Shown: in pieces, positions 1-64,000 of the stretch | Position numbering within the stretch: position 1 is the first letter of the stretch | Layout: every line of letters starts with the position of its first letter | DNA from: Desulfosporosinus acididurans | GTDB lineage: Bacteria > Bacillota > Desulfitobacteriia > Desulfitobacteriales > Desulfitobacteriaceae | Direction of reading: 5' to 3' | Assembly: GCF_001029285.1 (NCBI RefSeq) | Contig: NZ_LDZY01000011.1 | Span: 62,001-126,000 of the forward strand | DNA: 64,000 bases | Notes under the pieces: model-generated | Databases searched by the model: none | Seen by the model: only the letters and a program-made list of their open reading frames with translations | Told to the model about the DNA's origin: nothing | Program-made: the position numbers and the translations under genes

Positions 1-2224
1 AGAATGAGGTAAAGCCATCTTCTTCCATCCTCCGCAGCATATAGGCAATTTTCCGCGCACTCTTGGCAAAACATGCTGCCGGTTGGTCGGATCGACTCCG
101 CCAACGTAAATAAAGCTCCGAAGCATCCTCCATCAGTTCCTCAACATTTAACCGTTGCCCTACCGCAAAAGCCATCAATTGGATGAGCACACGCTTTAAG
201 GAGGAATGGCTCCCTTGCAAACGTGGGAGAATCTTTTGTAAAAGCTGAAGGTCAAAGGCTTCATCTTCGGCCAAAAGTCCAAATCGCTGATCATAGACCA
301 TATAGATACAAATGGCATCACGTACGCGAAAACCAATATTCGCATGAACCTCTGCCAAGATCTCGTTAATCTCCACTAAACGTTCCGTCGTCCGTTGGAT
401 CAACGCTTCATTACCAGGAAAGGCATCCTTTAGAATCAAATAATCGCTTGCTAAAAAGGATTGGGCTAAAGTTAGTCCATCAAACTCTAAAGCTTCATCC
501 TCCTCAAAAGGAAGCTGGTTCAGGTCGATCTCATTAAACTCAAGGGTTTGCGCCCGATCGAGAACTTTCTTGCTAAAGGGATACGTCGTTTCATCCATAT
601 TCACAGTGCCAATAATGTACACGTTATCGGGAATACCCACGGAAGTAGGCTCTTGCCTCGGCCCCTCTATCCTATCTGCAGAATCCTTAATAACTTGAAG
701 CTCCTCTTCCCCGACAAGGATATCCGTTATGATCCGACCGTCTTGCCAGCGCCGAGTTTCCATGACACTTAACAGATCACTAAAATAATGCTCTACCCGT
801 GCTAAATTCATTTCATCAAGACAAACGAAATAAGGCTTGTCCTTATTCTCGGGTTGTGAAGCTGTCAAAAAAACTTGCGTCAATCTGCCGGGTTTAAATC
901 GGCCTGTCAGATCCAGGTAGCCAATCAAATCCGAGGGATCACTCCAATCGGGCCGAACCGGGATAAGGTTAAATTGATGATTGCTTTCCGTAGCCCCTAG
1001 TGCTTCAGCAAAAAGTTGGACGAGTTTAGTCTTTCCGGTTCCTGATATGCCCGCCAGGATGAGAAACGGCTTAGTGCGCAGTGAAAGGTAATAATTCTCG
1101 ATCAAGTGCTCCGGAAATGTAAACCCTTTCCTTGTGATATAGCTTTTGATCTGTTCGAGAATACTTTGGACATCTCGATCGCTCACTTTGTTCACGTCTT
1201 CTTCCCCATCCTCACCATCAACCTCTATTTGGGATTGGACATAGCACTCATAGTTCTCCATCATGTTTTTTAAATCTTTGATTAAGATATCATCGTTAGG
1301 CAAGTGATCCCGTTCATAGCGGATATAAGCAATCGTGGAAACTTGATAATCCTTACCTAAACCACTGGATGTTAAAAAAATGTTCTGATCTTTTTGCATT
1401 CCTTCTAATGGCAATTTAGCTCGAATCTCTTTGACCCTCTTTTCAAGATATTCATAGCCTAAACGTCGCCCCTGCTTTAATGGAACTGTAACCCCTTGAT
1501 TCAAGGTAAGATAAACGGACTCCATGTTTTCCGAAAAGAGATAGACAATATATTCTCCGTGTTGAGTTGTATCCGTAATCCGTTTATCCATAATGGCGAT
1601 CCAAGGCACGTTTGCCCAGTTACCCATGCCTACCGACCCCTGGACCTTGTACCGCTCATCGATAAAGGGGAGGTTCTGTAATTCTTGGGGAAGCGTTTGC
1701 CGCAATAAGGTTCCCAGAGGATGAGCACTAAACGGTTCAGCTTTTGACTTAAGATAGTTATTCATAAGTTGTGAGATCAACGAGGTAATTCTATCTGGGG
1801 CCGGCTGGTTTTGGTTTTGGTAGTACTCCTCTATCTCTTGAAGGGCAAGTGCTCGAAGTTCCTTAACAACAGAAGGATTAAGCAAAGAAAGTACATTTGA
1901 ATGGAATCCAATCATATCTTTGGAAAAGTCAGCCCAGACAATACGCGGCCGAGAAAGTGCTTCGATGGGATTAGTAATCACACTTCTCATCTGTTGAAGT
2001 GAGGCTTTCTGCCAACTCGAACCAATATTCACAGTTGGAGTGTCCACTGGAAAATTTTTTATTTCACGTTCAATTAAAGTCTGACGAAAACGTTCCGTAA
2101 TCTTGGTAAGAGAAACCCCTTTTGTCCCAGGAGCCCCTTCATCTAAAAGAGCAAGAATAAGAACCATTTTATACGATTTTTGCTTTGATCGAAAAATATT
2201 AGCTAGCACTGACGGTAGAGACAT
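1..2224 (-). CDS. McrB-like AAA+ ATPase with N-terminal DUF3578 domain (partial, runs off left edge)
   Basis: Translation from the ATG at 2224, preceded by GGAGG, stays open to the window edge (741 codons). After a short helical N-terminus comes a region resembling the MrcB_N/DUF3578 domain (around WANVPWIAIMD and the following YLFSENM). An AAA+ module follows, with Walker A AGISGTGKTKLV, a Walker B-like FVCLDEMNLARVEHY and the McrB-typical IIGTVNMDETTYPFSKK. McrB proteins are nucleotide-driven motors of modification-dependent restriction that work with an McrC nuclease. Any mcrC would lie beyond the left edge, so nuclease pairing is inference. The gene is co-oriented with the downstream-numbered defence genes but separated from them by about 550 bp, so it is probably its own unit. 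Confidence 0.85.
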   Translation of the reverse strand, partial: MSLPSVLANIFRSKQKSYKMVLILALLDEGAPGTKGVSLTKITERFRQTLIEREIKNFPVDTPTVNIGSSWQKASLQQMRSVITNPIEALSRPRIVWADFSKDMIGFHSNVLSLLNPSVVKELRALALQEIEEYYQNQNQPAPDRITSLISQLMNNYLKSKAEPFSAHPLGTLLRQTLPQELQNLPFIDERYKVQGSVGMGNWANVPWIAIMDKRITDTTQHGEYIVYLFSENMESVYLTLNQGVTVPLKQGRRLGYEYLEKRVKEIRAKLPLEGMQKDQNIFLTSSGLGKDYQVSTIAYIRYERDHLPNDDILIKDLKNMMENYECYVQSQIEVDGEDGEEDVNKVSDRDVQSILEQIKSYITRKGFTFPEHLIENYYLSLRTKPFLILAGISGTGKTKLVQLFAEALGATESNHQFNLIPVRPDWSDPSDLIGYLDLTGRFKPGRLTQVFLTASQPENKDKPYFVCLDEMNLARVEHYFSDLLSVMETRRWQDGRIITDILVGEEELQVIKDSADRIEGPRQEPTSVGIPDNVYIIGTVNMDETTYPFSKKVLDRAQTLEFNEIDLNQLPFEEDEALEFDGLTLAQSFLASDYLILKDAFPGNEALIQRTTERLVEINEILAEVHANIGFRVRDAICIYMVYDQRFGLLAEDEAFDLQLLQKILPRLQGSHSSLKRVLIQLMAFAVGQRLNVEELMEDASELYLRWRSRSDQPAACFAKSARKIAYMLRRMEEDGFTSF

Positions 2225-2776
2225 TTTGAATCCTCCAAGCAGGAAATATATACCTTAAGTATAGCATGAATGTTTATAAAATGAGAAAAGATTGGGGAAA
2301 CCCAATCTTTTCATCCATCTTTTCAGATCCATTTAATTGTTACGATTATAGAAGGGGCTGGCCCCTTTACTATGGCGAAGCCGAGGTCGATCACAATATC
2401 CAGACATTAATAATCCTTCCTTACTATTATACTCCTTCTCGAATTTGCCCAGTTTACTTTGCAATATTAAGAAAGTCGTAACCATGCCAGAATGCCTCGA
2501 CTTAGTTCGCCAAAAAGCACGATTATACTGAAAAACAAGCTCCGCCTCTCGAGTAAGATTAATTACGTCCTTACTCACCGATCGTGTCGGCCGCGCTGGG
2601 TACTATTTCTTTCTGGTCAATGCACTGATCCGTACGATTATCCAGACAGATGTCTGGCTGGAAATAGGCCGGCATCTGTCGGCCCTAATGTAGCGGGCAG
2701 AGCATCATAGACCCGGAATGTTGACATGCATGGCAGGAGCCTGCGCGAAACTCTTATACTAATATATTCGTCTAAT
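2225..2776. other. Intergenic gap in the defence island
   Basis: No gene is well supported. An 81-codon minus-strand frame (2333-2578, GTG start, no ribosome binding site) and a short plus-strand reading around 2585-2700 look protein-like in places but match nothing I recognise. They could be remnants of a lost gene between the McrB-like gene and the DUF6339-like gene. Confidence 0.4.
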
Positions 2777-3517
2777 TTATGCACTTAATAGTGTTTTAAC
2801 TCTATTGCTAATTTTTTCAGAGAGTTCTTCTTCCTCAAAGTAATCCAAAATATATGTTCCACCCAGCACATTTAAATACTTAGTGGCCTCTGTAAATATC
2901 TCACGGCTTATGTTCAATCCTTGATTTTGAAGTTTAATTAGTGAAGATAATAAGGCCCTAACAATCACAGGATTATTTGAATAGTTACTAGAAAATAAAA
3001 CCCTACTTCTTGATGCCAAATCATGCTTTAAATATTCGGTCAATTCAAAAGGATTTCTTCTTTTTTCATCATATGTTAATTTACCAATCCACCATAATTT
3101 TGATAAAGTGTTGGTAATTAAAGATCTCTTCTTTGACTGTGAAAAGAAAAAATGATTATAAATATCCTTTTCCTCAGGTGGTTTTTTGCTAACTGACCAA
3201 CGGTATCTTAAAAAATCCCAAAAGGCACCATGCTCTAATCCAGACCATAAACGTTCATCTGTTGCATCCGTTTCAGTAAGATTAGACATAGCGGAATAAA
3301 TAATTTTAATATTTTCAACATCGCCTTCCTCTGGTTTCTCATAAGACATTTTAAGTTTAAAATCACTTACTTCCTTTTTATATTCTATAAAAGGATTCTC
3401 TCCTTTAAAAAAGTCCATTATCCAATCATTAGTTGGGCTTGAGTAATTTCGGAGATTTGTTTTTATATTTCCTTTTAAAGTTTCTAGTGCCTCTTCTTTT
3501 AAGAAATGTAGTTTCAT
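2777..3517 (-). CDS. DUF6339-like protein, last gene of the Z1/MutL-like module
   Basis: The 246-aa product starts MKLHFLKEEALETLK. It carries the pattern I associate with DUF6339: DERLWSGLEHGAFWDFLRYRW near residue 90, then KKRSLITNTLSKLWWIGKLTY near residue 130. No catalytic motif, signal peptide or membrane segment is visible. Its ATG overlaps the stop of the preceding gene by 4 nt (ATGA), with the GAGGAGG of that gene's last codons serving as ribosome binding site, so translation is probably coupled. Genes of this family are known to me only from clusters with GHKL ATPases and Z1 helicases. A role in phage or plasmid restriction is inferred from that context. The molecular function is unknown. 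Confidence 0.7.
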   Translation of the reverse strand: MKLHFLKEEALETLKGNIKTNLRNYSSPTNDWIMDFFKGENPFIEYKKEVSDFKLKMSYEKPEEGDVENIKIIYSAMSNLTETDATDERLWSGLEHGAFWDFLRYRWSVSKKPPEEKDIYNHFFFSQSKKRSLITNTLSKLWWIGKLTYDEKRRNPFELTEYLKHDLASRSRVLFSSNYSNNPVIVRALLSSLIKLQNQGLNISREIFTEATKYLNVLGGTYILDYFEEEELSEKISNRVKTLLSA

Positions 3518-4380
3518 TCCTCCTCTTCCTCCATTCCAAAAGTTAAAATTGATTTTAACCCCCTGCTGATTGGTGATGCGAGTAACTTCTGAGCCAATTC
3601 ATAGGATGGTCTGTTTTCTAGAGTATCTTGATTAAATTCAAGATTAGACTTTAACAAGGCTTTTTCTATTGCCTTAAACCAATGATACATTTCATACTCT
3701 TCCGTTCCCGAATGCCTCAACGTTTCGAAGGTATAGATTAAGGCAGGTAATATAAGGGCAGCATGTAACAAAGGTTGAAAGTTCGGAACCGCAGCCACAT
3801 TCTTATAATTATAAAATTCTTCATTACAAAGAAATAATTTAATCTTATTACCGTCTATTTCAATTTGCATTCCTAAATCATCCTCTGAATCACGTCTAAG
3901 GACAGTAAATACAGAGGGAATTTTGGACAGATCATTAGTTTCTTTAGTAATGTCAAGGTTAACCTGATTGGCAATGGCTAAAATACCACCTCGTTTTATA
4001 TGAAAAGACAGGTTACCATAGTCTTCATTAAACGAATTGCTTCTAAACCTATCAAGATCTTCTTTGGCAACAATAAAAGTGCATATACTAACTCGTCCGT
4101 TTAATTTGCTTTCTGCTATTCGTTTTATACTTTCTGTTTCGGAAGTCTTAACTATCGAACGATAGGATGTTTGCGAACATTCAATATGAAAAACGTACTC
4201 CGCTTTATTCTGACTAATTAAGCTTAACATCGCAGAATCATCCAATAAAACCTTCAAACTAAGAATAATATCGTTGATATCTTTTATTACTTTTATTTCA
4301 GATATAAATCCGGAATTGAGATAATCATCGGAAAATGTGCTCAATACAGGATATGGAAAATATTTATAGCGTATATCCAT
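3514..4380 (-). CDS. Unrecognised protein of the Z1/MutL-like module
   Basis: A 288-aa soluble protein with start ATG at 4380 behind a near-perfect GGAGGTGA. It begins with a motif rich in aromatic residues (KYFPYPVLSTFSDDY) and ends in an acidic tail (GMEEEEE). I recognise no named domain and no clear PD-(D/E)XK or nucleotide-binding motif. The gene overlaps the upstream MutL-like gene by 17 nt and the downstream gene by 4 nt, so the three are almost certainly co-translated. Related loci often carry a PD-(D/E)XK (DUF4420-type) nuclease at this point. I do not see convincing evidence that this protein is one. It could be the specificity or effector subunit. Confidence 0.75.
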   Translation of the reverse strand: MDIRYKYFPYPVLSTFSDDYLNSGFISEIKVIKDINDIILSLKVLLDDSAMLSLISQNKAEYVFHIECSQTSYRSIVKTSETESIKRIAESKLNGRVSICTFIVAKEDLDRFRSNSFNEDYGNLSFHIKRGGILAIANQVNLDITKETNDLSKIPSVFTVLRRDSEDDLGMQIEIDGNKIKLFLCNEEFYNYKNVAAVPNFQPLLHAALILPALIYTFETLRHSGTEEYEMYHWFKAIEKALLKSNLEFNQDTLENRPSYELAQKLLASPISRGLKSILTFGMEEEEE

Positions 4381-6262
4381 ATAGTCTCACCTCCATTGAG
4401 CAGTTATCAAAGTAGTCTAAGACAAACGACACACTATATTTTTGTTTTGCAATCATGTTGTTTATGAAGACCTTTCCTTTAGAGCACTTTAAGGATACTG
4501 AACTGTTACTCAGATTAGCAGACATAATAACTGCTTCGACATCACTTTGCTCTCCGGAAAGGCTAATTTTTATATATCCATACTTAACATTTTTTTCCGG
4601 TATTATAATCAATTTGTATTGTTTAGATTTTTCGTCAGTTAAAAATATTCGAACGGATGCTGTTCCTACTTCAACATACTTTTTAATTTCAGTTTCACTG
4701 TTATCGTTCCGATTTGCTGAAGTCGCCGTCCCAATACCGCCACTTGACGAGTTAGTTTCCCCTGTTGGTTTTCTTCCAACTCCCTCACCCTCGTCCTCTT
4801 CAGACAAGTCACCAGTCGCCGCTATTTCTTCATCTGCCATTAAATCAAATATTTTGGTATTGCCTTTAGACATAGAAACCCTATCGACTACTTTTATCGC
4901 AATATCTTTGATTCTAGCAGTGATTGTTTCTTCGACACCGCTTTCATCTTGAATCTCCAAATCAATAACATCATCAGGTAAAAATTCTCCGACTCCTTCT
5001 GCATCCATTACATCAGTTGCGTTATTCTTACCCAATTCATGAATCTTTTCTTTAATAAGCTTAAATAATTCGGTGCGTCTTTTTTTGGCTGTTTTTGTAT
5101 CTGGATGTCTGTCTGGTTCCCAGGCATCATGCTGTGGTGATTCCATATCTCTAAAGAACTGGTTAACTTTTTCACCTTTTAAAATCAGGACTGCTGCAAA
5201 CTGTATTGTGCTCGAAATATTTTGTTTGTCAAATATTTTCATTCCTGTACTTCTCGTAATCAATACTTTTCTGTGCAAATTTGGTGCTAACAAAACTCTT
5301 AATTCGATTTCGCCAAGACCCGTGAAATCTTCATTTATAACAATACTTTCTCCTGAAGTTAACACTTGATAATAATTGTACGCGTATTTTGCACTACTTT
5401 TGTACTGATTAATGATTAATGGTAGAGTTTCCTTAGAAATCACAATATCCTCTATCTTAACTATTAAGCTTTCATCATAGATAGATAATAAAAAGCCTTC
5501 TAAAGCAGAAACAATCATTTCATCTTTCCAACTATTATCTTCCATAAAACCAAGAATATATATATCGGTTCCTGTCCTGCAGTTTCTGTCAAAAGTCTGG
5601 TCGATACCAGACACTGTGTTTAAAGCTGTATTTCGTTCTACATCGCCATAGTATCCGATACCCTGTGTTATTTCGCCATTTGCATTTTGAAAGGATACAA
5701 GTCTTGAAACACCTTGCGTGGCAATTATATCTTTAACATCATGGGTACTATAGAACAATGTTCTAATTTCCGAACATGCAAACGGTGCAGATTTTCCAAT
5801 ACCATAGCTTCCACCCGCTGCTCCGCCTTTATCGGATACACCTGAGGATTTAACTAGGCTTTGCCAAGGGGTAATTTCATACTCTTTATCTGATCCGGTT
5901 AGACCTATCGTATTAAAATCGCTAATTCTTAACGAACATATCCTTTCTTGATTGATTACACTACAACTATTACTAAAAAAATCCATAGCTTTCTTGTTAT
6001 TACGTTCTTTCCAAAAAGCTAGACATCTTTCCAAAGCATCCTGTAGTTGTTCATATCCTGGCACATCATAATTGTTGACGTATATTTTTTGAAATTCAAC
6101 TGTAACAGGCAGACCCTGATCTAATTTAGCATCAAGAGAGTTCTGGCAAATTTCACGGGCCAAAAAACTATAGCGCGCCCCTCTGAAAGTTTCTATACCC
6201 GATTCGCTTACCCCCATTAATTGACCGAAATTATTAGACGGGAAATTCCAACCGATAGTCAT
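4364..6262 (-). CDS. MutL/MORC-like GHKL ATPase of a Z1-helicase defence module
   Basis: A 632-aa protein whose N-terminus holds a GHKL ATP-binding fold. The N-box is at residues 37-45 (EICQNSLDA), and a glycine-rich ATP lid is near residues 144-160 (GGAAGGSYGIGKSAPF). The middle region contains a conserved DAWEPDRHPDT-like segment. A low-complexity Gly/Ser/Thr/Glu linker near residues 490-530 precedes a small C-terminal beta-rich domain. The start ATG follows GAGGGTG. MutL/MORC-type GHKL ATPases next to Z1-domain helicases are an established restriction-like gene association (Iyer and colleagues, 2008). In this family ATP-driven dimer closure is thought to act on DNA. Here no DNA methyltransferase or Vsr gene accompanies it. 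The Z1 helicase gene lies 73 bp upstream, on the same transcript. Confidence 0.82.
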   Translation of the reverse strand: MTIGWNFPSNNFGQLMGVSESGIETFRGARYSFLAREICQNSLDAKLDQGLPVTVEFQKIYVNNYDVPGYEQLQDALERCLAFWKERNNKKAMDFFSNSCSVINQERICSLRISDFNTIGLTGSDKEYEITPWQSLVKSSGVSDKGGAAGGSYGIGKSAPFACSEIRTLFYSTHDVKDIIATQGVSRLVSFQNANGEITQGIGYYGDVERNTALNTVSGIDQTFDRNCRTGTDIYILGFMEDNSWKDEMIVSALEGFLLSIYDESLIVKIEDIVISKETLPLIINQYKSSAKYAYNYYQVLTSGESIVINEDFTGLGEIELRVLLAPNLHRKVLITRSTGMKIFDKQNISSTIQFAAVLILKGEKVNQFFRDMESPQHDAWEPDRHPDTKTAKKRRTELFKLIKEKIHELGKNNATDVMDAEGVGEFLPDDVIDLEIQDESGVEETITARIKDIAIKVVDRVSMSKGNTKIFDLMADEEIAATGDLSEEDEGEGVGRKPTGETNSSSGGIGTATSANRNDNSETEIKKYVEVGTASVRIFLTDEKSKQYKLIIIPEKNVKYGYIKISLSGEQSDVEAVIMSANLSNSSVSLKCSKGKVFINNMIAKQKYSVSFVLDYFDNCSMEVRLYGYTL

Positions 6263-6335
6263 GTTGTCACCCTCAAATTAAATCTATAGTCTATGAAATC
6301 CTATTTCCTGGTATTTCATAGCGATGCAGATACTT

Positions 6336-8567
6336 CTATTTGACTTTTAATCTTCCACCCGCATCTGGCATAGCAAATACTGTTCTTCTTGTATTCTTTT
6401 GTGAAAATAATACAGGCCACCAGAATTCGCTTTCATTCCATCCTTCAGCTGTGCCATCTTGGTGGAGTAACATTAATGCAGGTTTATCAATTGCTACTTT
6501 TCGGGCAATCGCTAGCTCTTCTCTACCATTATCAGGAGCATCCTGGTAAGTCACACCATTTCCTTTATATTTGGCTATTTTACGGTTTCTTCTGACAATA
6601 AGATGTACTTTATTTTCATTGTCTGCGAGGTATCTAATAGTTGTTAATAATCTCTCTAAAGACACAAATCGCAATGCTTGTTCATCCTGCTTTAAGGCAG
6701 AGTATGCAAGCTTTATAATTGGTTCTAAAACATCCAGTGAAACATCCACTGCATCCCTTTCTTGTTCATCGATGATTTCTGCCAGGTGTCTTCTTATTTC
6801 GCTTGATATTTTCCGAGCATAAGATTTAGCAATTGGAGTAAATCCTACTGGGAGAAGTCGACTATTTGGTTTTAATAACAAGATATTGGAAATTCTTATT
6901 TTATCTGGGGAGCAGGGGATAATTTCATCCTTTACCTTCTCACCATTTTCGTCTTTTTTGTGAGAAACGTATTTTTGTATAAAGTAAAAACCTTCGGTAA
7001 ACTTTCCACTTTCGATATCTTCACGTAAGGCCAGATCGATCTCAGTTATTCGGATCATATTTTCATAAATTCGTTGAGTTGTATAAAAACGCGTGACAGA
7101 CAATAGGTCTTCATTTCGATAACCAAACATCCGAGAGTGCTGCATCACAGTATCCTGTTGCATTGTTTTCGGGTTGCGTCCGTAATAAAAGCCGATCAAG
7201 TTGGGGATTGTTACTCCTCTGTCTAGAACTTGACCTCCCACAAAAATTGAAAAGGGGGATCTTAGTCTTAACTCTCCATTGTCTTCGTCTAATACAGCAT
7301 CCATATCTTTATCGCTATTTACAACGGTTACACTGATATAATCTTTATCTATCGCATTATAAAACGCATTCTCAACATCTTTATAACCTGGCATAGGATA
7401 ACCATAGGCTTCAACAGATTTCTGAGTATCAATGAAAGCCGCTTGGAGCATTTCATTAATTATAGAGCTTGTCCTAGAATCGCGGCTCTTTATCTGTTTG
7501 AAGAACTCATGGGTAATATTTTCTAATTTTACATGAGAAGTTTTCTGTGTTGCAGTATGAACAATAAAAGCGTAATGGGAATTAGGATTGTTCCTTCTAA
7601 GGATACATCCACCAACAACAAAATTCATTAGCCCTCTTTTAAAAGCGACCAACTTATCTCTGCTAGTAATAATTTCTTCTTCTTTAAAAATGCGGCGATC
7701 ATCAATTTTAGATTTTTTACCTTTACGTTTTTGATCCGAAACAAGTTCATTTTCCTTTTCTAATACGGGTTCAAATATATACCGTGCCGGATGGGCATCA
7801 TCTTTGGAGTCTAGAAAATAATATTCTCCTCCAACGTACCCTTCACCAGAGGGTAATGAAATCGTTCTTTTAGGTTTTATTGGCGCTAAATTCTCTTCAT
7901 CAAAATCCGGTTGTAAATATAAGGCATAAGGTGTTGCAGTCACTTGAACAAAAACACACCCATCAAGGCTACCGCGAATTTTGTTAACTTTTGATGCAAT
8001 TGTTCTTAAATCAAATTCGTCGTCACTGCCTTTAACTTTGTTAAACCCTATACCCGTGGTATCTGCTTCATCATCTATGATCAAACAATTTTTGCGTTGT
8101 TGAATTGTATAATCGCTAATAAAATCACTAATACGATCTAAGTTGCTTTTCTCTTTTTTGGCAACAATTACAATCTTTTTATTTAGCTCATAATCTGTAA
8201 GCCCATTCAATACTTTCATGATATCAAAGACGTCAATTTCATTTTCACGTATAAAATCATTGAATTCACGACGCATACGTTTATAAGTCTGTTGTACTAA
8301 TGCCTTACTATTTTTTGTTAGAATGAAAACCATATCGAATTGGTTATCAAAAGCTAAGGCCATTAGCCCAGTATACGCCCTTGTTTTCCCACTCTGGATC
8401 TTTCCAAGCAACATAATTGGATGCTTTTCTTTATCATTAAGGTCATTATCGCTTTGTGAAAATGTCATATTTATACAGTATTGGCAGGCATCTTCTATAC
8501 ATTTTTGAAACTCAGGCTGATAGTTATGCTCTTTTAATTTTGAAAGATAATATTTGCCCTTCTCCAA
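6336..8567 (-). CDS. Z1 domain-containing superfamily II helicase-like protein
   Basis: A 743-aa protein that opens the module. Walker A is GKIQSGKT (residues 55-62), the DEAD-type box is LIIDDEADTTG (about residue 165), and motif III is VQVTATPY. A Z1 signature follows: FVGGQVLDRGVTIPNL with the downstream MQHSRMFGYR segment. The start is a TTG at 8567 with an AGAGGGGG stretch about 11 nt upstream. No earlier ATG is in frame. Z1 proteins are SF2 ATPases found with MutL-like ATPases and restriction-type nucleases. A role as the DNA-tracking motor of the system is inference. A TATAAT on the minus strand near 8760 could be the promoter, giving a long leader. Confidence 0.85.
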   Translation of the reverse strand: MEKGKYYLSKLKEHNYQPEFQKCIEDACQYCINMTFSQSDNDLNDKEKHPIMLLGKIQSGKTRAYTGLMALAFDNQFDMVFILTKNSKALVQQTYKRMRREFNDFIRENEIDVFDIMKVLNGLTDYELNKKIVIVAKKEKSNLDRISDFISDYTIQQRKNCLIIDDEADTTGIGFNKVKGSDDEFDLRTIASKVNKIRGSLDGCVFVQVTATPYALYLQPDFDEENLAPIKPKRTISLPSGEGYVGGEYYFLDSKDDAHPARYIFEPVLEKENELVSDQKRKGKKSKIDDRRIFKEEEIITSRDKLVAFKRGLMNFVVGGCILRRNNPNSHYAFIVHTATQKTSHVKLENITHEFFKQIKSRDSRTSSIINEMLQAAFIDTQKSVEAYGYPMPGYKDVENAFYNAIDKDYISVTVVNSDKDMDAVLDEDNGELRLRSPFSIFVGGQVLDRGVTIPNLIGFYYGRNPKTMQQDTVMQHSRMFGYRNEDLLSVTRFYTTQRIYENMIRITEIDLALREDIESGKFTEGFYFIQKYVSHKKDENGEKVKDEIIPCSPDKIRISNILLLKPNSRLLPVGFTPIAKSYARKISSEIRRHLAEIIDEQERDAVDVSLDVLEPIIKLAYSALKQDEQALRFVSLERLLTTIRYLADNENKVHLIVRRNRKIAKYKGNGVTYQDAPDNGREELAIARKVAIDKPALMLLHQDGTAEGWNESEFWWPVLFSQKNTRRTVFAMPDAGGRLKVK

Positions 8568-8835
8568 TTTCTATTTAGCCCCCTCTTCTCAGTTTGAAGT
8601 TACATCCTATAAATGTATCCGCTTAATGTCGCTCAATGTTAGGCAGCAACCAGAGCGTTGGTAGTCTACAAAATCCTCTATTGGGCGACTCGATTAGTTA
8701 GTGCAGCTTTTAAGACCCTAATCTGTATCAATTTGCAGCTCTTTCCGTCCATTACAATCATTATAGTATGATTCTAATGATCAGGGATTTTGATCAAACT
8801 TGAATTTTGTCTATTCTTTACTGCCTTCGGCTTAT

Positions 8836-10617
8836 TTACCCCTGTCTCAAAATCTCATTCGCCCTATGTTCATTTAACCGCCTTAAATCATCTTCCCAGA
8901 TCGAGATAGCACGGCTGAAGTCCTTTTGCTTAATCTTCTGCTTGTCTTCTATAAACCAGTTAAGATATTCTGCAACCCTTTCATAGCCAAGTTTAGGAAC
9001 GGCTCGATGGATAAGAACGTCCCAGCGGTCTCTTCTCGTAAGATTCGTACTATAACCTAGTTTTTTAAGTGGAGATTCCTCTTGCCATTTCTCGCCATAA
9101 TGAGAATTTGGTAAGGGCGCTGGAGGTGATACCGAAACCTGAAAATTGGAGTTTACTATAGGGGCACCTAGAGATTGGTTCACTTTCTTGTGTGAGGTTG
9201 TCGTTTTTGTTACAGGACTATATTGAATAATATCCAGTTGTGTTAACGAAACGAGAGGAATCAGCTTGTTTTCTAAAGAGCGATTGATAAACGCCTTATT
9301 GCAGGCAGCACAATAAAATAGTTGAACAGGAATATATTGGCTCACTACATTTTTTCCAGAATCAGCATATTTAGCAAGCAGGGCCTCGATGGCCTTTAGA
9401 TGGGTATTATCATAGGGACAATAATTAAGTCCATTCTTTATTTCTACCACCGACTGAAACTTTTTCAGTAAGCTTAATTTCGATTGGGATTCTTCCTTTA
9501 AACTTGATTGTAATTTTGTTGCGAGCTGAGTCTTAATCTCTTGCTGAAGCTCCTTCTTTTGAAGAGACTTGAGACGGCTAACCATTTCCTCAAAGCCTCT
9601 AAGCTTAAGAGGGGTACTTAAGCTTCTTGCTTCTCGCTGTAAGATACTCAGCTCTTGTACCGTTTTTTCCACCCCGCATCCCGATGAAAAGGAGTCATAA
9701 TATACTTTAAAGGCCTTTAATTCGGGAAGCATGGAATTATTCATCAGTGTCCGGATCTCGGGAATGAATATTAGAGCTTTATCCTCAAGCTCATAGACTA
9801 GTCCAAAATAAAGAAGCTCGATAGCATCTTTAGACTCAAGTTCCTTGTCAAGTACCATAGAGTGAAATATTTCTTTCAACCAGGCTTCAGCCTTCGTATG
9901 AAGTTTAAGATCGAAATAAATCCTTAAGAGAGTTAGGGGTTCTTCGAAATCAAAGCTGGAAGCATCAATCTTAAAAATGCTCTCTTCGAGATACGAATGG
10001 TTGGTTTCAAAGAAGTCTTTGAGCAAAGCAATCCATCCTTGCTTATAAATGCTATTGATCATAGAGAAGATGCCCGCACTGGAGAAAATACCTTTTTTAA
10101 ATTGAGCTTGTAAGTATAGCTCCAACAAGGAAATGAGTTCGACAAGTTCGCCTTCTCTCAAACTATTGAGGCGATTATCATTTATATAGAAGAGAAATTC
10201 ATCAATCATTTCACAGTCCAAAAGATCGATCAGTCCTTTTAAGGAAACAACGAGATTGTCAAAGGTGAGCTTAGTTAAGTCTAATTCGTTAAAATACCAG
10301 CGAATGATATTTCGCGGATAGTTAAAGATGTCCTGAGGTTGATAGATAATGATAAGCTCCGGTTCTCCCGACTCACAAAGCTTTAACGTTTGCAGCTCCC
10401 TTTGAAGCCTAGAAATTTCAACTGATTTTTCAGTATCGGCTGTCTTTATAATTTCGTAGTTCGTAGTCATCTCAGATAAAGAAGAGGACAAACGATTAAT
10501 CTCCTCATCTTTTTCCAGCAAACGGGTCTCCAATTCTTCGATTTTGCTAAAATATTCTTCCATTACTTGATTGACTCGGATCACGAGATCTTGTTTTAAG
10601 ACTGCTAGTGGTTTCAT
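8836..10617 (-). CDS. Coiled-coil protein with Cys/His cluster, partner of the SF1 helicase-nuclease
   Basis: I start this at ATG 10617 (MKPLAVLKQDLVIR) because GAGGAG lies 9 nt upstream. A longer frame from GTG 10680 overlaps the preceding gene and has no ribosome binding site. The 593-aa product has an N-terminal coiled coil (about residues 20-80) and a long helical middle. Near residues 400-440 a possible zinc site pairs YCPYDNTH with FYCAAC. A basic helical C-terminus contains TRRDRWDVLIHRAVPKLG. No enzymatic motif is visible. It directly follows the giant helicase gene and is probably co-transcribed with it, so I infer a joint function in DNA defence or repair. The family is not recognised. 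Confidence 0.75.
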   Translation of the reverse strand: MKPLAVLKQDLVIRVNQVMEEYFSKIEELETRLLEKDEEINRLSSSLSEMTTNYEIIKTADTEKSVEISRLQRELQTLKLCESGEPELIIIYQPQDIFNYPRNIIRWYFNELDLTKLTFDNLVVSLKGLIDLLDCEMIDEFLFYINDNRLNSLREGELVELISLLELYLQAQFKKGIFSSAGIFSMINSIYKQGWIALLKDFFETNHSYLEESIFKIDASSFDFEEPLTLLRIYFDLKLHTKAEAWLKEIFHSMVLDKELESKDAIELLYFGLVYELEDKALIFIPEIRTLMNNSMLPELKAFKVYYDSFSSGCGVEKTVQELSILQREARSLSTPLKLRGFEEMVSRLKSLQKKELQQEIKTQLATKLQSSLKEESQSKLSLLKKFQSVVEIKNGLNYCPYDNTHLKAIEALLAKYADSGKNVVSQYIPVQLFYCAACNKAFINRSLENKLIPLVSLTQLDIIQYSPVTKTTTSHKKVNQSLGAPIVNSNFQVSVSPPAPLPNSHYGEKWQEESPLKKLGYSTNLTRRDRWDVLIHRAVPKLGYERVAEYLNWFIEDKQKIKQKDFSRAISIWEDDLRRLNEHRANEILRQG

Positions 10618-10672
10618 TCGGCACTTCTCCTCACTTGTCTCTCCCCTTGAATCCCCTGACAGTGATACTTCT

Positions 10673-13600
10673 CTATTCACTCAGATACCATGCGGAACGA
10701 TTTTTTGTCATCCGCCCGCCTTGAGGTTTATAGCGAAAGCGGAAGCCTTGGGCTCGGAATTTTTCCATCATCCCCGCTAATTCTTCATTCCCTATGACCC
10801 AGATTGTCCCACCGATTTTGCGATTATCCACCCATTCAAATCCATGCTCTATAAGAAATTTCTCAAGTTGAAACGGTTCTTCCTCAACCTCCCTTGCTTG
10901 TCTGCGGGAAGGATTTTGTGATTCCTGAAGAAGTGCCTTTTGCTCCAAAGGTTCAGCGTTTTCTTCGGCCGCTTTTTGATCATATGATAGTTGATAATTG
11001 CCGTCTGATGGATTCCCTAGTTTCACATTTTTTTCTCTGTCCGATTCATTAATTAGATTATTTTCCTGGAGTGTTGCACCTTCTTGGGCAGTAGAAATTT
11101 TCTCATCTTTCAGAAATTCAGTCGCTCGACTAATAACCTTTTCGTCTTCGTTGACCAAAACTACATCTTTAGCATCCAAAGAGATTGAATGGCCCTCACC
11201 CTTATCAATATCCTTGTCCGTATCTTGATCATCCTCATCTTCTCCGTTCCAGATTCTGCGCAAAACTTCTGCCCTACGAATTATTAAATCTTTTAAGCCT
11301 TCCGCTTGGGATTCAGAGGCGATTTCTTCTATTCCCTTATTTTCCGGATAGATTTCATAGTCTTTTATGCGGGCAAATACTGCAGCCATGGTACTGTCAG
11401 GATCACGAAAAAATTCACTCCCGCGAATTCGAATAAAGCGCCAGCCGAGGCGTTCCAGAATCGCTTGCCGAGACATGTCTTCATTAAGGTTTTCTAAGGT
11501 GTGCCACCTATCTCCGTCACACTCCAGGGCTACTCGTTTCCCCTGGCCTTCAATAACCATATCGATTCGGTATCCGCCAACCTTCCACTGAGGATAAACC
11601 GTATAGCCGGCTTGTCTCAAGCGAAAGAGAACTTGCTTTTCAAATTCGGACTCGGCTTCAACTTCCGCAGTATCCAACATCCGCAAAACAGCTTGAGGGT
11701 CTTTAGCATGTTTAATCAGTTCCCCGCGAATATCACCAGGTTTCAGGTCATTTTCCGGATCGAGGGAATAGACAACCCACATTTGATCACGAGCACGGCT
11801 GGCAGCAACGTTGTAACGTTTTTTAAATGTTTCATGAGCACCCTCACCTCGTTTGCTCAAAGGCCCTTCGCCTGAGGAGGCATCGACCATCGAAAGAAAG
11901 ATGATATCTCGTTCATCTCCCTGGAACTGAGCCGGATTTCCGCACTGAATACGACGCCGTTTATATTCTCCGGCTGATAAATAGTTCTGCAGTAAACGGT
12001 CAATCACAACAGCTTGTTCTTCCCCCACCAGGGAAATTACGCCAAAGGAAGCTTCTTGATACTCCGGTTGTTCTGTACAGGCGATAAGTAAGGAGGCCAC
12101 AACTTGAGCCTCTTTCTCGTTGACTTTTTTCGCACTCTGACTTCCTTCAACCCGGTAAGCAACGGTATGGGGCCGCACTTTAACCGTACTTTCATCACGT
12201 AAGGGCTTAATTTTTCCTTCATATGAAAGATAATTACTGAATTGAATGATTGGTGAAACACAGCGGAAATGTTCGCGTAAGCATATGGGCTGAAAGGCCG
12301 TATCCGCGAGATCGTATATAGATAAAAGTCCGTCATAGAGTTTGGCATTAGGAACCCCTTGTAAATGTTCCTCAATAAGCTTATTAGCTTCGTCAACTTT
12401 TTGCCCGACAGCTGAAGGGCTGACTTGTTCATTGTCTCCTACGACAACGACCTGTTTACCCATATATAGTGCGGTCAGGGCGAGGACATCAGCTTGGCTG
12501 GCCTCATCAATAACCACAATATCGAAGCGATTGGTTCGTGGATTGAAATTTTCCACAACGCGACTTAAGGGCATAATCCAAACGGGAACTGCACTTTGGC
12601 AAAGAGGCATGAGCTTTCTGGCTTCGGCCATAAGCTCTGGAACCCGTTTACCGGTTCCTTTGCCAATTCGATGCATGAGTTGTTTCCAACCATTAAGAGC
12701 GAGCCGCTGAGAAACAGTTGTTCGTCGAACTTGGGCTGCCCAAGCCTTCTTTTCCACGAGTATTGATGTTTTCTCTCGTAACTGTTGAGATAAATGGGTT
12801 ATCTGTTTTAAAAGTTCTTCCATCGATTTCTTGGCTCGGTCTTCAAGTTCATCCGCAAATTGCCGCCAAAGCCACGCTTTAGAGGGATTTCCCGGAAGTT
12901 GTCCCTCACCATGAATCCCTTGACGTCCGGCAATAGCTGCTGCCCAGGCGGGCGCATTCTGTTCTAAGCGCTTCAGGAGATCTTGACGCAATTCAAGAAC
13001 TTGCTTAAGGTTTTTTAAATCAACGAGACGTTGATAGGCTTGGCGATATTCTTCAGGCTTTTTCCCTTGCAGGGCCATTAAAAGCTGTGAAGTCACTTGA
13101 GCACAAGAACTGCCCCCCTGTTCCAACTGAAGCTTTAAGGAACGAATTTTTTCTTCCATCCCTCTGAGCTTCAAGCGACAGGTTTGGATTTCCACGAGGT
13201 TTGCTAATTCTTCAGTTATCGCTTTTTTAAGTCGCAGGACTTCTCTCTGCTCGCCAAGTTGGATTGCAGTTTTGTCATAGAAATCTTGCCAGTGAAAACC
13301 TGTCTTTTGAAGCTGTTCCACAAGTGGAGTCCATTGTTGCGGATGCCAATTCAAAGCATTGCGGATCAAGGGAATATAAGAGTGACAGACCAACTCAGGT
13401 TCATTTCCCAACACCGAGGCCTTGGGCCCTCCCAAGACCGCAACTTGACGTTCCCAGCGGTCGGAAAGCCTTTTTCGTGTATTCCTTAAATCCACAAAAA
13501 CTTTGATAGCTTCAAACTGCTCAAGGCGCTGCGGTGAACTTCCATTCACTTGAGCTTGATTAATCAGCGTCTTCCAGCTTCCTTTAGTTAATAATTTAAA

Positions 13601-15730
13601 AACGCCAAGCGAGCCCCCGGCACTTAAATGAGCAATGATCTCTTCTAAGACTGAATCTAGTTCGTTAGGCAAACAGTCCTCACTGACGGAAGGAGCATAA
13701 TCCAAGAGAGTTTCTTGGGCTTGAAGAGACTGGGTATAAGCCCCTTCGATTTGAGTGATTAAGTTTTGCCAGGGAGCGATTTGCTCCTCACCCTGCATTC
13801 TGGCATCGATGAGAGCAAGTTCCCACTTTGATGCCTTTTCAAAAACTTGAATAGCTTTTTGGATTTGATTCAAGATCATTTCTAGCTTTTCTGGCTCGTT
13901 TTCAGACTCCGTTTGCCAATATTCTTTTCCCTCTTCTAAATCCATACTTGCTAAATTATCTACAGTTTTGACCCATTCCTCAAATTCATAAGGTGCTGGA
14001 AGCTGTTGCGGATCTGGCAAAGGATATTCAAGTTCCTGTTCATCGTCATGAGTTAAGATGAGATTCGTCTGATAAAGTTCCACTAGCTCTCCTTCTGCAA
14101 GGGGGAGTGCAGCTCCTAAACGGATCGGACTTGGCAGCCAGGAACATCGTTCCTGGTCTTTTCGAATGGTACGAGCTGCTTGAGCGGGCGCGTATTCATT
14201 ACCAGCTATAACGATAGGACGGTACTCGTCCGCTCGCGCGAAAAGCAGTTTTTGGCGAGTTTCCCGAAGTTCCTTTAAAAGAGCAACTCTCTCTTGCTGA
14301 AGAACTTTAGCTTCCCGTTCTAATTGCTCAGGGTCACTATTGGCTAAGCGTTCTGTGATGGCATCCACCGAGCTCTCCAGTTGTTGACGGTTATTGTCAG
14401 TCAAGACGCTCAAGCATAGTGGCTGCAGAGGGGTGACAATTTTTTCATGGAGTACTGACAGGGCTTTAGAGGTATGACTGGTAACCAGAACGCTCTTTCC
14501 TTGAGCAAGGAAATGACCAATTAGATTGGCTATGGAATGAGTCTTTCCTGTCCCTGGCGGTCCTTGAACGAGAACAGCATTATACCTTTTTAAGCGATTA
14601 GCAATCTGCAGTTGTTCCGAATTGGCAAGTTTGCTCAGCAGGACTTCCTCATCTTCTCCATTAGGATCTATACTTTTCAGGACATCCTCTGGAGCAGATG
14701 GTTCTGTTTCTGAATCAAGGCCAACAATATTTTCTAAGAAACTGGGTAAAGGCATCCTTTCCGGTATGTCCTTAAGAATTTCCTCGATCGCCTTACTAAA
14801 CCCTAACGATCTTTTGCGCAAAAATACTAAAGGATCCCGCACAATTCGCGGAGCGTCATTATGAGCCGCCTTCTCACCCGGACCGAGAATTTGTCCGTAG
14901 GGAGATAACTGAGTCACGATTCGTTTTAAATACTCTTCTGTATCCTGCCCACCCAGTGGGTGATAGGGAGTTTGCTCCAATTCTTCTTGAAGACGACTCA
15001 TAACCGTTCCAGTCACTTCTGAAACGGTCCGAAAAAGCGCAGTGTAGAGTTCAACGGAATGCTCTGTTTCAGACAAGGAAAATTCAGGTATTGCAGGATC
15101 GAAATCTAGTCGAAGTCTTTGCAATAAAATAGGATGACTAATTAGGCCGCTTTGATAATTCCAGTACAAATGGCCTTCACCCAAAACAAGTTCATATTGT
15201 TCCGCTTCACGTTCTAAACGAGCATACAGTTCGTAAAACTTATTATATATTTCCATCGCTTGGCGAACAGGAACTTCTTTTTCCGACCAAAGTTCTCTGC
15301 TTTTCAGCCATTGAGCAAATTCTTCATCTTCCGAGTAGTTCGCTAGGAGCTGCTCTTCGGTCAGTTCTTCCTCGTCTTCCTCACCCGTTATTTTATCTAG
15401 ATTTAAGCGAACCCGGAGTTCAGGTTTTTTCCAGGTATCTTTCAATACTGAAAGATACGAAGAGGGGGGTTGCGGCGCATCAGTAAGTACGGGACGTTGG
15501 ATTTTAAGGATAAAAGGACTGGAAGCAGAGCTTGTGCCTGAATCGGAAAAGTCATTCTCAAACTGCCCCTTCTCGATGGTTAAGTAGTTTGGCAGGTCTT
15601 GGAAATAGATACTCCAAGGTTGGTCTTTAACATTACGAATCACGGGATTTCTTAATTGATCCAGCGCTTGAAGATATTTATAAATCTGCAGAATATGCCC
15701 TTTAGCTGGGTTTTGTTCGTCTGTTGCCAT
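10673..15730 (-). CDS. Giant SF1 DNA helicase with C-terminal Vsr/DUF559-like nuclease domain
   Basis: A 1685-aa protein. The SF1 core is split by a long coiled-coil insertion. Walker A is QGPPGTGKTHS (about residue 390), the DEAS box is VVIDEASQADVLAL (about 1073), FQGDERDIIFLS follows, and motif VI is YNVAASRARDQ (about 1310). After the helicase comes a Vsr/MTES_1575-type nuclease fold: QWKVGGYRIDMVIEG, ALECDGDRWH (about 1400) and RLGWRFIRIRGSEF. A variable linker follows, then a small C-terminal domain (GGTIWVIGNEELAG to KNRSAWYLSE). Helicase-Vsr fusions of this sort are established in anti-phage systems and in plasmid-defence contexts. The N-terminal ~350 residues are unassigned. The assignment as a helicase-nuclease is firm. 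The biological target is not known. Confidence 0.88.
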   Translation of the reverse strand: MATDEQNPAKGHILQIYKYLQALDQLRNPVIRNVKDQPWSIYFQDLPNYLTIEKGQFENDFSDSGTSSASSPFILKIQRPVLTDAPQPPSSYLSVLKDTWKKPELRVRLNLDKITGEEDEEELTEEQLLANYSEDEEFAQWLKSRELWSEKEVPVRQAMEIYNKFYELYARLEREAEQYELVLGEGHLYWNYQSGLISHPILLQRLRLDFDPAIPEFSLSETEHSVELYTALFRTVSEVTGTVMSRLQEELEQTPYHPLGGQDTEEYLKRIVTQLSPYGQILGPGEKAAHNDAPRIVRDPLVFLRKRSLGFSKAIEEILKDIPERMPLPSFLENIVGLDSETEPSAPEDVLKSIDPNGEDEEVLLSKLANSEQLQIANRLKRYNAVLVQGPPGTGKTHSIANLIGHFLAQGKSVLVTSHTSKALSVLHEKIVTPLQPLCLSVLTDNNRQQLESSVDAITERLANSDPEQLEREAKVLQQERVALLKELRETRQKLLFARADEYRPIVIAGNEYAPAQAARTIRKDQERCSWLPSPIRLGAALPLAEGELVELYQTNLILTHDDEQELEYPLPDPQQLPAPYEFEEWVKTVDNLASMDLEEGKEYWQTESENEPEKLEMILNQIQKAIQVFEKASKWELALIDARMQGEEQIAPWQNLITQIEGAYTQSLQAQETLLDYAPSVSEDCLPNELDSVLEEIIAHLSAGGSLGVFKLLTKGSWKTLINQAQVNGSSPQRLEQFEAIKVFVDLRNTRKRLSDRWERQVAVLGGPKASVLGNEPELVCHSYIPLIRNALNWHPQQWTPLVEQLQKTGFHWQDFYDKTAIQLGEQREVLRLKKAITEELANLVEIQTCRLKLRGMEEKIRSLKLQLEQGGSSCAQVTSQLLMALQGKKPEEYRQAYQRLVDLKNLKQVLELRQDLLKRLEQNAPAWAAAIAGRQGIHGEGQLPGNPSKAWLWRQFADELEDRAKKSMEELLKQITHLSQQLREKTSILVEKKAWAAQVRRTTVSQRLALNGWKQLMHRIGKGTGKRVPELMAEARKLMPLCQSAVPVWIMPLSRVVENFNPRTNRFDIVVIDEASQADVLALTALYMGKQVVVVGDNEQVSPSAVGQKVDEANKLIEEHLQGVPNAKLYDGLLSIYDLADTAFQPICLREHFRCVSPIIQFSNYLSYEGKIKPLRDESTVKVRPHTVAYRVEGSQSAKKVNEKEAQVVASLLIACTEQPEYQEASFGVISLVGEEQAVVIDRLLQNYLSAGEYKRRRIQCGNPAQFQGDERDIIFLSMVDASSGEGPLSKRGEGAHETFKKRYNVAASRARDQMWVVYSLDPENDLKPGDIRGELIKHAKDPQAVLRMLDTAEVEAESEFEKQVLFRLRQAGYTVYPQWKVGGYRIDMVIEGQGKRVALECDGDRWHTLENLNEDMSRQAILERLGWRFIRIRGSEFFRDPDSTMAAVFARIKDYEIYPENKGIEEIASESQAEGLKDLIIRRAEVLRRIWNGEDEDDQDTDKDIDKGEGHSISLDAKDVVLVNEDEKVISRATEFLKDEKISTAQEGATLQENNLINESDREKNVKLGNPSDGNYQLSYDQKAAEENAEPLEQKALLQESQNPSRRQAREVEEEPFQLEKFLIEHGFEWVDNRKIGGTIWVIGNEELAGMMEKFRAQGFRFRYKPQGGRMTKNRSAWYLSE

Positions 15731-15872
15731 GGGATTACCGCCTTATTGGGATTTAAATATTATTTTTTCGTTGTCGATATTAGTTATTCCCTATTCTCAC
15801 TTAGTTTAAATTCGACAATCACAGAGATCTCCCTCCCCTATCAAACAGGTAAGTAATGGAAATAACGCTAAA

Positions 15873-16073
15873 CTATTTAAAGAATTTAAATATATCAAAA
15901 ATACTAAACGTCGTCTTCCGATACACTCTGTTATACGCAGCCTTCTTTGGATTAGTCAGCCATCCCCACCCTCTCGGAGCCTTCATACCTAGGCTGTGTC
16001 GAACGTAACGTTTTAGACTAGTTCTTGCTGCTATACTTTTCTTAAGACTCGGTTTTCGCATTCCCAATTTCAT
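15873..16073 (-). CDS. Small basic conserved protein (66 aa)
   Basis: A short, strongly basic protein whose ATG follows AAAGGAG. The C-terminal half (WLTNPKKAAYNRVYRKTTFS) matches a pattern I recall from small uncharacterised proteins that recur in clostridial genomes and phage-related regions. It has no membrane segment and no cysteine pair. Basic composition suggests nucleic-acid binding, but that is only inference. It stands alone between the defence island and a stretch of small elements. Confidence 0.65.
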   Translation of the reverse strand: MKLGMRKPSLKKSIAARTSLKRYVRHSLGMKAPRGWGWLTNPKKAAYNRVYRKTTFSIFDIFKFFK

Positions 16074-16272
16074 TATGATCTCCTTTCTTTTATTAGGTTT
16101 AACTTATATTTAGTATATCAGCGGAGCTAGACAATTTTTTGAACATAGCTTTTTACTCCTTGTCGTCCAATGCATCGTGAATGAACTTACAGCTCTTAAG
16201 CGAATTCTATATACTACGGGGAACATAAGCATTCTTTCAACTCTGGTCTATGAACATGGTGATTGGTGGAAC

Positions 16273-16422
16273 CTATACATTCTCTTTGTCCCGATGCATA
16301 ACGAATAATAATTTATAAGCGCAAAGTGATCCGGGCACTGCCAGAACGAAAAACGTGTCAATAATTCCAACTAACCCCAAGATGGTGAACGCAATTGAAG
16401 CTAAGGAGCATAATTTCGGCAT
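16273..16422 (-). CDS. Possible 49-aa small membrane protein
   Basis: ATG at 16422 opens a frame of 49 codons that starts MPKLCSLASIAFTILG and ends with a charged tail (MHRDKENV). It contains one or two hydrophobic stretches split by VPGS. The ribosome binding site (GGATG) is weak. The composition is that of a real small membrane protein, but no family is recognised. It lies just upstream of the type I toxin locus. It could also be chance coding. Confidence 0.35.
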   Translation of the reverse strand: MPKLCSLASIAFTILGLVGIIDTFFVLAVPGSLCAYKLLFVMHRDKENV

Positions 16423-16539
16423 AGTTCATCCAATGTCCTGTCGAATTAATTATGCGATAATTGTTAAGATAAATCGACCCGCATCTCGAAGAAAGTGACC
16501 GTTCCGGAAAGCAGATGCGCCCTGCTATATGTGAACCGG

Positions 16540-16568
16540 TTGCATAGTTTACAATCTATGGATATAAT
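16540..16568 (+). promoter_or_regulatory. Promoter of the antisense antitoxin RNA
   Basis: TTGCAT at 16540 and TATAAT at 16563 with a 17-nt spacer. Transcription would start near 16575 on the plus strand and run toward the 3' end of the minus-strand toxin gene. The same promoter arrangement, with the same spacer length, recurs at 38948-38976. Confidence 0.65.
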
Positions 16569-16573
16569 ATTAA

Positions 16574-16691
16574 ATAAGGACTGACGTGTTGTGAGCACGC
16601 CAGCCCGGCAGATTGTCTAACCAAACGGTTGGCCCGAATTAAAGGTTATAAGAAATAACCGCCATCCTGGACCGGGGCGGTTATTTCTTCT
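16574..16691 (+). ncRNA. Antisense RNA antitoxin (RatA-like) of a type I toxin pair
   Basis: From the TTGCAT/TATAAT promoter the RNA would run about 115 nt to an intrinsic terminator at 16652-16691, whose 11-bp stem joins AAATAACCGCC to GGCGGTTATTT and is followed by a pyrimidine-rich tail. The terminator region overlaps the end of the convergent toxin reading frame. That tail-to-tail overlap is the arrangement of TxpA/RatA and BsrG-type systems. Other short stems lie in between (GACGTG with GCACGC, AACC with GGTT). The function is inferred from the layout. Confidence 0.55.
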
Positions 16692-16758
16692 TCATGATCA
16701 TAACAACGAGTGTAGCAAATGCAATCATTAAATACATCGCCTCAACCATTGAGATCAT
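16681..16758 (-). CDS. Putative holin-like toxin (Hol-Tox family) of a type I toxin-antitoxin pair
   Basis: A 25-aa hydrophobic peptide starting MISMVEAMYLMIAFATLVV and ending in three lysines. It matches the pattern of the holin-like toxin family (short EAL/EAM-YLMIAFATLV core, basic end). ATG 16758 follows a very strong GGGGGTGG. An extended -10 (TGCTATAAT) lies on the minus strand near 16811-16820. Such peptides insert in the membrane and are silenced by a convergent antisense RNA, which is also present here. It is too short for ordinary gene callers. Confidence 0.7.
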   Translation of the reverse strand: MISMVEAMYLMIAFATLVVMIMKKK

Positions 16759-16867
16759 CCCTACCACCCCCTTTCGAAAAGGGTGTGGCCAACCGTCCCT
16801 CGACAACCTGTTGCAATTATTATAGCATAATCTTCCAGACAAATGATGAATCTTATCCCTGATTATT

Positions 16868-16916
16868 CCAGGGTTCAGGCTGCCTCATATACCGAGGCAG
16901 CCTGATTTGTTTTCAC
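16868..16916 (+). terminator. Double hairpin with U-rich end next to the toxin locus
   Basis: CCCTG/CAGGG followed by a longer stem AGGCTGCCTC/GAGGCAGCCT and ATTTGTTTT. The same two stems recur at 39048-39106. There the long stem has a compensatory T-A to C-G change and the small loop has changed, so the structure appears to be conserved as RNA. Confidence 0.6.
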
Positions 16917-16991
16917 CAAAGCACCTCAATTTCATAACTTAATTATCCTCAGCCAATAACGATACATAAGAACATTGTGAAGTTCCGATGT

Positions 16992-17210
16992 ATCATAACC
17001 GGTCAGTGCGGCGAAAGGGGAAAACTGAGCTGCCTTTGTGCCCTCCAATCTGCCTGTTCCGGTCTACAGTGGTAGCTCCTTCCTCCAGATTCATACCCTT
17101 TAGAATGGCATTCTTGCCGAATTTCTTTTTTATTTCCAGCATTGCTTGCTGCATCTTTTTCTCTCGTGCAAGCTCAGCTTCTTCATCTTCCTTTTTTGCC
17201 TGCACGGCTT
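16992..17210 (-). pseudogene. Deletion-shortened remnant of the UmuC/YolD gene pair
   Basis: Nearly identical to the 3' end of the Y-family polymerase gene (41849-42022) joined directly to an internal piece of the YolD-like gene (41728-41765), with about 83 bp between them missing. Only a handful of differences are visible in about 215 bp, so the copy is recent. It has neither the start nor the catalytic part of the polymerase. Its edge lies about 17 bp from the stop of the NlpC/P60 gene. Confidence 0.85.
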
Positions 17211-17226
17211 TAAAGGTACGCCAATT

Positions 17227-18417
17227 CTATTGTGCAATTACTCTTCTTGCTCCTAAATACCTTGCTGCCCAATAAGGATGGTCAATACTATCATATGCCA
17301 CGCCATAATCAGAGTCGTCAATCATAATCTCGTTCCCCACATAAATACCAACATGAGAGGCGCCTGGAGCATACGTTGAAAAAAAAACAAGATCACCGGG
17401 TTTAAGATCAGTTTTTGGAACGCTTATACCTTCTTGATATTGATCCCAAGTGACTCTGTAAAGACTGATCCCATAATGAGCGTACACATATTGAACGAAT
17501 CCTGAACAGTCAAATCCCGGGTTGGGAGTACTCCCTCCCCAAACATAAGGTGAACCTAAGAAGCTTTCTGCGAACGATAAAATCTGTCCTACTGTTCCGC
17601 TAGGTTTAACCGGTGCAGTAAGCTTTTTACTTGATTGGTCAGCCTTCTCCTGTTCTGCCTGCTGTTGTTTTGCCTTTTCTTGAGCGGCCAAGGCAGCTTC
17701 CCTCTCTTGGGCTTCAATAAGGCGCTGCGTTTCGTCAATGTTTGTTTGAACCTGATTTTGTTCCTTAATTGTTTTTTGCTCCGCTTGGGTTAAAGAGGTT
17801 ATTAGATCCTTTTGTTTACTTAAAGCAGTATCGAGGTCATTCTTCGTTTGTTGCTTAGATTGAACTGTTTTAGTCAGATCGTCAGTAACATTTTGCTCAG
17901 ATTGTTGTGCAGATTGAAGCTTTAAATCATCAGTTTGAATTTGATCTCCTAATGTTTTGTAGGCATTAATTAATGAGTTAATATAAGTGACTCTAGATAA
18001 GAGATCATCTAAACTTTTAGAACCAAGTAACCAACCAAGTTGGTTCAAATAACCTGTATTACCTTGTTCATACTCAGTCCGCAAGTAATTTCCTAAGTTT
18101 TCAATATCCTTTTGACGCTCAATAGTCAGTAAATCTTCTTGATTTTTAATATTTGTAATAGTTTGTTCATGCTGCTGAATTAATGAATTGTCATGATTGA
18201 CTGAAGCCTGCAAAAGATTTATGGAAGCTTGAATAGATTGAGCTTGCTTAATTGAGGCATCTTTTTGTTGAGTTTGGCTTTCAGCCTGCTGTTTGAGAGT
18301 ATTGAATTGGTTTTGATAGGTATGAAGGTTTGCCTGAAGATTAGCAGCATGAACAGGATTAGATGAAAGGCTAATTAGAAAAATGACAAGAACTGGTACT
18401 AATATTCTTCGAAACAC
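17227..18417 (-). CDS. Secreted NlpC/P60 peptidoglycan endopeptidase with N-terminal coiled coil
   Basis: I choose GTG 18417 (VFRRILVPVLVIFLISLSS), with AAGGAG 8 nt upstream. A longer frame to 18486 has no site. The 396-aa product has a signal peptide ending near NPVHAANLQ and a long Gln/Lys/Glu-rich coiled coil (about residues 30-270). A short KAKQQQAEQEKADQ linker follows, then a C-terminal NlpC/P60 domain with the nucleophile in NPGFDCSGFVQYVY and the histidine in GASHVGIYVG. The architecture is that of PcsB/CwlO-type hydrolases, which cleave D-Glu-meso-DAP bonds and are held inactive by the coiled coil. It probably acts in cell separation or wall turnover. It is monocistronic here. Confidence 0.9.
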   Translation of the reverse strand: MFRRILVPVLVIFLISLSSNPVHAANLQANLHTYQNQFNTLKQQAESQTQQKDASIKQAQSIQASINLLQASVNHDNSLIQQHEQTITNIKNQEDLLTIERQKDIENLGNYLRTEYEQGNTGYLNQLGWLLGSKSLDDLLSRVTYINSLINAYKTLGDQIQTDDLKLQSAQQSEQNVTDDLTKTVQSKQQTKNDLDTALSKQKDLITSLTQAEQKTIKEQNQVQTNIDETQRLIEAQEREAALAAQEKAKQQQAEQEKADQSSKKLTAPVKPSGTVGQILSFAESFLGSPYVWGGSTPNPGFDCSGFVQYVYAHYGISLYRVTWDQYQEGISVPKTDLKPGDLVFFSTYAPGASHVGIYVGNEIMIDDSDYGVAYDSIDHPYWAARYLGARRVIAQ

Positions 18418-18727
18418 GATGCCCACTCCTTCTTTCGTCACCTTTCTTCGACAAAAAAGAGTGTATTCCTCTTTCGATACGCCCATAGTTTAAAGGGAAT
18501 TTACTTGCAAAGGGCATCAATGCTTTTTCATTGTTGTTGTCGCGTTCATTTGCGTTCTGGGTATTCACAATGCTTCCTGATCACATCCATCTTTGGCAAA
18601 CTTCGTCAATGCCATGTATTTGATATTGCTTTTTCTTCAAATTAAACTAGATCTTCAATTTGAATTCCTATAACAAAGAGAATTAATGCGATTTTGTGAA
18701 CGGCGACATGGCATTGCTTTCAACCGT

Positions 18728-20731
18728 TTATACAGACGTCCCCCAGCTGACGATCCGATAATACACTTTGGCCGTCAGCCCGTAGACAAGGGCATAAAAC
18801 AGGGCAAAGACCAAGATGGTACCTACTAAGCACCAGGCGAACAAACCCACATTAGTGAGATTCAGTACGGCCAGCAATTTAGTTATGATAGGAAAAGCGA
18901 AGGCAATATGGATCCCAGCGGTGACCAAGGGCAGGAAAAATACGGTCAGGACCTGACTGCGGATGGAGCCTTTTACCTCTTCACGGCTCATACCCACTTT
19001 CTGCATGATTTCAAAGCGGGCTTTATCATCATACCCTTCGGAGACCTGCTTGTAATAGATGATCAGTACCGTGGCCATAATGAACAGCGCCCCCAGGAAA
19101 ATGCCCAGGAAGAATAAGCCTCCATAAACGGCGAAAAACGATTCCTTGGCCGCCACCGGGGATTCAATGCTGCTGCCGGGATAATCACTGCCCACGGCAG
19201 TGCGGATGTCCTGGTAAACAGCCGAGATGTCAGCCTCACCGGCGTCCAGATCAAAGCCCAGATAATAGTTATAACCTGAGGACTCATTCCTATTTTCTTT
19301 AGCAAGAGTCGCCTCCATGGTTTTGATCACATCCATATCTTTGACCACGATATAATAGCTGCCCGAGATGGATGACCTCTCCAGGCTCTTTTCAAAAAAC
19401 GAGTCCAGCCTTTCCTTGACAGTAAATGTCCGGTTTAACACCGTCAAGGTATCGTTTTCATACTTGCTGGAACCGGAATAAATCAGAATCTCTTGATCTC
19501 CCAAGCTGACTGTTTTATGGGTCAGTCGGTTATAATCCTCCAGGGGAATCAGATAGTATTCCCTGAGCGAAGATGTGGCGTTGGATATGGATATTTTGCT
19601 CTTAGCTGTGATCACCGTGCCGCCCTCTTGATTGCCGGGAAAGAACAGATACCTGTAATCCAGCCTATCCTGCACCACCAGCCGGTGCTTTGCCAATACT
19701 TTGTGAACTGACCTCTGCAGGCCCTCGACAGATTGTTGAGTAGATATGGGAGCGGAGATCATGATAGTCTGGGGGTACCGGGTGCGCAGCACGTCCTCCA
19801 TCCCAACGTACAGGGACACAGTGGTAGAGACCATCACCAGCACAGCAGTGGCCATAATGCAGATATTGGCCAGCCCCACGGCGTTTTGTTTCATTCGGTA
19901 CATCATCCCCGCTACGGCGGTGAAATGCCGGGTCTGATAATAATACCTTTTGTTCCGGCGCAGCAGTTTAAGCACTGCGATGCTGCCGGCGGTAAACAGA
20001 CAATAGGTGCCCACCATCACCAGGAGGACGGCATAGAAAAATTGGCTCAGGGCAGTTAAGGGAGACTGGGTGGTGAGGGAGATATAATACCCTGCGCCCA
20101 GGCTCAAGGTTCCGATCACCACCAAAGGCCATTTGGTTTTTGGCTCCTTCTCCCCGGTCTGACCTCCCTGGAGGAGTTCAACAGGCTTAGCCAGATGGAT
20201 TTGACGCAAGGTATTGAGGAGAGTCAAGAGGAAAATTACGGCGAACAGGACCAAGGCAGCCGCCAGAGCGGGGCCGGAGACGTTAAAGCCCAGGGGTACC
20301 TCAAAGTTGAGGATTTTCAGCAGGACCATGAAAATCAGCTTAGAGAGAAGTATCCCGCCCAGCAGGCCTGCCCCCAGGCTGATCACCGCCACATACAGAG
20401 TTTCAAACCCCAATACTCTGGCGATATGCTTCTTCTCCATGCCCAGGATATTAAAGAGGCCGAATTCCTTTTTGCGCCGTTTAATCAGAAAACTGTGGGT
20501 ATAGAAGAGAAAAATCACTGCGAAAATAGCAATCACATAGGAGCCCAGATTAAGAATGGCTTGCACCTGAAAACCGCCGGACATTTTTCCCAAGCCCTTG
20601 TTCTCAGCCAGAAAAACCATAATGTAATACATCATCACCGTGCCTATGCAGGTCAGGATGTAGGGCAGGTAGGTTTGAGCATTCTTTTTCAGATTGGTGG
20701 CGGCCAGCTTGGCATAAAAGAATCTACTCAT
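18728..20731 (-). CDS. Bce-like ABC transporter permease (FtsX domains)
   Basis: A 667-aa integral membrane protein. The ATG at 20731 ([17 protein letters not shown]) overlaps the ATPase gene by 8 nt. It has the BceB/YtrF/VraG layout: TM1, a FtsX domain with TM2-4 after FLIKRRKKEFGLFNILGMEKK, further segments, a large extracytoplasmic domain (about residues 310-530), and a C-terminal FtsX domain with YDDKARFEIMQKVGMSREEV. In this family the permease senses antimicrobial peptides and signals to a partner histidine kinase. A cut-down copy of residues ~495-549 and the last codons occurs at 37.8 kb. Confidence 0.88.
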   Translation of the reverse strand: MSRFFYAKLAATNLKKNAQTYLPYILTCIGTVMMYYIMVFLAENKGLGKMSGGFQVQAILNLGSYVIAIFAVIFLFYTHSFLIKRRKKEFGLFNILGMEKKHIARVLGFETLYVAVISLGAGLLGGILLSKLIFMVLLKILNFEVPLGFNVSGPALAAALVLFAVIFLLTLLNTLRQIHLAKPVELLQGGQTGEKEPKTKWPLVVIGTLSLGAGYYISLTTQSPLTALSQFFYAVLLVMVGTYCLFTAGSIAVLKLLRRNKRYYYQTRHFTAVAGMMYRMKQNAVGLANICIMATAVLVMVSTTVSLYVGMEDVLRTRYPQTIMISAPISTQQSVEGLQRSVHKVLAKHRLVVQDRLDYRYLFFPGNQEGGTVITAKSKISISNATSSLREYYLIPLEDYNRLTHKTVSLGDQEILIYSGSSKYENDTLTVLNRTFTVKERLDSFFEKSLERSSISGSYYIVVKDMDVIKTMEATLAKENRNESSGYNYYLGFDLDAGEADISAVYQDIRTAVGSDYPGSSIESPVAAKESFFAVYGGLFFLGIFLGALFIMATVLIIYYKQVSEGYDDKARFEIMQKVGMSREEVKGSIRSQVLTVFFLPLVTAGIHIAFAFPIITKLLAVLNLTNVGLFAWCLVGTILVFALFYALVYGLTAKVYYRIVSWGTSV

Positions 20732-21491
20732 GGCGCCCACCACCTGTGGCCATGGTGGTCAGGGTATCGGAGATCTTCTGGTACATAACTTCATCCGACA
20801 TGCCGGCTTTATAAAGCTGGTGGAAGACCTCCCCATCCTTAATAAACAGTACCCGTTGGGCATGACTGGCCGCTTTCACGCTGTGGGTCACCATTAACAG
20901 GGTCTGCCCCTCCTGATTAATTTCATTAAACAGGCGGAGCAAACCCTCAGCGGCCTGAGAGTCCAGAGAGCCGGTGGGTTCGTCCGCCAGAATCAGCTGG
21001 GGTTTGGTAATCAGGGCGCGAGCTACGGCACAGCGCTGCTTCTGCCCTCCCGACACTTCATAAGGATATTTGGCCAGGATATCGCCGATCCCCAGCTTGC
21101 AGGCAATGGGCTCCAAACGCCGGGTCATCTCCTCATAAGACTTGCCGGAGAGCACCAGGGGCAGGAAAATATTATCCTGCAAGGAGAAGGTATCCAGCAG
21201 ATTAAAATCCTGAAATACAAAGCCGAGATTTTCCCGGCGGAAAGCGGAAATCTCCTTTTCTTTAATGGTACTGAGCCTTTTTCCCTTGAGCAGAACCTCA
21301 CCACTTATGGGTTTGTCCAGAGCGGCCAGAATATTGAGCAGGGTCGTTTTCCCTGACCCCGATTCACCCATAATCGCTGCATATTCACCCTGCTCCACGG
21401 AGAAGGACACATTAGCTAAGGCCTGAACATGACTGCCGCCAAAGCGGGTAGTATAGACTTTTTTAAGATTATTCACCTCTAAAATAGTCAT
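20724..21491 (-). CDS. Bce-like ABC transporter ATP-binding protein
   Basis: A 255-aa ATPase. Walker A is [12 protein letters not shown], the Q-loop lies in [15 protein letters not shown], the signature is [15 protein letters not shown], and Walker B is [13 protein letters not shown]. The H-loop lies in [14 protein letters not shown]. The start ATG 21491 follows AAAGGAGG. It belongs to the MacB/LolD-type family and pairs with the overlapping permease gene. In Bce-type modules the pair confers peptide-antibiotic resistance. The substrate here is not known. Confidence 0.92.
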
Positions 21492-21609
21492 CAAGAAGAA
21501 CCTCCTTTGCTGAGTAGGTTCAGTATAACAAAACAGGAAAATGCCCTGCCATAACTTTGGCTTACATTTTCCAGTTTAAGCTTACCCTCTGGTAAGGTAG
21601 ATCATAATT

Positions 21610-23316
21610 TCACTCCATCACTGTATCCACCGTATCCAAGCCGATTTTTACTTTCGTGCCCTTGCCCGGCTCCCCTTCGATCACAATGGTATGGGACAGC
21701 TTGGTGAGAATCCTCTTGCACAGGTAGAGGCCGATCCCTGTGGACTTTTTATCCCTTCGGCCGTTATAACCGGTAAAGCCTTTTTCAAAGACGCGGGGCA
21801 GATCTTCTCCGGCAATACCTATCCCTGTATCGGCGATTACCAGGGTTTTGGCACCGGCTCTTTCCATATAAATGGAGATCTTTCCTTCCGGGGTGTACTT
21901 CAAAGCATTGGACAAGATCTGCTCAATGACAAACACCAGCCATTTTTCATCCGTCAGCACGTCACAGTTCAGTTCGGAAAAATCCAGGCTGATCTTCTTG
22001 CGGATAAACATCTTGGCATATTTGCGCACCGCCTGCCGGACGATATCGTCCAGAGCATAGCGTTTCAGCACAAAATCGGAAGAAGGGCTCTCCAACCGCA
22101 GGTATTGGAGCACCATTTCCACATACTGTTCAATTTTGAACAACTCCATGGTCAGCTCCCTGTTCTGTTCCATACTCTGAGCAGTACTCCCGTCATCCCC
22201 TGAGGGGAGGGACTGGAGAAGGAGGCCCATGGCGGCGATAGGTGTTTTGATCTGATGGGCCCACAGCGTATAATAATCCACCAAATCGCTTCGCTCATTA
22301 TCGGCCTGGGAAACCAGCCTGATCTTATCTCGGTAGAGGACGGCGATGAGCTCCTGATACTCCTCTTCCAATAATCCTTTAGCTTCAGGAAGCCCTTCCA
22401 GGCTGAAGATGATCTGTTGCTGCAAATCCCGGAGCACTCTGCAACGTTGCCGCAGCCGGTATCCCGGATGGTAACCGTCAGTTCCCTTCCCCGCACGAGG
22501 CTGCAACTGCTTGACACAGTGCTGAAGCAACGCAGCCAAATCAACCTCCTCCAGGCAAAGAGTGGCCCTTCCTGACTCCAGCCGGGAAAAGTCGAGCAGA
22601 TCATCCACCAGCAGCGCCAGCCGATCGCTTTCCCCGCTGATGATTTGCAGCCCCTCACGCAACTCGTCTTGGTTATGGTCATCTCCGTGCAGCAAGGTGA
22701 GTGCCCAGCCTTTGATCGAAGTCAGCGGGGTCTTCAGATCATGGGATACGGAAGCGATAAACTCACTCTTGAGTCGCTCCTGGTGCAGAATCTCCGCCGC
22801 CAAGAAATTCAAGGTCTCCGCCAAATTACCGAGTTCATAACCTGATTTTACCGGCGCTCTACTATTGAACATGCCTTGGCTCATTTCACCAGCCACCTGG
22901 GTGATCTCCAATACCGGTCCGGTAATGCTGGAGGCCAGCCATAAACCTGTCGCCGCGGCCAGACCTGTCACCAGCAGCCCGAGGCCGAAGAGCAGCCAGG
23001 TCAGCCGGCTGACCGCCTGATGCACGCCGGTCAAGGAGGTGACCATCCTCAGGGCTCCTTTGCGCCCGTCTAAGTCCTGCAGGGGGAAAGCTACCGCCAA
23101 GATGGTCTCCCCTTGGCGGGTAACACCCTGCCACCGACCCGATCTGCCTGCCAAGGCTTCATTGACATCCGGGCTATCCACCGGCTGGCGGATCATCATC
23201 ATAGAATCGGCCAGAATCGCTCTTTCAGGAGAGATTACTTGCACCTGGGCACTGGTGTTGGCTGCCAAGCTCCGCATCAAGCTGTCCGCCGACCCGTTCA
23301 GACCTTTGCCTGACAA
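21610..23316 (-). CDS. Mosaic sensor histidine kinase (two kinases fused by deletion)
   Basis: A single open frame (568 aa from a TTG with no convincing site) holds parts of two kinases. Residues 1-275 are the end of an extracytoplasmic sensor, one TM (about 105-128), a HAMP domain and a DHp helix with H192 (SVSHDLKTPLTS). Residues ~300-568 are the cytoplasmic half of a BceS-type kinase, with a second phosphoacceptor H354 (LWAHQIKTPIAAM) and a complete ATPase domain (NALKYTPEG, DTGIGI, STGIGLYLC). Between them an ATP-domain scrap (LTVTIRDTGCG) is readable only in another frame near 22445-22485. The first TM of kinase 1, the ATPase domain of kinase 1, and the BceS N-terminus and response regulator are missing. 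It may be expressed but is probably not a normal sensor. Confidence 0.75.
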   Translation of the reverse strand: MSGKGLNGSADSLMRSLAANTSAQVQVISPERAILADSMMMIRQPVDSPDVNEALAGRSGRWQGVTRQGETILAVAFPLQDLDGRKGALRMVTSLTGVHQAVSRLTWLLFGLGLLVTGLAAATGLWLASSITGPVLEITQVAGEMSQGMFNSRAPVKSGYELGNLAETLNFLAAEILHQERLKSEFIASVSHDLKTPLTSIKGWALTLLHGDDHNQDELREGLQIISGESDRLALLVDDLLDFSRLESGRATLCLEEVDLAALLQHCVKQLQPRAGKGTDGYHPGYRLRQRCRVLRDLQQQIIFSLEGLPEAKGLLEEEYQELIAVLYRDKIRLVSQADNERSDLVDYYTLWAHQIKTPIAAMGLLLQSLPSGDDGSTAQSMEQNRELTMELFKIEQYVEMVLQYLRLESPSSDFVLKRYALDDIVRQAVRKYAKMFIRKKISLDFSELNCDVLTDEKWLVFVIEQILSNALKYTPEGKISIYMERAGAKTLVIADTGIGIAGEDLPRVFEKGFTGYNGRRDKKSTGIGLYLCKRILTKLSHTIVIEGEPGKGTKVKIGLDTVDTVME

Positions 23317-23370
23317 GTAGCTGTGGTAGAAGTTGGCTGCAGACTCATCCTGTTTGGTAAATGAATAAAT

Positions 23371-23407
23371 AAAAATCCGGAGCCTACTATCGCTCCGAAT
23401 TGCTTTT
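23371..23407. terminator. Hairpin abutting the truncated kinase
   Basis: AATCCGGAGC and GCTCCGAATT around an 8-nt loop, with A-rich and T-rich flanks, so it could terminate in either direction. A homologous hairpin with compensatory changes (AATCCAGAGC/GCTCTGGATT) and an identical loop lies at 38041-38068, next to the Bce permease remnant. Confidence 0.6.
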
Positions 23408-23647
23408 CATCGTTCTTAATTTCCCGCAAAGCCGTTTTAATCCTTTCTCCTTCCAATGATGGCCCGCAATTTTTAGGGCTTATTTTTGCACTCTTACCCT
23501 CAGGAAGTATCTTACCTGAGAGCCGCAGCAGTATTAGTCCTCGTCAAATATCTCTACAACCTCTGTCCAACGTAATTCTAAACGCAGCTTAAAACTCGCC
23601 CGAAAACTCGGAAATCCGGGTTTGAGCAAGGGAGAGAATCTAACAAA

Positions 23648-23697
23648 CAGGCTTGTACCAAGAATCTTACGCGCGTAAGATTCTTGGTACAAGCCTG
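23648..23697. repeat. 50-bp perfect palindrome
   Basis: Two 25-nt arms (CAGGCTTGTACCAAGAATCT.. and its exact reverse complement) meet at GC|GC with no loop. It lies just downstream of the Uma2 gene. A cruciform or very stable hairpin is possible. There is no poly-T end, so it is not a standard terminator. Confidence 0.85.
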
Positions 23698-23712
23698 AGA
23701 AAGAGAAGGATC

Positions 23713-24288
23713 TCACTGTTGTTGAGAAAACACCAAATTCAAATCAATTTCGAGGTCCGGAAAAATTGATATTCTAGCTTTATCTTCGTCCGTATACATT
23801 TCTGGTCTTCCATATCTGGCGTTTGATTGCAATAAAAATATGCTTACAATCTTCTGGTCAGGTTCTACTACCCAGTATTCTTTAACACCTGCTTTTTCAT
23901 ACTTGTTAAATTTAAATACTTTGTCGTTTTTACCGGTTGACGGAGATAATATTTCTATTATTAAGTCAGGAGTTCCTTTACAACCTCTTTCGTCAAGCTT
24001 AGAGCTATCACAGATAATGGTAATATCCGGTTCAACGACATTTTTAACATCATTATCATTATCTTCAACATCAAGTCTCACGCAGAACGGGGCATGATAA
24101 ACTCTACAATTCTTACCTTGCAGATAGTTTGCAAACTGTCTGTACAGTTCGCCGGAAATTTCTTGATGAATTCTTGAAGGTGCAGATTGCATATAAGCTA
24201 TGCCGTCAAGAACCTCCCATCTTTCCTCCCCGTTCCAAGTCAAGTAATCAGCGTATGAATAATTTCGCCCTTGTCGTGGCAATAGCAT
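23713..24288 (-). CDS. Uma2-family (DUF820) endonuclease-like protein, copy 1
   Basis: A 191-aa protein. I prefer ATG 24288 (AAGGAG about 10 nt upstream) over the in-frame GTG at 24297. The PD-(D/E)XK-type core reads VVEPDITIICD, GTPDLIIEILSPST and then FNKYEKAGVKEYWVVEP, with E/D/E..K placed as in Uma2 nucleases. The family is widespread and multi-copy in cyanobacteria and some clostridia, and its role is uncertain. Two paralogues lie at 38.3 and 44.0 kb. It stands alone with a 50-bp palindrome at its 3' end. Confidence 0.88.
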   Translation of the reverse strand: MLLPRQGRNYSYADYLTWNGEERWEVLDGIAYMQSAPSRIHQEISGELYRQFANYLQGKNCRVYHAPFCVRLDVEDNDNDVKNVVEPDITIICDSSKLDERGCKGTPDLIIEILSPSTGKNDKVFKFNKYEKAGVKEYWVVEPDQKIVSIFLLQSNARYGRPEMYTDEDKARISIFPDLEIDLNLVFSQQQ

Positions 24289-24451
24289 ATTATACACGCT
24301 CCTTATATATCTATCTGATTATACCATTTTCTGCCGATTAGGAATAGTTTAAACTTGAGGTAAAACTGCCATTCTTTTTAATGAATCAGTCAGGTTATTA
24401 TCCGGCAGATATGCATGAACCGGCTGCAATTTATATTTACCTAATAATTAA

Positions 24452-24474
24452 GAGCACCGAACCATTCGGTGCTC
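24452..24474. terminator. Short perfect hairpin
   Basis: GAGCACCGAA and TTCGGTGCTC pair perfectly over a 3-nt loop. On the minus strand it is followed by TTAATTATT. No gene clearly reads into it. Confidence 0.4.
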
Positions 24475-24637
24475 GTTCCGAATGGAGATCGCTTTGGCAC
24501 CAGCTGAAACCGCAATGGCACCTCCGATTGCCGGTTATAGATGTCTGTTCGTTAATTATCATAAGAATGCGTTAATCTCTGATACGTCGATGAGCAGCAA
24601 GCTCCAGGTACTTCTTTATTTTTCGAGCCTACAATGT

Positions 24638-24683
24638 GACAGAGAGACTGACGGATTCAGGCATCTCGGTCAGTCTCTCTGTC
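24638..24683 (-). terminator. 15-bp stem downstream of the symporter gene
   Basis: GACAGAGAGACTGAC pairs perfectly with GTCAGTCTCTCTGTC over a 16-nt loop, about 35 bp after the stop codon of the dicarboxylate symporter. There is no poly-U tract, so it may be a 3'-stabilising stem and not a classical terminator. Confidence 0.5.
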
Positions 24684-24718
24684 GAATTACGGACATTTAC
24701 GCTATCAATCCACAGACA

Positions 24719-25993
24719 TTATCTGGCTGCATCAGCACTATCGGATATACCCTGACTACGCTTGCCGTTTTTCAAAAATTGCTGCAGCTTACTTTCATCA
24801 AACTCTTTCTCCCACTTCGCAACAGCGATGGCAGCCACCGGGTGGCCAATAACATTAACAGCGGTGCGAGCCATGTCGAGAACGCGGTCAACAGCGGCTA
24901 ATAATGCAATCCCCTGCATTGGCAAACCGACTGCGGTTGCAGTTGTAAGCAGCACTACGAATCCAGCCATCGGAACACCAGCCATCCCTTTCGACGTAAC
25001 AACCAGCATCAAAATCATCACGGCTTCCTGACTGATGGAAAGATGGAGTCCACCTAACTGCGCGACAAACATAGCCGCAACCGATAAATACAGGCTAGTT
25101 CCGTCGTCGTTCCAGGAAAGTCCAAGCGGAATAACGAAGGACGAAATCGATTTTGGTACGCCAATCTCTTCCACAAATTCAATCAACTGCGGCATAACCG
25201 CTTCAGAGCTTGCGGTAGAGAATGCAATGATAAAGAGATCGAGGATTCCCCGGAACAACTTGAAGAACGGTACATGCAGGATAAATTTACTGACAAGCGG
25301 GAACAGAACACAGAGAACAATTGCAAGTCCCAAGTACATTACACCAATTGCCTTTGCCAGTGGCAGGAACACTTTGATACCATAGTTTCCAGCTGCATAA
25401 GCAGAAAGAGCAAAAACACCGATCGGCGCCACTTGCATGACCCAACGAATGATTGTGAACGTCGCTTGAGAAATACCTTCAAAAAAGCGGATGGCTACTT
25501 TGCCGGCTTCTCCTGTTACGGATGCAATAGCCAGCCCAAGTATGGTGGCAAAGAACACAATGGACAGCATAGAGCCGTTATACATCGCCTTAACCAGATT
25601 GGACGGAGGAATGTTGACAATCATAGAGATGATATCAATTTTTTGACCTTTCGCAGCACTGTAATCTCCCACGTTTGCTTGTTGGATGTGAACACCCAGC
25701 CCGGGATGGAGAACGTTCGCAAGGACAAGTCCTAAGACAAGAATGATGGTGGTAATAAACTCAAACCAAATAATGCTTTTTAGTCCAATACGACCCATTT
25801 TTTTCATATCCGCGATTCCGGATGCTCCGACAACTAATGCTGAAAAAACCAGCGGAATGATAACCATTTCGATCAGGTTTATGAACATTTTCCCAACCGG
25901 CTGAATCGCCACACCGAACGAAGGAAACATAAGTCCCACAATGGCGCCTAAAATAAGCCCACTGAAGATATAAATTGCAAGTTTTTTGTTCAA
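24719..25993 (-). CDS. Dicarboxylate/amino acid:cation symporter (SDF family, DctA/GltP-like)
   Basis: A 424-aa membrane protein from a TTG start with GAGGAGG 9 nt upstream. It has the SDF family marks: a serine-rich segment IIAFSTASSEAVMPQ before HP1, the NDGTSLYLSVAA region in TM7, and GMAGVPMAGFVVLL in HP2. These proteins import C4-dicarboxylates, aspartate or glutamate with Na+ or H+. Coming after aspartase and fumarase genes on the same strand, it most likely brings in aspartate or fumarate/malate. The exact substrate cannot be read from the sequence. Confidence 0.9.
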   Translation of the reverse strand: MNKKLAIYIFSGLILGAIVGLMFPSFGVAIQPVGKMFINLIEMVIIPLVFSALVVGASGIADMKKMGRIGLKSIIWFEFITTIILVLGLVLANVLHPGLGVHIQQANVGDYSAAKGQKIDIISMIVNIPPSNLVKAMYNGSMLSIVFFATILGLAIASVTGEAGKVAIRFFEGISQATFTIIRWVMQVAPIGVFALSAYAAGNYGIKVFLPLAKAIGVMYLGLAIVLCVLFPLVSKFILHVPFFKLFRGILDLFIIAFSTASSEAVMPQLIEFVEEIGVPKSISSFVIPLGLSWNDDGTSLYLSVAAMFVAQLGGLHLSISQEAVMILMLVVTSKGMAGVPMAGFVVLLTTATAVGLPMQGIALLAAVDRVLDMARTAVNVIGHPVAAIAVAKWEKEFDESKLQQFLKNGKRSQGISDSADAAR

Positions 25994-26149
25994 TTTAATC
26001 CGTCCTCCTCTAGAAAATAGTTAAGTCGTCTACTCTATCCGTCTATCATTAACAGGAGTTATGCAGTTTCATGAAAAGAGCCTGTCCCATTCGACCAAAT
26101 TGGCGTGAATCGATGTACAAATAGATAAATATTACCAAAAATAATCTTT

Positions 26150-26707
26150 TTAGATAGTACGATACTTCGCCTTTCCTATCTCATAGAGGTTGTTCCCCTC
26201 TTGATCGATAATGACCATTATCGGAAAATCCTTGACTTCAAGGCGCCGCACAGCTTCCGGACCAAGTTCCGGATAAGCAATAACTTCCGCAGCAACAATT
26301 CGTTTCGCTAAAAGAGCACCTAAACCACCAATTGCGCCGAAATATACCGCACCATATCTTTTCATGGCATCAACGACTTCTGCAGAACGCAAGCCTTTAC
26401 CGATCATTCCTGTCAAGCCCCGTTCAATTAACGTTGGGGAATACGCATCCATCCGATAACTTGTTGTGGGTCCCGCCGAACCGATCACTTGACCCGGTTT
26501 CGGCGGAGTAGGCCCAACGAAAAAGATAATCTGGTCTTTTACGTTAAATGGAAGTTCTTCCCCACGAGCCAATGCTTCCACCATTTTTTTATGAGCGGCA
26601 TCCCGTCCGGTATAGATGACACCGCTTAGTAGAACATTATCGCCGGATTTAAGCTGAGCTGCTTTTTCATGGGTCAGTGGGGTTTCAATACGAACGACCT
26701 CCGTCAT
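26150..26707 (-). CDS. Fumarate hydratase class I, beta (C-terminal) subunit
   Basis: A 185-aa protein of the TtdB/FumA-C family, with SAGPTTSYRMDAYSPTLI and GLTGMIGKG followed by KRYGAVYFGAIGG. Together with the alpha subunit it forms the oxygen-sensitive [4Fe-4S] hydratase that interconverts fumarate and malate. L(+)-tartrate dehydratase has the same two-subunit architecture and cannot be excluded by sequence alone. The neighbouring aspartase makes fumarase the better reading. It shares one nucleotide with the alpha gene. Confidence 0.9.
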   Translation of the reverse strand: MTEVVRIETPLTHEKAAQLKSGDNVLLSGVIYTGRDAAHKKMVEALARGEELPFNVKDQIIFFVGPTPPKPGQVIGSAGPTTSYRMDAYSPTLIERGLTGMIGKGLRSAEVVDAMKRYGAVYFGAIGGLGALLAKRIVAAEVIAYPELGPEAVRRLEVKDFPIMVIIDQEGNNLYEIGKAKYRTI

Positions 26708-27564
26708 TAATATTCCCTCCCCTTCAGTATTATCTCCTTATGGCGGGCTGCATGACAGTTGATATTGACGGCGACCGGCAACATAGCAATATGAGTCGGG
26801 TAAACTTCCAAGTTAACCGCTAATGCCGTGTTTGTTCCCCCATAGCCTTGAGGCCCAATCCCCAGTTTGTTGATTCGCTCCAATAATTTCTCTTCGATTT
26901 TCGCTAAGCGCTCTTCCTTATTATGAACGCCTACTTCGCGGAGAAGTGCTTTTTTCGCTAAATAACTCGCTTTTTCCATTATGCCACCCACACCGACGCC
27001 CACTATAATCGGTGGACAAGGATTCCCCCCTGCCCTTTCCACAGTATCCACGACGAATTGCATGACCCCTTCTAATCCATCGGAAGGCTTACACATTTTT
27101 AAAGCCCCCATGTTTTCACTACCCGCACCTTTTGGAGCAACCGTAATATGAAGCTCATCCCCAGATACAAAATCATAATGAATAATAGCGGGAGTATTAT
27201 CCTCGGTGTTTACCCGTTCAAATGGATCATTGACCACCGATTTACGGAGATACCCCTTTTTATAGCCACGACGTACCCCTTCATTCAGTGCATCTGTAAG
27301 CATTCCGCCCTCAATATGCAAATCCTGGCCAACTTCAACAAAAATGATGGTCATTCCTGTATCTTGACACATTGGCACCCGCTCTTCATGAGCAATCGAA
27401 GCATTTTCGATTAGACGCTCAAGGACTTCCCGTCCTGAGGGAGATGTTTCCGATTTTAAGGCCCGCTGAAAACTGAGCATTACATCATTTCCAAGGTCAT
27501 AGTTAGCTTCAATACACATTTTTTCTACAGCTTCTATAATTTCATTCACATTAATTATCTTCAT
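26707..27564 (-). CDS. Fumarate hydratase class I, alpha (N-terminal) subunit
   Basis: A 285-aa protein of the FumA-N/TtdA family. Three cysteines placed to hold the [4Fe-4S] cluster are visible: [20 protein letters not shown] and [15 protein letters not shown]. The ATG at 27564 follows AAGAAG. It lies 70 bp after aspA and overlaps the beta subunit, so the three are one transcript. It converts the fumarate released by aspartase to malate. Confidence 0.92.
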
Positions 27565-27634
27565 TTCTTCTTACCCTTTAACGGGTTTTGTGTCTCTCCT
27601 TCCTGAAGATCGCTCAAACGGTTCGGCAACTGAT

Positions 27635-29074
27635 TTAGGCCGTTTTTGAGCCATCTTTATTTAATAGTTCTGCGCCAGCGATACCCGGATGCGTCATTTC
27701 GTAGGGATTAAGAATAATGTCCAATTCTTCTTTGGACAGAACTCCCTGTTCCAAACAAAGTTCTCGTACTGGCTTACCCGTTTCGATAGCTTCGCGAGCA
27801 ATTCGGGCCGCTGCCTCATAGCCGAGATGCGGGTTAAGTGCTGTTATTACGCCGACACTTCTGTTGACATAATCTCTACAACGATCGACATTGACTGTGA
27901 TTCCTGCTAATCCATATTTTTTAAAGACATTTAAGGCTTGGTTCATAATGGTCAGAGACTGCAGCAAATTAAAGACCAACACTGGCTCCATGACATTTAA
28001 TTCAAATTGACCAGCCTCCGATGCAAAACAGATCGTTTGATCATTTCCGATTACCTGAAAAGCAACTTGATTAACAACCTCAAACATAACCGGATTGACT
28101 TTCCCGGGCATGATGGATGAACCGGGCTGACGAGCAGGTAGATTGAGCTCACTCAATCCAGCACGTGGACCGGAAGCCATGAGACGAATATCGTTGCAAA
28201 TCTTTGAGAGATTAATCATGCAAACCTTCAAGGCAGCAGAAACTTCAGTGTATTCATCCGTGTTTTGGGTTGCATCAACGAGATTCTCAGCATTAACCAA
28301 GGGAAATCCACTTAGATTCGCTAAAAGTTGAACTACTATTTTGATGTATTTCTCATCGGCATTTAGTCCCGTACCAACGGCAGTTGCTCCCATATTAACT
28401 TCATAAAGATGGTTACGTGTAGCCTTGATGCGGTCAATATCCCTTTTAAAGACTCGACTATACGCTTCGAACTCTTGACCCAATCGAATAGGAACAGCAT
28501 CTTGTAAGTGCGTGCGTCCCATTTTGATAACACTTTCAAATTCTTTCGCTTTATTCACAAACGTGCCATAAACTTCTTCCATCGTATTTATGAGCCTCTC
28601 AAGTCCAGTGAGGATAGCAATGTGCACTGCTGTTGGAAAGGAATCATTCGTCGATTGAGCCATATTAACATGCGTGTTCGGACTAATAACTGAATAGTTT
28701 CCTTTGTTCTCGCCGAGAATTTCGATAGCGCGATTGGCGATGACTTCATTCGTGTTCATATTGATTGAAGTACCTGCGCCACCTTGGACCGGATCAACAA
28801 TAAATTGCTCATGCCATTGACCTTGGATGATCTCGTCCGCGGCACTACAAATAACTTCACCCAGACGTGGGTTGAGATGTTTAACTTCCATATTGGCTTT
28901 AGCTGCTGCCTTTTTAACAATGGCCATCGCCTTGATCAAGTCTTCATGAATACGATAGCCTGTGATCGGGAAGTTTTCTGTCGCACGTAAAGTTTGGATT
29001 CCGTAATAGGCATCACTAGGTACTTCCTTGCTGCCGAGAAAATCCTTTTCTACTCTTTTTTCAGTTATTGACAT
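27635..29074 (-). CDS. aspA: Aspartate ammonia-lyase
   Basis: A 479-aa protein of the fumarase/aspartase superfamily. The signature loop is GSSIMPGKVNPV, preceded by TNDSFPTAVH and MGRTHLQDAVP. The N-terminus EKDFLGSKEVPSDAYYGIQT and the size fit AspA better than class II fumarase. GGAGG lies 7 nt before the ATG. The reaction is L-aspartate to fumarate plus ammonia. It heads an operon with fumarase and the SDF symporter, so aspartate can be taken up, deaminated and sent to malate or to fumarate respiration. Confidence 0.92.
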   Translation of the reverse strand: MSITEKRVEKDFLGSKEVPSDAYYGIQTLRATENFPITGYRIHEDLIKAMAIVKKAAAKANMEVKHLNPRLGEVICSAADEIIQGQWHEQFIVDPVQGGAGTSINMNTNEVIANRAIEILGENKGNYSVISPNTHVNMAQSTNDSFPTAVHIAILTGLERLINTMEEVYGTFVNKAKEFESVIKMGRTHLQDAVPIRLGQEFEAYSRVFKRDIDRIKATRNHLYEVNMGATAVGTGLNADEKYIKIVVQLLANLSGFPLVNAENLVDATQNTDEYTEVSAALKVCMINLSKICNDIRLMASGPRAGLSELNLPARQPGSSIMPGKVNPVMFEVVNQVAFQVIGNDQTICFASEAGQFELNVMEPVLVFNLLQSLTIMNQALNVFKKYGLAGITVNVDRCRDYVNRSVGVITALNPHLGYEAAARIAREAIETGKPVRELCLEQGVLSKEELDIILNPYEMTHPGIAGAELLNKDGSKTA

Positions 29075-29463
29075 TTCTATTCCTCCATTGTTTCCTTAAC
29101 GTTTTTGAATTAAAAAGTCTTTGGCATCTGTCTCCTTTCCGATCACCTAGACGCCCTTTCTTTCCATTAATTCGCATTAATACTCTTTATTTTTATTTAT
29201 CAGAATAATCATAAGTTTTAATCTATGGCAAAATACAAAAAACTACAAAAAGTTACACTGAACAAGTCAATTTTTTTAGAAAAAGCCCTTGCCACTTGAA
29301 AACCTGAAATTGTAAACGGGGGGCAAAATTATATGCATTAATATGAATTTTAAGGAATTTTGAGGAACTTTAGCTTATTTTGTAGAAATATATCTTGACA
29401 TCAGGAGTGATTGCACTAATAATTAATATAAAATGTAAATTTTTTGAATTGAAAGGATTCAAG
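29075..29463. promoter_or_regulatory. Divergent control region between aspA and the GlnK/GlnL-like genes
   Basis: AT-rich 390-bp gap carrying both promoters. On the plus strand TTGACA at 29395 with TAATAA about 16 nt later would serve the sensor kinase. A pseudo-palindromic ATATGCATTAATATG lies near 29331. This is the likely target of the neighbouring response regulator (inference). Confidence 0.4.
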
Positions 29464-30756
29464 ATGCCTAAGCTTAATTTGCAGAAGCGATTTCCGACCT
29501 TGGCTTTTATGATGCTAATTGTTCCTATTGCTGGTCAGTATCGAATATATCCCTTTGACGATAGCTTCCGAGTTAGCTTAGGAACACCGACGTTTTTCTT
29601 TTTTTTGTTATTAAAGAAAAAAATAAACCCGCTTGTTGCGGGATTATTAGTCGGCATCTCTGTATCTTGCTTCCGTTTATTACTTGGAATTACTACTTCC
29701 AAGATAGGAAGTTTGAACTATGCACTAATTTCTAATATTGATGCGTTATTCTACTATTTAACATATGGCGCGTTTTTTTTTCTTTTTCGAATTAAGCGTT
29801 TTTCAGATAAGCCGCTCCTCATTGGAATATTAGCTGCTTGTGCTGAGATTTTGGCAAGCCTTGCGCAAATTTTAGTTAGGCATTTTTTAATAGGAATGAG
29901 CATTCCTGATGGACTCTTGGTTACACTTGCACCCATCGCGATTATTCGGAGCTTTTTAGTGCTCGGATTTTATAGTATCTTTGCAATACGGGAAGCCCAA
30001 TTATTAGAAGAGCAACAACAGCAACGTATTGATGACATGCTTGTTGAAATTTCAAACTTATTTGTCGAAACAATTCAACTTAAGAAATCGATTAAAAACT
30101 CAGAAGAGGCTACCCGAGCCTGTTATACTCTATATCGTCATCTCACCGATACGCAAATCCCTCAAAATCAGGCATTCGCTCAAACTGCCCTAAAACTTGC
30201 GGGCGAAATTCACGAAATCAAAAAGGATAACCAACGTATTTATGCTGGGTTATCCAAAATCATTTCCGATAAAAATTTTACCGATTATATAAATGTTAAT
30301 GATCTAGGCACTATAATTCAAGAAACTAATCAAAAATATGCACAGTTAATAGGGAAAAACTTAGATTTTAAAATTTGCATTCAAGGCGAGCACCCGAGTT
30401 ATTATACCTATACTGTTTTTTCTATTCTTAATAATTTGGTAAGTAATGCGGTGGAAGCTATAATGGATGCTGGAAGAGTGTTAATATTCATTACCCGCTG
30501 CCAAGACGATGTTGAATTTAAAGTTTGTGACAATGGCCCCGGTATCCCCGCAAAAATCCAGAGCGCCATTTTTGAGTATGGGTTTACAACAAAGTTTGAT
30601 ATTTCCGGACGACCTTCCACGGGTATTGGCTTATCGTATATTAAAGATATTACTGAAAGCCTTGGGGGAACAATTCAATTATTAAATGAGCCTTCATTAC
30701 ATTCAACCTGTTTCCTTGTGCGCGTACCCATCAAAGCCTTAATGGAAAGAGGATAA
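29464..30756 (+). CDS. GlnK-like sensor histidine kinase
   Basis: I start at ATG 29464 (AAAGGA 6 nt upstream). The longer frame from 29395 lies in the promoter. The 430-aa product has about six TM helices in the first 190 residues and no large outside loop. A coiled coil (LLEEQQQQRIDDML) follows, then an atypical histidine box GEIHEIKKDNQRIYAGL and an ATPase domain (NNLVSNAVEAIMDAG, KVCDNGPGIP, STGIGLSYIKD). This is the layout of B. subtilis GlnK (YcbA). With the overlapping-function regulator downstream it probably senses an amino acid or C4 acid and controls the divergent aspartate operon. Confidence 0.82.
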   Translation: MPKLNLQKRFPTLAFMMLIVPIAGQYRIYPFDDSFRVSLGTPTFFFFLLLKKKINPLVAGLLVGISVSCFRLLLGITTSKIGSLNYALISNIDALFYYLTYGAFFFLFRIKRFSDKPLLIGILAACAEILASLAQILVRHFLIGMSIPDGLLVTLAPIAIIRSFLVLGFYSIFAIREAQLLEEQQQQRIDDMLVEISNLFVETIQLKKSIKNSEEATRACYTLYRHLTDTQIPQNQAFAQTALKLAGEIHEIKKDNQRIYAGLSKIISDKNFTDYINVNDLGTIIQETNQKYAQLIGKNLDFKICIQGEHPSYYTYTVFSILNNLVSNAVEAIMDAGRVLIFITRCQDDVEFKVCDNGPGIPAKIQSAIFEYGFTTKFDISGRPSTGIGLSYIKDITESLGGTIQLLNEPSLHSTCFLVRVPIKALMERG

Positions 30757-30761
30757 AGAAA

Positions 30762-31682
30762 ATGCGCTATTTTATTGTGGATGACGATATCGCTTTTCGC
30801 GCCATGCTAACAGAAATTATTGAAGAAGACTTAGCAAATGAGATCGTAGGGGAAGCTCGTGACGGTTCGGAAATCAATGCAAAACTTCTTGAGACGAAAA
30901 AGGTTGACATCTTAATTCTAGATCTTCTAATGCCTCACCTGGATGGAATTCAAACTGCAAGAAGTCTTCAAGAGGTATTTAAGGGCAAAATTATTATGAT
31001 TTCCCAATGCGATTTCAAAGAGATGATTGGGGAAGCCTATACCTGCGGAATTGAGTATTATATTACTAAACCTCTGAATCGGAACGAAGTTATGAGTGTT
31101 TTAAAGAAAGTGAGCGAACGTATACTGGTCGATCAATCTATCCAACATATTAAGAAAACTCTTAGTAATCTTAATGATAATTTCGCAAACCCGCTTTATA
31201 GCCCTTATCAGGTCAAGTCTATTAACGATTCTGGACGTTTCCTTTTATCAGAATTGGGAATTGGCGGGGAAAGCGGTGGACAGGACCTTTTATCCATACT
31301 TAAATATTTGTATGAACATGAAAAAATTGCGGGAAACGAATACACTTTCCCATCTCTCAAGGAAATTTTCTCGAATGCAGGAAAACAAAAGCTCGGTCTG
31401 AAAAATGATCCTGTAACTCTTCAAAAGGAAATAAAGGCCACTGAACAAAGAGTCCGCAGATCGATCTACCATGCCTTAGTTCATATTGCCTCCTTGGGAC
31501 TTACAGATTACTCTAATCCCAAATTTGAAGAATATGCTTCAAAGTATTTTGATTTCGACCAAATCCGAAAAAAGATGCTTGAGCTAAAGAATGGACAAGA
31601 TAGTGGTCAATCCCATGCCCGAATCAATTCGAAAAAATTTATCCAAGTGTTTTATTGGGACGCAAAAAAGCTAAATACTTAA
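30762..31682 (+). CDS. GlnL-like response regulator (receiver plus YcbB domain)
   Basis: A 306-aa protein. The N-terminal receiver has acidic residues in IVDDDIAF, the phosphoacceptor Asp in ILILDLLMPHLDG and a Lys in YYITKPLNR. The C-terminal ~170 residues resemble the YcbB DNA-binding domain (SGRFLLSELGIGGESGG, RVRRSIYHALVHIASLGLTDY). It starts 6 nt after the kinase stop. GlnL of B. subtilis activates glutaminase and transporter genes. Here the obvious target is the divergent aspA-fumarase-symporter operon (inference from position). Confidence 0.85.
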   Translation: MRYFIVDDDIAFRAMLTEIIEEDLANEIVGEARDGSEINAKLLETKKVDILILDLLMPHLDGIQTARSLQEVFKGKIIMISQCDFKEMIGEAYTCGIEYYITKPLNRNEVMSVLKKVSERILVDQSIQHIKKTLSNLNDNFANPLYSPYQVKSINDSGRFLLSELGIGGESGGQDLLSILKYLYEHEKIAGNEYTFPSLKEIFSNAGKQKLGLKNDPVTLQKEIKATEQRVRRSIYHALVHIASLGLTDYSNPKFEEYASKYFDFDQIRKKMLELKNGQDSGQSHARINSKKFIQVFYWDAKKLNT

Positions 31683-31732
31683 GCTGCAGCTGCATCCTGA
31701 ATTACCTGCCTGTCGTATCAAAAATAGTAATT

Positions 31733-32368
31733 TTATCTCTTACCTCTAACTTCATCTAAATAACTGTAAATCGTAACTTTAGATAAGTTCAAGCTTTCAG
31801 CAACTTTATCAATAGCACCCTTTACTAGGAATACTCCCTTTACATCCATGAAACGTATAATATCTATATTATCTTTTCTTTTTAGGCTGCCCACATCTCT
31901 ATTCCCTATGATATTGTCAATTAGGTCATCTATGATAGTCATCACATCCTGATTAGGAATATCATCGTCAGCAGTCATTTTATCCTGGTTAGATTCTGGT
32001 AGAAAACCGATAACTTCTTCCTTTATCAGATAAGATAGTGTCAAGTCGTAGTTGATGCACAGCATTCCTACAACATCACCTTCTGAATTACGGATTAGAG
32101 AAGATGACGACTTGATCTTCTTGCCATTCGCAGCTTCAAATACATAATTTGCTGTGTAATCATCTTTGAATTTTTTACTTAGCAAAACTTGTGAAATGAG
32201 ATAGTCAAATGACTGACCTACTTTTCTTCCAGTTACAGTACCGTTTGAAACATATACCACTGACCTTTCCGGTTGTGTCAAATCATGGATAGCCACTTCA
32301 CAGTTTCTCCCGAATGTCTGCGTAATCATATCAGCAACTGAAATATATGATTTTAAGATTGGATGCAT
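31733..32368 (-). CDS. YheO/DauR-type transcriptional regulator (PAS_6 + HTH_22)
   Basis: Start ATG 32368 (MHPILKSYISVADMI) with GGGAG 8-9 nt upstream; 211 aa. The N-terminal PAS-like domain has FGRNCEVAIHDLTQPERSVV and GQSFDYLIS. The C-terminal helix-turn-helix has IDKVAESLNLSKVTIYSYLDE. Members of this family regulate D-amino-acid catabolism (DauR in Pseudomonas) and sulfur genes. It lies 45 bp from the D-amino-acid enzyme gene on the same strand, which fits control of that gene. Confidence 0.85.
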   Translation of the reverse strand: MHPILKSYISVADMITQTFGRNCEVAIHDLTQPERSVVYVSNGTVTGRKVGQSFDYLISQVLLSKKFKDDYTANYVFEAANGKKIKSSSSLIRNSEGDVVGMLCINYDLTLSYLIKEEVIGFLPESNQDKMTADDDIPNQDVMTIIDDLIDNIIGNRDVGSLKRKDNIDIIRFMDVKGVFLVKGAIDKVAESLNLSKVTIYSYLDEVRGKR

Positions 32369-32413
32369 TTTTATTTCTCCCATAACATTTACTTAAATTT
32401 TTACTTATATTTA

Positions 32414-33520
32414 TTACTGCAGCTTCCCCCGACAGAGAATCGGAATTTCCTCTACTGCTTCATCTCCTGAAATTAGTACCGCATAATCGTATAGATTGCA
32501 AACCGGGCAGATATGGACAGGAATAATCCGTACTTTGTCGCCGACACGAATTTGGTCTCGAAAATCTTTATTATATATGATAGCGTGTTCATCGTAGACG
32601 TTTGCGATATGGACATCGGGGTACTCCTTAATGATGCCCTTACCAGGTACAGCACAGATTCCTTCGTTACGCTCCTGCATCGTGATGCCCTTTGCACCAA
32701 CATCCAGAATCACCCGTTCTGACGTAGGCCGGCTGATGACTGAAGCCAAAACAGTAGCGGCACAGCGGTTTAAGGTACCGAAAGCATTTCCCTGAGAAGC
32801 ATCCATCAACGCATATGTCCCCGGACGAATCTCTGTAACACCTTCAAGTATTTCAAAGTGATTCATTTGAGAAGGAGTAGAGCCTATACTGACTATTGCA
32901 GGACTTAACCCATTTTCTCTGGCTAGCTGTGCAAAATGAAGTGTTCGCCGCTGCGCTGCAAGGGAGATTTGCCGACACTCTTCCAGATTGTCAGCGCTAT
33001 AGCTATTCCCATCATGAGAAAAAATGCCCTTGAAATGAACATGGGGACACGCCTTGATTGTATCAAGCAAAACAATAAAATCTGCTTCTTCAATGATTCC
33101 AGAACGGTTTTCTCCTACTTCAATCTCAATAAGTATCTCAGCGGGATTGACAGCCGAGGCGAAAACCTCTTCCACAGCTTCCACCTGGCAAGGAGTATCC
33201 ACACCAAAAGAAATTTCCACTGTTTCCGCCAATTTGCGTATTCGCTCCAGTTTAGAGCAGCCCACAATTTCATTGGCAATAAAAATATCCTTTATGCCGT
33301 TAGCCGCCATTACTTCCGCTTCGCCAACCTTAGCCACAGTGATGCCAGATGCGCCAGTTTCTATCTGCATATTGGCAACAAATGGCATTTTATGTGTTTT
33401 GGTATGCGGCCGCAAAGCAACGCTGTTAATATCGGCATAGGATTGCATATATTTCAGATTCTCTACCAAAATCTCACGGTCAATAAGAAGTGTGGGAGTA
33501 TCTAATTGTGTGTACCTCAT
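32414..33520 (-). CDS. DSD1-type PLP enzyme (D-serine dehydratase / D-threonine aldolase family)
   Basis: I start at ATG 33520 (MRYTQLDTPTLLIDRE), with AAAGGAG about 8 nt upstream. The 368-aa protein has the alanine-racemase-like barrel with the PLP lysine region LRPHTKTHK and a C-terminal metal site HICPVC (the HxC of zinc-dependent D-serine dehydratases). The family includes D-threonine aldolase, D-serine dehydratase and 3-hydroxy-D-aspartate aldolase, so the substrate is a D-hydroxy-amino acid but not fixed. Co-orientation with a DauR-like regulator supports D-amino-acid use. Confidence 0.85.
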   Translation of the reverse strand: MRYTQLDTPTLLIDREILVENLKYMQSYADINSVALRPHTKTHKMPFVANMQIETGASGITVAKVGEAEVMAANGIKDIFIANEIVGCSKLERIRKLAETVEISFGVDTPCQVEAVEEVFASAVNPAEILIEIEVGENRSGIIEEADFIVLLDTIKACPHVHFKGIFSHDGNSYSADNLEECRQISLAAQRRTLHFAQLARENGLSPAIVSIGSTPSQMNHFEILEGVTEIRPGTYALMDASQGNAFGTLNRCAATVLASVISRPTSERVILDVGAKGITMQERNEGICAVPGKGIIKEYPDVHIANVYDEHAIIYNKDFRDQIRVGDKVRIIPVHICPVCNLYDYAVLISGDEAVEEIPILCRGKLQ

Positions 33521-33558
33521 TTCTCTCACTCCTTTTATGTTAATTTAGTATATTTTAT

Positions 33559-33623
33559 ATAAAAATTTATATAAAATCAAGAGCTATTACTATAAGTTGG
33601 TTGATTTTATATAAATTTTTATA
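33559..33623. promoter_or_regulatory. 23-bp perfect inverted repeat upstream of the D-amino-acid enzyme
   Basis: Arms 33559-33581 and 33601-33623 (TATAAAAATTTATATAAAAT.. and its exact complement) flank a 19-nt spacer. It lies 39 bp upstream of the ATG, where a promoter or operator should be. It is probably the binding site of the PAS_6 regulator (inference). Confidence 0.6.
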
Positions 33624-33683
33624 CATTTTATTCCGACATCATAAGAAAAGCTAATGAAAAAAGCAGCTCAGACGGTTATAAGA

Positions 33684-33742
33684 TTAATAAAAAAAGTAAC
33701 ACACCAAAGTCGACTTAATGGCGACCTTGTGTGCGTCTTTTA
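33684..33742. terminator. Imperfect hairpin with T-rich end
   Basis: CACACCAAAGTCG pairs imperfectly with CGACCTTGTGTG and is followed by CGTCTTTT. It precedes the EamA gene fragment. Weak evidence. Confidence 0.35.
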
Positions 33743-33864
33743 GGTTTAGGGGCTTCCGCAGTGTGCTTGGTCAGTTAGAATTGGTCTGTTAGTATTCTAG
33801 GAACTGTAAAAACGAGTGTATATATCTATATTGTTCCTGTCATTATCATCGCGGTATCTGCTCT
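33743..33864 (+). pseudogene. EamA transporter gene fragment 1
   Basis: About 122 bp match the EamA gene at 46318-46440 with roughly one difference per 12-15 bases. It contains neither start nor stop. It ends 2-3 bp before the stop codon of the RND gene, so the last codons of that gene sit at the junction. Confidence 0.85.
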
Positions 33865-33866
33865 AT

Positions 33867-36800
33867 TCAATGGGGCTGTGGAAATAGCTTTTCTTTAGCT
33901 GTTTCCAATAAACTGAATATAATCGGCACAATGACCAGGGTCAGAATTGTCGACAGAGTTAAGCCGCCAATCACCACAATACCCATACCCTGAGACATGA
34001 TAGTACCCTCAGAAAACCCTAAGGCCAGAGGCAGTGTAGCCATAATCGTAGCCAAGGCGGTCATGACAATTGGCCGCAGCCGCACCGAACCGGCCTCAAT
34101 CAGTGCTTCCTGAAGTGCCATGCCTTGTTTGCGGTTGCTCTTCACCCGGTCTAACAGCACGATGGCATTGGTCACAACGATACCAATTAGCATCAACATT
34201 CCGATTAGTCCTGACATAGTCAGGGGTTGAGCGGTAAGGTACAAGGCAATCAAGGCACCTGTTGCAGCGAAGGGCAGTGAGAACAATATTGCTAGAGGGG
34301 TTAGCCCTTCACCAAAGGCCATTACCATCACAATATAGACCAGTAATACTGCTGCCAACATCGCCAGTCCCATTTGTCCAAAGCCACTGGCGATGTCGCT
34401 GGTGGTCCCTGTCAGGGAGTACGTTACCCCTTTTGGCAATTGCTCTTTGATTCCATCTACTAATTTCAGGGCGTCATTGGCTACCTTCTGGGTATCGTTG
34501 CCATTGATATCCGCTGTAATATCAGCGTACTGATTGCCATCCAACTCAGAGATACTCACCGCTCCATTGACCTGTTGAATAGTTGAAATGTCCTTGAGCT
34601 GCACAGGGCCGTTAGCACCATTCACCTGAATATTCTCTAAAGCAGATACGCTATTGATGTCGTTGCCGGCAAAACCTAACATCACATCTGTGTTCTGGGT
34701 GCCTTGTGTTAGGGTCATAACATAATTGTTACTTAAGATATTGCGCATCAACCCGGCTGCCGCTATTGGGGTAAGGCCATTTTGGGCTGCTTTGCCGGCG
34801 TCAATCTTTATTGAAATTTCCGGTTTCTTCTGAGCTAAATTATTCGCCAGGTTTTCGAGACTTTGGTCCTTAGCCAAGGTCTGCATAATTATACTGGTGG
34901 CTTTGGTGATATCATCCATGTTATTGCCATTTACTGTTAATTCAAAATTATCCTTTTGCCCGGTACTGCTTTGGGTTTTAACGACCAAAGCCTCCCCGCC
35001 GGTCTGCAACTGCTTAGCCTTGGCGATAATAGCTTGAGCTGCCGGATCCTTATTAATACCATCTTTGAGCACAATGGTAAAGCTGCCTTGATTATCCTGC
35101 TGCATGGCACCAGGAGTTTTATTAGTGGCAGTATTGTTACCAATAACCGATACGACAGTTTTGACATTAGGGTTGCTGTCCAGATATTGTTCAAACTGTT
35201 CGGCTTTAGCATTGGTTTGGCTCAAGGAGGTTCCCGGCGGCATGGTCAGACTACCTTGCAGTACGCTGGTCGTATCGGAAGGCAAAAACTGAATCCCCAC
35301 CTGTTTAAGCAGCACAAAGGATCCCAATAAGATTATCACGGCTCCCAGCAGGACGATGAATTTATGGTTTAACGCTGACTTTAGAATGTTGCCATAGCCT
35401 GATGTAAACTTGCTGGCTTTAGCTTGATGCTTAACCGGCCGGCGTAAAATCATGAGCCGAGCCAACGCTGGAACTACGGTGAGCGCAACCAGGAGAGAAG
35501 CTAAAATCGAGATCACAATAGTATAGGCAAAGGGTACAAACAACTTGCCTACTATCCCGGTAACCATACCTAAGGGCAGAAATACCGCTACCGTTGTGAT
35601 AGTCGAAGAAGTAATAGCCCTTGCTACCTCCCCGGCAGCGTTTTCTACCATTTCCCGGCCCGGGGCAAGGCCCTGCTGCTTATGCCGGTAGATATTTTCA
35701 ATCACCACGATGGAATCATCCACGATTCGCCCAATGGCTACGGCGATGCCCCCTAATGTCATCGTATTTAAGGTAAAGGCAAAGCGAGGCAAAAAAATGA
35801 GTGTAATGAGAATCGACAAAGGAATTGAAATTACCGCAATTACTGTAGCCCTGACGTCCCGCAGGAACAACGCAATTACTATAATGGCAAATAACGCTCC
35901 TAATAGCCCTTCCCTCAGCATGCCGTTCACTGAGGTTTTGACCGCATCCGCTGAATCATTGATTTTGGTAAAGGTTACTTGGGAATTAGACTGAGCCAAG
36001 TCGGCCAAAGCACTGGATACATTTTGCGAGAGTATTACAGTATTGGCATTATCGGTTTTATATATGTTTAACACAACCCCAGGCTTGCCGCTGCTGCGGG
36101 TATACAGGTCGACAGGGGCATTGCTTTCGCTAACAGTGGCCACATCCTTTAAAAATACAACTTTGATGCTCGGGGAGACAGTTGATGGTGCTTTGACAGC
36201 TGACATAGGTCCTGGCTTTTTCGCTTCACCAACAGGTGCCTGAACCTGAGGCTTCGTGCCGGCTAAAGCTTTGCCCTTTGCCGCCTGATCTGCCAGCAGT
36301 GTATCTAACTCGCTTTGGGCCCCCTGCAAAGTCGCCTGGGCCTTTTGGATAGCTGCCTGGGCTTGCTTTTTAGCAACTGGCGTGGACCCAGGATTGGCTA
36401 ACACCTGCTGTTGGCTGATGATTGCCGCCTCGGCTTTTTGAATAACATTTAGCATGGCCATTGCCTGGACATTGCCGCCTACCAAACTACCTAACTGGCC
36501 TAGATCTTGTCCCATTCCTCCTACGGACTTACCCAAATCCCCTACCGCTCCACTTATCTGACCAACGCTTCCAGCCAGATTTTGCATACCTTGGGTAATC
36601 TGGTTCATAGCATCGCCGATGCTTTGGGTGGCATTAGGTAACACAATTAGAGGAATTGCCTGCAAATCGCTGATGCTCTGCAGCTTGTTGTCAATGCTTA
36701 CAGTAAGGGTTTGTTGACCCTGGTTGAACTGACCTGCTGGAATGGTCACATTGTTGGCCGTCAAAGCCTTTTGCACATCTTGCAGGGTGAGATTATTGTT

Positions 36801-37376
36801 GCTCAGCTCGTCGTTGTTGACCCGGATACTTATTTGTTTGACGCTGCTGCCTTCAATGGCAACGTTAGAGACACCACTTACGCCACTAACTTTAGGCTGA
36901 AGCTTGACATTAATAAACTGGTTTAGCTGATCTGAACTCATGCTGCTTTGCACCGTATACGTCATGGCCGGAAAACTGCCAAAGCTAACCCGGTTCACAT
37001 CCGGTTGTTCGGCACCGGATGGCAGAGTGAATTTGTTGACCGCGTCCTGTACTTGTTTCTCAGCATCATCCAGATTAGCTGAATAATCAAATTCCATTAC
37101 CACGAAGGAGATATTCTGGTTGGAAATAGTTTTGATGTCGGTAACCCCTTGAATACCGGAAAGCGCTTTTTGTAAGGGCAAAGAAATATCGCTGTCCACC
37201 TCTTCCGGCGTTCCACCAGGATACAATGTGGAAATCGTAATCATTGGAATACTGATATTAGGCATTGTTTCCATTTGCATGTTTTTCGCGGAGTAAATAC
37301 CGCCACCCAACAACAAAATGATGATGAGAATTACCGCAAAGGAATTCCTGACAGCCATTTTGGTTAATTTACCCAC
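33867..37376 (-). CDS. RND-family efflux transporter with coiled-coil insert
   Basis: I start at GTG 37376 (VGKLTKMAVRNSF), with AAGGA 8 nt upstream. The 1169-aa protein has the HAE1/AcrB plan: TM1, ISIPMITISTLYPGGTPEEVD, 12 TM helices in two sets and the TM4 acidic pair in GRIVDDSIVVIENI. Unlike usual members it carries an insert of about 150 residues (near 245-400) in the first outside domain. The insert is Gly/Gln-rich, then coiled-coil (QKAEAAIISQQQVL, KAQATLQGAQSELD), then Pro/Ala-rich. No adaptor or outer-membrane gene is adjacent, so it may work alone in a single-membrane cell, as SwrC does. Confidence 0.88.
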   Translation of the reverse strand: MGKLTKMAVRNSFAVILIIILLLGGGIYSAKNMQMETMPNISIPMITISTLYPGGTPEEVDSDISLPLQKALSGIQGVTDIKTISNQNISFVVMEFDYSANLDDAEKQVQDAVNKFTLPSGAEQPDVNRVSFGSFPAMTYTVQSSMSSDQLNQFINVKLQPKVSGVSGVSNVAIEGSSVKQISIRVNNDELSNNNLTLQDVQKALTANNVTIPAGQFNQGQQTLTVSIDNKLQSISDLQAIPLIVLPNATQSIGDAMNQITQGMQNLAGSVGQISGAVGDLGKSVGGMGQDLGQLGSLVGGNVQAMAMLNVIQKAEAAIISQQQVLANPGSTPVAKKQAQAAIQKAQATLQGAQSELDTLLADQAAKGKALAGTKPQVQAPVGEAKKPGPMSAVKAPSTVSPSIKVVFLKDVATVSESNAPVDLYTRSSGKPGVVLNIYKTDNANTVILSQNVSSALADLAQSNSQVTFTKINDSADAVKTSVNGMLREGLLGALFAIIVIALFLRDVRATVIAVISIPLSILITLIFLPRFAFTLNTMTLGGIAVAIGRIVDDSIVVIENIYRHKQQGLAPGREMVENAAGEVARAITSSTITTVAVFLPLGMVTGIVGKLFVPFAYTIVISILASLLVALTVVPALARLMILRRPVKHQAKASKFTSGYGNILKSALNHKFIVLLGAVIILLGSFVLLKQVGIQFLPSDTTSVLQGSLTMPPGTSLSQTNAKAEQFEQYLDSNPNVKTVVSVIGNNTATNKTPGAMQQDNQGSFTIVLKDGINKDPAAQAIIAKAKQLQTGGEALVVKTQSSTGQKDNFELTVNGNNMDDITKATSIIMQTLAKDQSLENLANNLAQKKPEISIKIDAGKAAQNGLTPIAAAGLMRNILSNNYVMTLTQGTQNTDVMLGFAGNDINSVSALENIQVNGANGPVQLKDISTIQQVNGAVSISELDGNQYADITADINGNDTQKVANDALKLVDGIKEQLPKGVTYSLTGTTSDIASGFGQMGLAMLAAVLLVYIVMVMAFGEGLTPLAILFSLPFAATGALIALYLTAQPLTMSGLIGMLMLIGIVVTNAIVLLDRVKSNRKQGMALQEALIEAGSVRLRPIVMTALATIMATLPLALGFSEGTIMSQGMGIVVIGGLTLSTILTLVIVPIIFSLLETAKEKLFPQPH

Positions 37377-37754
37377 TTTCTTCTTCCTTTCTGTTACACA
37401 GTTATGCATGAAATATTGTATTTCTCTGCAACAATACAGGGTGCGATAAAGATAATATCATTAACCTATTGTATCTGGTTTCTATTAAAACAATTTTCTT
37501 AAATTGTAAATCCTGGTCAAGTACTTCGTGAAATCACTGATAGGTTTTGCCAATATGCTGGATTTATTCCCCATGTTATGTTTAAAAACAACGATCATAC
37601 AAATGGTCTTATTTGAGCAAGTCGGGTATTTTACATTCGACACCTGAAACTCACTTCGTTTTTGATCTGTATATAAAAACAAAGACATCACGATTTGCTG
37701 TCCTGATGCCTTTGTTTATTGAACTTGAAATTGTAATTTTTGAGGTTATATTTC
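37377..37754. other. Intergenic region upstream of the RND gene
   Basis: Contains a 68-codon minus-strand frame (37485-37691) with no ribosome binding site and no recognisable family. I see no supported gene. The promoter of the RND gene should lie here. Confidence 0.3.
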
Positions 37755-37944
37755 TTCAACCGTTTATACAGACGTCCCCCCGAAAAATGCCCAAGAAGAA
37801 TAAACCTCCATAAACGGCGAAAAAGGATTCTTTGGCTGCCACCGGGGATTCGATTTTGCTGCTGGGAAAATCGCTGCCCACAGCAGTCTGTATGTCCTTG
37901 GTAAACAGCTGAGATGTCAGCCTCGCCGGCGTCCAGATTAAAGC
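37755..37944 (-). pseudogene. Deletion-shortened remnant of a Bce-type permease gene
   Basis: Two collinear pieces of the permease gene at 18.7-20.7 kb are joined: the last seven codons plus downstream bases (37755-37780 versus 18718-18743), and an internal stretch for residues ~495-549 (37782-37944 versus 19096-19258, roughly 87% identical by eye). About 350 bp between them are missing. A hairpin homologous to the one upstream of the kinase lies ~95 bp further on, so the remnant preserves both ends of a lost Bce locus. Confidence 0.85.
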
Positions 37945-38035
37945 GTTGCCAAAAATTCATCCTCTTCCTCCATTCATGGTTCTCAACGCCTACTATTTCC
38001 ACCACTATCCTCTATTTCATGCTTACGGCAATAAA

Positions 38036-38074
38036 ATAAAAATCCAGAGCCTACTATCGCTCTGGATTGCTTTT
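38036..38074. terminator. Hairpin paired with the Bce remnant
   Basis: AATCCAGAGC and GCTCTGGATT with loop CTACTATC, A-rich on one side and GCTTTTAA on the other. It is homologous to the hairpin at 23374-23401, with compensatory base changes. Confidence 0.6.
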
Positions 38075-38267
38075 AATCGTTACTACTATCATTATAAGTC
38101 AGATAATTGAAAAAGGACAGTATCATACGAATGCGTAACGGTTTAATACTTATGATCAGAGGGACGGCATCTTTTAAGTATTATTGGAATATTACCCCTG
38201 CCTAAATGAATCAAGCATCCTCTTCCCAACCGGCAGAGGGTGCTTGCGTTCATAATGCCTTTGCTCT

Positions 38268-38849
38268 TCACTTAAATAAGTCTTCAAGATCCATACTAAA
38301 CCCTTTCAAAATATCTGAATGGGCTACTCCTGTTTCCTTCAATACCTCTACCTGCTGATATTGCCCTTCTTCATTCAAACCATAGATCTGTACAGTATTC
38401 AAAAAAGGATTAACTATCCAATATTCATTAACCCTATATTGCATATATAAATTAAGTTTCTTAACGAGATCATGAGCTTGATTTGAAGGAGATAAAATTT
38501 CAATAATCAGTTCTGGTGAACCGACATATTTATTTTCGCCTAGTTTCGTTTTATCACAAATAACCGATAAATCCGGAATGACCACCTTGGCCTTTTCAGT
38601 CTGATCTCCTTGGTCATCATCAGCTGTCCTAAGCTCAATGTCAAAGGGGGCTGGGAAGACTTCGCATTCTTTTCCTTCAAGGAAATTGAATAACTTTGCA
38701 TGTAATCTACTGGAAATTCTTTGATGCTTCGTCGAAGGAGATGGTACCATATACACTATGCCATCGATATATTCTAAATAACTCTCGGTATTCTCTCGGA
38801 GTTTATTATATTCAGCGATCGTAATTACTTGAGGTTCAGTTAAACCCAC
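38268..38849 (-). CDS. Uma2-family (DUF820) endonuclease-like protein, copy 2
   Basis: Start GTG 38849 (VGLTEPQVITIAEYNK) with GAGGGGGTG upstream; 193 aa. The nuclease-like core is KVVIPDLSVICDKTKL, GSPELIIEILSPSN and LNLYMQYRVNEYWIVNP. It is more distant from copies 1 and 3 than they are from each other. It lies between a Bce remnant and a toxin-locus remnant, in an accessory region. Confidence 0.88.
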   Translation of the reverse strand: MGLTEPQVITIAEYNKLRENTESYLEYIDGIVYMVPSPSTKHQRISSRLHAKLFNFLEGKECEVFPAPFDIELRTADDDQGDQTEKAKVVIPDLSVICDKTKLGENKYVGSPELIIEILSPSNQAHDLVKKLNLYMQYRVNEYWIVNPFLNTVQIYGLNEEGQYQQVEVLKETGVAHSDILKGFSMDLEDLFK

Positions 38850-38947
38850 TATGAACACCCCCTCATTTGCCAAAACTTATACATTTACCATATTATAACA
38901 CAAACTGTGCCAAATATAGCGATACCAATAGTTTGTGTGTGACCCGG

Positions 38948-39110
38948 TTGCATATTTTACAGTCCGTGAGTATAATATTAGCTAACCGTCCCACGACAAC
39001 CTGTTAGAACTATTATGGCATAATCTTCCAGGCAATATGATGAAACTTATCCCTGACTGCTCCAGGGATCAGGCCGCCTCATAACACAAGGCGGCCTGAT
39101 TTGTTTCATT
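38948..39110 (+). ncRNA. Orphan copy of the type I antitoxin promoter and hairpins, toxin deleted
   Basis: The promoter (TTGCAT, 17 nt, TATAAT) and its flank match 16540-16570. A few bases on, the sequence jumps to the part that follows the toxin in the first copy (16790 onward). The toxin frame and antitoxin terminator are gone, and the toxin -10 element is damaged (CATAAT). The RNA would run about 125 nt through CCCTG/CAGGG and a 9-bp G+C-rich stem ending in ATTTGTTT. It may be a free small RNA or just a scar. Confidence 0.55.
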
Positions 39111-39122
39111 TAAACAGCTAAT

Positions 39123-39345
39123 TTACTTTTCCCTATCCACCATTCTACGACCAGCCGCAAGTTCAACAAGCGAGGTACTAGGAATATCAAGGACACCGCT
39201 TTCATATCTTGAATAGGTTGTTTGACTTACCTTCAGCAAAGTGGCAAGCTCTTGCTGAGTCAAATCCTTATCCTCGCCAGCGGTTTAGTGCTATTCTTAT
39301 ATTGTTTCGTAGTGTAGAAAGAGGTTTCTTATAAGCAATATAGTG
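39123..39345 (-). pseudogene. Decayed XRE-family HTH regulator
   Basis: The minus strand reads RNNIRIALNR, then after a frame change EDKDLTQQELATLLKVSQTTYSRYESG, followed by LDIPSTSLVELA and a premature end (GRRMVDREK). This is an HTH_3 domain with a frameshift near 39281 and no start codon. Confidence 0.7.
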
Positions 39346-39455
39346 TAGTTAATAATATAGTATATTGCTGGTGGTGTAATTCTTACTTACGGTAATGTTG
39401 CAAAAAAATTAAGGTTGATATGTTACCACTAACCTCGAACATAAAAGGAGATAAG

Positions 39456-40283
39456 ATGTCAAATATCATTGAGATAAGCGATTTTTCATCGTCCAATTTG
39501 GATGTCTTTGCTCGCCTGACGGAAACGCAGCTGCGCAACCGGTTGGAGCCGGAGATGGGCCTCTTTATTGCGGAGAGTACCAAGGTAATTGGACTTGCCC
39601 TCGACGCTGGATGCGAGCCTATTTCACTTTTGATGGAGCGCAAATACATTGCAGGGCAGGCGCACGGAATAATCACCCGCTGCGGAGATGTCCCCGTCTA
39701 TACTGCCGATAGCAACCTGCTAGCAGGGCTGACTGGCTTTCAGCTGACCCGCGGTGTGCTGTGTGCCATGCGGCGTCCTCATCTACCCAGCGTTGAGGAG
39801 GCGTGTGCCGGTGCAAGTCGAGTGGCTGTGCTTGAAGGTATTGCGGACTCTACCAACGTCGGTGCCATTTTTCGCTCGGCTGCGGCGCTAGGCATCGATA
39901 CCGTGTTGCTTACCCCCTCATGCTGTGACCCACTGTGCCGGCGTGCGGTGAGGGTGAGCATGGGTACCATCTTCCAAGTGCCTTGGGCCCGTATTGGCAG
40001 CGAGCCCTCGCAGTGGCCGCAGCAGGGCATGAAGAGTCTGCGCAAGCTAGGCTTTAAGACCGTTGCCATGGCTTTAAATGATAACGCTGTCAGCATAGAC
40101 GATCCGCAACTCATGGCAGAGGAAAAGCTTGCTATCGTATTGGGTTCAGAAGGTAATGGACTGGCGCCCTGCACGATTGCTGACTGCGATTACACCGCGT
40201 GCATCCCCATGTCCCATAACGTAGACTCTCTGAACGTTGCTGCTGCCAGCGCCGTGGCCTTTTGGCAACTGAGGGTCCGGTAA
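39456..40283 (+). CDS. TrmH/SpoU-family RNA 2'-O-methyltransferase
   Basis: Start ATG 39456 with AAGGAG 5 nt upstream; 275 aa. The N-terminal substrate-binding domain begins near RLTETQLRNRLEPEMGLFIAES. The SPOUT knot motifs are VLEGIADSTNVGAIFRSAAALG, AIVLGSEGNGLAP and NVDSLNVAAASAVAF. Such enzymes methylate ribose in 23S rRNA or tRNA with SAM. The gene looks clearly richer in G+C than its surroundings (many GCG, CTG and CGC codons), so it may have been acquired. It stands alone. Confidence 0.9.
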   Translation: MSNIIEISDFSSSNLDVFARLTETQLRNRLEPEMGLFIAESTKVIGLALDAGCEPISLLMERKYIAGQAHGIITRCGDVPVYTADSNLLAGLTGFQLTRGVLCAMRRPHLPSVEEACAGASRVAVLEGIADSTNVGAIFRSAAALGIDTVLLTPSCCDPLCRRAVRVSMGTIFQVPWARIGSEPSQWPQQGMKSLRKLGFKTVAMALNDNAVSIDDPQLMAEEKLAIVLGSEGNGLAPCTIADCDYTACIPMSHNVDSLNVAAASAVAFWQLRVR

Positions 40284-40452
40284 ACTTTTATATTTACATA
40301 ATACGTCGTAAAATAAGAATTAGCAGAAACTTAGAGGTAAGGGAAAGGTGCTAATGATGGGCAACTACTTCTATTCTTTCCCGTTTCTTTTATGCGTGCC
40401 AAGCCCCTAAAACGCTAGTATCAAGGATTGTAAATATTATTAACTTCAATAC

Positions 40453-40480
40453 TTGACAAGGAACTGAATTTAAGTATAAT
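40453..40480 (+). promoter_or_regulatory. Strong sigma-A promoter of a candidate small RNA
   Basis: TTGACA at 40453 and TATAAT at 40475 with a 16-nt spacer, both perfect consensus. No reading frame follows. Confidence 0.65.
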
Positions 40481-40486
40481 AATCTC

Positions 40487-40638
40487 ATAATCAGTTATTA
40501 AACAAAGATTCAGTGCAAAAACTTGTTGGTAGCGTGCTAGGGAAGTTTCGATTCATCGAAGGTTTCAGCAATGCAATCAGATAGGACGATGCTGAAATCG
40601 AGGAATCGAACCACCTAAAAGGGTGGTTATTTTGTTTA
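40487..40638 (+). ncRNA. Candidate structured small RNA (~150 nt)
   Basis: Between the consensus promoter and an intrinsic terminator (AACCACC/GGTGGTT then ATTTTGTTT, 40609-40638) lies a sequence with nested pairing: GTTTCGATT with AATCGAA, and TTTCAGCA with TGCTGAAA. These form one long interrupted hairpin around a ~20-nt loop. No gene longer than 15 codons with a ribosome binding site is present. The shape loosely recalls 6S-type RNAs, but I do not assign a family. Confidence 0.55.
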
Positions 40639-40651
40639 GAAAGAAAATTTT

Positions 40652-41080
40652 CCCGCAAAGTTCCTCTTGGTTAGGTCGGTCTGTATAAGTCAGGTTAGTC
40701 AGTCAAGTTCGTATGAGTCAGGTCAGTTAGTCAAGTTCGTATGAGTCAGGTCAGTTAGTCAAGTTCGTATGAGTCAGGTCAGTTAGTCAAGTTCGTATGA
40801 GTCAGGTCGGTTTTTAAAACACGAAGAAATAGTGGAGGATTTGTCTAGATTAGTTTCTAACTTAAACTTAATTGTTGAATATTTACCTTTAGTTTAGGTC
40901 AAAGTATTTACTCCCTTACTTTTTTAGTTTTTCAAGATTCTTACTTGATAGTTCTGTTTACTCAGATGTAAGGTGCTCCAACTATTTTGATTTTACTCTG
41001 GTTGTGGATTAGATTAGTAAAGCTTTGCTGAAGATTAATCTCGAGCCGTGTATCCATTAATTCTAGAGGAACTTTGCGGG
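40652..41080. mobile_element. Possible MITE-like element with 16-bp terminal inverted repeats
   Basis: CCCGCAAAGTTCCTCT (40652-40667) and its exact complement (41065-41080) bound about 430 bp that hold the tandem repeats and no gene. A/T-rich flanks partly continue the symmetry. Target-site duplication is not obvious, so this is tentative. Confidence 0.4.
40676..40816. repeat. Tandem repeat, 28-bp unit, about 4-5 copies
   Basis: The unit GTCAAGTTCGTATGAGTCAG.. (28 bp) is repeated exactly from 40702, with degenerate copies at both ends. It is not in a reading frame and is not CRISPR-like, since the units have no unique spacers. Confidence 0.85.
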
Positions 41081-41096
41081 ATTCAATTTTAGATGT

Positions 41097-41127
41097 AAAG
41101 GCCACTCATGAGTGGCCTAATTTTTTT
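41097..41127 (+). terminator. Intrinsic terminator
   Basis: AGGCCACTCATGAGTGGCCT is a perfect 20-nt palindrome followed by AATTTTTTT. It lies about 16 bp after the inverted repeat end. No upstream gene is evident, which suggests an untranslated transcript. Confidence 0.7.
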
Positions 41128-41234
41128 ATTATAATGGCTGCCGAAACGTTGTCTAAACAAATTTCCAGGTTCTTTTCAACAACGAAAGAAATCCCTTCAG
41201 TGATTGACCGTTAAGAACTAATAGGTTTGACGCA

Positions 41235-41391
41235 TTAATTAGGAGCATCAATCCCCACAATGGCTCCTTTCCTGTTAAATTGCAAGTTGCTCATAATACC
41301 TAAAAAGTGATTGAGTTGTTCTTGAGAATAGTAACGATAACCACTAGGAGCAATATGGTGAGGTTTTAACGTCTTCTGTGATTGTATTCAC
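41235..41391 (-). pseudogene. Remnant of an IS607-type or MerR-like HTH gene
   Basis: The minus strand reads KTLKPHHIAPSGYRYYSQEQ and then LNHFLG, the HTH end seen in IS607 TnpA and MerR proteins. About 20 further codons precede the stop. The start is missing (in-frame stop just upstream). Confidence 0.55.
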
Positions 41392-41417
41392 TATCTGTTC
41401 TAACCTTTACTATCGGT

Positions 41418-41846
41418 TCAACGTATTTCCATAAATTCGAATATTTGCCCATCTATACTGATTATTTCGTCAATGGGAATCGCTGTGCCATCGGTCATAA
41501 CGATAACCCGTTCATATTCGTCTATCTTTTTAGCCGTACTGACAGCAGTAACATAGGTGCCGCCATTCTTCTTCGCATCCGGCTGAAAATAGGTAATTGC
41601 GATTTCGGGATACTCTTTAATCCGATCTGCTATGACTTGCAGCCTATCACTCAAAGCGTCTTTCATATATTCGTCCAATTTTACTCTTTCATCAGTCAGC
41701 CTTGCGGTTTCTTTGATGGCGGTATCATAGCCGGTCAGTGCGGCGAAAGGGGAAAACTGAGCTGCCCGGTCAATAGCAGTCATATGAGGGTGTGTCGTAG
41801 AGACGTGGTGAGGTAGATTAATGATGTCATCATATGTTTTCGTCAT
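41418..41846 (-). CDS. YolD-like protein
   Basis: A 142-aa protein with the family motif YDDIINLPHHVSTTHPHM followed by RAAQFSPFAALTGYD. YolD-like proteins accompany Y-family polymerases in Gram-positive bacteria and are thought to be the functional counterpart of UmuD. The gene overlaps the polymerase gene by 4 nt, so the two are co-translated. An SOS promoter would be upstream of the polymerase gene. Confidence 0.9.
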   Translation of the reverse strand: MTKTYDDIINLPHHVSTTHPHMTAIDRAAQFSPFAALTGYDTAIKETARLTDERVKLDEYMKDALSDRLQVIADRIKEYPEIAITYFQPDAKKNGGTYVTAVSTAKKIDEYERVIVMTDGTAIPIDEIISIDGQIFEFMEIR

Positions 41847-43366
41847 GATTTGTGCCCTCCAATCTGCCTGTTCCGGTCTACAGTGGTAGCTCCTTCCTCC
41901 AGATTCATACCCTTTAGAATGGCATTCTTGCCGTATTTCTTTTTTATTTCCAGCATTGCTTGCTGCATCTTTTTTTCTCGTGCAAGCTCAGCTTCTTCAT
42001 CTTCTTTTTTCGCCTGCACAGCCGCGTAATCCGTAAAGAGATCAAGCTGTTCAAAGTTGCTTGTCTTGTGAACAGTTGCCTCATCAACGACATGATTCGC
42101 TGTGATGTTGACTCTTCTGATCAGAAGATTTTTGTCAACGATGCGTTCAAACAGCTCTGTGACGGCATCCATGATTAGCTTTGTAGAGGAGGTCTGTCTG
42201 CCAAGATTTACTGACCCATGCGCGGATTTTGGAACAGCGCGTCCATAGTGGTCAGTGGTGATTGCCCCGTGATATGATTTCTTTATCTCTGGATTTGTTA
42301 GATTATCGATATCATATCCAACCGTCAAAACAAGCTGGTCGCTCACAAGCCTTTTATCTACCAGATCAAGCACCAGCAAATCAGTCATTTCCCGTACGAT
42401 CAGCTTCGCTTTGTCAAAAGTATAGGCATAGTGCAGCACCTGCCCCGATCCAATACTGTTTGTGCTTGGCTTATACGCTTTAATATCGGCAATTGTGCAG
42501 GGCTCCCACCCCCACGCATGGTCGATCAGCAGCTCAGCGTTGATGCCGAACAGCTTATACAGTAAATCCTCGTTATAGTAATCGGTAGGTTTACCTAAAG
42601 AGCATCTTGCAATATCTCCCATTGTAAAGAGACCTTTTTCCTCCAACTTGTTGGCGTATCCTTTTCCAACGCGCCAAAAGTCTGTTAGCGGCCGATGCGA
42701 CCACAGGGAGCGACGGTAGCTCATTTCATTCAGCTCGGCAATCCGCATACCGTTGTTATCAGCAGGGATGTGCTTTGCCTGAATATCCATAGCGATTTTG
42801 CTAAGATACAGGTTTGTGCCAATTCCCGCCGTTGCTGTAATGCCAGTTGTTTTGAGTACATCCAGAATCATTTTCGTGGTAAGCTCACAGGCTGAAAGAT
42901 TGTAGGTGTTCAGATAATCGGTGGCGTCAAGGAATACCTCGTCAATAGAATAGACATGAATATCTTCGGGCGCAATGTATTTCAAATAGATATTGTAAAT
43001 TTGCGTGCTGTACTCTATATAATACGCCATCCTCGGTGTAGCAACAATGTAGTCCAACGAGAGATCTGGTGAGGATTTCAATTCAGTATCGTTGCAGGAA
43101 ACGCCGGAAAAGGCTCGTCCTGGGGCTTTGAGCAGCCGTGCTGCATTTGCTTCCTTGACCTTCTGTATGACTTCAAACAGCCTCGCCCTACCGGGAATGC
43201 CGTATGCTTTGAGGGAGGGAGAGACGGCCAGACAGATGGTTTTTTCTGTGCGGCTTGCGTCAGCGACAACAAGGTTGGTGGTCAGCGGATCAAGCCTTCG
43301 TTCCACACATTCGACCGAAGCGTAGAAGGATTTTAAATCAATTGCGATATAGGTTCTGTTCTTCAT
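41843..43366 (-). CDS. Y-family DNA polymerase (UmuC/DinB-like)
   Basis: A 507-aa protein. The catalytic parts are AIDLKSFYASVECVERRLDP (first metal Asp and the FYASVE motif) and DIHVYSIDEVFLDATDYL (SIDE motif). The fingers include ADASRTEKTICLAVS. The little-finger domain ends near residue 440, followed by a charged coiled-coil tail (KKEDEEAELAREKKMQQ). It belongs to the UvrX/YqjW-like group that carries out translesion synthesis. It forms an operon with YolD. The 3' end of this gene is duplicated at 17.0 kb. Confidence 0.92.
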   Translation of the reverse strand: MKNRTYIAIDLKSFYASVECVERRLDPLTTNLVVADASRTEKTICLAVSPSLKAYGIPGRARLFEVIQKVKEANAARLLKAPGRAFSGVSCNDTELKSSPDLSLDYIVATPRMAYYIEYSTQIYNIYLKYIAPEDIHVYSIDEVFLDATDYLNTYNLSACELTTKMILDVLKTTGITATAGIGTNLYLSKIAMDIQAKHIPADNNGMRIAELNEMSYRRSLWSHRPLTDFWRVGKGYANKLEEKGLFTMGDIARCSLGKPTDYYNEDLLYKLFGINAELLIDHAWGWEPCTIADIKAYKPSTNSIGSGQVLHYAYTFDKAKLIVREMTDLLVLDLVDKRLVSDQLVLTVGYDIDNLTNPEIKKSYHGAITTDHYGRAVPKSAHGSVNLGRQTSSTKLIMDAVTELFERIVDKNLLIRRVNITANHVVDEATVHKTSNFEQLDLFTDYAAVQAKKEDEEAELAREKKMQQAMLEIKKKYGKNAILKGMNLEEGATTVDRNRQIGGHKS

Positions 43367-43967
43367 GCTTATTCTTATTCTCCGGTTTTCTACTTATATA
43401 CAAATTATCTGCTCGACAAATTTTTGTTTATATGATTATCAGCTTTTCCAAAATCAAGTTGCTTTTTATTAAGTATTCCGATATTTGTAAATGCAATCTG
43501 AGGATTAGAAAAGCTCTTGTATCCTATCATTAACCATAATACTTAACATTAAAACCGCCATCTGATGACGGTTTTTTTTGTTCTTTTGCCAGGCCCCACT
43601 TGAATAATTTCGTGGCTTAAACCTAATGTTACCATTTCGGTTCCAAGGACTAGGTACAGGCTACTGGTTAGGTATTGCCTGATAGGATTTTCCTACTATA
43701 TGTTAATAACTTACTAATGAAAATAAACTTCAAGAGGAAGCAACACGCTTTTGCGTGCTGCTTCGCAGCTCGCACCGTTATCCTTACTTTACCACAAAGA
43801 GAACGGTTTGAGAACGAGTGTTCGCGAAAAATTGCAGGTAAAATTACTTGACCCGTGCACTGCTTCCTTGCCCCTAGATCACCTCTATGTTATGATAAAT
43901 TAAGGGAAAATGTGGAACTTGATAAAAAATACACTCTTTAGCCAACTTTGTGAGGAGATGATCTTTA
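43367..43967. other. Intergenic region with two hairpins
   Basis: No gene is supported. An intrinsic terminator lies at 43551-43579 (AACCG/CGGTT with eight T on the plus strand). A stem GAAGCAACACGC/GCGTGCTGCTTC lies at 43736-43765. AT-rich sequence near 43390 and 43910 probably holds the promoters of the polymerase and Uma2 genes. Confidence 0.5.
43551..43579 (+). terminator. Intrinsic terminator without an obvious gene
   Basis: Imperfect stem AACCGCCATC/GATGACGGTT followed by a run of eight T. Nothing on the plus strand for 3 kb upstream is coding, so an unannotated RNA may end here. Confidence 0.6.
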
Positions 43968-44552
43968 ATGAGCTCCCCTGAACAGAATCTTGACCGTAAA
44001 CTCACGTATAAAGACTATCTAAGTTGGTCGAAAGAAGAACAGTGCGAACTCATTAACGGAATTCCTTATAATATAACTCCTGCTCCATCGACACAGCACC
44101 AGAAAATTGTTACTACGCTCGTAGCTCAATTTTACAACGCCCTTAAAGACAGTCCCTGCCAAGTTTTTGGCGCCCCTTTTGATGTAAGATTACCAGAACC
44201 GGAGAAAAACAGTGACGATATTTTCACTATTGTACAACCTGATCTAGTTATTATCTGCGATCGAAATAAGCTGGATAACCTGGGGTGTGTGGGCGGTCCC
44301 GATCTCGTCATTGAGGTAACATCCCCATCAACCTTACGTAAAGACATTAAGGATAAGTTCTATCTCTATGAAAAAGCAGGGGTAAATCAATATTGGATAA
44401 TCTACCCAGATCAGAAAACTGTCGTAGTTTTTAAATTGGACAAAGGGGGAAAATTCGGCCGCCCCGACATCTATTGCGAAACTGATATAATACAATCCGA
44501 GATCGCTAAATCCATACAGATAGATTTAGCTGAAATATTTCAAGAGTATTAA
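43968..44552 (+). CDS. Uma2-family (DUF820) endonuclease-like protein, copy 3
   Basis: A 194-aa protein with ATG after GAGGAG. The core is IVQPDLVIICDRNKLD, GGPDLVIEVTSPST and FYLYEKAGVNQYWIIYP, close in pattern to copy 1 (both share YKDYLSW/YADYLTW starts and EKAGV). It is likely a soluble PD-(D/E)XK protein of unknown role. It is followed at once by a strong hairpin. Confidence 0.88.
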   Translation: MSSPEQNLDRKLTYKDYLSWSKEEQCELINGIPYNITPAPSTQHQKIVTTLVAQFYNALKDSPCQVFGAPFDVRLPEPEKNSDDIFTIVQPDLVIICDRNKLDNLGCVGGPDLVIEVTSPSTLRKDIKDKFYLYEKAGVNQYWIIYPDQKTVVVFKLDKGGKFGRPDIYCETDIIQSEIAKSIQIDLAEIFQEY

Positions 44553-44557
44553 TCTGA

Positions 44558-44594
44558 CAGCCAGAGGCTCCCTTATAAAGGAAGCCTCTGGCTG
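44558..44594 (+). terminator. Hairpin after Uma2 copy 3
   Basis: CAGCCAGAGGCT and AGCCTCTGGCTG form a near-perfect stem 5 bp after the stop. It lacks a T-run. Confidence 0.55.
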
Positions 44595-44796
44595 CAGATA
44601 ACCGAAAGAGATTTCTGGAAAGGTCTATCACGCTGACCACAGAAGTCTTTTCTTTTTGCCATTATCTATGCTAATTGACGGAAATACAGCCATTAATTCA
44701 AGTTCCAGTGGGATTTGCTGAGCAATATCATACAAGATCTGCCTCAATAAAAATGTTATGCTTAGATAGAAATAAATTAAAGGAGTTATATAACAA

Positions 44797-45648
44797 ATGG
44801 TCAATGAGATCAGAAACATTTGCTATGATACGGATCTAAATATTGAGGCTTACCAATTTCTAGGCATCATGCAAAAATTCCCAAACCACTTTCACGATTA
44901 TTATGTCCTCGGCTTTATAGAGTCGGGCAAACGCTATCTGACCTGTAATAATCAGGATTATATTCTTAACGCCGGAAACATTACTATATTCAATCCTCAT
45001 GATACTCATGCCTGTGAACAAGTTGATGGCAAGGCCTTGGATTATAGATGTATCAATATAGAGCCTAATATAATGAGGCGAACTGCAGCGGAAATCACAG
45101 GCAATGACAGTCTGCCTCACTTTAAGCAGACAGTTCTTTATCACAATGAGCTTGCTGCCTCCCTGCGGGAACTCAATCTTATGATCTTCGAGGAAGAAAA
45201 TGATTTTATCAAGGAAGAGCTGTTTTTATTTCTCATCGAGCAATTAATCGAAGAATATTCCGATACAATTCCTAAATCGTTCTCACAAGAACCTACTACA
45301 GAGATAAAAACTGCTTGTGCTTATCTTGAGTCAAATTATGCCCAACCCATTACTTTGGATAAACTAAGCGAATTAACAGAGCTCAGCAAATATCATTTAC
45401 TCCGTTCGTTTACCCGTCAGAAAGGTATATCTCCCTACAGTTATCTCATTACAATCCGTATTAATAACGCGAAAAAGCTTTTAGAACAGGGTATGTCACC
45501 CTTAGATGTGGCTTTTCAAACAGGTTTCAGTGACCAGAGTCATTTTTCGAATTTCTTTAAAAAACTTATCGGCTTAACGCCCAAGCAGTACCTGAAAATT
45601 TTTCAAAACAATCCAAAACCTTTGCTGTCTATGGGAGAGGAGATTTAA
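44797..45648 (+). CDS. AraC-family transcriptional regulator
   Basis: A 283-aa protein. The N-terminal cupin-like sensor has FPNHFHDYYVLGFIESG and FNPHDTHACEQ. The C-terminal double HTH has ITLDKLSELTELSKYHLLRS and MSPLDVAFQTGFSDQSHFS followed by GLTPKQY. It ends 1 bp before the EamA transporter gene, so it probably regulates that transporter from the same transcript. The inducer is unknown. AGGAG precedes the ATG. Confidence 0.9.
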   Translation: MVNEIRNICYDTDLNIEAYQFLGIMQKFPNHFHDYYVLGFIESGKRYLTCNNQDYILNAGNITIFNPHDTHACEQVDGKALDYRCINIEPNIMRRTAAEITGNDSLPHFKQTVLYHNELAASLRELNLMIFEEENDFIKEELFLFLIEQLIEEYSDTIPKSFSQEPTTEIKTACAYLESNYAQPITLDKLSELTELSKYHLLRSFTRQKGISPYSYLITIRINNAKKLLEQGMSPLDVAFQTGFSDQSHFSNFFKKLIGLTPKQYLKIFQNNPKPLLSMGEEI

Positions 45649-45649
45649 T

Positions 45650-46555
45650 ATGGAGAACCATAAACTAGTTGCCGGCCATTTATCAGCACTCGGTACGATT
45701 CTGATTTGGGGAGTAACTTTTATATCCACGAAACTGTTGCTGAAGGACTTTACCCCGATTGAAATATTACTTTTCCGTTTTATTATCGGTTACATAGCTT
45801 TATTTCTCGTCTATCCCCATCGCTTGAAAACTAAAGACTTTAAGGAAGAACTTCTTTTTGCCCTATCAGGATTATGTGGTGTCACCTTATATTTTCTTCT
45901 GGAAAATATCGCACTTACGTTTACGCTGGCAGCAAATGTGGGTATTATTGTTTCTATTGCACCCTTATTCACAGCACTTTTGGCTTACTTTTTCGAGGGC
46001 GAAAATCTCCGCACAGAGTTTTTTATAGGCTTTATCGTCGCGATCATCGGGATAGTATTGGTTATGCTCAATGGCAGCTATTTTTTAAGGGTAAATCCTT
46101 TAGGGGATATATTAGCGTCCCTTGCGGCGATTGTTTGGGCAGTTTACTCTGTTTTAATGCGCAGAATCAGCAGATTTCACTATAATACCATTGGCTGTAC
46201 CCGCAAAGTTTTCTTCTATGGACTACTTTTTATGATCCCAGCTCTTTTCTTTGTACCCTTTCATTTTGATTATTATGCGTTTACAAAAGTACAAAATATG
46301 TTCAATCTCTTATTCTTGGGTTTAGGGGCTTCCGCAGTGTGCTTTGTCAGTTGGAATTGGTCTGTTAGTATTTTAGGAGCTGTAAAAACGAGTGTCTATA
46401 TCTATATTGTTCCTGTCATTACCATCGCGGCATCTGCTCTTATCCTCCATGAAATAATTACATGGGTTGCCTTTGTGGGAGTGCTCCTTACTTTGGCAGG
46501 GCTTTATGTTTCCGAGAGAAAAACAGTTAAGATTGTTAAACAAATCGATGTCTAG
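45650..46555 (+). CDS. EamA/DMT-family transporter
   Basis: A 301-aa protein with ten predicted TM helices in two EamA repeats (LIWGVTFISTKLLLKDFTP in the first, AIVWAVYSVLMRRISRF in the second). The C-terminus is a short charged tail. The family exports amino acids, metabolites or drugs. Pairing with an AraC regulator suggests inducible export. Fragments of this gene occur at 33.7 kb and 47.3 kb. Confidence 0.9.
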   Translation: MENHKLVAGHLSALGTILIWGVTFISTKLLLKDFTPIEILLFRFIIGYIALFLVYPHRLKTKDFKEELLFALSGLCGVTLYFLLENIALTFTLAANVGIIVSIAPLFTALLAYFFEGENLRTEFFIGFIVAIIGIVLVMLNGSYFLRVNPLGDILASLAAIVWAVYSVLMRRISRFHYNTIGCTRKVFFYGLLFMIPALFFVPFHFDYYAFTKVQNMFNLLFLGLGASAVCFVSWNWSVSILGAVKTSVYIYIVPVITIAASALILHEIITWVAFVGVLLTLAGLYVSERKTVKIVKQIDV

Positions 46556-47079
46556 ATATAGGTTCAGGAAGCAAAATGCTTTTTATGTTTATTTCCTCTT
46601 GGGTCAGATCGGCTATTTGCTGTGTTACCAGGATATCCTGCAATAATATGTATTTTGTGGAGATATCGGTAGCACCATGATTGACGGCACACTAGATATC
46701 TGTAATGAAAGCGGTGATTCAATGCTTATAATATAAGCATTGAATCACCTATTGGGGCCTTATGATCAGAGCAACTATTATTTTTTATTATTGCCGCAAT
46801 ATTAGATAAGCTAATTACGAAAAGTCCTCTTACTTACCTTTTTTGAATATTTATGAAAAATTATACCAATAACAATTGCTTTAATGGCAAACAAGCTTTA
46901 ATTGTCCTTACTGTGTTCGATACTTCAGGGATAAGTATGAGTGTAAAATTTCTATGCCGCAAAAATAGCCATAACAAAAAACTATTTGACAAATACATAA
47001 TTCAAATATGACACAGCCTAGGTATTGTGTTATTCTATAACTAAAGGAAATACCAAAAAAATTACGAGGGGGATTTCAA
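46556..47079. other. Intergenic region with a 16-bp hairpin and a possible protein scrap
   Basis: The stem GGTGATTCAATGCTTA/TAAGCATTGAATCACC lies at 46713-46749. On the minus strand (about 46565-46690) a protein-like stretch reads HGATDISTKYILLQD then TQQIADLTQEEINI, with no start and an upstream in-frame stop. It is probably the C-terminal scrap of a lost gene. TTGACA near 46984 may belong to the promoter of the next peptide. Confidence 0.4.
46713..46749. terminator. Perfect 16-bp stem-loop
   Basis: A 16-bp perfect stem with a 5-nt loop about 160 bp after the EamA stop. It has no T-run. Confidence 0.45.
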
Positions 47080-47232
47080 ATGCTATCAGGAATTTTGGGC
47101 ATTATTGTAATGATTGCTATCTATGGAGTTGTTATTATAGATTACAGGCAACAGAGCGCCTTGACAACTAAAGAAGTAAAATCTATGTTAAATAGAAAAA
47201 AAGTATTTAAGTTAAATAATCATATTGCCTAA
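47080..47232 (+). CDS. 50-aa single-pass membrane peptide
   Basis: ATG 47080 follows GAGGGGG 7 nt upstream. The peptide begins MLSGILGIIVMIAIYGVVII (one TM helix), then DYRQQSALTTKEVKS and a basic tail. A strong terminator follows 30 bp on, so it is a self-contained unit. I recognise no family. Size and layout recall small stress or sporulation membrane peptides. Confidence 0.65.
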   Translation: MLSGILGIIVMIAIYGVVIIDYRQQSALTTKEVKSMLNRKKVFKLNNHIA

Positions 47233-47260
47233 GAGGTGAAGCTATGAACATGACTAAATC

Positions 47261-47302
47261 AAGCTAATGGGTTTAAATAAACACCATTAGCTTTTTATTT
47301 TT
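47261..47302 (+). terminator. Intrinsic terminator of the 50-aa peptide gene
   Basis: AAGCTAATGG pairs perfectly with CCATTAGCTT and is followed by TTTATTTTT. Confidence 0.8.
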
Positions 47303-47320
47303 GTAAAAATCAGAATCACA

Positions 47321-47399
47321 GGCTTTATGTTTCCGAGTGAAAAACTATGATGCCTTGTTAAAGAGAACGATGCATAATTGTAGGTTCAGGAAGCAAAAT
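47321..47399 (+). pseudogene. EamA transporter gene fragment 2 (3' end)
   Basis: Matches 46500-46579, the last codons and downstream bases of the EamA gene, including GGTTCAGGAAGCAAAAT after the stop. The coding part has diverged and lost frame. Confidence 0.75.
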
Positions 47400-47432
47400 A
47401 CGAAGGTGGTGCGACATACGTTGCATACCTCC

Positions 47433-47465
47433 AAGAAGCCGGTTGCAACGTGTAGCCGGCTTCTA
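47433..47465 (-). terminator. Hairpin after the anti-sigma gene
   Basis: AGAAGCCGG and CCGGCTTCT pair over a 13-nt loop, 11 bp beyond the stop of the DUF4179 gene. Confidence 0.55.
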
Positions 47466-47475
47466 CCTTGAACGA

Positions 47476-48798
47476 TTATTTAATTTTCAGAGTCCAATTG
47501 CCATTAACTACAAACGTCGGCCAGTCCACGTCAAACTTAGCCTTTTTCAATTTCTCATTAAAATTGATACGCATTGTACATTCGTCACCTTGCCAAATGC
47601 TGTTGCCGCTTTGCACATCGTTACTGTAAAGATTAGCATCACGGACAGTAACCCCTGGGTTATTTCCTGTATTCAATGCAAATTTCAACTCGGCAGTCGT
47701 TGCGGAGGTTCTTTTTATACTTTTCAAGGTGATTTTTTGCAATTTCAGGTCGATTACCTGGCCGATTTGTTTTTCTTCATTCAACGACGGAATTGGTACC
47801 TCAAGATGACCAAGGGTCTTTTCGTAACCAACAAGCAGACTTGGGATTTTTAAATCTATTTCTTGACCGGCAGGAGCCTGGGATTCGAACTGAGTAACAG
47901 GTCTGCCAACAGCGTTTTTAGCCTCGGTGAACGTATAAACATGGTTATGTTTATCATAACCAAGGAGAGGATTAGTCATCGAGGAAGTCCCGCCGCATGT
48001 AGTGCCATTTTCATTTTTAAACGTATCTGTCGCAGTTTTTTGCGCTGGTTCTCCAATGCTCTCCAATTTAAGATCCTGGTCATTAAAACTCGTTAAAATC
48101 TGCACACCCTTAGCCGTTTTCTGATAACCAACCTTTACCCAATCGATATTCGATTTTTCAGCAGGTATAATTTCTCCGCTGCCAACTACGGACGTACCTC
48201 CTGTTAAATGAATAGTATAATTTTTTCCGCCGATCATTAATTTTAGTTCCTGTGAGGGCGTGAACACATAGTTCTGCTCCGCTTCATTCCAAAAGCTGAT
48301 GGACAGTTGACCATTGTCAGTACTGTAACCGCCCGGTTTATATAGTTTGCCGCTTTGGGTAGTAACGGATATTTCAGGGAGTTTATCTTCTTTTAAAGGA
48401 TACGTTAAATTCATTTCCAATTTATCCTTTGTAAAGATAACGTTCTCTAGTTTGCTTCCCTCAGCCAATTGCACAGGGGATTTCAAATAGTAAGCACTTC
48501 CATCGGCAACCGTTGAATAAACTACTTTTTGATTGAAAAACGATTTGACAAAATCCGAAATTTCTCCGGCATAGGCGGTCGATGCGCCGATCGCTATAAT
48601 TAAACAGGCTGCTGCAATAGGATAAATTCTTTTTCTTTTCAGTTTCATTTTTGACTGCTCCTTATTTAGCTTAGTAAACGCTTTTTTAGTAATAGAATCC
48701 AGGTCAATGTCCATGCCGCTCATTAACTCATCCAATTCTTCGGTCAGGAGATCATTATCCAGATTTTGCATCAGTTCCTGCATCTGCTTTTCAGTCAT
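47476..48798 (-). CDS. DUF4179 domain anti-sigma factor
   Basis: A 440-aa protein. The short cytoplasmic N-terminus (ELDELMSGMDIDLDSITKKA) leads to one TM near residues 55-75 (IYPIAAACLIIAIGASTAYA) and a large outside domain of the DUF4179 type. Such proteins hold an ECF sigma factor until an envelope signal arrives. The gene overlaps the sigma gene by 8 nt. The outside region contains tryptophan/glycine-rich beta segments and no obvious enzyme motif. Confidence 0.85.
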   Translation of the reverse strand: MTEKQMQELMQNLDNDLLTEELDELMSGMDIDLDSITKKAFTKLNKEQSKMKLKRKRIYPIAAACLIIAIGASTAYAGEISDFVKSFFNQKVVYSTVADGSAYYLKSPVQLAEGSKLENVIFTKDKLEMNLTYPLKEDKLPEISVTTQSGKLYKPGGYSTDNGQLSISFWNEAEQNYVFTPSQELKLMIGGKNYTIHLTGGTSVVGSGEIIPAEKSNIDWVKVGYQKTAKGVQILTSFNDQDLKLESIGEPAQKTATDTFKNENGTTCGGTSSMTNPLLGYDKHNHVYTFTEAKNAVGRPVTQFESQAPAGQEIDLKIPSLLVGYEKTLGHLEVPIPSLNEEKQIGQVIDLKLQKITLKSIKRTSATTAELKFALNTGNNPGVTVRDANLYSNDVQSGNSIWQGDECTMRINFNEKLKKAKFDVDWPTFVVNGNWTLKIK

Positions 48799-49336
48799 AA
48801 GCCAAAACCTCCTTAATTATCTTTCTGCCGCGTAACAGCCTGTTGTCAACCGCCGAGCGACTTAGCCCCAAGGACTGCATAATGTCGCTAATTTTCTCGT
48901 TGCAAAAATACCTGCGGATAAATAGTTCTTTATCCGTTTCGTTAAAGCTATTGATTGTTTCCAGCAGCTTTTTTTGCGTTTCCCGGTCGATGATCTGTTT
49001 TTCAACGGTATTCGGCTCTTCAGGCTGATAATCATCAATGTTTTCGACGTGACTTTTTTTAAATTTGCGCTTATAAGTAAGGGCCTTATATTTTGTAAGG
49101 ATTAAAATCCAAGTTTTAAAATTACTTCGTTCGCTGTCAAATTCGTTGATTTTTTGCCAGACCTCAAAGAAGACATCGGCGACACACTCTTCTATGTCTT
49201 CTTTGCTGTTGCCGATGTTTAAAATATTATAGGTTAAATAATAAACAGGCTTAGTGTATTCTTTAATTAAGTCCCTATAAGCGTTTAAGTTTCGCTTTTT
49301 TATTTCAGATATGAGCTCACTCTCTGAAAAGACCAT
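48791..49336 (-). CDS. ECF RNA polymerase sigma factor
   Basis: Start ATG 49336 (MVFSESELISEIKKRN) with AAAGGAG 8 nt upstream; 181 aa. Sigma-70 region 2 is visible in DIEECVADVFFEVWQKINEF and FKTWILILTKYKALTYKR. Region 4 is in LFIRRYFCNEKISDIMQSLG and SRSAVDNRLLRGRK. It is co-transcribed with its membrane anti-sigma partner and most likely responds to cell-envelope stress. Confidence 0.9.
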   Translation of the reverse strand: MVFSESELISEIKKRNLNAYRDLIKEYTKPVYYLTYNILNIGNSKEDIEECVADVFFEVWQKINEFDSERSNFKTWILILTKYKALTYKRKFKKSHVENIDDYQPEEPNTVEKQIIDRETQKKLLETINSFNETDKELFIRRYFCNEKISDIMQSLGLSRSAVDNRLLRGRKIIKEVLAYD

Positions 49337-49530
49337 TTTTTCATCTCCTTTCATAGACTACTACGTTTTCTATCTCCAAATTCTCTTAAAGATCTTGATA
49401 AAAAATGCGCAGGATTTAGTTAAATGTACTATTCATTAATTGTAGCAGATTCCTTGTCTGTAAATTTTTTGCATATTTTTATAAATACACCTACTAAAAA
49501 GCTCTCTCCCCTACGTAATATATAATAGAA

Positions 49531-49560
49531 CCACAGGTCAGTGGCGCCGCTGACCTGTGG
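49531..49560. promoter_or_regulatory. 30-bp near-perfect palindrome at the start of the small secreted protein transcript
   Basis: CCACAGGTCAGTGGC and GCCGCTGACCTGTGG differ from perfect symmetry at one position. It lies a few bases after a TATAAT (49521) and 35 bp before the ATG. It may be an operator or a 5' stabilising hairpin. Confidence 0.55.
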
Positions 49561-49594
49561 AGTATACAAAAGATTTAAAAGGGAGCGTAAATTT

Positions 49595-49822
49595 ATGAAA
49601 AAAATTATTTTAACGGTCCTAAGTATAGTCATGCTGTCTCAAGTAATAATGGTTCCTGTTGCGTTTGCTAAAACAGGGGGAAACCAAGATCGAATCAGAC
49701 TCCATGATCAGACAAAGGATCAAATTAGGGATCAGAAGCAGGATGGAAGCTGCCAGGTATCAGCTGATCTATTAAGACTTCAGATCAAAGATCGGCTGCA
49801 TGACGGAAGCTGCAAATTATAA
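49595..49822 (+). CDS. Small secreted protein with repeated DGSC motif
   Basis: ATG 49595 follows GGGAG; 75 aa. A signal peptide (MKKIILTVLSIVMLSQVIM, cleavage near VAFAKT) leads to a ~50-aa mature part rich in Asp, Gln, Arg and Lys. The mature part has two cysteines in QDGSCQVS and HDGSCKL, which could form a disulfide. No family is recognised. It lies divergently from the ECF sigma gene and may be a target of it (inference). Confidence 0.7.
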   Translation: MKKIILTVLSIVMLSQVIMVPVAFAKTGGNQDRIRLHDQTKDQIRDQKQDGSCQVSADLLRLQIKDRLHDGSCKL

Positions 49823-49938
49823 AGATAGCCGTCATAATCATTAACTAAAACCTCATTCAAATCTATCACTCTAAAAAACAATAGGTTTCGTCCAACGACA
49901 AAGTACAAATCCATTTCAAAACGTGAGCAGCACTTATC

Positions 49939-49986
49939 AAGACACGAGAAGGAGCGAAATAATAACTTCGCTCCTTCTCGTGTCTT
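49939..49986. terminator. Bidirectional terminator with 20-bp stem
   Basis: AAGACACGAGAAGGAGCGAA pairs perfectly with its complement across 8 nt. It separates the convergent small secreted protein gene and yaaA. Confidence 0.75.
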
Positions 49987-50068
49987 GCCTTTATTTTCTT
50001 CATCAATATCTATAAATCTAGAAATCTAGGTGTTAAACTATTCCTATTTTTTCACAGTTCGACTACGC

Positions 50069-50824
50069 CTAATCCGAGCTCCGTTTAATTAAAAATACTA
50101 TAGTCCTGCTATTCGACAGCTCATCGTTATACACAAAACCAAGTCTATTAAACTCTTTGATTTTATCTAAATCTTCAACAGCATTTTCAGCCATGAAACG
50201 CACCATTTCTCCGCGGGCCATTTTCACATATACTCCCTTTTCGATAAGTTTACCGTTGATCAGCTCACCGAATTTGCAGGTAACATAATTAACGTTGGCA
50301 CTCAAGTATTTATCAACTGTTTTGCTGTACTCAGCCGAAGCAAGATTCAAAATCGTAGTATCGTTCTGGGTTAAGTCCCGGTAAATATCATCTTTCCAAT
50401 AGTCATAGAGATTTTGACAAAATGTCGTCTTCAACTTGGCCTGCATTTCCAAGCGATAAGGAACAACACCGTCGAAAGGTTTCAATATCCCATAAAATCC
50501 GGACAAAATCCGCAGATGACTTTCGATGTAGTCAAAATAGTCGTACTCAAAAACCTGTGGTGCCATGTACTTGTACTGAATACCATCGTAAGCTAAAACG
50601 GCTGGGTTTGTATAACCGCACAAGTCCATGTTTTGATAACGGTCATAATTCAGCCTTGCTATCTCATCGTTACAACAAAGCAGCTTTTTAAGGTCCTCGT
50701 ATGTGAGGCTTCGCAGATATTCTTTCAGCCTTTGGGCTTTTTCGAGAAATACAGGGGCATTGCGGGGCGGAAGAAAATCAGCGTCTATATTCATTTTCTT
50801 GGCCGGTGAGATAATAAGTTTCAA
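50069..50824 (-). CDS. yaaA: Peroxide stress protein YaaA (UPF0246)
   Basis: A 251-aa protein with the family start KLIISPAKKMN, then PAVLAYDGIQYKYMAP and SGFYGILKPFDGVVPYRLEM, and ending LGFVYNDELSNSRTIVFLI. The TTG start at 50824 has AAAGGA 9 nt upstream. YaaA lowers free iron and protects DNA under peroxide stress in E. coli. It forms a HhH-related DNA-binding fold. The gene is monocistronic. Confidence 0.92.
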   Translation of the reverse strand: MKLIISPAKKMNIDADFLPPRNAPVFLEKAQRLKEYLRSLTYEDLKKLLCCNDEIARLNYDRYQNMDLCGYTNPAVLAYDGIQYKYMAPQVFEYDYFDYIESHLRILSGFYGILKPFDGVVPYRLEMQAKLKTTFCQNLYDYWKDDIYRDLTQNDTTILNLASAEYSKTVDKYLSANVNYVTCKFGELINGKLIEKGVYVKMARGEMVRFMAENAVEDLDKIKEFNRLGFVYNDELSNSRTIVFLIKRSSD

Positions 50825-51163
50825 GTATTTTCATCCTTTATTACGCTGTGATCTGAATTATTGTGAACTCTTAAGGTTATTCTTCTGAACTCAAGGTAGC
50901 GTAGACCGGGAGAATTTATCCCAGCCCAATCAAGCAAAGATACTGCCACGCCTATGTTCATAATTCAGATCATATTTCAGAATAATAATAACAAATAAGC
51001 GGTCATGCGAAAAGTATTTATTTTCGGCGAAGGAGGACTCTACCCCACCTGAAGTTAACGAAGGCCCCACCCGCTTATAGAAGTGAGTGGCTATCCCTCA
51101 GACCGTCAAACTCACAAAAATATATTCCTCGCCAGCGACCTGAGAGCTCTTGCTTCTGTATTA
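50825..51163. other. Intergenic region with a dispersed palindromic repeat
   Basis: No gene is seen. A copy of the dispersed CCCCACT.AGTGGG-type repeat lies at 51049-51092. Confidence 0.5.
51049..51092 (-). repeat. Dispersed palindromic repeat P, copy 1
   Basis: CTGAAGTTAACGAAGG followed by a diverged CCACCCGCTTATAGAAGTGAG hairpin. Related copies lie at 53371, 58548 and 63252. The shape resembles IS200/IS605-type end hairpins. Confidence 0.6.
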
Positions 51164-52861
51164 TTAGACGTCAAAAGAACCGACTGTGTTAGCTAACGCG
51201 TCAGCATTTCTTCCGAGCTCTCCCATAGATTGATTGATTTTTTCAAGCTCTTCGGATACTCCTACTGCAGCCGAAGAAACTTCTTCTGCTCCCGCCGCAC
51301 CTTGGCTGATTGTCTGTGTTACGTTATTTATTGCAACAGCTACTGCATTAACCATATTGAATAGTGCCTGAGCTATCATTGCAAATTCATCAGTCATATT
51401 TAGCACACTGCTCGCATCGTGTTCGTATTGATTGCCTGTTTCCATCATTTTTTTATAATCCTGCGTAACGACATCATTAATAAATCGAAGGGTATTCTCT
51501 GCGCCAACGGAAAGCGCCGTCTGCGCTTGAATCACTTTGTCGACTAGTTCTTCAATCTCCTTTACCGTCTGGGAAGATTGCTCCGCCAATTTTCGAACTT
51601 CATCAGCTACTACCGCAAAGCCACGCCCGCTTTCGCCCGCCCTGGCCGCTTCAATAGCTGCGTTTAAGGCAAGCAAATTCGTCTGATCGGCAATAATAGA
51701 AATCCCCTTTGTCAGTTCGCCTATCTTCTGAACTACTATGGATTCTTCTATTGCCTTTTCTAGTCCCCTTTTTTCTCTCTCGTATATAGCTTCTGCCTTA
51801 GCTTGAGCATCCAGCGCCTCTTTCTTCAAGGCACGCGCGCGTGCCTCAATATTTTGCGCTTCAATATTTCCTCCTCTGGCCTTGTCATTCAACTCTGAAA
51901 TTGAGTTTTTTAGTTCATCACTGGAGGCCGAGATTTCTTCAGCGGCTGCAGCAATTTCCTGAAATCCACCAGCGATCTGTTCGGTTGAAGCAGCGATTTC
52001 TTCAGAACTGCTGGCAACATTATTTACGGCTTCAACTGAACTTGTTACAGCTGTATTGACTTCTTCTGTGGTAGTGATGGATCGAAGAACCATTTCTTTT
52101 AAATTTCTTTGCATTGTATTCAGTGCCTCTATCAATGTCCCAACTTCATCTTGAAGTTTAAAATCAATCGGCTCTGCCAATAAATTACCCGCAGCAATTT
52201 GTTCCGCAAATCTTGTCGAAGTGATAATCGGTTTCGCTATACCCCGTCCTATTAATATTGCAATTACTATTCCAACAATAACTGCTGCGATTAAAGCGAA
52301 TAATAACGTGTAAATGAACCCGATCATTTCGGCGTCAATTTTATCACTTTGTGCAAGCAACTCTTTCTCATGTTTTTGCATAATCCCTCTGGCAAGCGAA
52401 TCAAGTGTATCCATCTTGCTGCCTAAAGCAGCATCCGCAATCATTAATTTATCCTTACTTCCTGTCTTCCAAGCAGGTACAAAAAGATTATGAAACGTAT
52501 CAACATAGTCTTTTTGTAAGGCTATAATCCGGGCAAATGTATCTCGACTATTTTGAGTAACAAATAAATTTTGAATTTTCTCCTTATCTGTATTAAACTT
52601 ATCGACTTGCTGGTTAAATGAATCAATATATTTCGTATCATTATAGAACGCGAGATTCATCGAGGCGCTGTCCGCTCCATCCAGATCTGTCCCCATATCT
52701 TTAAGTCCTCTTACAACTGTATCACTGATTGTAAAACTATGTACACTGTTCTTAACGGCATTGGCCATATAAAACAAATAGCAGGTTACTCCAATAAATA
52801 TTAAAAGAACTAAGCCAAATGAAGCCATGATCTTTGTGCCTATTTTTTTGAATTTAAACAT
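51164..52861 (-). CDS. Methyl-accepting chemotaxis protein
   Basis: A 565-aa receptor with ATG after GAGGAG. TM1 is near residues 10-30. An outside four-helix bundle (4HB_MCP type) follows, then TM2 near 180-205 and HAMP ([20 protein letters not shown]). A long signalling coiled coil has the hairpin tip [19 protein letters not shown], then [20 protein letters not shown]. The segment before the tip ([19 protein letters not shown]) is unusually Ala/Lys/Glu-rich. It passes ligand binding to CheA. The ligand is unknown. It is not near other chemotaxis genes. Confidence 0.92.
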
Positions 52862-53370
52862 AGTATATTTCTCCTCGAAAGTTAATAATTCACTTCTACA
52901 TCAATCAAGTATAAAAAGTTCCAGTACCGTTACTACTAATTGTTCCTCAAGAAGGATCGCTATCTTAAACTGGACCGCACAGAAGCATTTTGTAAACTCA
53001 TTACATAAATTCGGCTATCATGATACAAGTTAAGTAACAAACCAATTGATATGTCTAATCACCTCCTGATCAACCTGATCATAAATAAGAAATTTATTGT
53101 TTGCTATGTTATTGAATTTTTAAAACGCATTCTTTTCTCACATCTAAGAATAGCGCTACTTGGAAAGGGTCGCTTTAAATAGAGAGTAATCGATCACTCT
53201 CTTATTCATTATCCTTCTATTATTCGCTATATTTAGATACTTTCCTTCTTTATTAGACAATATATTTAGTTATTGTCTAATTTCGTATACAATATGATCG
53301 TCCTCAATTACGGAAATCTTTATATGGTCAATGAAAATCAGATTGTAAACATCCATAAAAATACCTAGGC
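52862..53370. other. Intergenic region upstream of the chemoreceptor
   Basis: AT-rich, no supported gene. A weak hairpin (AGAGAGT/ACTCTCT) lies near 53180. An AGGAGGTGA-like run on the minus strand near 53060 is not followed by a start codon. Confidence 0.4.
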
Positions 53371-53420
53371 CCTGAAGTTAACGAAGGACCACCCCCACTT
53401 ATAGAAGTGAGGGGCTTAAA
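53371..53420 (-). repeat. Dispersed palindromic repeat P, copy 2
   Basis: CCTGAAGTTAACGAAGGACC then CCCCCACTTATAGAAGTGAG and GGGCTTAAA. This is the reverse orientation of the copy at 63252. Confidence 0.65.
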
Positions 53421-53426
53421 ACCGGA

Positions 53427-53468
53427 TAAAAAACGAAGCCAGTGCTAAAGTCACTGGCTTCGTTTTTT
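53427..53468. terminator. Bidirectional terminator
   Basis: AACGAAGCCAGTG and CACTGGCTTCGTT pair over 7 nt, with A-run and T-run on the two sides. Confidence 0.75.
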
Positions 53469-53479
53469 CCTTTCAGCAT

Positions 53480-53683
53480 AAACATGTGCACACCCGCAGA
53501 CTGCCAACCCATTTTCCGGATTCAACGGATCCAAGCTTATCTCCTCTGCCAACGGACTCTCCCTCTTGAGGAAGCTCTAAATAAAGAATATCGACTATAT
53601 TGCTTTGCCCATAATCCGAAAGGCCGATAAGTGCTTCTCCATCCTTGACCTTAAACTGCCAGTCACTTTGAGGATCTTGCTCA
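53480..53683 (-). pseudogene. Truncated GcvH-like lipoyl carrier protein gene
   Basis: The minus strand reads DWQFKVKDGEALIGLSDYGQ, then IVDILYLELPQEGESVGRGD and KLGSVESGKWVGSLRV. This is a GcvH-like fold with the lipoylation-site Lys in ESGK. The protein then breaks down into VCTCLC and a stop. The N-terminus is missing. It is fused in the DNA to a lipoate ligase remnant, so a lipoyl-protein pair once stood here. Confidence 0.75.
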
Positions 53684-53850
53684 TGGCGTTATAGTCAAAA
53701 TTCAAAAGAAGATTGCCCACATAGGCAGTACAATTCCCGATATCACCACAGGCATTTCCAGAACACTTGCGTCCTTTAATGGTAATATCTGCTGGAGGCT
53801 TGAGTTTTGCTGGAAGGCCCAAATATTGGCAGGCAGAAATAGCCGGCTGT
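53672..53850 (-). pseudogene. Fragment of a lipoate-protein ligase gene
   Basis: Reads CQYLGLPAKLKPPADITIKG, then RKCSGNACGDIGNCTAYVGN and LLLNFDYNAMSKILKV. The IKGRKCSGNA motif corresponds to the GRKISGNAQ of LplA/biotin-lipoate ligases. Both ends are missing. A 110-codon frame covers it but continues out of frame into the GcvH remnant. Confidence 0.7.
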
Positions 53851-53889
53851 AAAAATTTTTCGCAATGAAAAAAATCAAAATATGTTAGG

Positions 53890-54603
53890 TTAAATATGGT
53901 TAATTGATTGTAACATAACTGCCGCACCGAGAAACAAGATCAGTAAAGATGATGCCATTGATAAATTATTAATGACCCAACCCTTTTCGAGCCGTTTAAA
54001 TGAACTGCTGGCTTTTACTACTAATAAGCCTATGGTAACCATTGTAAGAGCACTTCCGATGGAGAAAGCAGCCACAAGGCTTAATCCTAATGGTATTCTA
54101 TTAGCCGAAACTGCTGCAAGCAGAATAGCCAGGGCGCTGGGGCACGGGACCAGTCCTATGAAAAATCCCGTTAAGAAAAGGTTCCGTAAGGAATTCCCCG
54201 TCTTTAATGATATAGGTTCATCATGATTACAATGCTTCTGATGGTGGTGACCCATATAATGATGATGATGGCTGCAACCATTGTCTGAGTCGTTGTTCGG
54301 AAATAATCATTTAACGATCATATCTAATCCTATATAGATTACACCAACTCCTGAGAGCAATTGGATCCAATACGTTAGATTTTGCGGCATAATAACTTTT
54401 AAAGCGGAGGAAGTGGATATGACTAATAAAACAATAGATAAGGTATGAGCCAGAGCAGAAACTAAACCTATCATTACGGCATCCTTAACCTTCGCCCCGG
54501 TTGAAACAAGATAAGCAGTTATTAATCCCTTACCATGTCCCGGTTCTAATGAATGAAGTGCTCCTAAACCTAATACGATTGGAAATGTATAACTTAAATC
54601 CAT
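53890..54603 (-). pseudogene. Nickel/cobalt transporter (NicO/RcnA-like) split by an in-frame TGA
   Basis: From ATG 54603 (GGGGAG upstream) the frame reads LGLGALHSLEPGHGKGLITA and further TM helices, ending at a TGA (54307-54309). The same frame reopens at once into a His/Asp/Cys-rich loop (NDSDNGCSHHHHY, GHHHQKHCNH) and the second membrane half (LFLTGFFIGLVPCPSALAIL). Together they make one NicO protein of about 237 codons. A single base change (TGG or CGA to TGA) would explain it. Readthrough is possible but not shown. It is shorter than typical NicO genes at the C-terminus. Confidence 0.8.
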
Positions 54604-54696
54604 ACTATCTCCCCTTGTCCAATTATTCCTGTTCAATAGTATGCAGACTAGCCCTAAAACTTACCAATAACATTAAATCAAAAAATAGCAAATATT

Positions 54697-56916
54697 CTAA
54701 ACAGCCTTTTGATTTCCGGCCATTAGCTCAAGTGGTAGCGGAAATGTAATAGTGAATTTTGTTCCTTGTGAGCCAGAATCAATATCTATTTTCGCTTGAT
54801 GATTTTGGGCTATTTTAAAACATGTTGCTATTCCAAGACCGGTCCCATAATCCTTCGTAGTAAAGAACGGAGTTCCTAGCTTAGCTAAGTCTTCATTCGA
54901 GATACCGCATCCCTCATCTTCTACCGTAAGGACAACATGATCCATTTCTGAAATCGTTGTAATCCTCAGACGACCGCGCTCTTTCATCGCCTCGAGTCCA
55001 TTGCGAGTTAGATTAAGCACCAATTGTGTTATTTCCTTCTTATTAATTAAGATATCTGGGATGGTTCCGGGAACAAATTCGATCTGCTTATTTTGATTAA
55101 ACGTATCGGCTTCTAGTAGAGGGTACAAGTTGTTTAAGATATCGTTTAGATTTTGAAGCTCAAGTTCCGCTTTTTTCGTTCTGGCAAGTGATAGAAACTC
55201 TGAGATTATTGAATTAGCTCGATCGAGTTCTGAAATCATCAATTCAAAAATTGATTTTTGAGAGCTATACTCTGGTTTTACCCCTAATAGCTGCAGATAA
55301 CCTCGAACTGTCGTCATTGGATTTCTTATTTCATGACCAATTCCGGCAGCCATTTGAGCCACAAGATTTAAACGATCTAAATGAAATATTTCAGCTTGTA
55401 ATCTTTTTAATTCTGTAATATCCGATGTGGAAAAAATAATGTATTCTTCACCATTAATGTTCACAGATTCCCCTGAAACAAGAATGGAACCTTTAAGCCC
55501 ATCCTTTTTAGCCATTTTTGTTTCGTAATTTGTAATAAACCCCCTATTCTTGAGGAGATCCAGAAGGTCGTTATATTCTTTTTGGGGAAAGCCCAAGTCT
55601 ATTAGTGTTTTCCCTATTACTTCTTCAAGCAAGAATCCTCTCTTGCTTAAAAATTGATCATTAACATCTATTAAACTATTGTCTGATTTTCTAACAATCG
55701 AGATCATACTTGGGCTGGACTTAAAAACTTTGAGTAAACGTTCTTCAGACATTCTCAGCGATTCTTGCAAACGCTTTTGTTTGGTTATATCGGTAAAAGA
55801 ACATAAAAAGCACTCTTTGTGATTAAAATTAATCGTTCCAATAGATATTAGAACGGCAATATTTTCCTTAGAATTAAGGACTATTTCTAAATTCTTTGAT
55901 TCTAATACTCCGTAATTAGTTTCCTGAATAAGTTTAATCACTTTATGCCATTCGTGTTCGGATAATCCTATCTCTAAAAGTGTCTTTCCAATAATGTCTC
56001 CGAGAGGAATTTTAAAATAGTTCCTAAAAGATTCATTAACTTCTAAAAACTCATGGGTTGATTTCTCTAAAATCGCAAGTCCTACGGGGGCAAACTGGAA
56101 TACCTTGTCAAAATTGTGTTTTGATATAATTTCACGAATGAAGGGTATTTTCACATTACTAACGAGGATACTTCTTAACAAAAAGCTATAACCAATAACC
56201 TTGAAGACATGTCCAAAAAAGCTATCGATATCATATACATTTTTGTAAAACGTAAAGGTGAATTCACTAAACAACATTAAAAACAAGGCATAAATCAAAT
56301 ATTTGCTTTCTTCTCTATCATTTAAAAACTTAGTTGACCACAAAAAAATGGCTGCTATTATATCCAGGGAACAGATAATGTATTCTGCTACAATTTTTAA
56401 TCCCGTTACACCGCCGGCTTTATTCAACATCGGCGGCAAAAGATGGCCCAATTTAATGATAATAAAACATACTGTTAGTAAATATGTTAACCCAAAAGTT
56501 AAAATTACTTTTTTTCTAGGGCTACGATTTAAAATATATAATACTAATCCTATAGCCTGGGTAGTTCTGGCTATTAACCAAAAATATGTTGCTCTTTCTC
56601 CTGTTATCGATAAACCAAAAAACGGCATTCCTTTATACGATAAGGTATGCATCATATCAAAAAGTCCCACTAATAAAAAGAGTATACCAAGAAATAGTCG
56701 TCTGTCAGATTTCGTATAGGGATACAAAATAATACATTGAAATGATATGGTAAGCGAAACAACAATGCTGAATGTTTCAAGAATAGTATGCATAGTTAGG
56801 TAATAATTCGGCTGAATTACTAAGTAAACCAAACTACTCAGCAATCTGCTTATTATTAAAAGGAATACAGCTGATAAAACTACAAGACTATCTTTGAAAG
56901 AGCTACTTAGATGCAA
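54697..56916 (-). CDS. Sporulation-type sensor histidine kinase (MASE3-PAS-PAS-HisKA-HATPase)
   Basis: A 739-aa protein from TTG 56916. The first ~250 residues form a MASE3 membrane sensor of about eight helices (contains FDMMHTLSYKGMPFFG). Two PAS domains follow (about 275-385 and 395-510). The DHp box is MAAGIGHEIRNPMTTVRGYL with the phosphoacceptor His. The ATPase domain has NLTRNGLEAMKERG, VEDEGCGIS and GTGLGIATCFKIA. Orphan kinases of this plan in spore formers often feed the Spo0A phosphorelay, as KinA-E do. No response regulator is adjacent. Confidence 0.9.
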   Translation of the reverse strand: MHLSSSFKDSLVVLSAVFLLIISRLLSSLVYLVIQPNYYLTMHTILETFSIVVSLTISFQCIILYPYTKSDRRLFLGILFLLVGLFDMMHTLSYKGMPFFGLSITGERATYFWLIARTTQAIGLVLYILNRSPRKKVILTFGLTYLLTVCFIIIKLGHLLPPMLNKAGGVTGLKIVAEYIICSLDIIAAIFLWSTKFLNDREESKYLIYALFLMLFSEFTFTFYKNVYDIDSFFGHVFKVIGYSFLLRSILVSNVKIPFIREIISKHNFDKVFQFAPVGLAILEKSTHEFLEVNESFRNYFKIPLGDIIGKTLLEIGLSEHEWHKVIKLIQETNYGVLESKNLEIVLNSKENIAVLISIGTINFNHKECFLCSFTDITKQKRLQESLRMSEERLLKVFKSSPSMISIVRKSDNSLIDVNDQFLSKRGFLLEEVIGKTLIDLGFPQKEYNDLLDLLKNRGFITNYETKMAKKDGLKGSILVSGESVNINGEEYIIFSTSDITELKRLQAEIFHLDRLNLVAQMAAGIGHEIRNPMTTVRGYLQLLGVKPEYSSQKSIFELMISELDRANSIISEFLSLARTKKAELELQNLNDILNNLYPLLEADTFNQNKQIEFVPGTIPDILINKKEITQLVLNLTRNGLEAMKERGRLRITTISEMDHVVLTVEDEGCGISNEDLAKLGTPFFTTKDYGTGLGIATCFKIAQNHQAKIDIDSGSQGTKFTITFPLPLELMAGNQKAV

Positions 56917-57225
56917 ACGATTTCCCTACCTTTCTCGTACTGCTGCTATTTTTATATTTTTTGTATTTTTGTATATATCTGGTTATTGTGACAAAGCCCT
57001 TTTATTATAAAATATATCAAATAAAAAAGAACGAAAAACTTGTCAAAATTAAGTTTAGCCAATATAAAGATCAAGGCCGGCAGTGAACTCGTTCAGCTAA
57101 AGCTGAACATCGAGACAATCTTGATAACTTCTTAAAATTTAGCTGACAAAAAATCATAAACTTTATTGTATTCTAATTGCAGAGGATTCATAAAGATAGA
57201 GATTAAAAAAGACATGAAAAAGACT
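56917..57225. other. Intergenic region with a dispersed hairpin repeat
   Basis: No gene seen. Repeat Q copy 1 lies at 57078-57116. Confidence 0.5.
57078..57116 (+). repeat. Dispersed hairpin repeat Q, copy 1
   Basis: CAGTGAACTCGTTCAGCTAA and AGCTGAACATCGAGAC; the core GTTCAGCTAAAGCTGAAC is a perfect palindrome. Related copies lie at 58661 and 62536. Confidence 0.65.
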
Positions 57226-57256
57226 AAAAGCCGCCCTTGCTGTGGGGCGGCTTTTA
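57226..57256 (+). terminator. Terminator-like hairpin in a leader region
   Basis: AAAAGCCGCCC and GGGCGGCTTTT pair over 8 nt about 100 bp upstream of the tandem ATPase gene. It could be a transcription attenuator for that gene or end an upstream small transcript. Confidence 0.6.
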
Positions 57257-57356
57257 ACATGTCAGCGAAAGAAATTCTTTTTAGCATTTTACTTCTTTCC
57301 TGCATACAATACTTTGACCGAAAGGCTTATGTTTCAGAAAGGAAGCGAGAAGTAAC

Positions 57357-58493
57357 ATGCCAAAAAGAGTCGTGAAGAAAATGTTCCCAGGTGCTGTAAC
57401 GTCAAAAGGTTTTTTCTCCTATTATAATTACATTATCGAGCCAAATGCACTACATATTTTTATAATCAAAGGCGGACCCGGTGTCGGAAAATCAACATTT
57501 ATGAAAAAAATTGCCGACAATATTTCAAAGCTTGGCTATGACATTGAATATCATTGCTGTTCCTCCGACAACAATTCAATCGATGGCTTAGTAATTCCCG
57601 CTCTGGGAGTTGCACTTTTGGACGGAACCGCTCCACATATCGTCGATCCGAAAAATCCTGGGGCAGTCGATGAGATTATCAACTTGGGAGACTATTGGGA
57701 CGAGAACATAATTCAAAAGGCTAAACCTGAAATTATGCGGTGCAATTACCAGGTTGGGCGCTATTTCCAGGCATCTTACTACGCTTTAATGGAAGCCCAG
57801 CTAGCTATGGATGAATGGGAGTTTTATGTCAAAGAGCACCAAAATTGGCATGCGATTAACCAGATGACTCTCAGTGTCGAAAATGATATATTTGGCTCAG
57901 GCAACACCGGTCATGGTAAAGAACGTCACCTTTTTGCCTGGGCACATACGCCTCAAGGCAAAACCCAATTTATTGATACTCTATTACAGGATACTTCTGC
58001 CCTTTATCTTCTTAAAGGCCAGCCTGGTACTGGAAAATCGACGTTTTTAAAGCGAATTGCCGAAAGAGCAATTACTTATGGTTTAAACGTGGAGTATTAC
58101 CACAATACTCTTGATCCTGCAAAGCTGGACCTCATTATAATGCCAGATTTACACAAAGCTTTGTGTGTGGTTTCCGAGCCTTACGAATATACACCTCAGT
58201 TAAATTGTAAACAAATTACCTTGGATTTTGACCAGAGCGTCGACATGTCAGGACTCAATAATTTCTCCAGCGATATTGAAGATTGTCGCGAACGTGTAAA
58301 TAAAAATATTCAACGAGCAATTAAAAACTCAAGCCGTGCCAAAGCAACCCATGACCTAATGGAGTCTTACTACATTGCAGCTATGGATTTTTCAGCTATA
58401 GAAGGAAAGCGCCAAGAAATTGAAGCACGTATCCAGAATATGCTTGAATTAGGGATTGCTGTGAGTGCATCCCGCAAGGTTTCCCAAATATAA
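57357..58493 (+). CDS. Tandem P-loop ATPase (PRK06851-like)
   Basis: A 378-aa protein made of two similar halves, each with a Walker A: IKGGPGVGKSTFMKKIAD (about residue 37) and LKGQPGTGKSTFLKRIAE (about 225). Each is followed by a Cys/His or His motif (EYHCCSSDNNS, EYYHNTLDP) and a hydrophobic strand with LIIMPDLHKA-like sequence. I recall this pattern from an uncharacterised clostridial/bacillar family. The nucleotide-binding role is firm and the biological role unknown. AGGAAG precedes the ATG. It is monocistronic, with a terminator at both ends. Confidence 0.8.
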   Translation: MPKRVVKKMFPGAVTSKGFFSYYNYIIEPNALHIFIIKGGPGVGKSTFMKKIADNISKLGYDIEYHCCSSDNNSIDGLVIPALGVALLDGTAPHIVDPKNPGAVDEIINLGDYWDENIIQKAKPEIMRCNYQVGRYFQASYYALMEAQLAMDEWEFYVKEHQNWHAINQMTLSVENDIFGSGNTGHGKERHLFAWAHTPQGKTQFIDTLLQDTSALYLLKGQPGTGKSTFLKRIAERAITYGLNVEYYHNTLDPAKLDLIIMPDLHKALCVVSEPYEYTPQLNCKQITLDFDQSVDMSGLNNFSSDIEDCRERVNKNIQRAIKNSSRAKATHDLMESYYIAAMDFSAIEGKRQEIEARIQNMLELGIAVSASRKVSQI

Positions 58494-58497
58494 GCCA

Positions 58498-58541
58498 AAG
58501 GCGGTCTCGCTTAACTAGTATAGTGGAGTGAGACCGCCTTT
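58498..58541 (+). terminator. Terminator of the tandem ATPase gene
   Basis: AAAGGCGGTCTCGCTT pairs with AGTGAGACCGCCTTT, 5 bp after the stop codon. Confidence 0.75.
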
Positions 58542-58547
58542 ATCCAT

Positions 58548-58703
58548 CTTTTAAGACCTCCACTTCTTGTAAGTGGGGGCGGGGGTCCTCCTTCGCCGCT
58601 AAGTATTCCTATTGGGAAAGGCGGCTCGGCAATAATGTCCACTGGACATTATTGTATCTGAAGCCCCGATGTTCAGCTTTAGCGTAAGCGAGTTCACTGA
58701 CCG
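58548..58703. repeat. Composite palindromic element (repeats P and Q with an internal hairpin)
   Basis: Starts with repeat P (TTTTAAGACCTCCACTTCTT..), contains a 10-bp perfect stem AATAATGTCC/GGACATTATT (58631-58653), and ends with repeat Q in reverse (GATGTTCAGCTTTAGCG). It is about 156 bp with no gene. This is consistent with a non-autonomous IS200/IS605-like element. Confidence 0.5.
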
Positions 58704-58711
58704 AGTTATGA

Positions 58712-59767
58712 TTATTCCTTAGATAAATTGATATTGTATCTTGCCTTGGTAATCCAAGTATTATTTGCAAAATCTCTTCCTTGAATAACTACCTGATCTT
58801 GGTAAACTGTCACCTTGAGACCTTCACTTTCATTGGCTGCTTTCACACCGTTATGATCTACTGGCATTTCTACAGAGGAATCATTGACAACGTTAAACGG
58901 TCCTTGCATAATATCACGCCCTTGTCCCAAGAGCCAATGGGTGTGACCACTGAATACGATTACTTCCGGAAAGTTACTTAATAACGTTCTGAGTTGATCC
59001 TCCTGTAATACATAATTATGTATCGAACGATACCATTTACCCGAAGTCGCAGCGGGAAAGGGTTGATGTAAAAAAACAAAGATTGGCTTATGGGGAACAT
59101 AGTTTTCTTTAAGCTTTTTCTGAAACCAAGCTATTTGTGTCTTTGATAGATATGTCTTGTCCCTGTATTTTCCTCCGCTCATTGCCGATTTCTCCGAGCC
59201 AAGGAAAATAAAATGATACCCGGAAATATATTGGTCATAATATACTTTTGATTGTCCAGTATAACTTAAAAATCTGTTGATTGCTGTATGGTCTGATTCA
59301 TTATTCGGAAAGGTTTTAGGACTCCAACGTTTGGTTTTCGGATTGACGTAAGCTTGATAAAATTCGTGATTCCCAATCGTATAGAATGTTTTCAGGTTAT
59401 TGGCCTCTGAAACTAGAAGTTTTCGGAGGGCAGCATAATCGGATGAACTTCCATTTCCTAAATCGCCATTAATAATTAAAGTATGAATATTGAGGTGTTC
59501 TTTTATATCACTCAGCATTTTTACGAACTTCAACTTCGCCTTATTATTCTTTGCTTGAACATGAATATCACTAACGACTCCAAACGTCAAAATTGGTTTT
59601 TCTTTGGCGGCTAAACCAGAAGCATCGGCTTTGGGAACAACTAGTTTGGGCTTTAAAGAAATCCTTTGGTAACGTATACTTGAGACTTTTAAGAAAAACA
59701 TTAAGGAACCAAATATTAACAGTACTAATAAACCAGCTTCTAGATTTTTTCGTTTTATGAACACCAC
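58712..59767 (-). CDS. Membrane-anchored metallophosphoesterase
   Basis: A 351-aa protein with a GTG start behind GGAGG. One N-terminal TM (residues ~10-28) anchors an outside calcineurin-like domain. The metal motifs are VVSDIHVQ, INGDLGNGSS, IGNHEFY, FLHQPFP and FSGHTHW. The family cleaves phosphomono- or diesters. Secreted members can process extracellular nucleotides, teichoic acid or phospholipids. The substrate is unknown. Confidence 0.9.
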   Translation of the reverse strand: MVFIKRKNLEAGLLVLLIFGSLMFFLKVSSIRYQRISLKPKLVVPKADASGLAAKEKPILTFGVVSDIHVQAKNNKAKLKFVKMLSDIKEHLNIHTLIINGDLGNGSSSDYAALRKLLVSEANNLKTFYTIGNHEFYQAYVNPKTKRWSPKTFPNNESDHTAINRFLSYTGQSKVYYDQYISGYHFIFLGSEKSAMSGGKYRDKTYLSKTQIAWFQKKLKENYVPHKPIFVFLHQPFPAATSGKWYRSIHNYVLQEDQLRTLLSNFPEVIVFSGHTHWLLGQGRDIMQGPFNVVNDSSVEMPVDHNGVKAANESEGLKVTVYQDQVVIQGRDFANNTWITKARYNINLSKE

Positions 59768-59858
59768 TTATCCTCCAGGCTAGATCTATAATAGTTAGTC
59801 TGGCTTATTAACTATGTTTTATAACCTGGCAAAGAAATAATGGGATAAAATAGCAGCC

Positions 59859-59886
59859 ATCTCCTTGATTTATAATACAAGGAGAT
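59859..59886 (-). terminator. Hairpin after the CWB2-peptidase gene
   Basis: ATCTCCTTG and CAAGGAGAT pair over 10 nt, about 100 bp after the stop. Confidence 0.5.
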
Positions 59887-59983
59887 AGCTTGTAAGACGA
59901 AAAATCAAGCCTAATTCAATTATAAATGCGGCAAAAGTATGCTTCATAGCTCAATTGAATCAATGGTTATGCTCTTCTATCTA

Positions 59984-61762
59984 TTATAAAACCTTTTGAC
60001 CTAAGTTTACTTGAGATCTTGGATTACCTTGATTACCCTTCCAACGAATTAAAGTTGTATTATTCATCGTACTTATTACCGATGTTGAGAATGACTGCCC
60101 ATCCGCCCCTAATATGGAAGGAGCAATCATTAAATATCCACTTTGTGATACCATAGCAACTGGCTCAACATGACCTGCGGAGTACAATGGTTGACCATTT
60201 ACTGTGGCAGACTGATACGATACAGTACCCATATTTGCCAAAGGGTACAATTGATTATATTCGTTTGAAGGATCTTCGCTAATCCATTCAGCCGATGTTT
60301 CAATTCCCTGTATATAGGATGGAGCAAGTGTCACGGAAGGAATTGATTCAGATTGTGTTTTGCCGTTTACTGTAAATGTTAAATCCCAAATTGTGCTTGA
60401 ATCAGCCGATTGGGAAATATTAGCCTTTATAGTAGAACCAATGGGGACAGTCATCACAATTTGAGCAGGTGCAGGCAACTGCTCCCAAAACACTTCTGCA
60501 ACAGCTTGCCCATTGATTATTTCTTCCATGGTTCCCATTTGTAAAAGGTCTGATGAGTTTACTCCGCCTAAACCAATCCACTGTGCTGAAGATGCATCTT
60601 GTCCACTGCCGGGGATATTAGGCACTGTCCAAGCGCCTGATATACCGGTATACCCGCTGCCGAAATAAGGCGTGTCAATGTATCCCGCCCAATTACCGGA
60701 ATATTGCGTATCGGCTGGAAGATTTGTTGAAGTCACTGGCGTAACCCCCACTGAAGCAGCTGAAGAGCCAGCTGATATTGCATTTAATGCATGGGCAGAA
60801 ACTACTGCTGGACCGCCCAAAGCAGTTACCACACTAGTCGAGGTCAGTTTGCTATGGACATAATCTCCGGCTTTAACATTAGTTCCATCTGTTAAAACAA
60901 TTGGGGCCTTCAGGCCAGCTGCCAAAGGTACGCCTGCTAATCCGTCAACAAGAGTTCGGCCGTTAGCAACAAAGATATTGGCATAATTGATATCAGCATC
61001 AAAACCTTGAAGCACTGAAAGATTAGTGTCATAGGCATCATAACCAGCATAACGAACAGAGTTGGCGGAGAATTGAGCCATTTCGGCGTTACTAATAACC
61101 GCAGTTCCACCGATTATATAATAATTTTTCACCCTGCTAATTCCCGTTAAATAGGTTCTAATACTGCTTGGCAGAGAAGCTTGATTATCTGTATAAAGAA
61201 TTGGCATCTTTTTTGCTCCTGCAATGGAAGCTGCAGATATGGCATCAGCGCCTGAACCACCAGTTAAGACAACTCCATTGATCGAAGTTGATTTGGCCAT
61301 TTCTTTGGCAATATTGACAGACGTTTCCGATGCATCGTATCCGCCTAAAGGTACAACCGAAATATTCAATGCTTTAAGCGCATCTAAAACAGGTTGTTGG
61401 ATAACTGCAATTCCACTCGTCACATAAACCTTTGTAACATGTAGTTTTGTCAACTCATTGGCTGCAATAGGGGTTAAAGTATTTCCCTGTGTTAAAATAA
61501 TAGGGATATTTAAAGCTGAAGCTAAAGATCCGGCGGAAAGAGCGTCTACTAAGGTTGGCCCGGTCATACCTGCCGCTAATACAGCAGCACTCGAACCTGA
61601 AGTCCCCCACCCTTGATCGGCTATTTGGGCCGCAGTGTCATATTGGGTGGCCCCAGAAATTCTAGTTGGAAAAGCCGTGTCAGCTAATACTGTCTGCGGA
61701 AGCATATTAAAAGCAATTATTATCAAAGTAAAAAAGGTAACTAACTTTGTTAACTTTTTCAT
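59984..61762 (-). CDS. Secreted cell-wall-bound glutamic peptidase (three CWB2 repeats + G1/eqolisin domain)
   Basis: Start ATG 61762 with GAGAGGA 7 nt upstream; 592 aa. A signal peptide (ending near PQTVLADTA) is followed by three cell-wall-binding 2 repeats (about residues 35-340; RISGATQYDTAAQIA, PLGGYDASETSVNIA, VRYAGYDAYDTNLSV). A linker then leads to a C-terminal peptidase G1 domain, with the catalytic Gln in SAQWIGLGGVN and the catalytic Glu in ETSAEWISEDP. CWB2 repeats hold S-layer proteins to the wall in clostridia. Glutamic peptidases are active at acid pH in fungi. The combination suggests a surface protease. Confidence 0.88.
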   Translation of the reverse strand: MKKLTKLVTFFTLIIIAFNMLPQTVLADTAFPTRISGATQYDTAAQIADQGWGTSGSSAAVLAAGMTGPTLVDALSAGSLASALNIPIILTQGNTLTPIAANELTKLHVTKVYVTSGIAVIQQPVLDALKALNISVVPLGGYDASETSVNIAKEMAKSTSINGVVLTGGSGADAISAASIAGAKKMPILYTDNQASLPSSIRTYLTGISRVKNYYIIGGTAVISNAEMAQFSANSVRYAGYDAYDTNLSVLQGFDADINYANIFVANGRTLVDGLAGVPLAAGLKAPIVLTDGTNVKAGDYVHSKLTSTSVVTALGGPAVVSAHALNAISAGSSAASVGVTPVTSTNLPADTQYSGNWAGYIDTPYFGSGYTGISGAWTVPNIPGSGQDASSAQWIGLGGVNSSDLLQMGTMEEIINGQAVAEVFWEQLPAPAQIVMTVPIGSTIKANISQSADSSTIWDLTFTVNGKTQSESIPSVTLAPSYIQGIETSAEWISEDPSNEYNQLYPLANMGTVSYQSATVNGQPLYSAGHVEPVAMVSQSGYLMIAPSILGADGQSFSTSVISTMNNTTLIRWKGNQGNPRSQVNLGQKVL

Positions 61763-62088
61763 TTTCAAATCCTCTCTTTTAATTTCCGTTTATATTAATT
61801 CAAATAAGGAATTCATTATAAAACAATAGTTTGAAATTTTCATTAAGAATTTATGGTAAAACAGTAAAAATAAATTGAAAGTTATTGGTCCTTCAAATTT
61901 CGAAAAACATAAAAGCACCTGAATCAAACATAAAATTCAAGGTGCAAAATCTAACATCGCTTGGAGCTTTGTTCGTCTTGTAAAGAATAATGAATTATGC
62001 ACGCTTTGAGCCGACCATAATAATATGGCCGGCTATTCTGAGACATTGATATTCTTATTGTTGTGATCTCCATCAGAGTAAGATTATT
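61763..62088. other. Intergenic region between surface peptidase and YjcZ peptides
   Basis: Holds the peptidase promoter side and the terminator of the YjcZ peptides (61911-61950). No further gene seen. Confidence 0.5.
61911..61950 (-). terminator. Terminator of the YjcZ peptide genes
   Basis: GCACCTTGAAT and ATTCAGGTGC pair over 10 nt and are followed on the minus strand by TTTTATGTTTTT. Confidence 0.65.
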
Positions 62089-62199
62089 CTAGAAGATTAC
62101 ACCCAGGGCGATTAAAATAAGAATTGCAATTGCAATAATTCCTGCTCCAATACAGCTTCCGCCATAACCACCGTAGCCATATCCACCATAACCGTACAT
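62089..62199 (-). CDS. YjcZ-family sporulation peptide 1
   Basis: A 36-aa peptide, ATG 62199 after GGGGG. A Tyr/Gly-rich head (MYGYGGYGYGGYGGSC) is followed by a hydrophobic tail (IIAIAILILIALGVIF). This is the typical YjcZ/sporulation-protein pattern. It is probably made in the forespore or deposited in the coat (family knowledge). Confidence 0.8.
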   Translation of the reverse strand: MYGYGGYGYGGYGGSCIGAGIIAIAILILIALGVIF

Positions 62200-62224
62200 T
62201 TGTTGTTCCCCCTTTTAAATTTTC

Positions 62225-62332
62225 TTAAAAGACAATACCTAGAGCAATTAATAATAAGATAATCACTACAACGATCCCGATACCAGCACCCCAACCAACA
62301 CCTGTTCCACAACCTGCTGCTCCAAACGCCAT
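62225..62332 (-). CDS. YjcZ-like sporulation peptide 2
   Basis: A 35-aa peptide with ATG 62332 after GGAGG. The Gly-rich head has a Cys (MAFGAAGCGTGVGWGAG) and the hydrophobic tail ends LLLIALGIVF, like peptide 1. It lies 26 bp upstream of peptide 1 on the same strand, so the two are a tandem duplication within one transcript. Confidence 0.78.
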   Translation of the reverse strand: MAFGAAGCGTGVGWGAGIGIVVVIILLLIALGIVF

Positions 62333-62403
62333 TTAATTTTCCTCCTATCAAACAAAATCAAAGTTACTAATAAGATAGATGTTAATAATCAAGTTTTGGT
62401 GAT

Positions 62404-62478
62404 TTACCACCAAAATCCTCCCCAAAACGGACGGAATCCAAAGCCAAACCCCCAACCCCATGGTCCAAAACCGAACAT
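62404..62478 (-). CDS. 24-aa aromatic/glycine micropeptide
   Basis: ATG 62478 follows a perfect GGAGGTGA. The product is MFGFGPWGWGFGFGF followed by RPFWGGFWW, made only of Gly, Phe, Trp, Pro, Met and one Arg. It lies directly upstream of the YjcZ pair and is likely part of the same sporulation transcript. The strong ribosome binding site argues that it is real. No named family is recognised. Confidence 0.6.
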   Translation of the reverse strand: MFGFGPWGWGFGFGFRPFWGGFWW

Positions 62479-62535
62479 TTTATCACCTCCAATTATCACA
62501 TTACCATAATATGGTACTCATACTTGTCTCGTGCA

Positions 62536-62580
62536 GGCAGTCCCTCGTTCAGTTAAAGCTGAACATAGAGGCTTCGATAG
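62536..62580 (+). repeat. Dispersed hairpin repeat Q, copy 3
   Basis: GGCAGTCCCTCGTTCAGTTA and AAGCTGAACATAGAGGCTTC, matching the copies at 57078 and (reversed) 58661. Confidence 0.6.
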
Positions 62581-62611
62581 TCATTTTGCAACGGCCGCCT
62601 AACAATTGGAT

Positions 62612-62668
62612 AAAAAAGCTTCCTTACAGGTTGTGATCTTGCTCTAAACCCGTAAGGAAGCTTTTTTT
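62612..62668 (-). terminator. Strong intrinsic terminator
   Basis: AAAAAAGCTTCCTTAC pairs with GTAAGGAAGCTTTTTT over a 24-nt loop, with an A-run on one side and a T-run on the other. It closes the HD-domain gene on the minus strand and may also stop plus-strand transcripts. Confidence 0.7.
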
Positions 62669-62708
62669 ATCATTCATTGCTGAAGACCCTTGTAAGCCAT
62701 TGAATCCC

Positions 62709-63212
62709 CTAATGAACTCCGTACATACATTCCAAAATTACTATTCCGGCTTTTGTTTTAAAGTATTTCTCTTTTAAGAGCTTAATTGCTTGTTCACTCA
62801 AACTGTCTTCAAAAATGTTTACCAGCAGATCCGCCTCTATCAATATTTGGAAATCAATGCCATCTACATTGCTATATGTATGATGATTTCCAATAAGATA
62901 ACAAATCCTGTCAACAATTTCACTTTCCAGTTGGAAATCTGACAAGAGTTCACGAGCTATAGGGGGACCTTCAATCTCTTGGTGTGTTCCCGATGATGAA
63001 TTGTATTTTCGCTCACTCTCCTTTATCCCAATATCATGTAATATTGCAGCCACTTCCAAAAGCTGAAGCTGGTTATCACTAATCGTCTCACTTTCTCCGA
63101 TAGCCTTGGCAAAGGTATGTACTTTCATAGCGTGATTAATTCGTTTAACATCATTGCCAAAATACCTGATCATTTTAAAAAGCGTATCTTTAACCAGAGC
63201 ATTTGTATTCAT
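62709..63212 (-). CDS. HD-domain (HDIG-type) phosphohydrolase
   Basis: Start ATG 63212 with AAAGGA 9 nt upstream; 167 aa. The metal motif pieces are INHAMKVHTFAKAIG, AAILHDIGIKESE, GTHQEIEGPPIARELL and IGNHHTYSN. Such small HD proteins hydrolyse nucleotides or phospho-monoesters. The substrate is unknown. Confidence 0.85.
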   Translation of the reverse strand: MNTNALVKDTLFKMIRYFGNDVKRINHAMKVHTFAKAIGESETISDNQLQLLEVAAILHDIGIKESERKYNSSSGTHQEIEGPPIARELLSDFQLESEIVDRICYLIGNHHTYSNVDGIDFQILIEADLLVNIFEDSLSEQAIKLLKEKYFKTKAGIVILECMYGVH

Positions 63213-63251
63213 ATGAACATTTCCTTTCATCACTGAAATTCGTTGATCCAG

Positions 63252-63303
63252 TTTTTAAGACCCCCACTTCGATAAGTGGGGATGGGCCCTTCGTTAACTT
63301 CAC
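63252..63303 (+). repeat. Dispersed palindromic repeat P, copy 4
   Basis: TTTTTAAGACCCCCACTTCG and ATAAGTGGGGATGGGCCCTT, then CGTTAACTTCA. The hairpin CCCCCACTT/AAGTGGGG is clear. Confidence 0.65.
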
Positions 63304-63425
63304 TCGCTTTACTAATTTAAATGATAACCTAAATTGGCATGTGAGATTGTGATCTAAGTCACTACAAAACGTTATGTTTTAAGTTATTCTATAAATCAAA
63401 TATAGAACAGGAGGTTTGGTTATCA

Positions 63426-64000
63426 TTGTTTCCAATTGAGCAAGAAAATGATTCAACAGCTGCCTATGAACATAAGGTCCACCCCATTCTAAATTACTTT
63501 TTAAAAATGAGAGGATACCCCAGAACCGCACCCTTACAATCGCCCCCGCCCTTTGACATTTTTATTTCCTGGATGGGAACTTTTTTGGGAATTGGAGTAG
63601 TAGCTATCTTGTCTATGGTCTATAACATGCCCATGTTAGTGGCCTCCTTTGGTGCTTCCGCAGTTTTACTTTATGGAGTACCTGATGCTCCTCTCTCTCA
63701 ACCGCGCAACGTCTTTTTCGGGCACATTCTATCGGCTGCAATCGGTGTTATGACTTATCAATTTTTTGGTTTAACTTGGTGGTCTGCAGCCTTAGGGACT
63801 GCCATTGCTCTTGGCGTAATGCTCATTACCAAAACCACGCACCCGCCTGGTGGGGCAACTGCCCTCGTGGCAATTTTAAATAAAGCCACGCCTCAATACA
63901 TACTGACTCCAGTTGCGGCCGGAGTAATCATTCTAATAGCAATCGCAATCATAACTAACAATCTTTCACCAAATCGCAGTTATCCTCGATATTGGGTATA
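63426..64000 (+). CDS. HPP-family membrane protein (partial, runs off right edge)
   Basis: TTG 63426 follows AGGAGG about 11 nt upstream and opens a frame to the window edge (191 codons). After a short soluble N-terminus there are four or more TM helices (SWMGTFLGIGVVAILSMVYN, MPMLVASFGASAVLLYG). The family motif THPPGGATALVAIL is present. HPP proteins have been linked to nitrite/anion transport in plastids and cyanobacteria. The bacterial role is uncertain. Confidence 0.85.
   Translation, partial: MFPIEQENDSTAAYEHKVHPILNYFLKMRGYPRTAPLQSPPPFDIFISWMGTFLGIGVVAILSMVYNMPMLVASFGASAVLLYGVPDAPLSQPRNVFFGHILSAAIGVMTYQFFGLTWWSAALGTAIALGVMLITKTTHPPGGATALVAILNKATPQYILTPVAAGVIILIAIAIITNNLSPNRSYPRYWV

Follow-up and report, generated by a model that had tools for sequence, protein, structure and literature searches.

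In the available part of the cryo-EM study of BceAB-S, the transmembrane (TM) helices of the kinase form a four-helix bundle that contacts the transporter and is followed by a HAMP domain (PMC10314905). The cytosolic part of Bacillus subtilis BceS autophosphorylates on its own, according to the accessible portion of PMC4314665. Tandem-transmitter proteins made by two-component gene fusion (T,TR to TT; TRTTRT) are described for myxobacteria in the available text of PMC4603909. We analysed a window of 64,000 nucleotides from Desulfosporosinus acididurans in which a piece of one sensor kinase is fused in frame to the cytosolic part of a BceS-like kinase. A published description of this fusion was not found in the literature searched, which is no proof that none exists.

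A preliminary description of the window had reported one uninterrupted frame with a HAMP-HisKA front (H192) and a BceS-type DHp plus ATPase rear (H354). The ORF, both histidines and the ATPase boxes were all found where it had placed them. A single ORF of 568 codons without a stop runs on the minus strand from 23316 to 21610, with Pfam matches to HAMP (126-176), HisKA (best stretch 183-249, plus a second HisKA stretch) and HATPase_c (456-561). Its two HisKA domains carry their phosphoacceptor histidines in HDLKTP (H192, front) and HQIKTP (H354, rear), the rear half alone matching Pfam HisKA weakly (20.7 bits, under the 26.9 cut-off). The ATPase boxes are confined to the rear (N box at 467, G1 at 496, G2 at 525). 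The open frame extends 30 codons 5' of TTG 23316 with no ATG, GTG or TTG in that extension, giving 598 codons in total without a stop. The features of the locus are as follows.

18728..20743, minus strand: FtsX-type permease, BceB-like, intact, 671 aa against 674-codon congener frames (ORF, Pfam, congener comparison)
20724..21494, minus strand: ABC transporter ATPase, BceA-like, intact, 256 aa (ORF, Pfam, congener comparison)
21610..22449, minus strand: rear, a BceS-like kinase reduced to its cytosolic part, which is complete and comprises linker, DHp (H354) and ATPase (congener homology)
about 22484-22450, minus strand: out-of-frame remnant of the G1 box in the ATPase domain of the front kinase, reading ELTVTIRDTGCG in the +1 frame (three-frame translation)
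22485..23366, minus strand: front fragment, a truncated Cache/HAMP/HisKA sensor kinase with H192 (homology, Pfam HAMP and HisKA, hydropathy)
23044..23060, minus strand: candidate internal start ATG 23046 with AAGGAG 8 nt upstream (SD/start scan)
23374..23401, minus strand: intrinsic terminator just upstream of the fusion (10 pairs and a T-tail; MFE -16.4 kcal/mol, z -3.9)

Residues 286-568 are 90-95% identical in amino acid sequence to 349/350-aa kinases in 8 of the 23 congeners searched (G003, G006, G007, G008, G011, G015, G017 and G021; one genome per species), which we take to be BceS-like from their gene order and catalytic part. In all eight the kinase is a separate gene with two N-terminal TM helices and a 229-231-codon regulator frame directly upstream, and a BceA-like ATPase is present in the fetched stretch of five. 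In most comparisons the DNA homology of the rear sets in at 22449 (22440 for G008), just after TM2 of the intact gene, so that the BceS TM helices are absent and the cytosolic part is whole. The TM region of the G008 kinase has no match anywhere in the window. Like BceS of B. subtilis and the same-genus relatives, the rear combines a cytosolic linker with DHp and ATPase, and BceAB-like ABC genes come after it, but the fusion lacks both TM helices and the regulator and has a foreign kinase piece in front. Because BceS TM helices contact the transporter in the available part of PMC10314905, the window protein is without the part that meets the transporter.

The front comes from another kinase family, in agreement with the proposal of two different parents. 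The closest relative in a search of 82 genomes from the class is the 475-aa G075 kinase (50% identity, query residues 43-335 of 459), and the second-best is a G228 kinase (47%) among 398 genomes of the phylum; within the genus, relatives are only 40-43% identical and occur in most but not all genomes. The full G075 kinase carries HAMP, HisKA and HATPase_c plus sub-threshold Cache matches, and the gene neighbourhood places a response regulator gene directly upstream of it. The front shares with G075/G228-type kinases a Cache remnant, TM2, HAMP and HisKA, whereas it lacks the first ~42 residues including TM1, the start codon, everything past the first part of the ATPase domain, and the regulator that is adjacent in G075. 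Hydropathy shows one remaining TM helix at about aa 104-126. The deletion events of the preliminary description are thus borne out by the scars, but it had missed the loss of TM1 and the start. In an alignment of 18 distinct family sequences, the front keeps 84 (74%) of the 113 columns whose residue is shared by 92% or more of the other members, and G075 and G228 keep 105/160 and 107/161 columns of their own sets. On this alignment the fragment looks no worse kept than other diverged family members. The GC content of the front (56-59%) exceeds that of the transporter genes (44-55%); this is compatible with a foreign origin but no proof of it. A close donor (relative, plasmid or other genome) was sought and rejected, the best identities being the 50% in the class and 47% in the phylum given above, with all plasmid matches below 60%. 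A pattern-based genome scan for the front gave one distant match; it relies on exact peptides, and relatives can escape it.

The out-of-frame ATPase scrap proposed earlier was recovered by three-frame translation as ~35 bp between the two halves, and by eye in an alignment it resembles the G1 region of L045/L046/L031. Two frame changes around this scrap cancel. When the front was cut in simulation at 60 successive points before the junction, an open in-frame outcome was obtained in 20/60, so the open frame needs no special cause; chance, at odds of about one in three, would account for it. Like the myxobacterial tandem transmitters described in the available text of PMC4603909, the joined genes place two transmitter pieces in a single frame, but here one of the transmitters is incomplete, the two kinases are unlike each other, and there is no receiver.

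The 5' breakpoint falls in or just after the T-tract of the terminator, where the front fragment starts. Positions 23367-23563 share 90% identity with non-coding G008 sequence that lies ~2.7 kb 5' of the intact kinase. TTG 23316, the first possible start codon of the frame, has no Shine-Dalgarno (SD) sequence, and nothing supports it as a real start. Because the breakpoint lies in the terminator T-tract and this TTG lacks a Shine-Dalgarno sequence, a full-frame sensor is probably not made. A start at ATG 23046 would give a 478-aa single-TM HAMP-DHp-DHp-ATPase protein, and TTG 22539 has AGGAGGT 4 nt upstream. Of the 54 in-frame start codons, 3 follow an SD match of 6 nt or more; of the 39 out-of-frame ones, none does. 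Minus-strand promoter-like sites in 20500-24500 were found at 24081 and 21629 only, and none between the terminator and the rear, in a scan whose overall count is at chance level (6 sites against 4.8 in shuffles), so that it weighs little either way.

The BceAB-type transporter genes adjoin the rear downstream, and both are intact as described before. No BceR-type regulator is present in the window, as had also been noted, though all eight congeners with the kinase have one. A close relative of the lost regulator is absent from the source genome, where the best match has 54% identity. This match, found on following the earlier suggestion to look for a BceR-type regulator elsewhere in the genome, is a Bce-like regulator on contig 9. 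Downstream of it are a kinase frame of 360 codons, which shares 40% identity with the rear, and genes for an ABC ATPase and a permease. Contig 9 therefore holds a second, complete Bce-like module, the only credible outlet found for a live fusion. The 21484-21605 stretch, directly 5' of the ATPase gene, shows about 92% conservation; its copies in G007, G011 and G006 lie 3' of the kinase with other DNA between, and it is possibly a mobile or shared promoter region.

Against the eight congeners the rear has dS of 0.21-0.35 and dN/dS of 0.07-0.16, compared with 0.12-0.21 for congener pairs. The rear of the window carries 8 private synonymous codons and no private non-synonymous codon, and the eight congeners combined have 42 and 15. 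By hand derivation the rear has about 645 non-synonymous and 191 synonymous sites, so that ~77% of changes would be non-synonymous if unconstrained. The same hand arithmetic gives a chance of about 1e-5 for 0/8 non-synonymous changes under no constraint, and limits an unconstrained period to no more than roughly one tenth of the branch leading to the window sequence. The absence of private amino acid changes in the rear means that either the fusion is very young or the kinase end is still selected, and the data fit both. Private synonymous and non-synonymous codons number 4 and 2 in the ABC ATPase and 34 and 8 in the permease; the transporter genes look constrained as well.

The fused ORF is real and, among the genomes searched, is confined to the source genome. 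It was found in 0 of 23 congeners, and none of 39 other genomes had, among the matches listed, one match covering both halves. A conserved fused family in other species, the finding that the preliminary description had named as speaking against its account, was thus not found in the genomes searched. We favour the reading that the fusion is a young gene wreck, a chance in-frame relic (probability about 0.6). Three lesions are present: the 5' truncation, the internal ATPase deletion with its out-of-frame scrap, and the loss of the regulator together with the BceS TM helices. The preliminary description had left a relic and a newly wired kinase side by side. Of these the relic is favoured because of the additional lesion that removed TM1 and the start, the breakpoint in the terminator, and the Bce-like regulator elsewhere that has its own kinase and transporter, whereas youth or use of the rear still fits the lack of private amino acid changes. 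The evidence does not support calling the fusion a functional two-phosphoacceptor histidine kinase. The intact regulator and kinase in 8/8 congeners with the kinase, the 0/23 occurrence of the fusion and the instability of the locus elsewhere also argue for a wreck; against it stand the fully conserved rear, the 598-codon frame without a stop and the good internal SD/ATG. Since 0/8 private changes are non-synonymous, the relic would have to be very young. As we infer the sequence of events, the ancestor would have been a Bce-like operon of response regulator, two-TM BceS-like kinase and ABC transporter, upstream of which sequence from a sensor kinase gene, either foreign or highly diverged, landed. 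Deletions would then have removed the regulator, the BceS TM helices, and both the 5' end of the foreign kinase and the greater part of its ATPase domain, and the two cancelling frame changes around the scrap would have left one frame open by chance. Given the terminator at the breakpoint and the lack there of a start codon with a ribosome site, little of the 568-codon product is probably made, and the transporter would run from its own promoter region. The make-up of the fusion, its losses, its two parents and the conservation of its rear are established by the sequence comparisons, and the order of events, the lack of expression and the youth are inferred. As a relic, the likelier case, the locus would be a clear example of a regulator deletion that leaves behind a kinase chimera in one frame, which annotation pipelines would label a functional sensor kinase.

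An unlikely reading is that the fusion is a newly wired kinase that starts at ATG 23046, with the order TM-HAMP-DHp1-DHp2-ATPase. The borrowed TM/HAMP would re-anchor the BceS catalytic part, DHp1 would act as a dimer stalk or as a target of the rear ATPase, and the phosphate would go to the contig 9 paralogue of the lost regulator (54% identity). The purifying selection on the rear with its 0 private amino acid changes, the full set of catalytic motifs, the junction right after BceS TM2 that leaves the cytosolic part whole, the SD and ATG at 23046 and the paralogous regulator and kinase module in the genome are all consistent with it, as is the autophosphorylation of the isolated B. subtilis BceS cytosolic part in the accessible portion of PMC4314665. 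However, a terminator lies at the breakpoint, no promoter-like site was found, the TM pair that lies against the permease in Bce systems (available part of PMC10314905) is gone, the contig 9 regulator already has its own kinase, and both frame changes are typical of chance. A functional fusion would be a natural equivalent of the chimeric kinases built in the laboratory, dated to one lineage and with an intact paralogous pathway as its likely outlet, and would let the origin of new signalling connections be tested directly. Somewhat less probable again is a soluble rear kinase made from an internal start in the front remains and cross-talking with other regulators; the AGGAGGT 4 nt before TTG 22539 and the conservation of the rear fit such a product, but TTG is its start, the spacing is short, no promoter-like site was found, and it presumably could not sense through the transporter. 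We give still less credit to a kinase caught at birth, in which the orphaned catalytic domain of BceS gained a new anchor, a foreign TM-HAMP-DHp stalk, through a chance deletion and became a two-histidine kinase that now feeds the paralogous contig 9 regulator, though this would explain the 0 private amino acid changes in the catalytic half. The least probable explanation is a misjoining of two genes in assembly. The sequence is a 47-contig draft from a single genome, but the locus is interior to a 182-kb contig, three small separate scars are unlike one misjoin, and no other pieces of the parents were found in the genome, the best regulator being 54% identical and the next front-family kinase 43% and complete.

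Other congeners also have this Bce-like locus in broken or partly duplicated form, with a kinase relic in G018 (L057), an extra kinase tail in G017 (L053) and an extra ATPase fragment in G003 (L047). No Rfam match was found in the window, and an RNA-element explanation was dropped. The non-coding repeats at 16519-16908 and 38936-39109, without an Rfam match, match, at about 86-96% identity, two copies that lie between the kinase and the transporter of G017 (L053). Positions 37635-38081 hold a scrambled second scrap of the island, in which a broken permease piece (37776-37944) lies beside a copy of the pre-fusion terminator region. A 46-bp perfect palindrome (MFE -40 kcal/mol) is located at 23650-23695. 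Allowing up to 3 mismatches, it occurs in 6 of 24 genomes searched, once in the source genome and in up to 17 places in G003; among the genomes searched, this repeat is seen solely in this genus.
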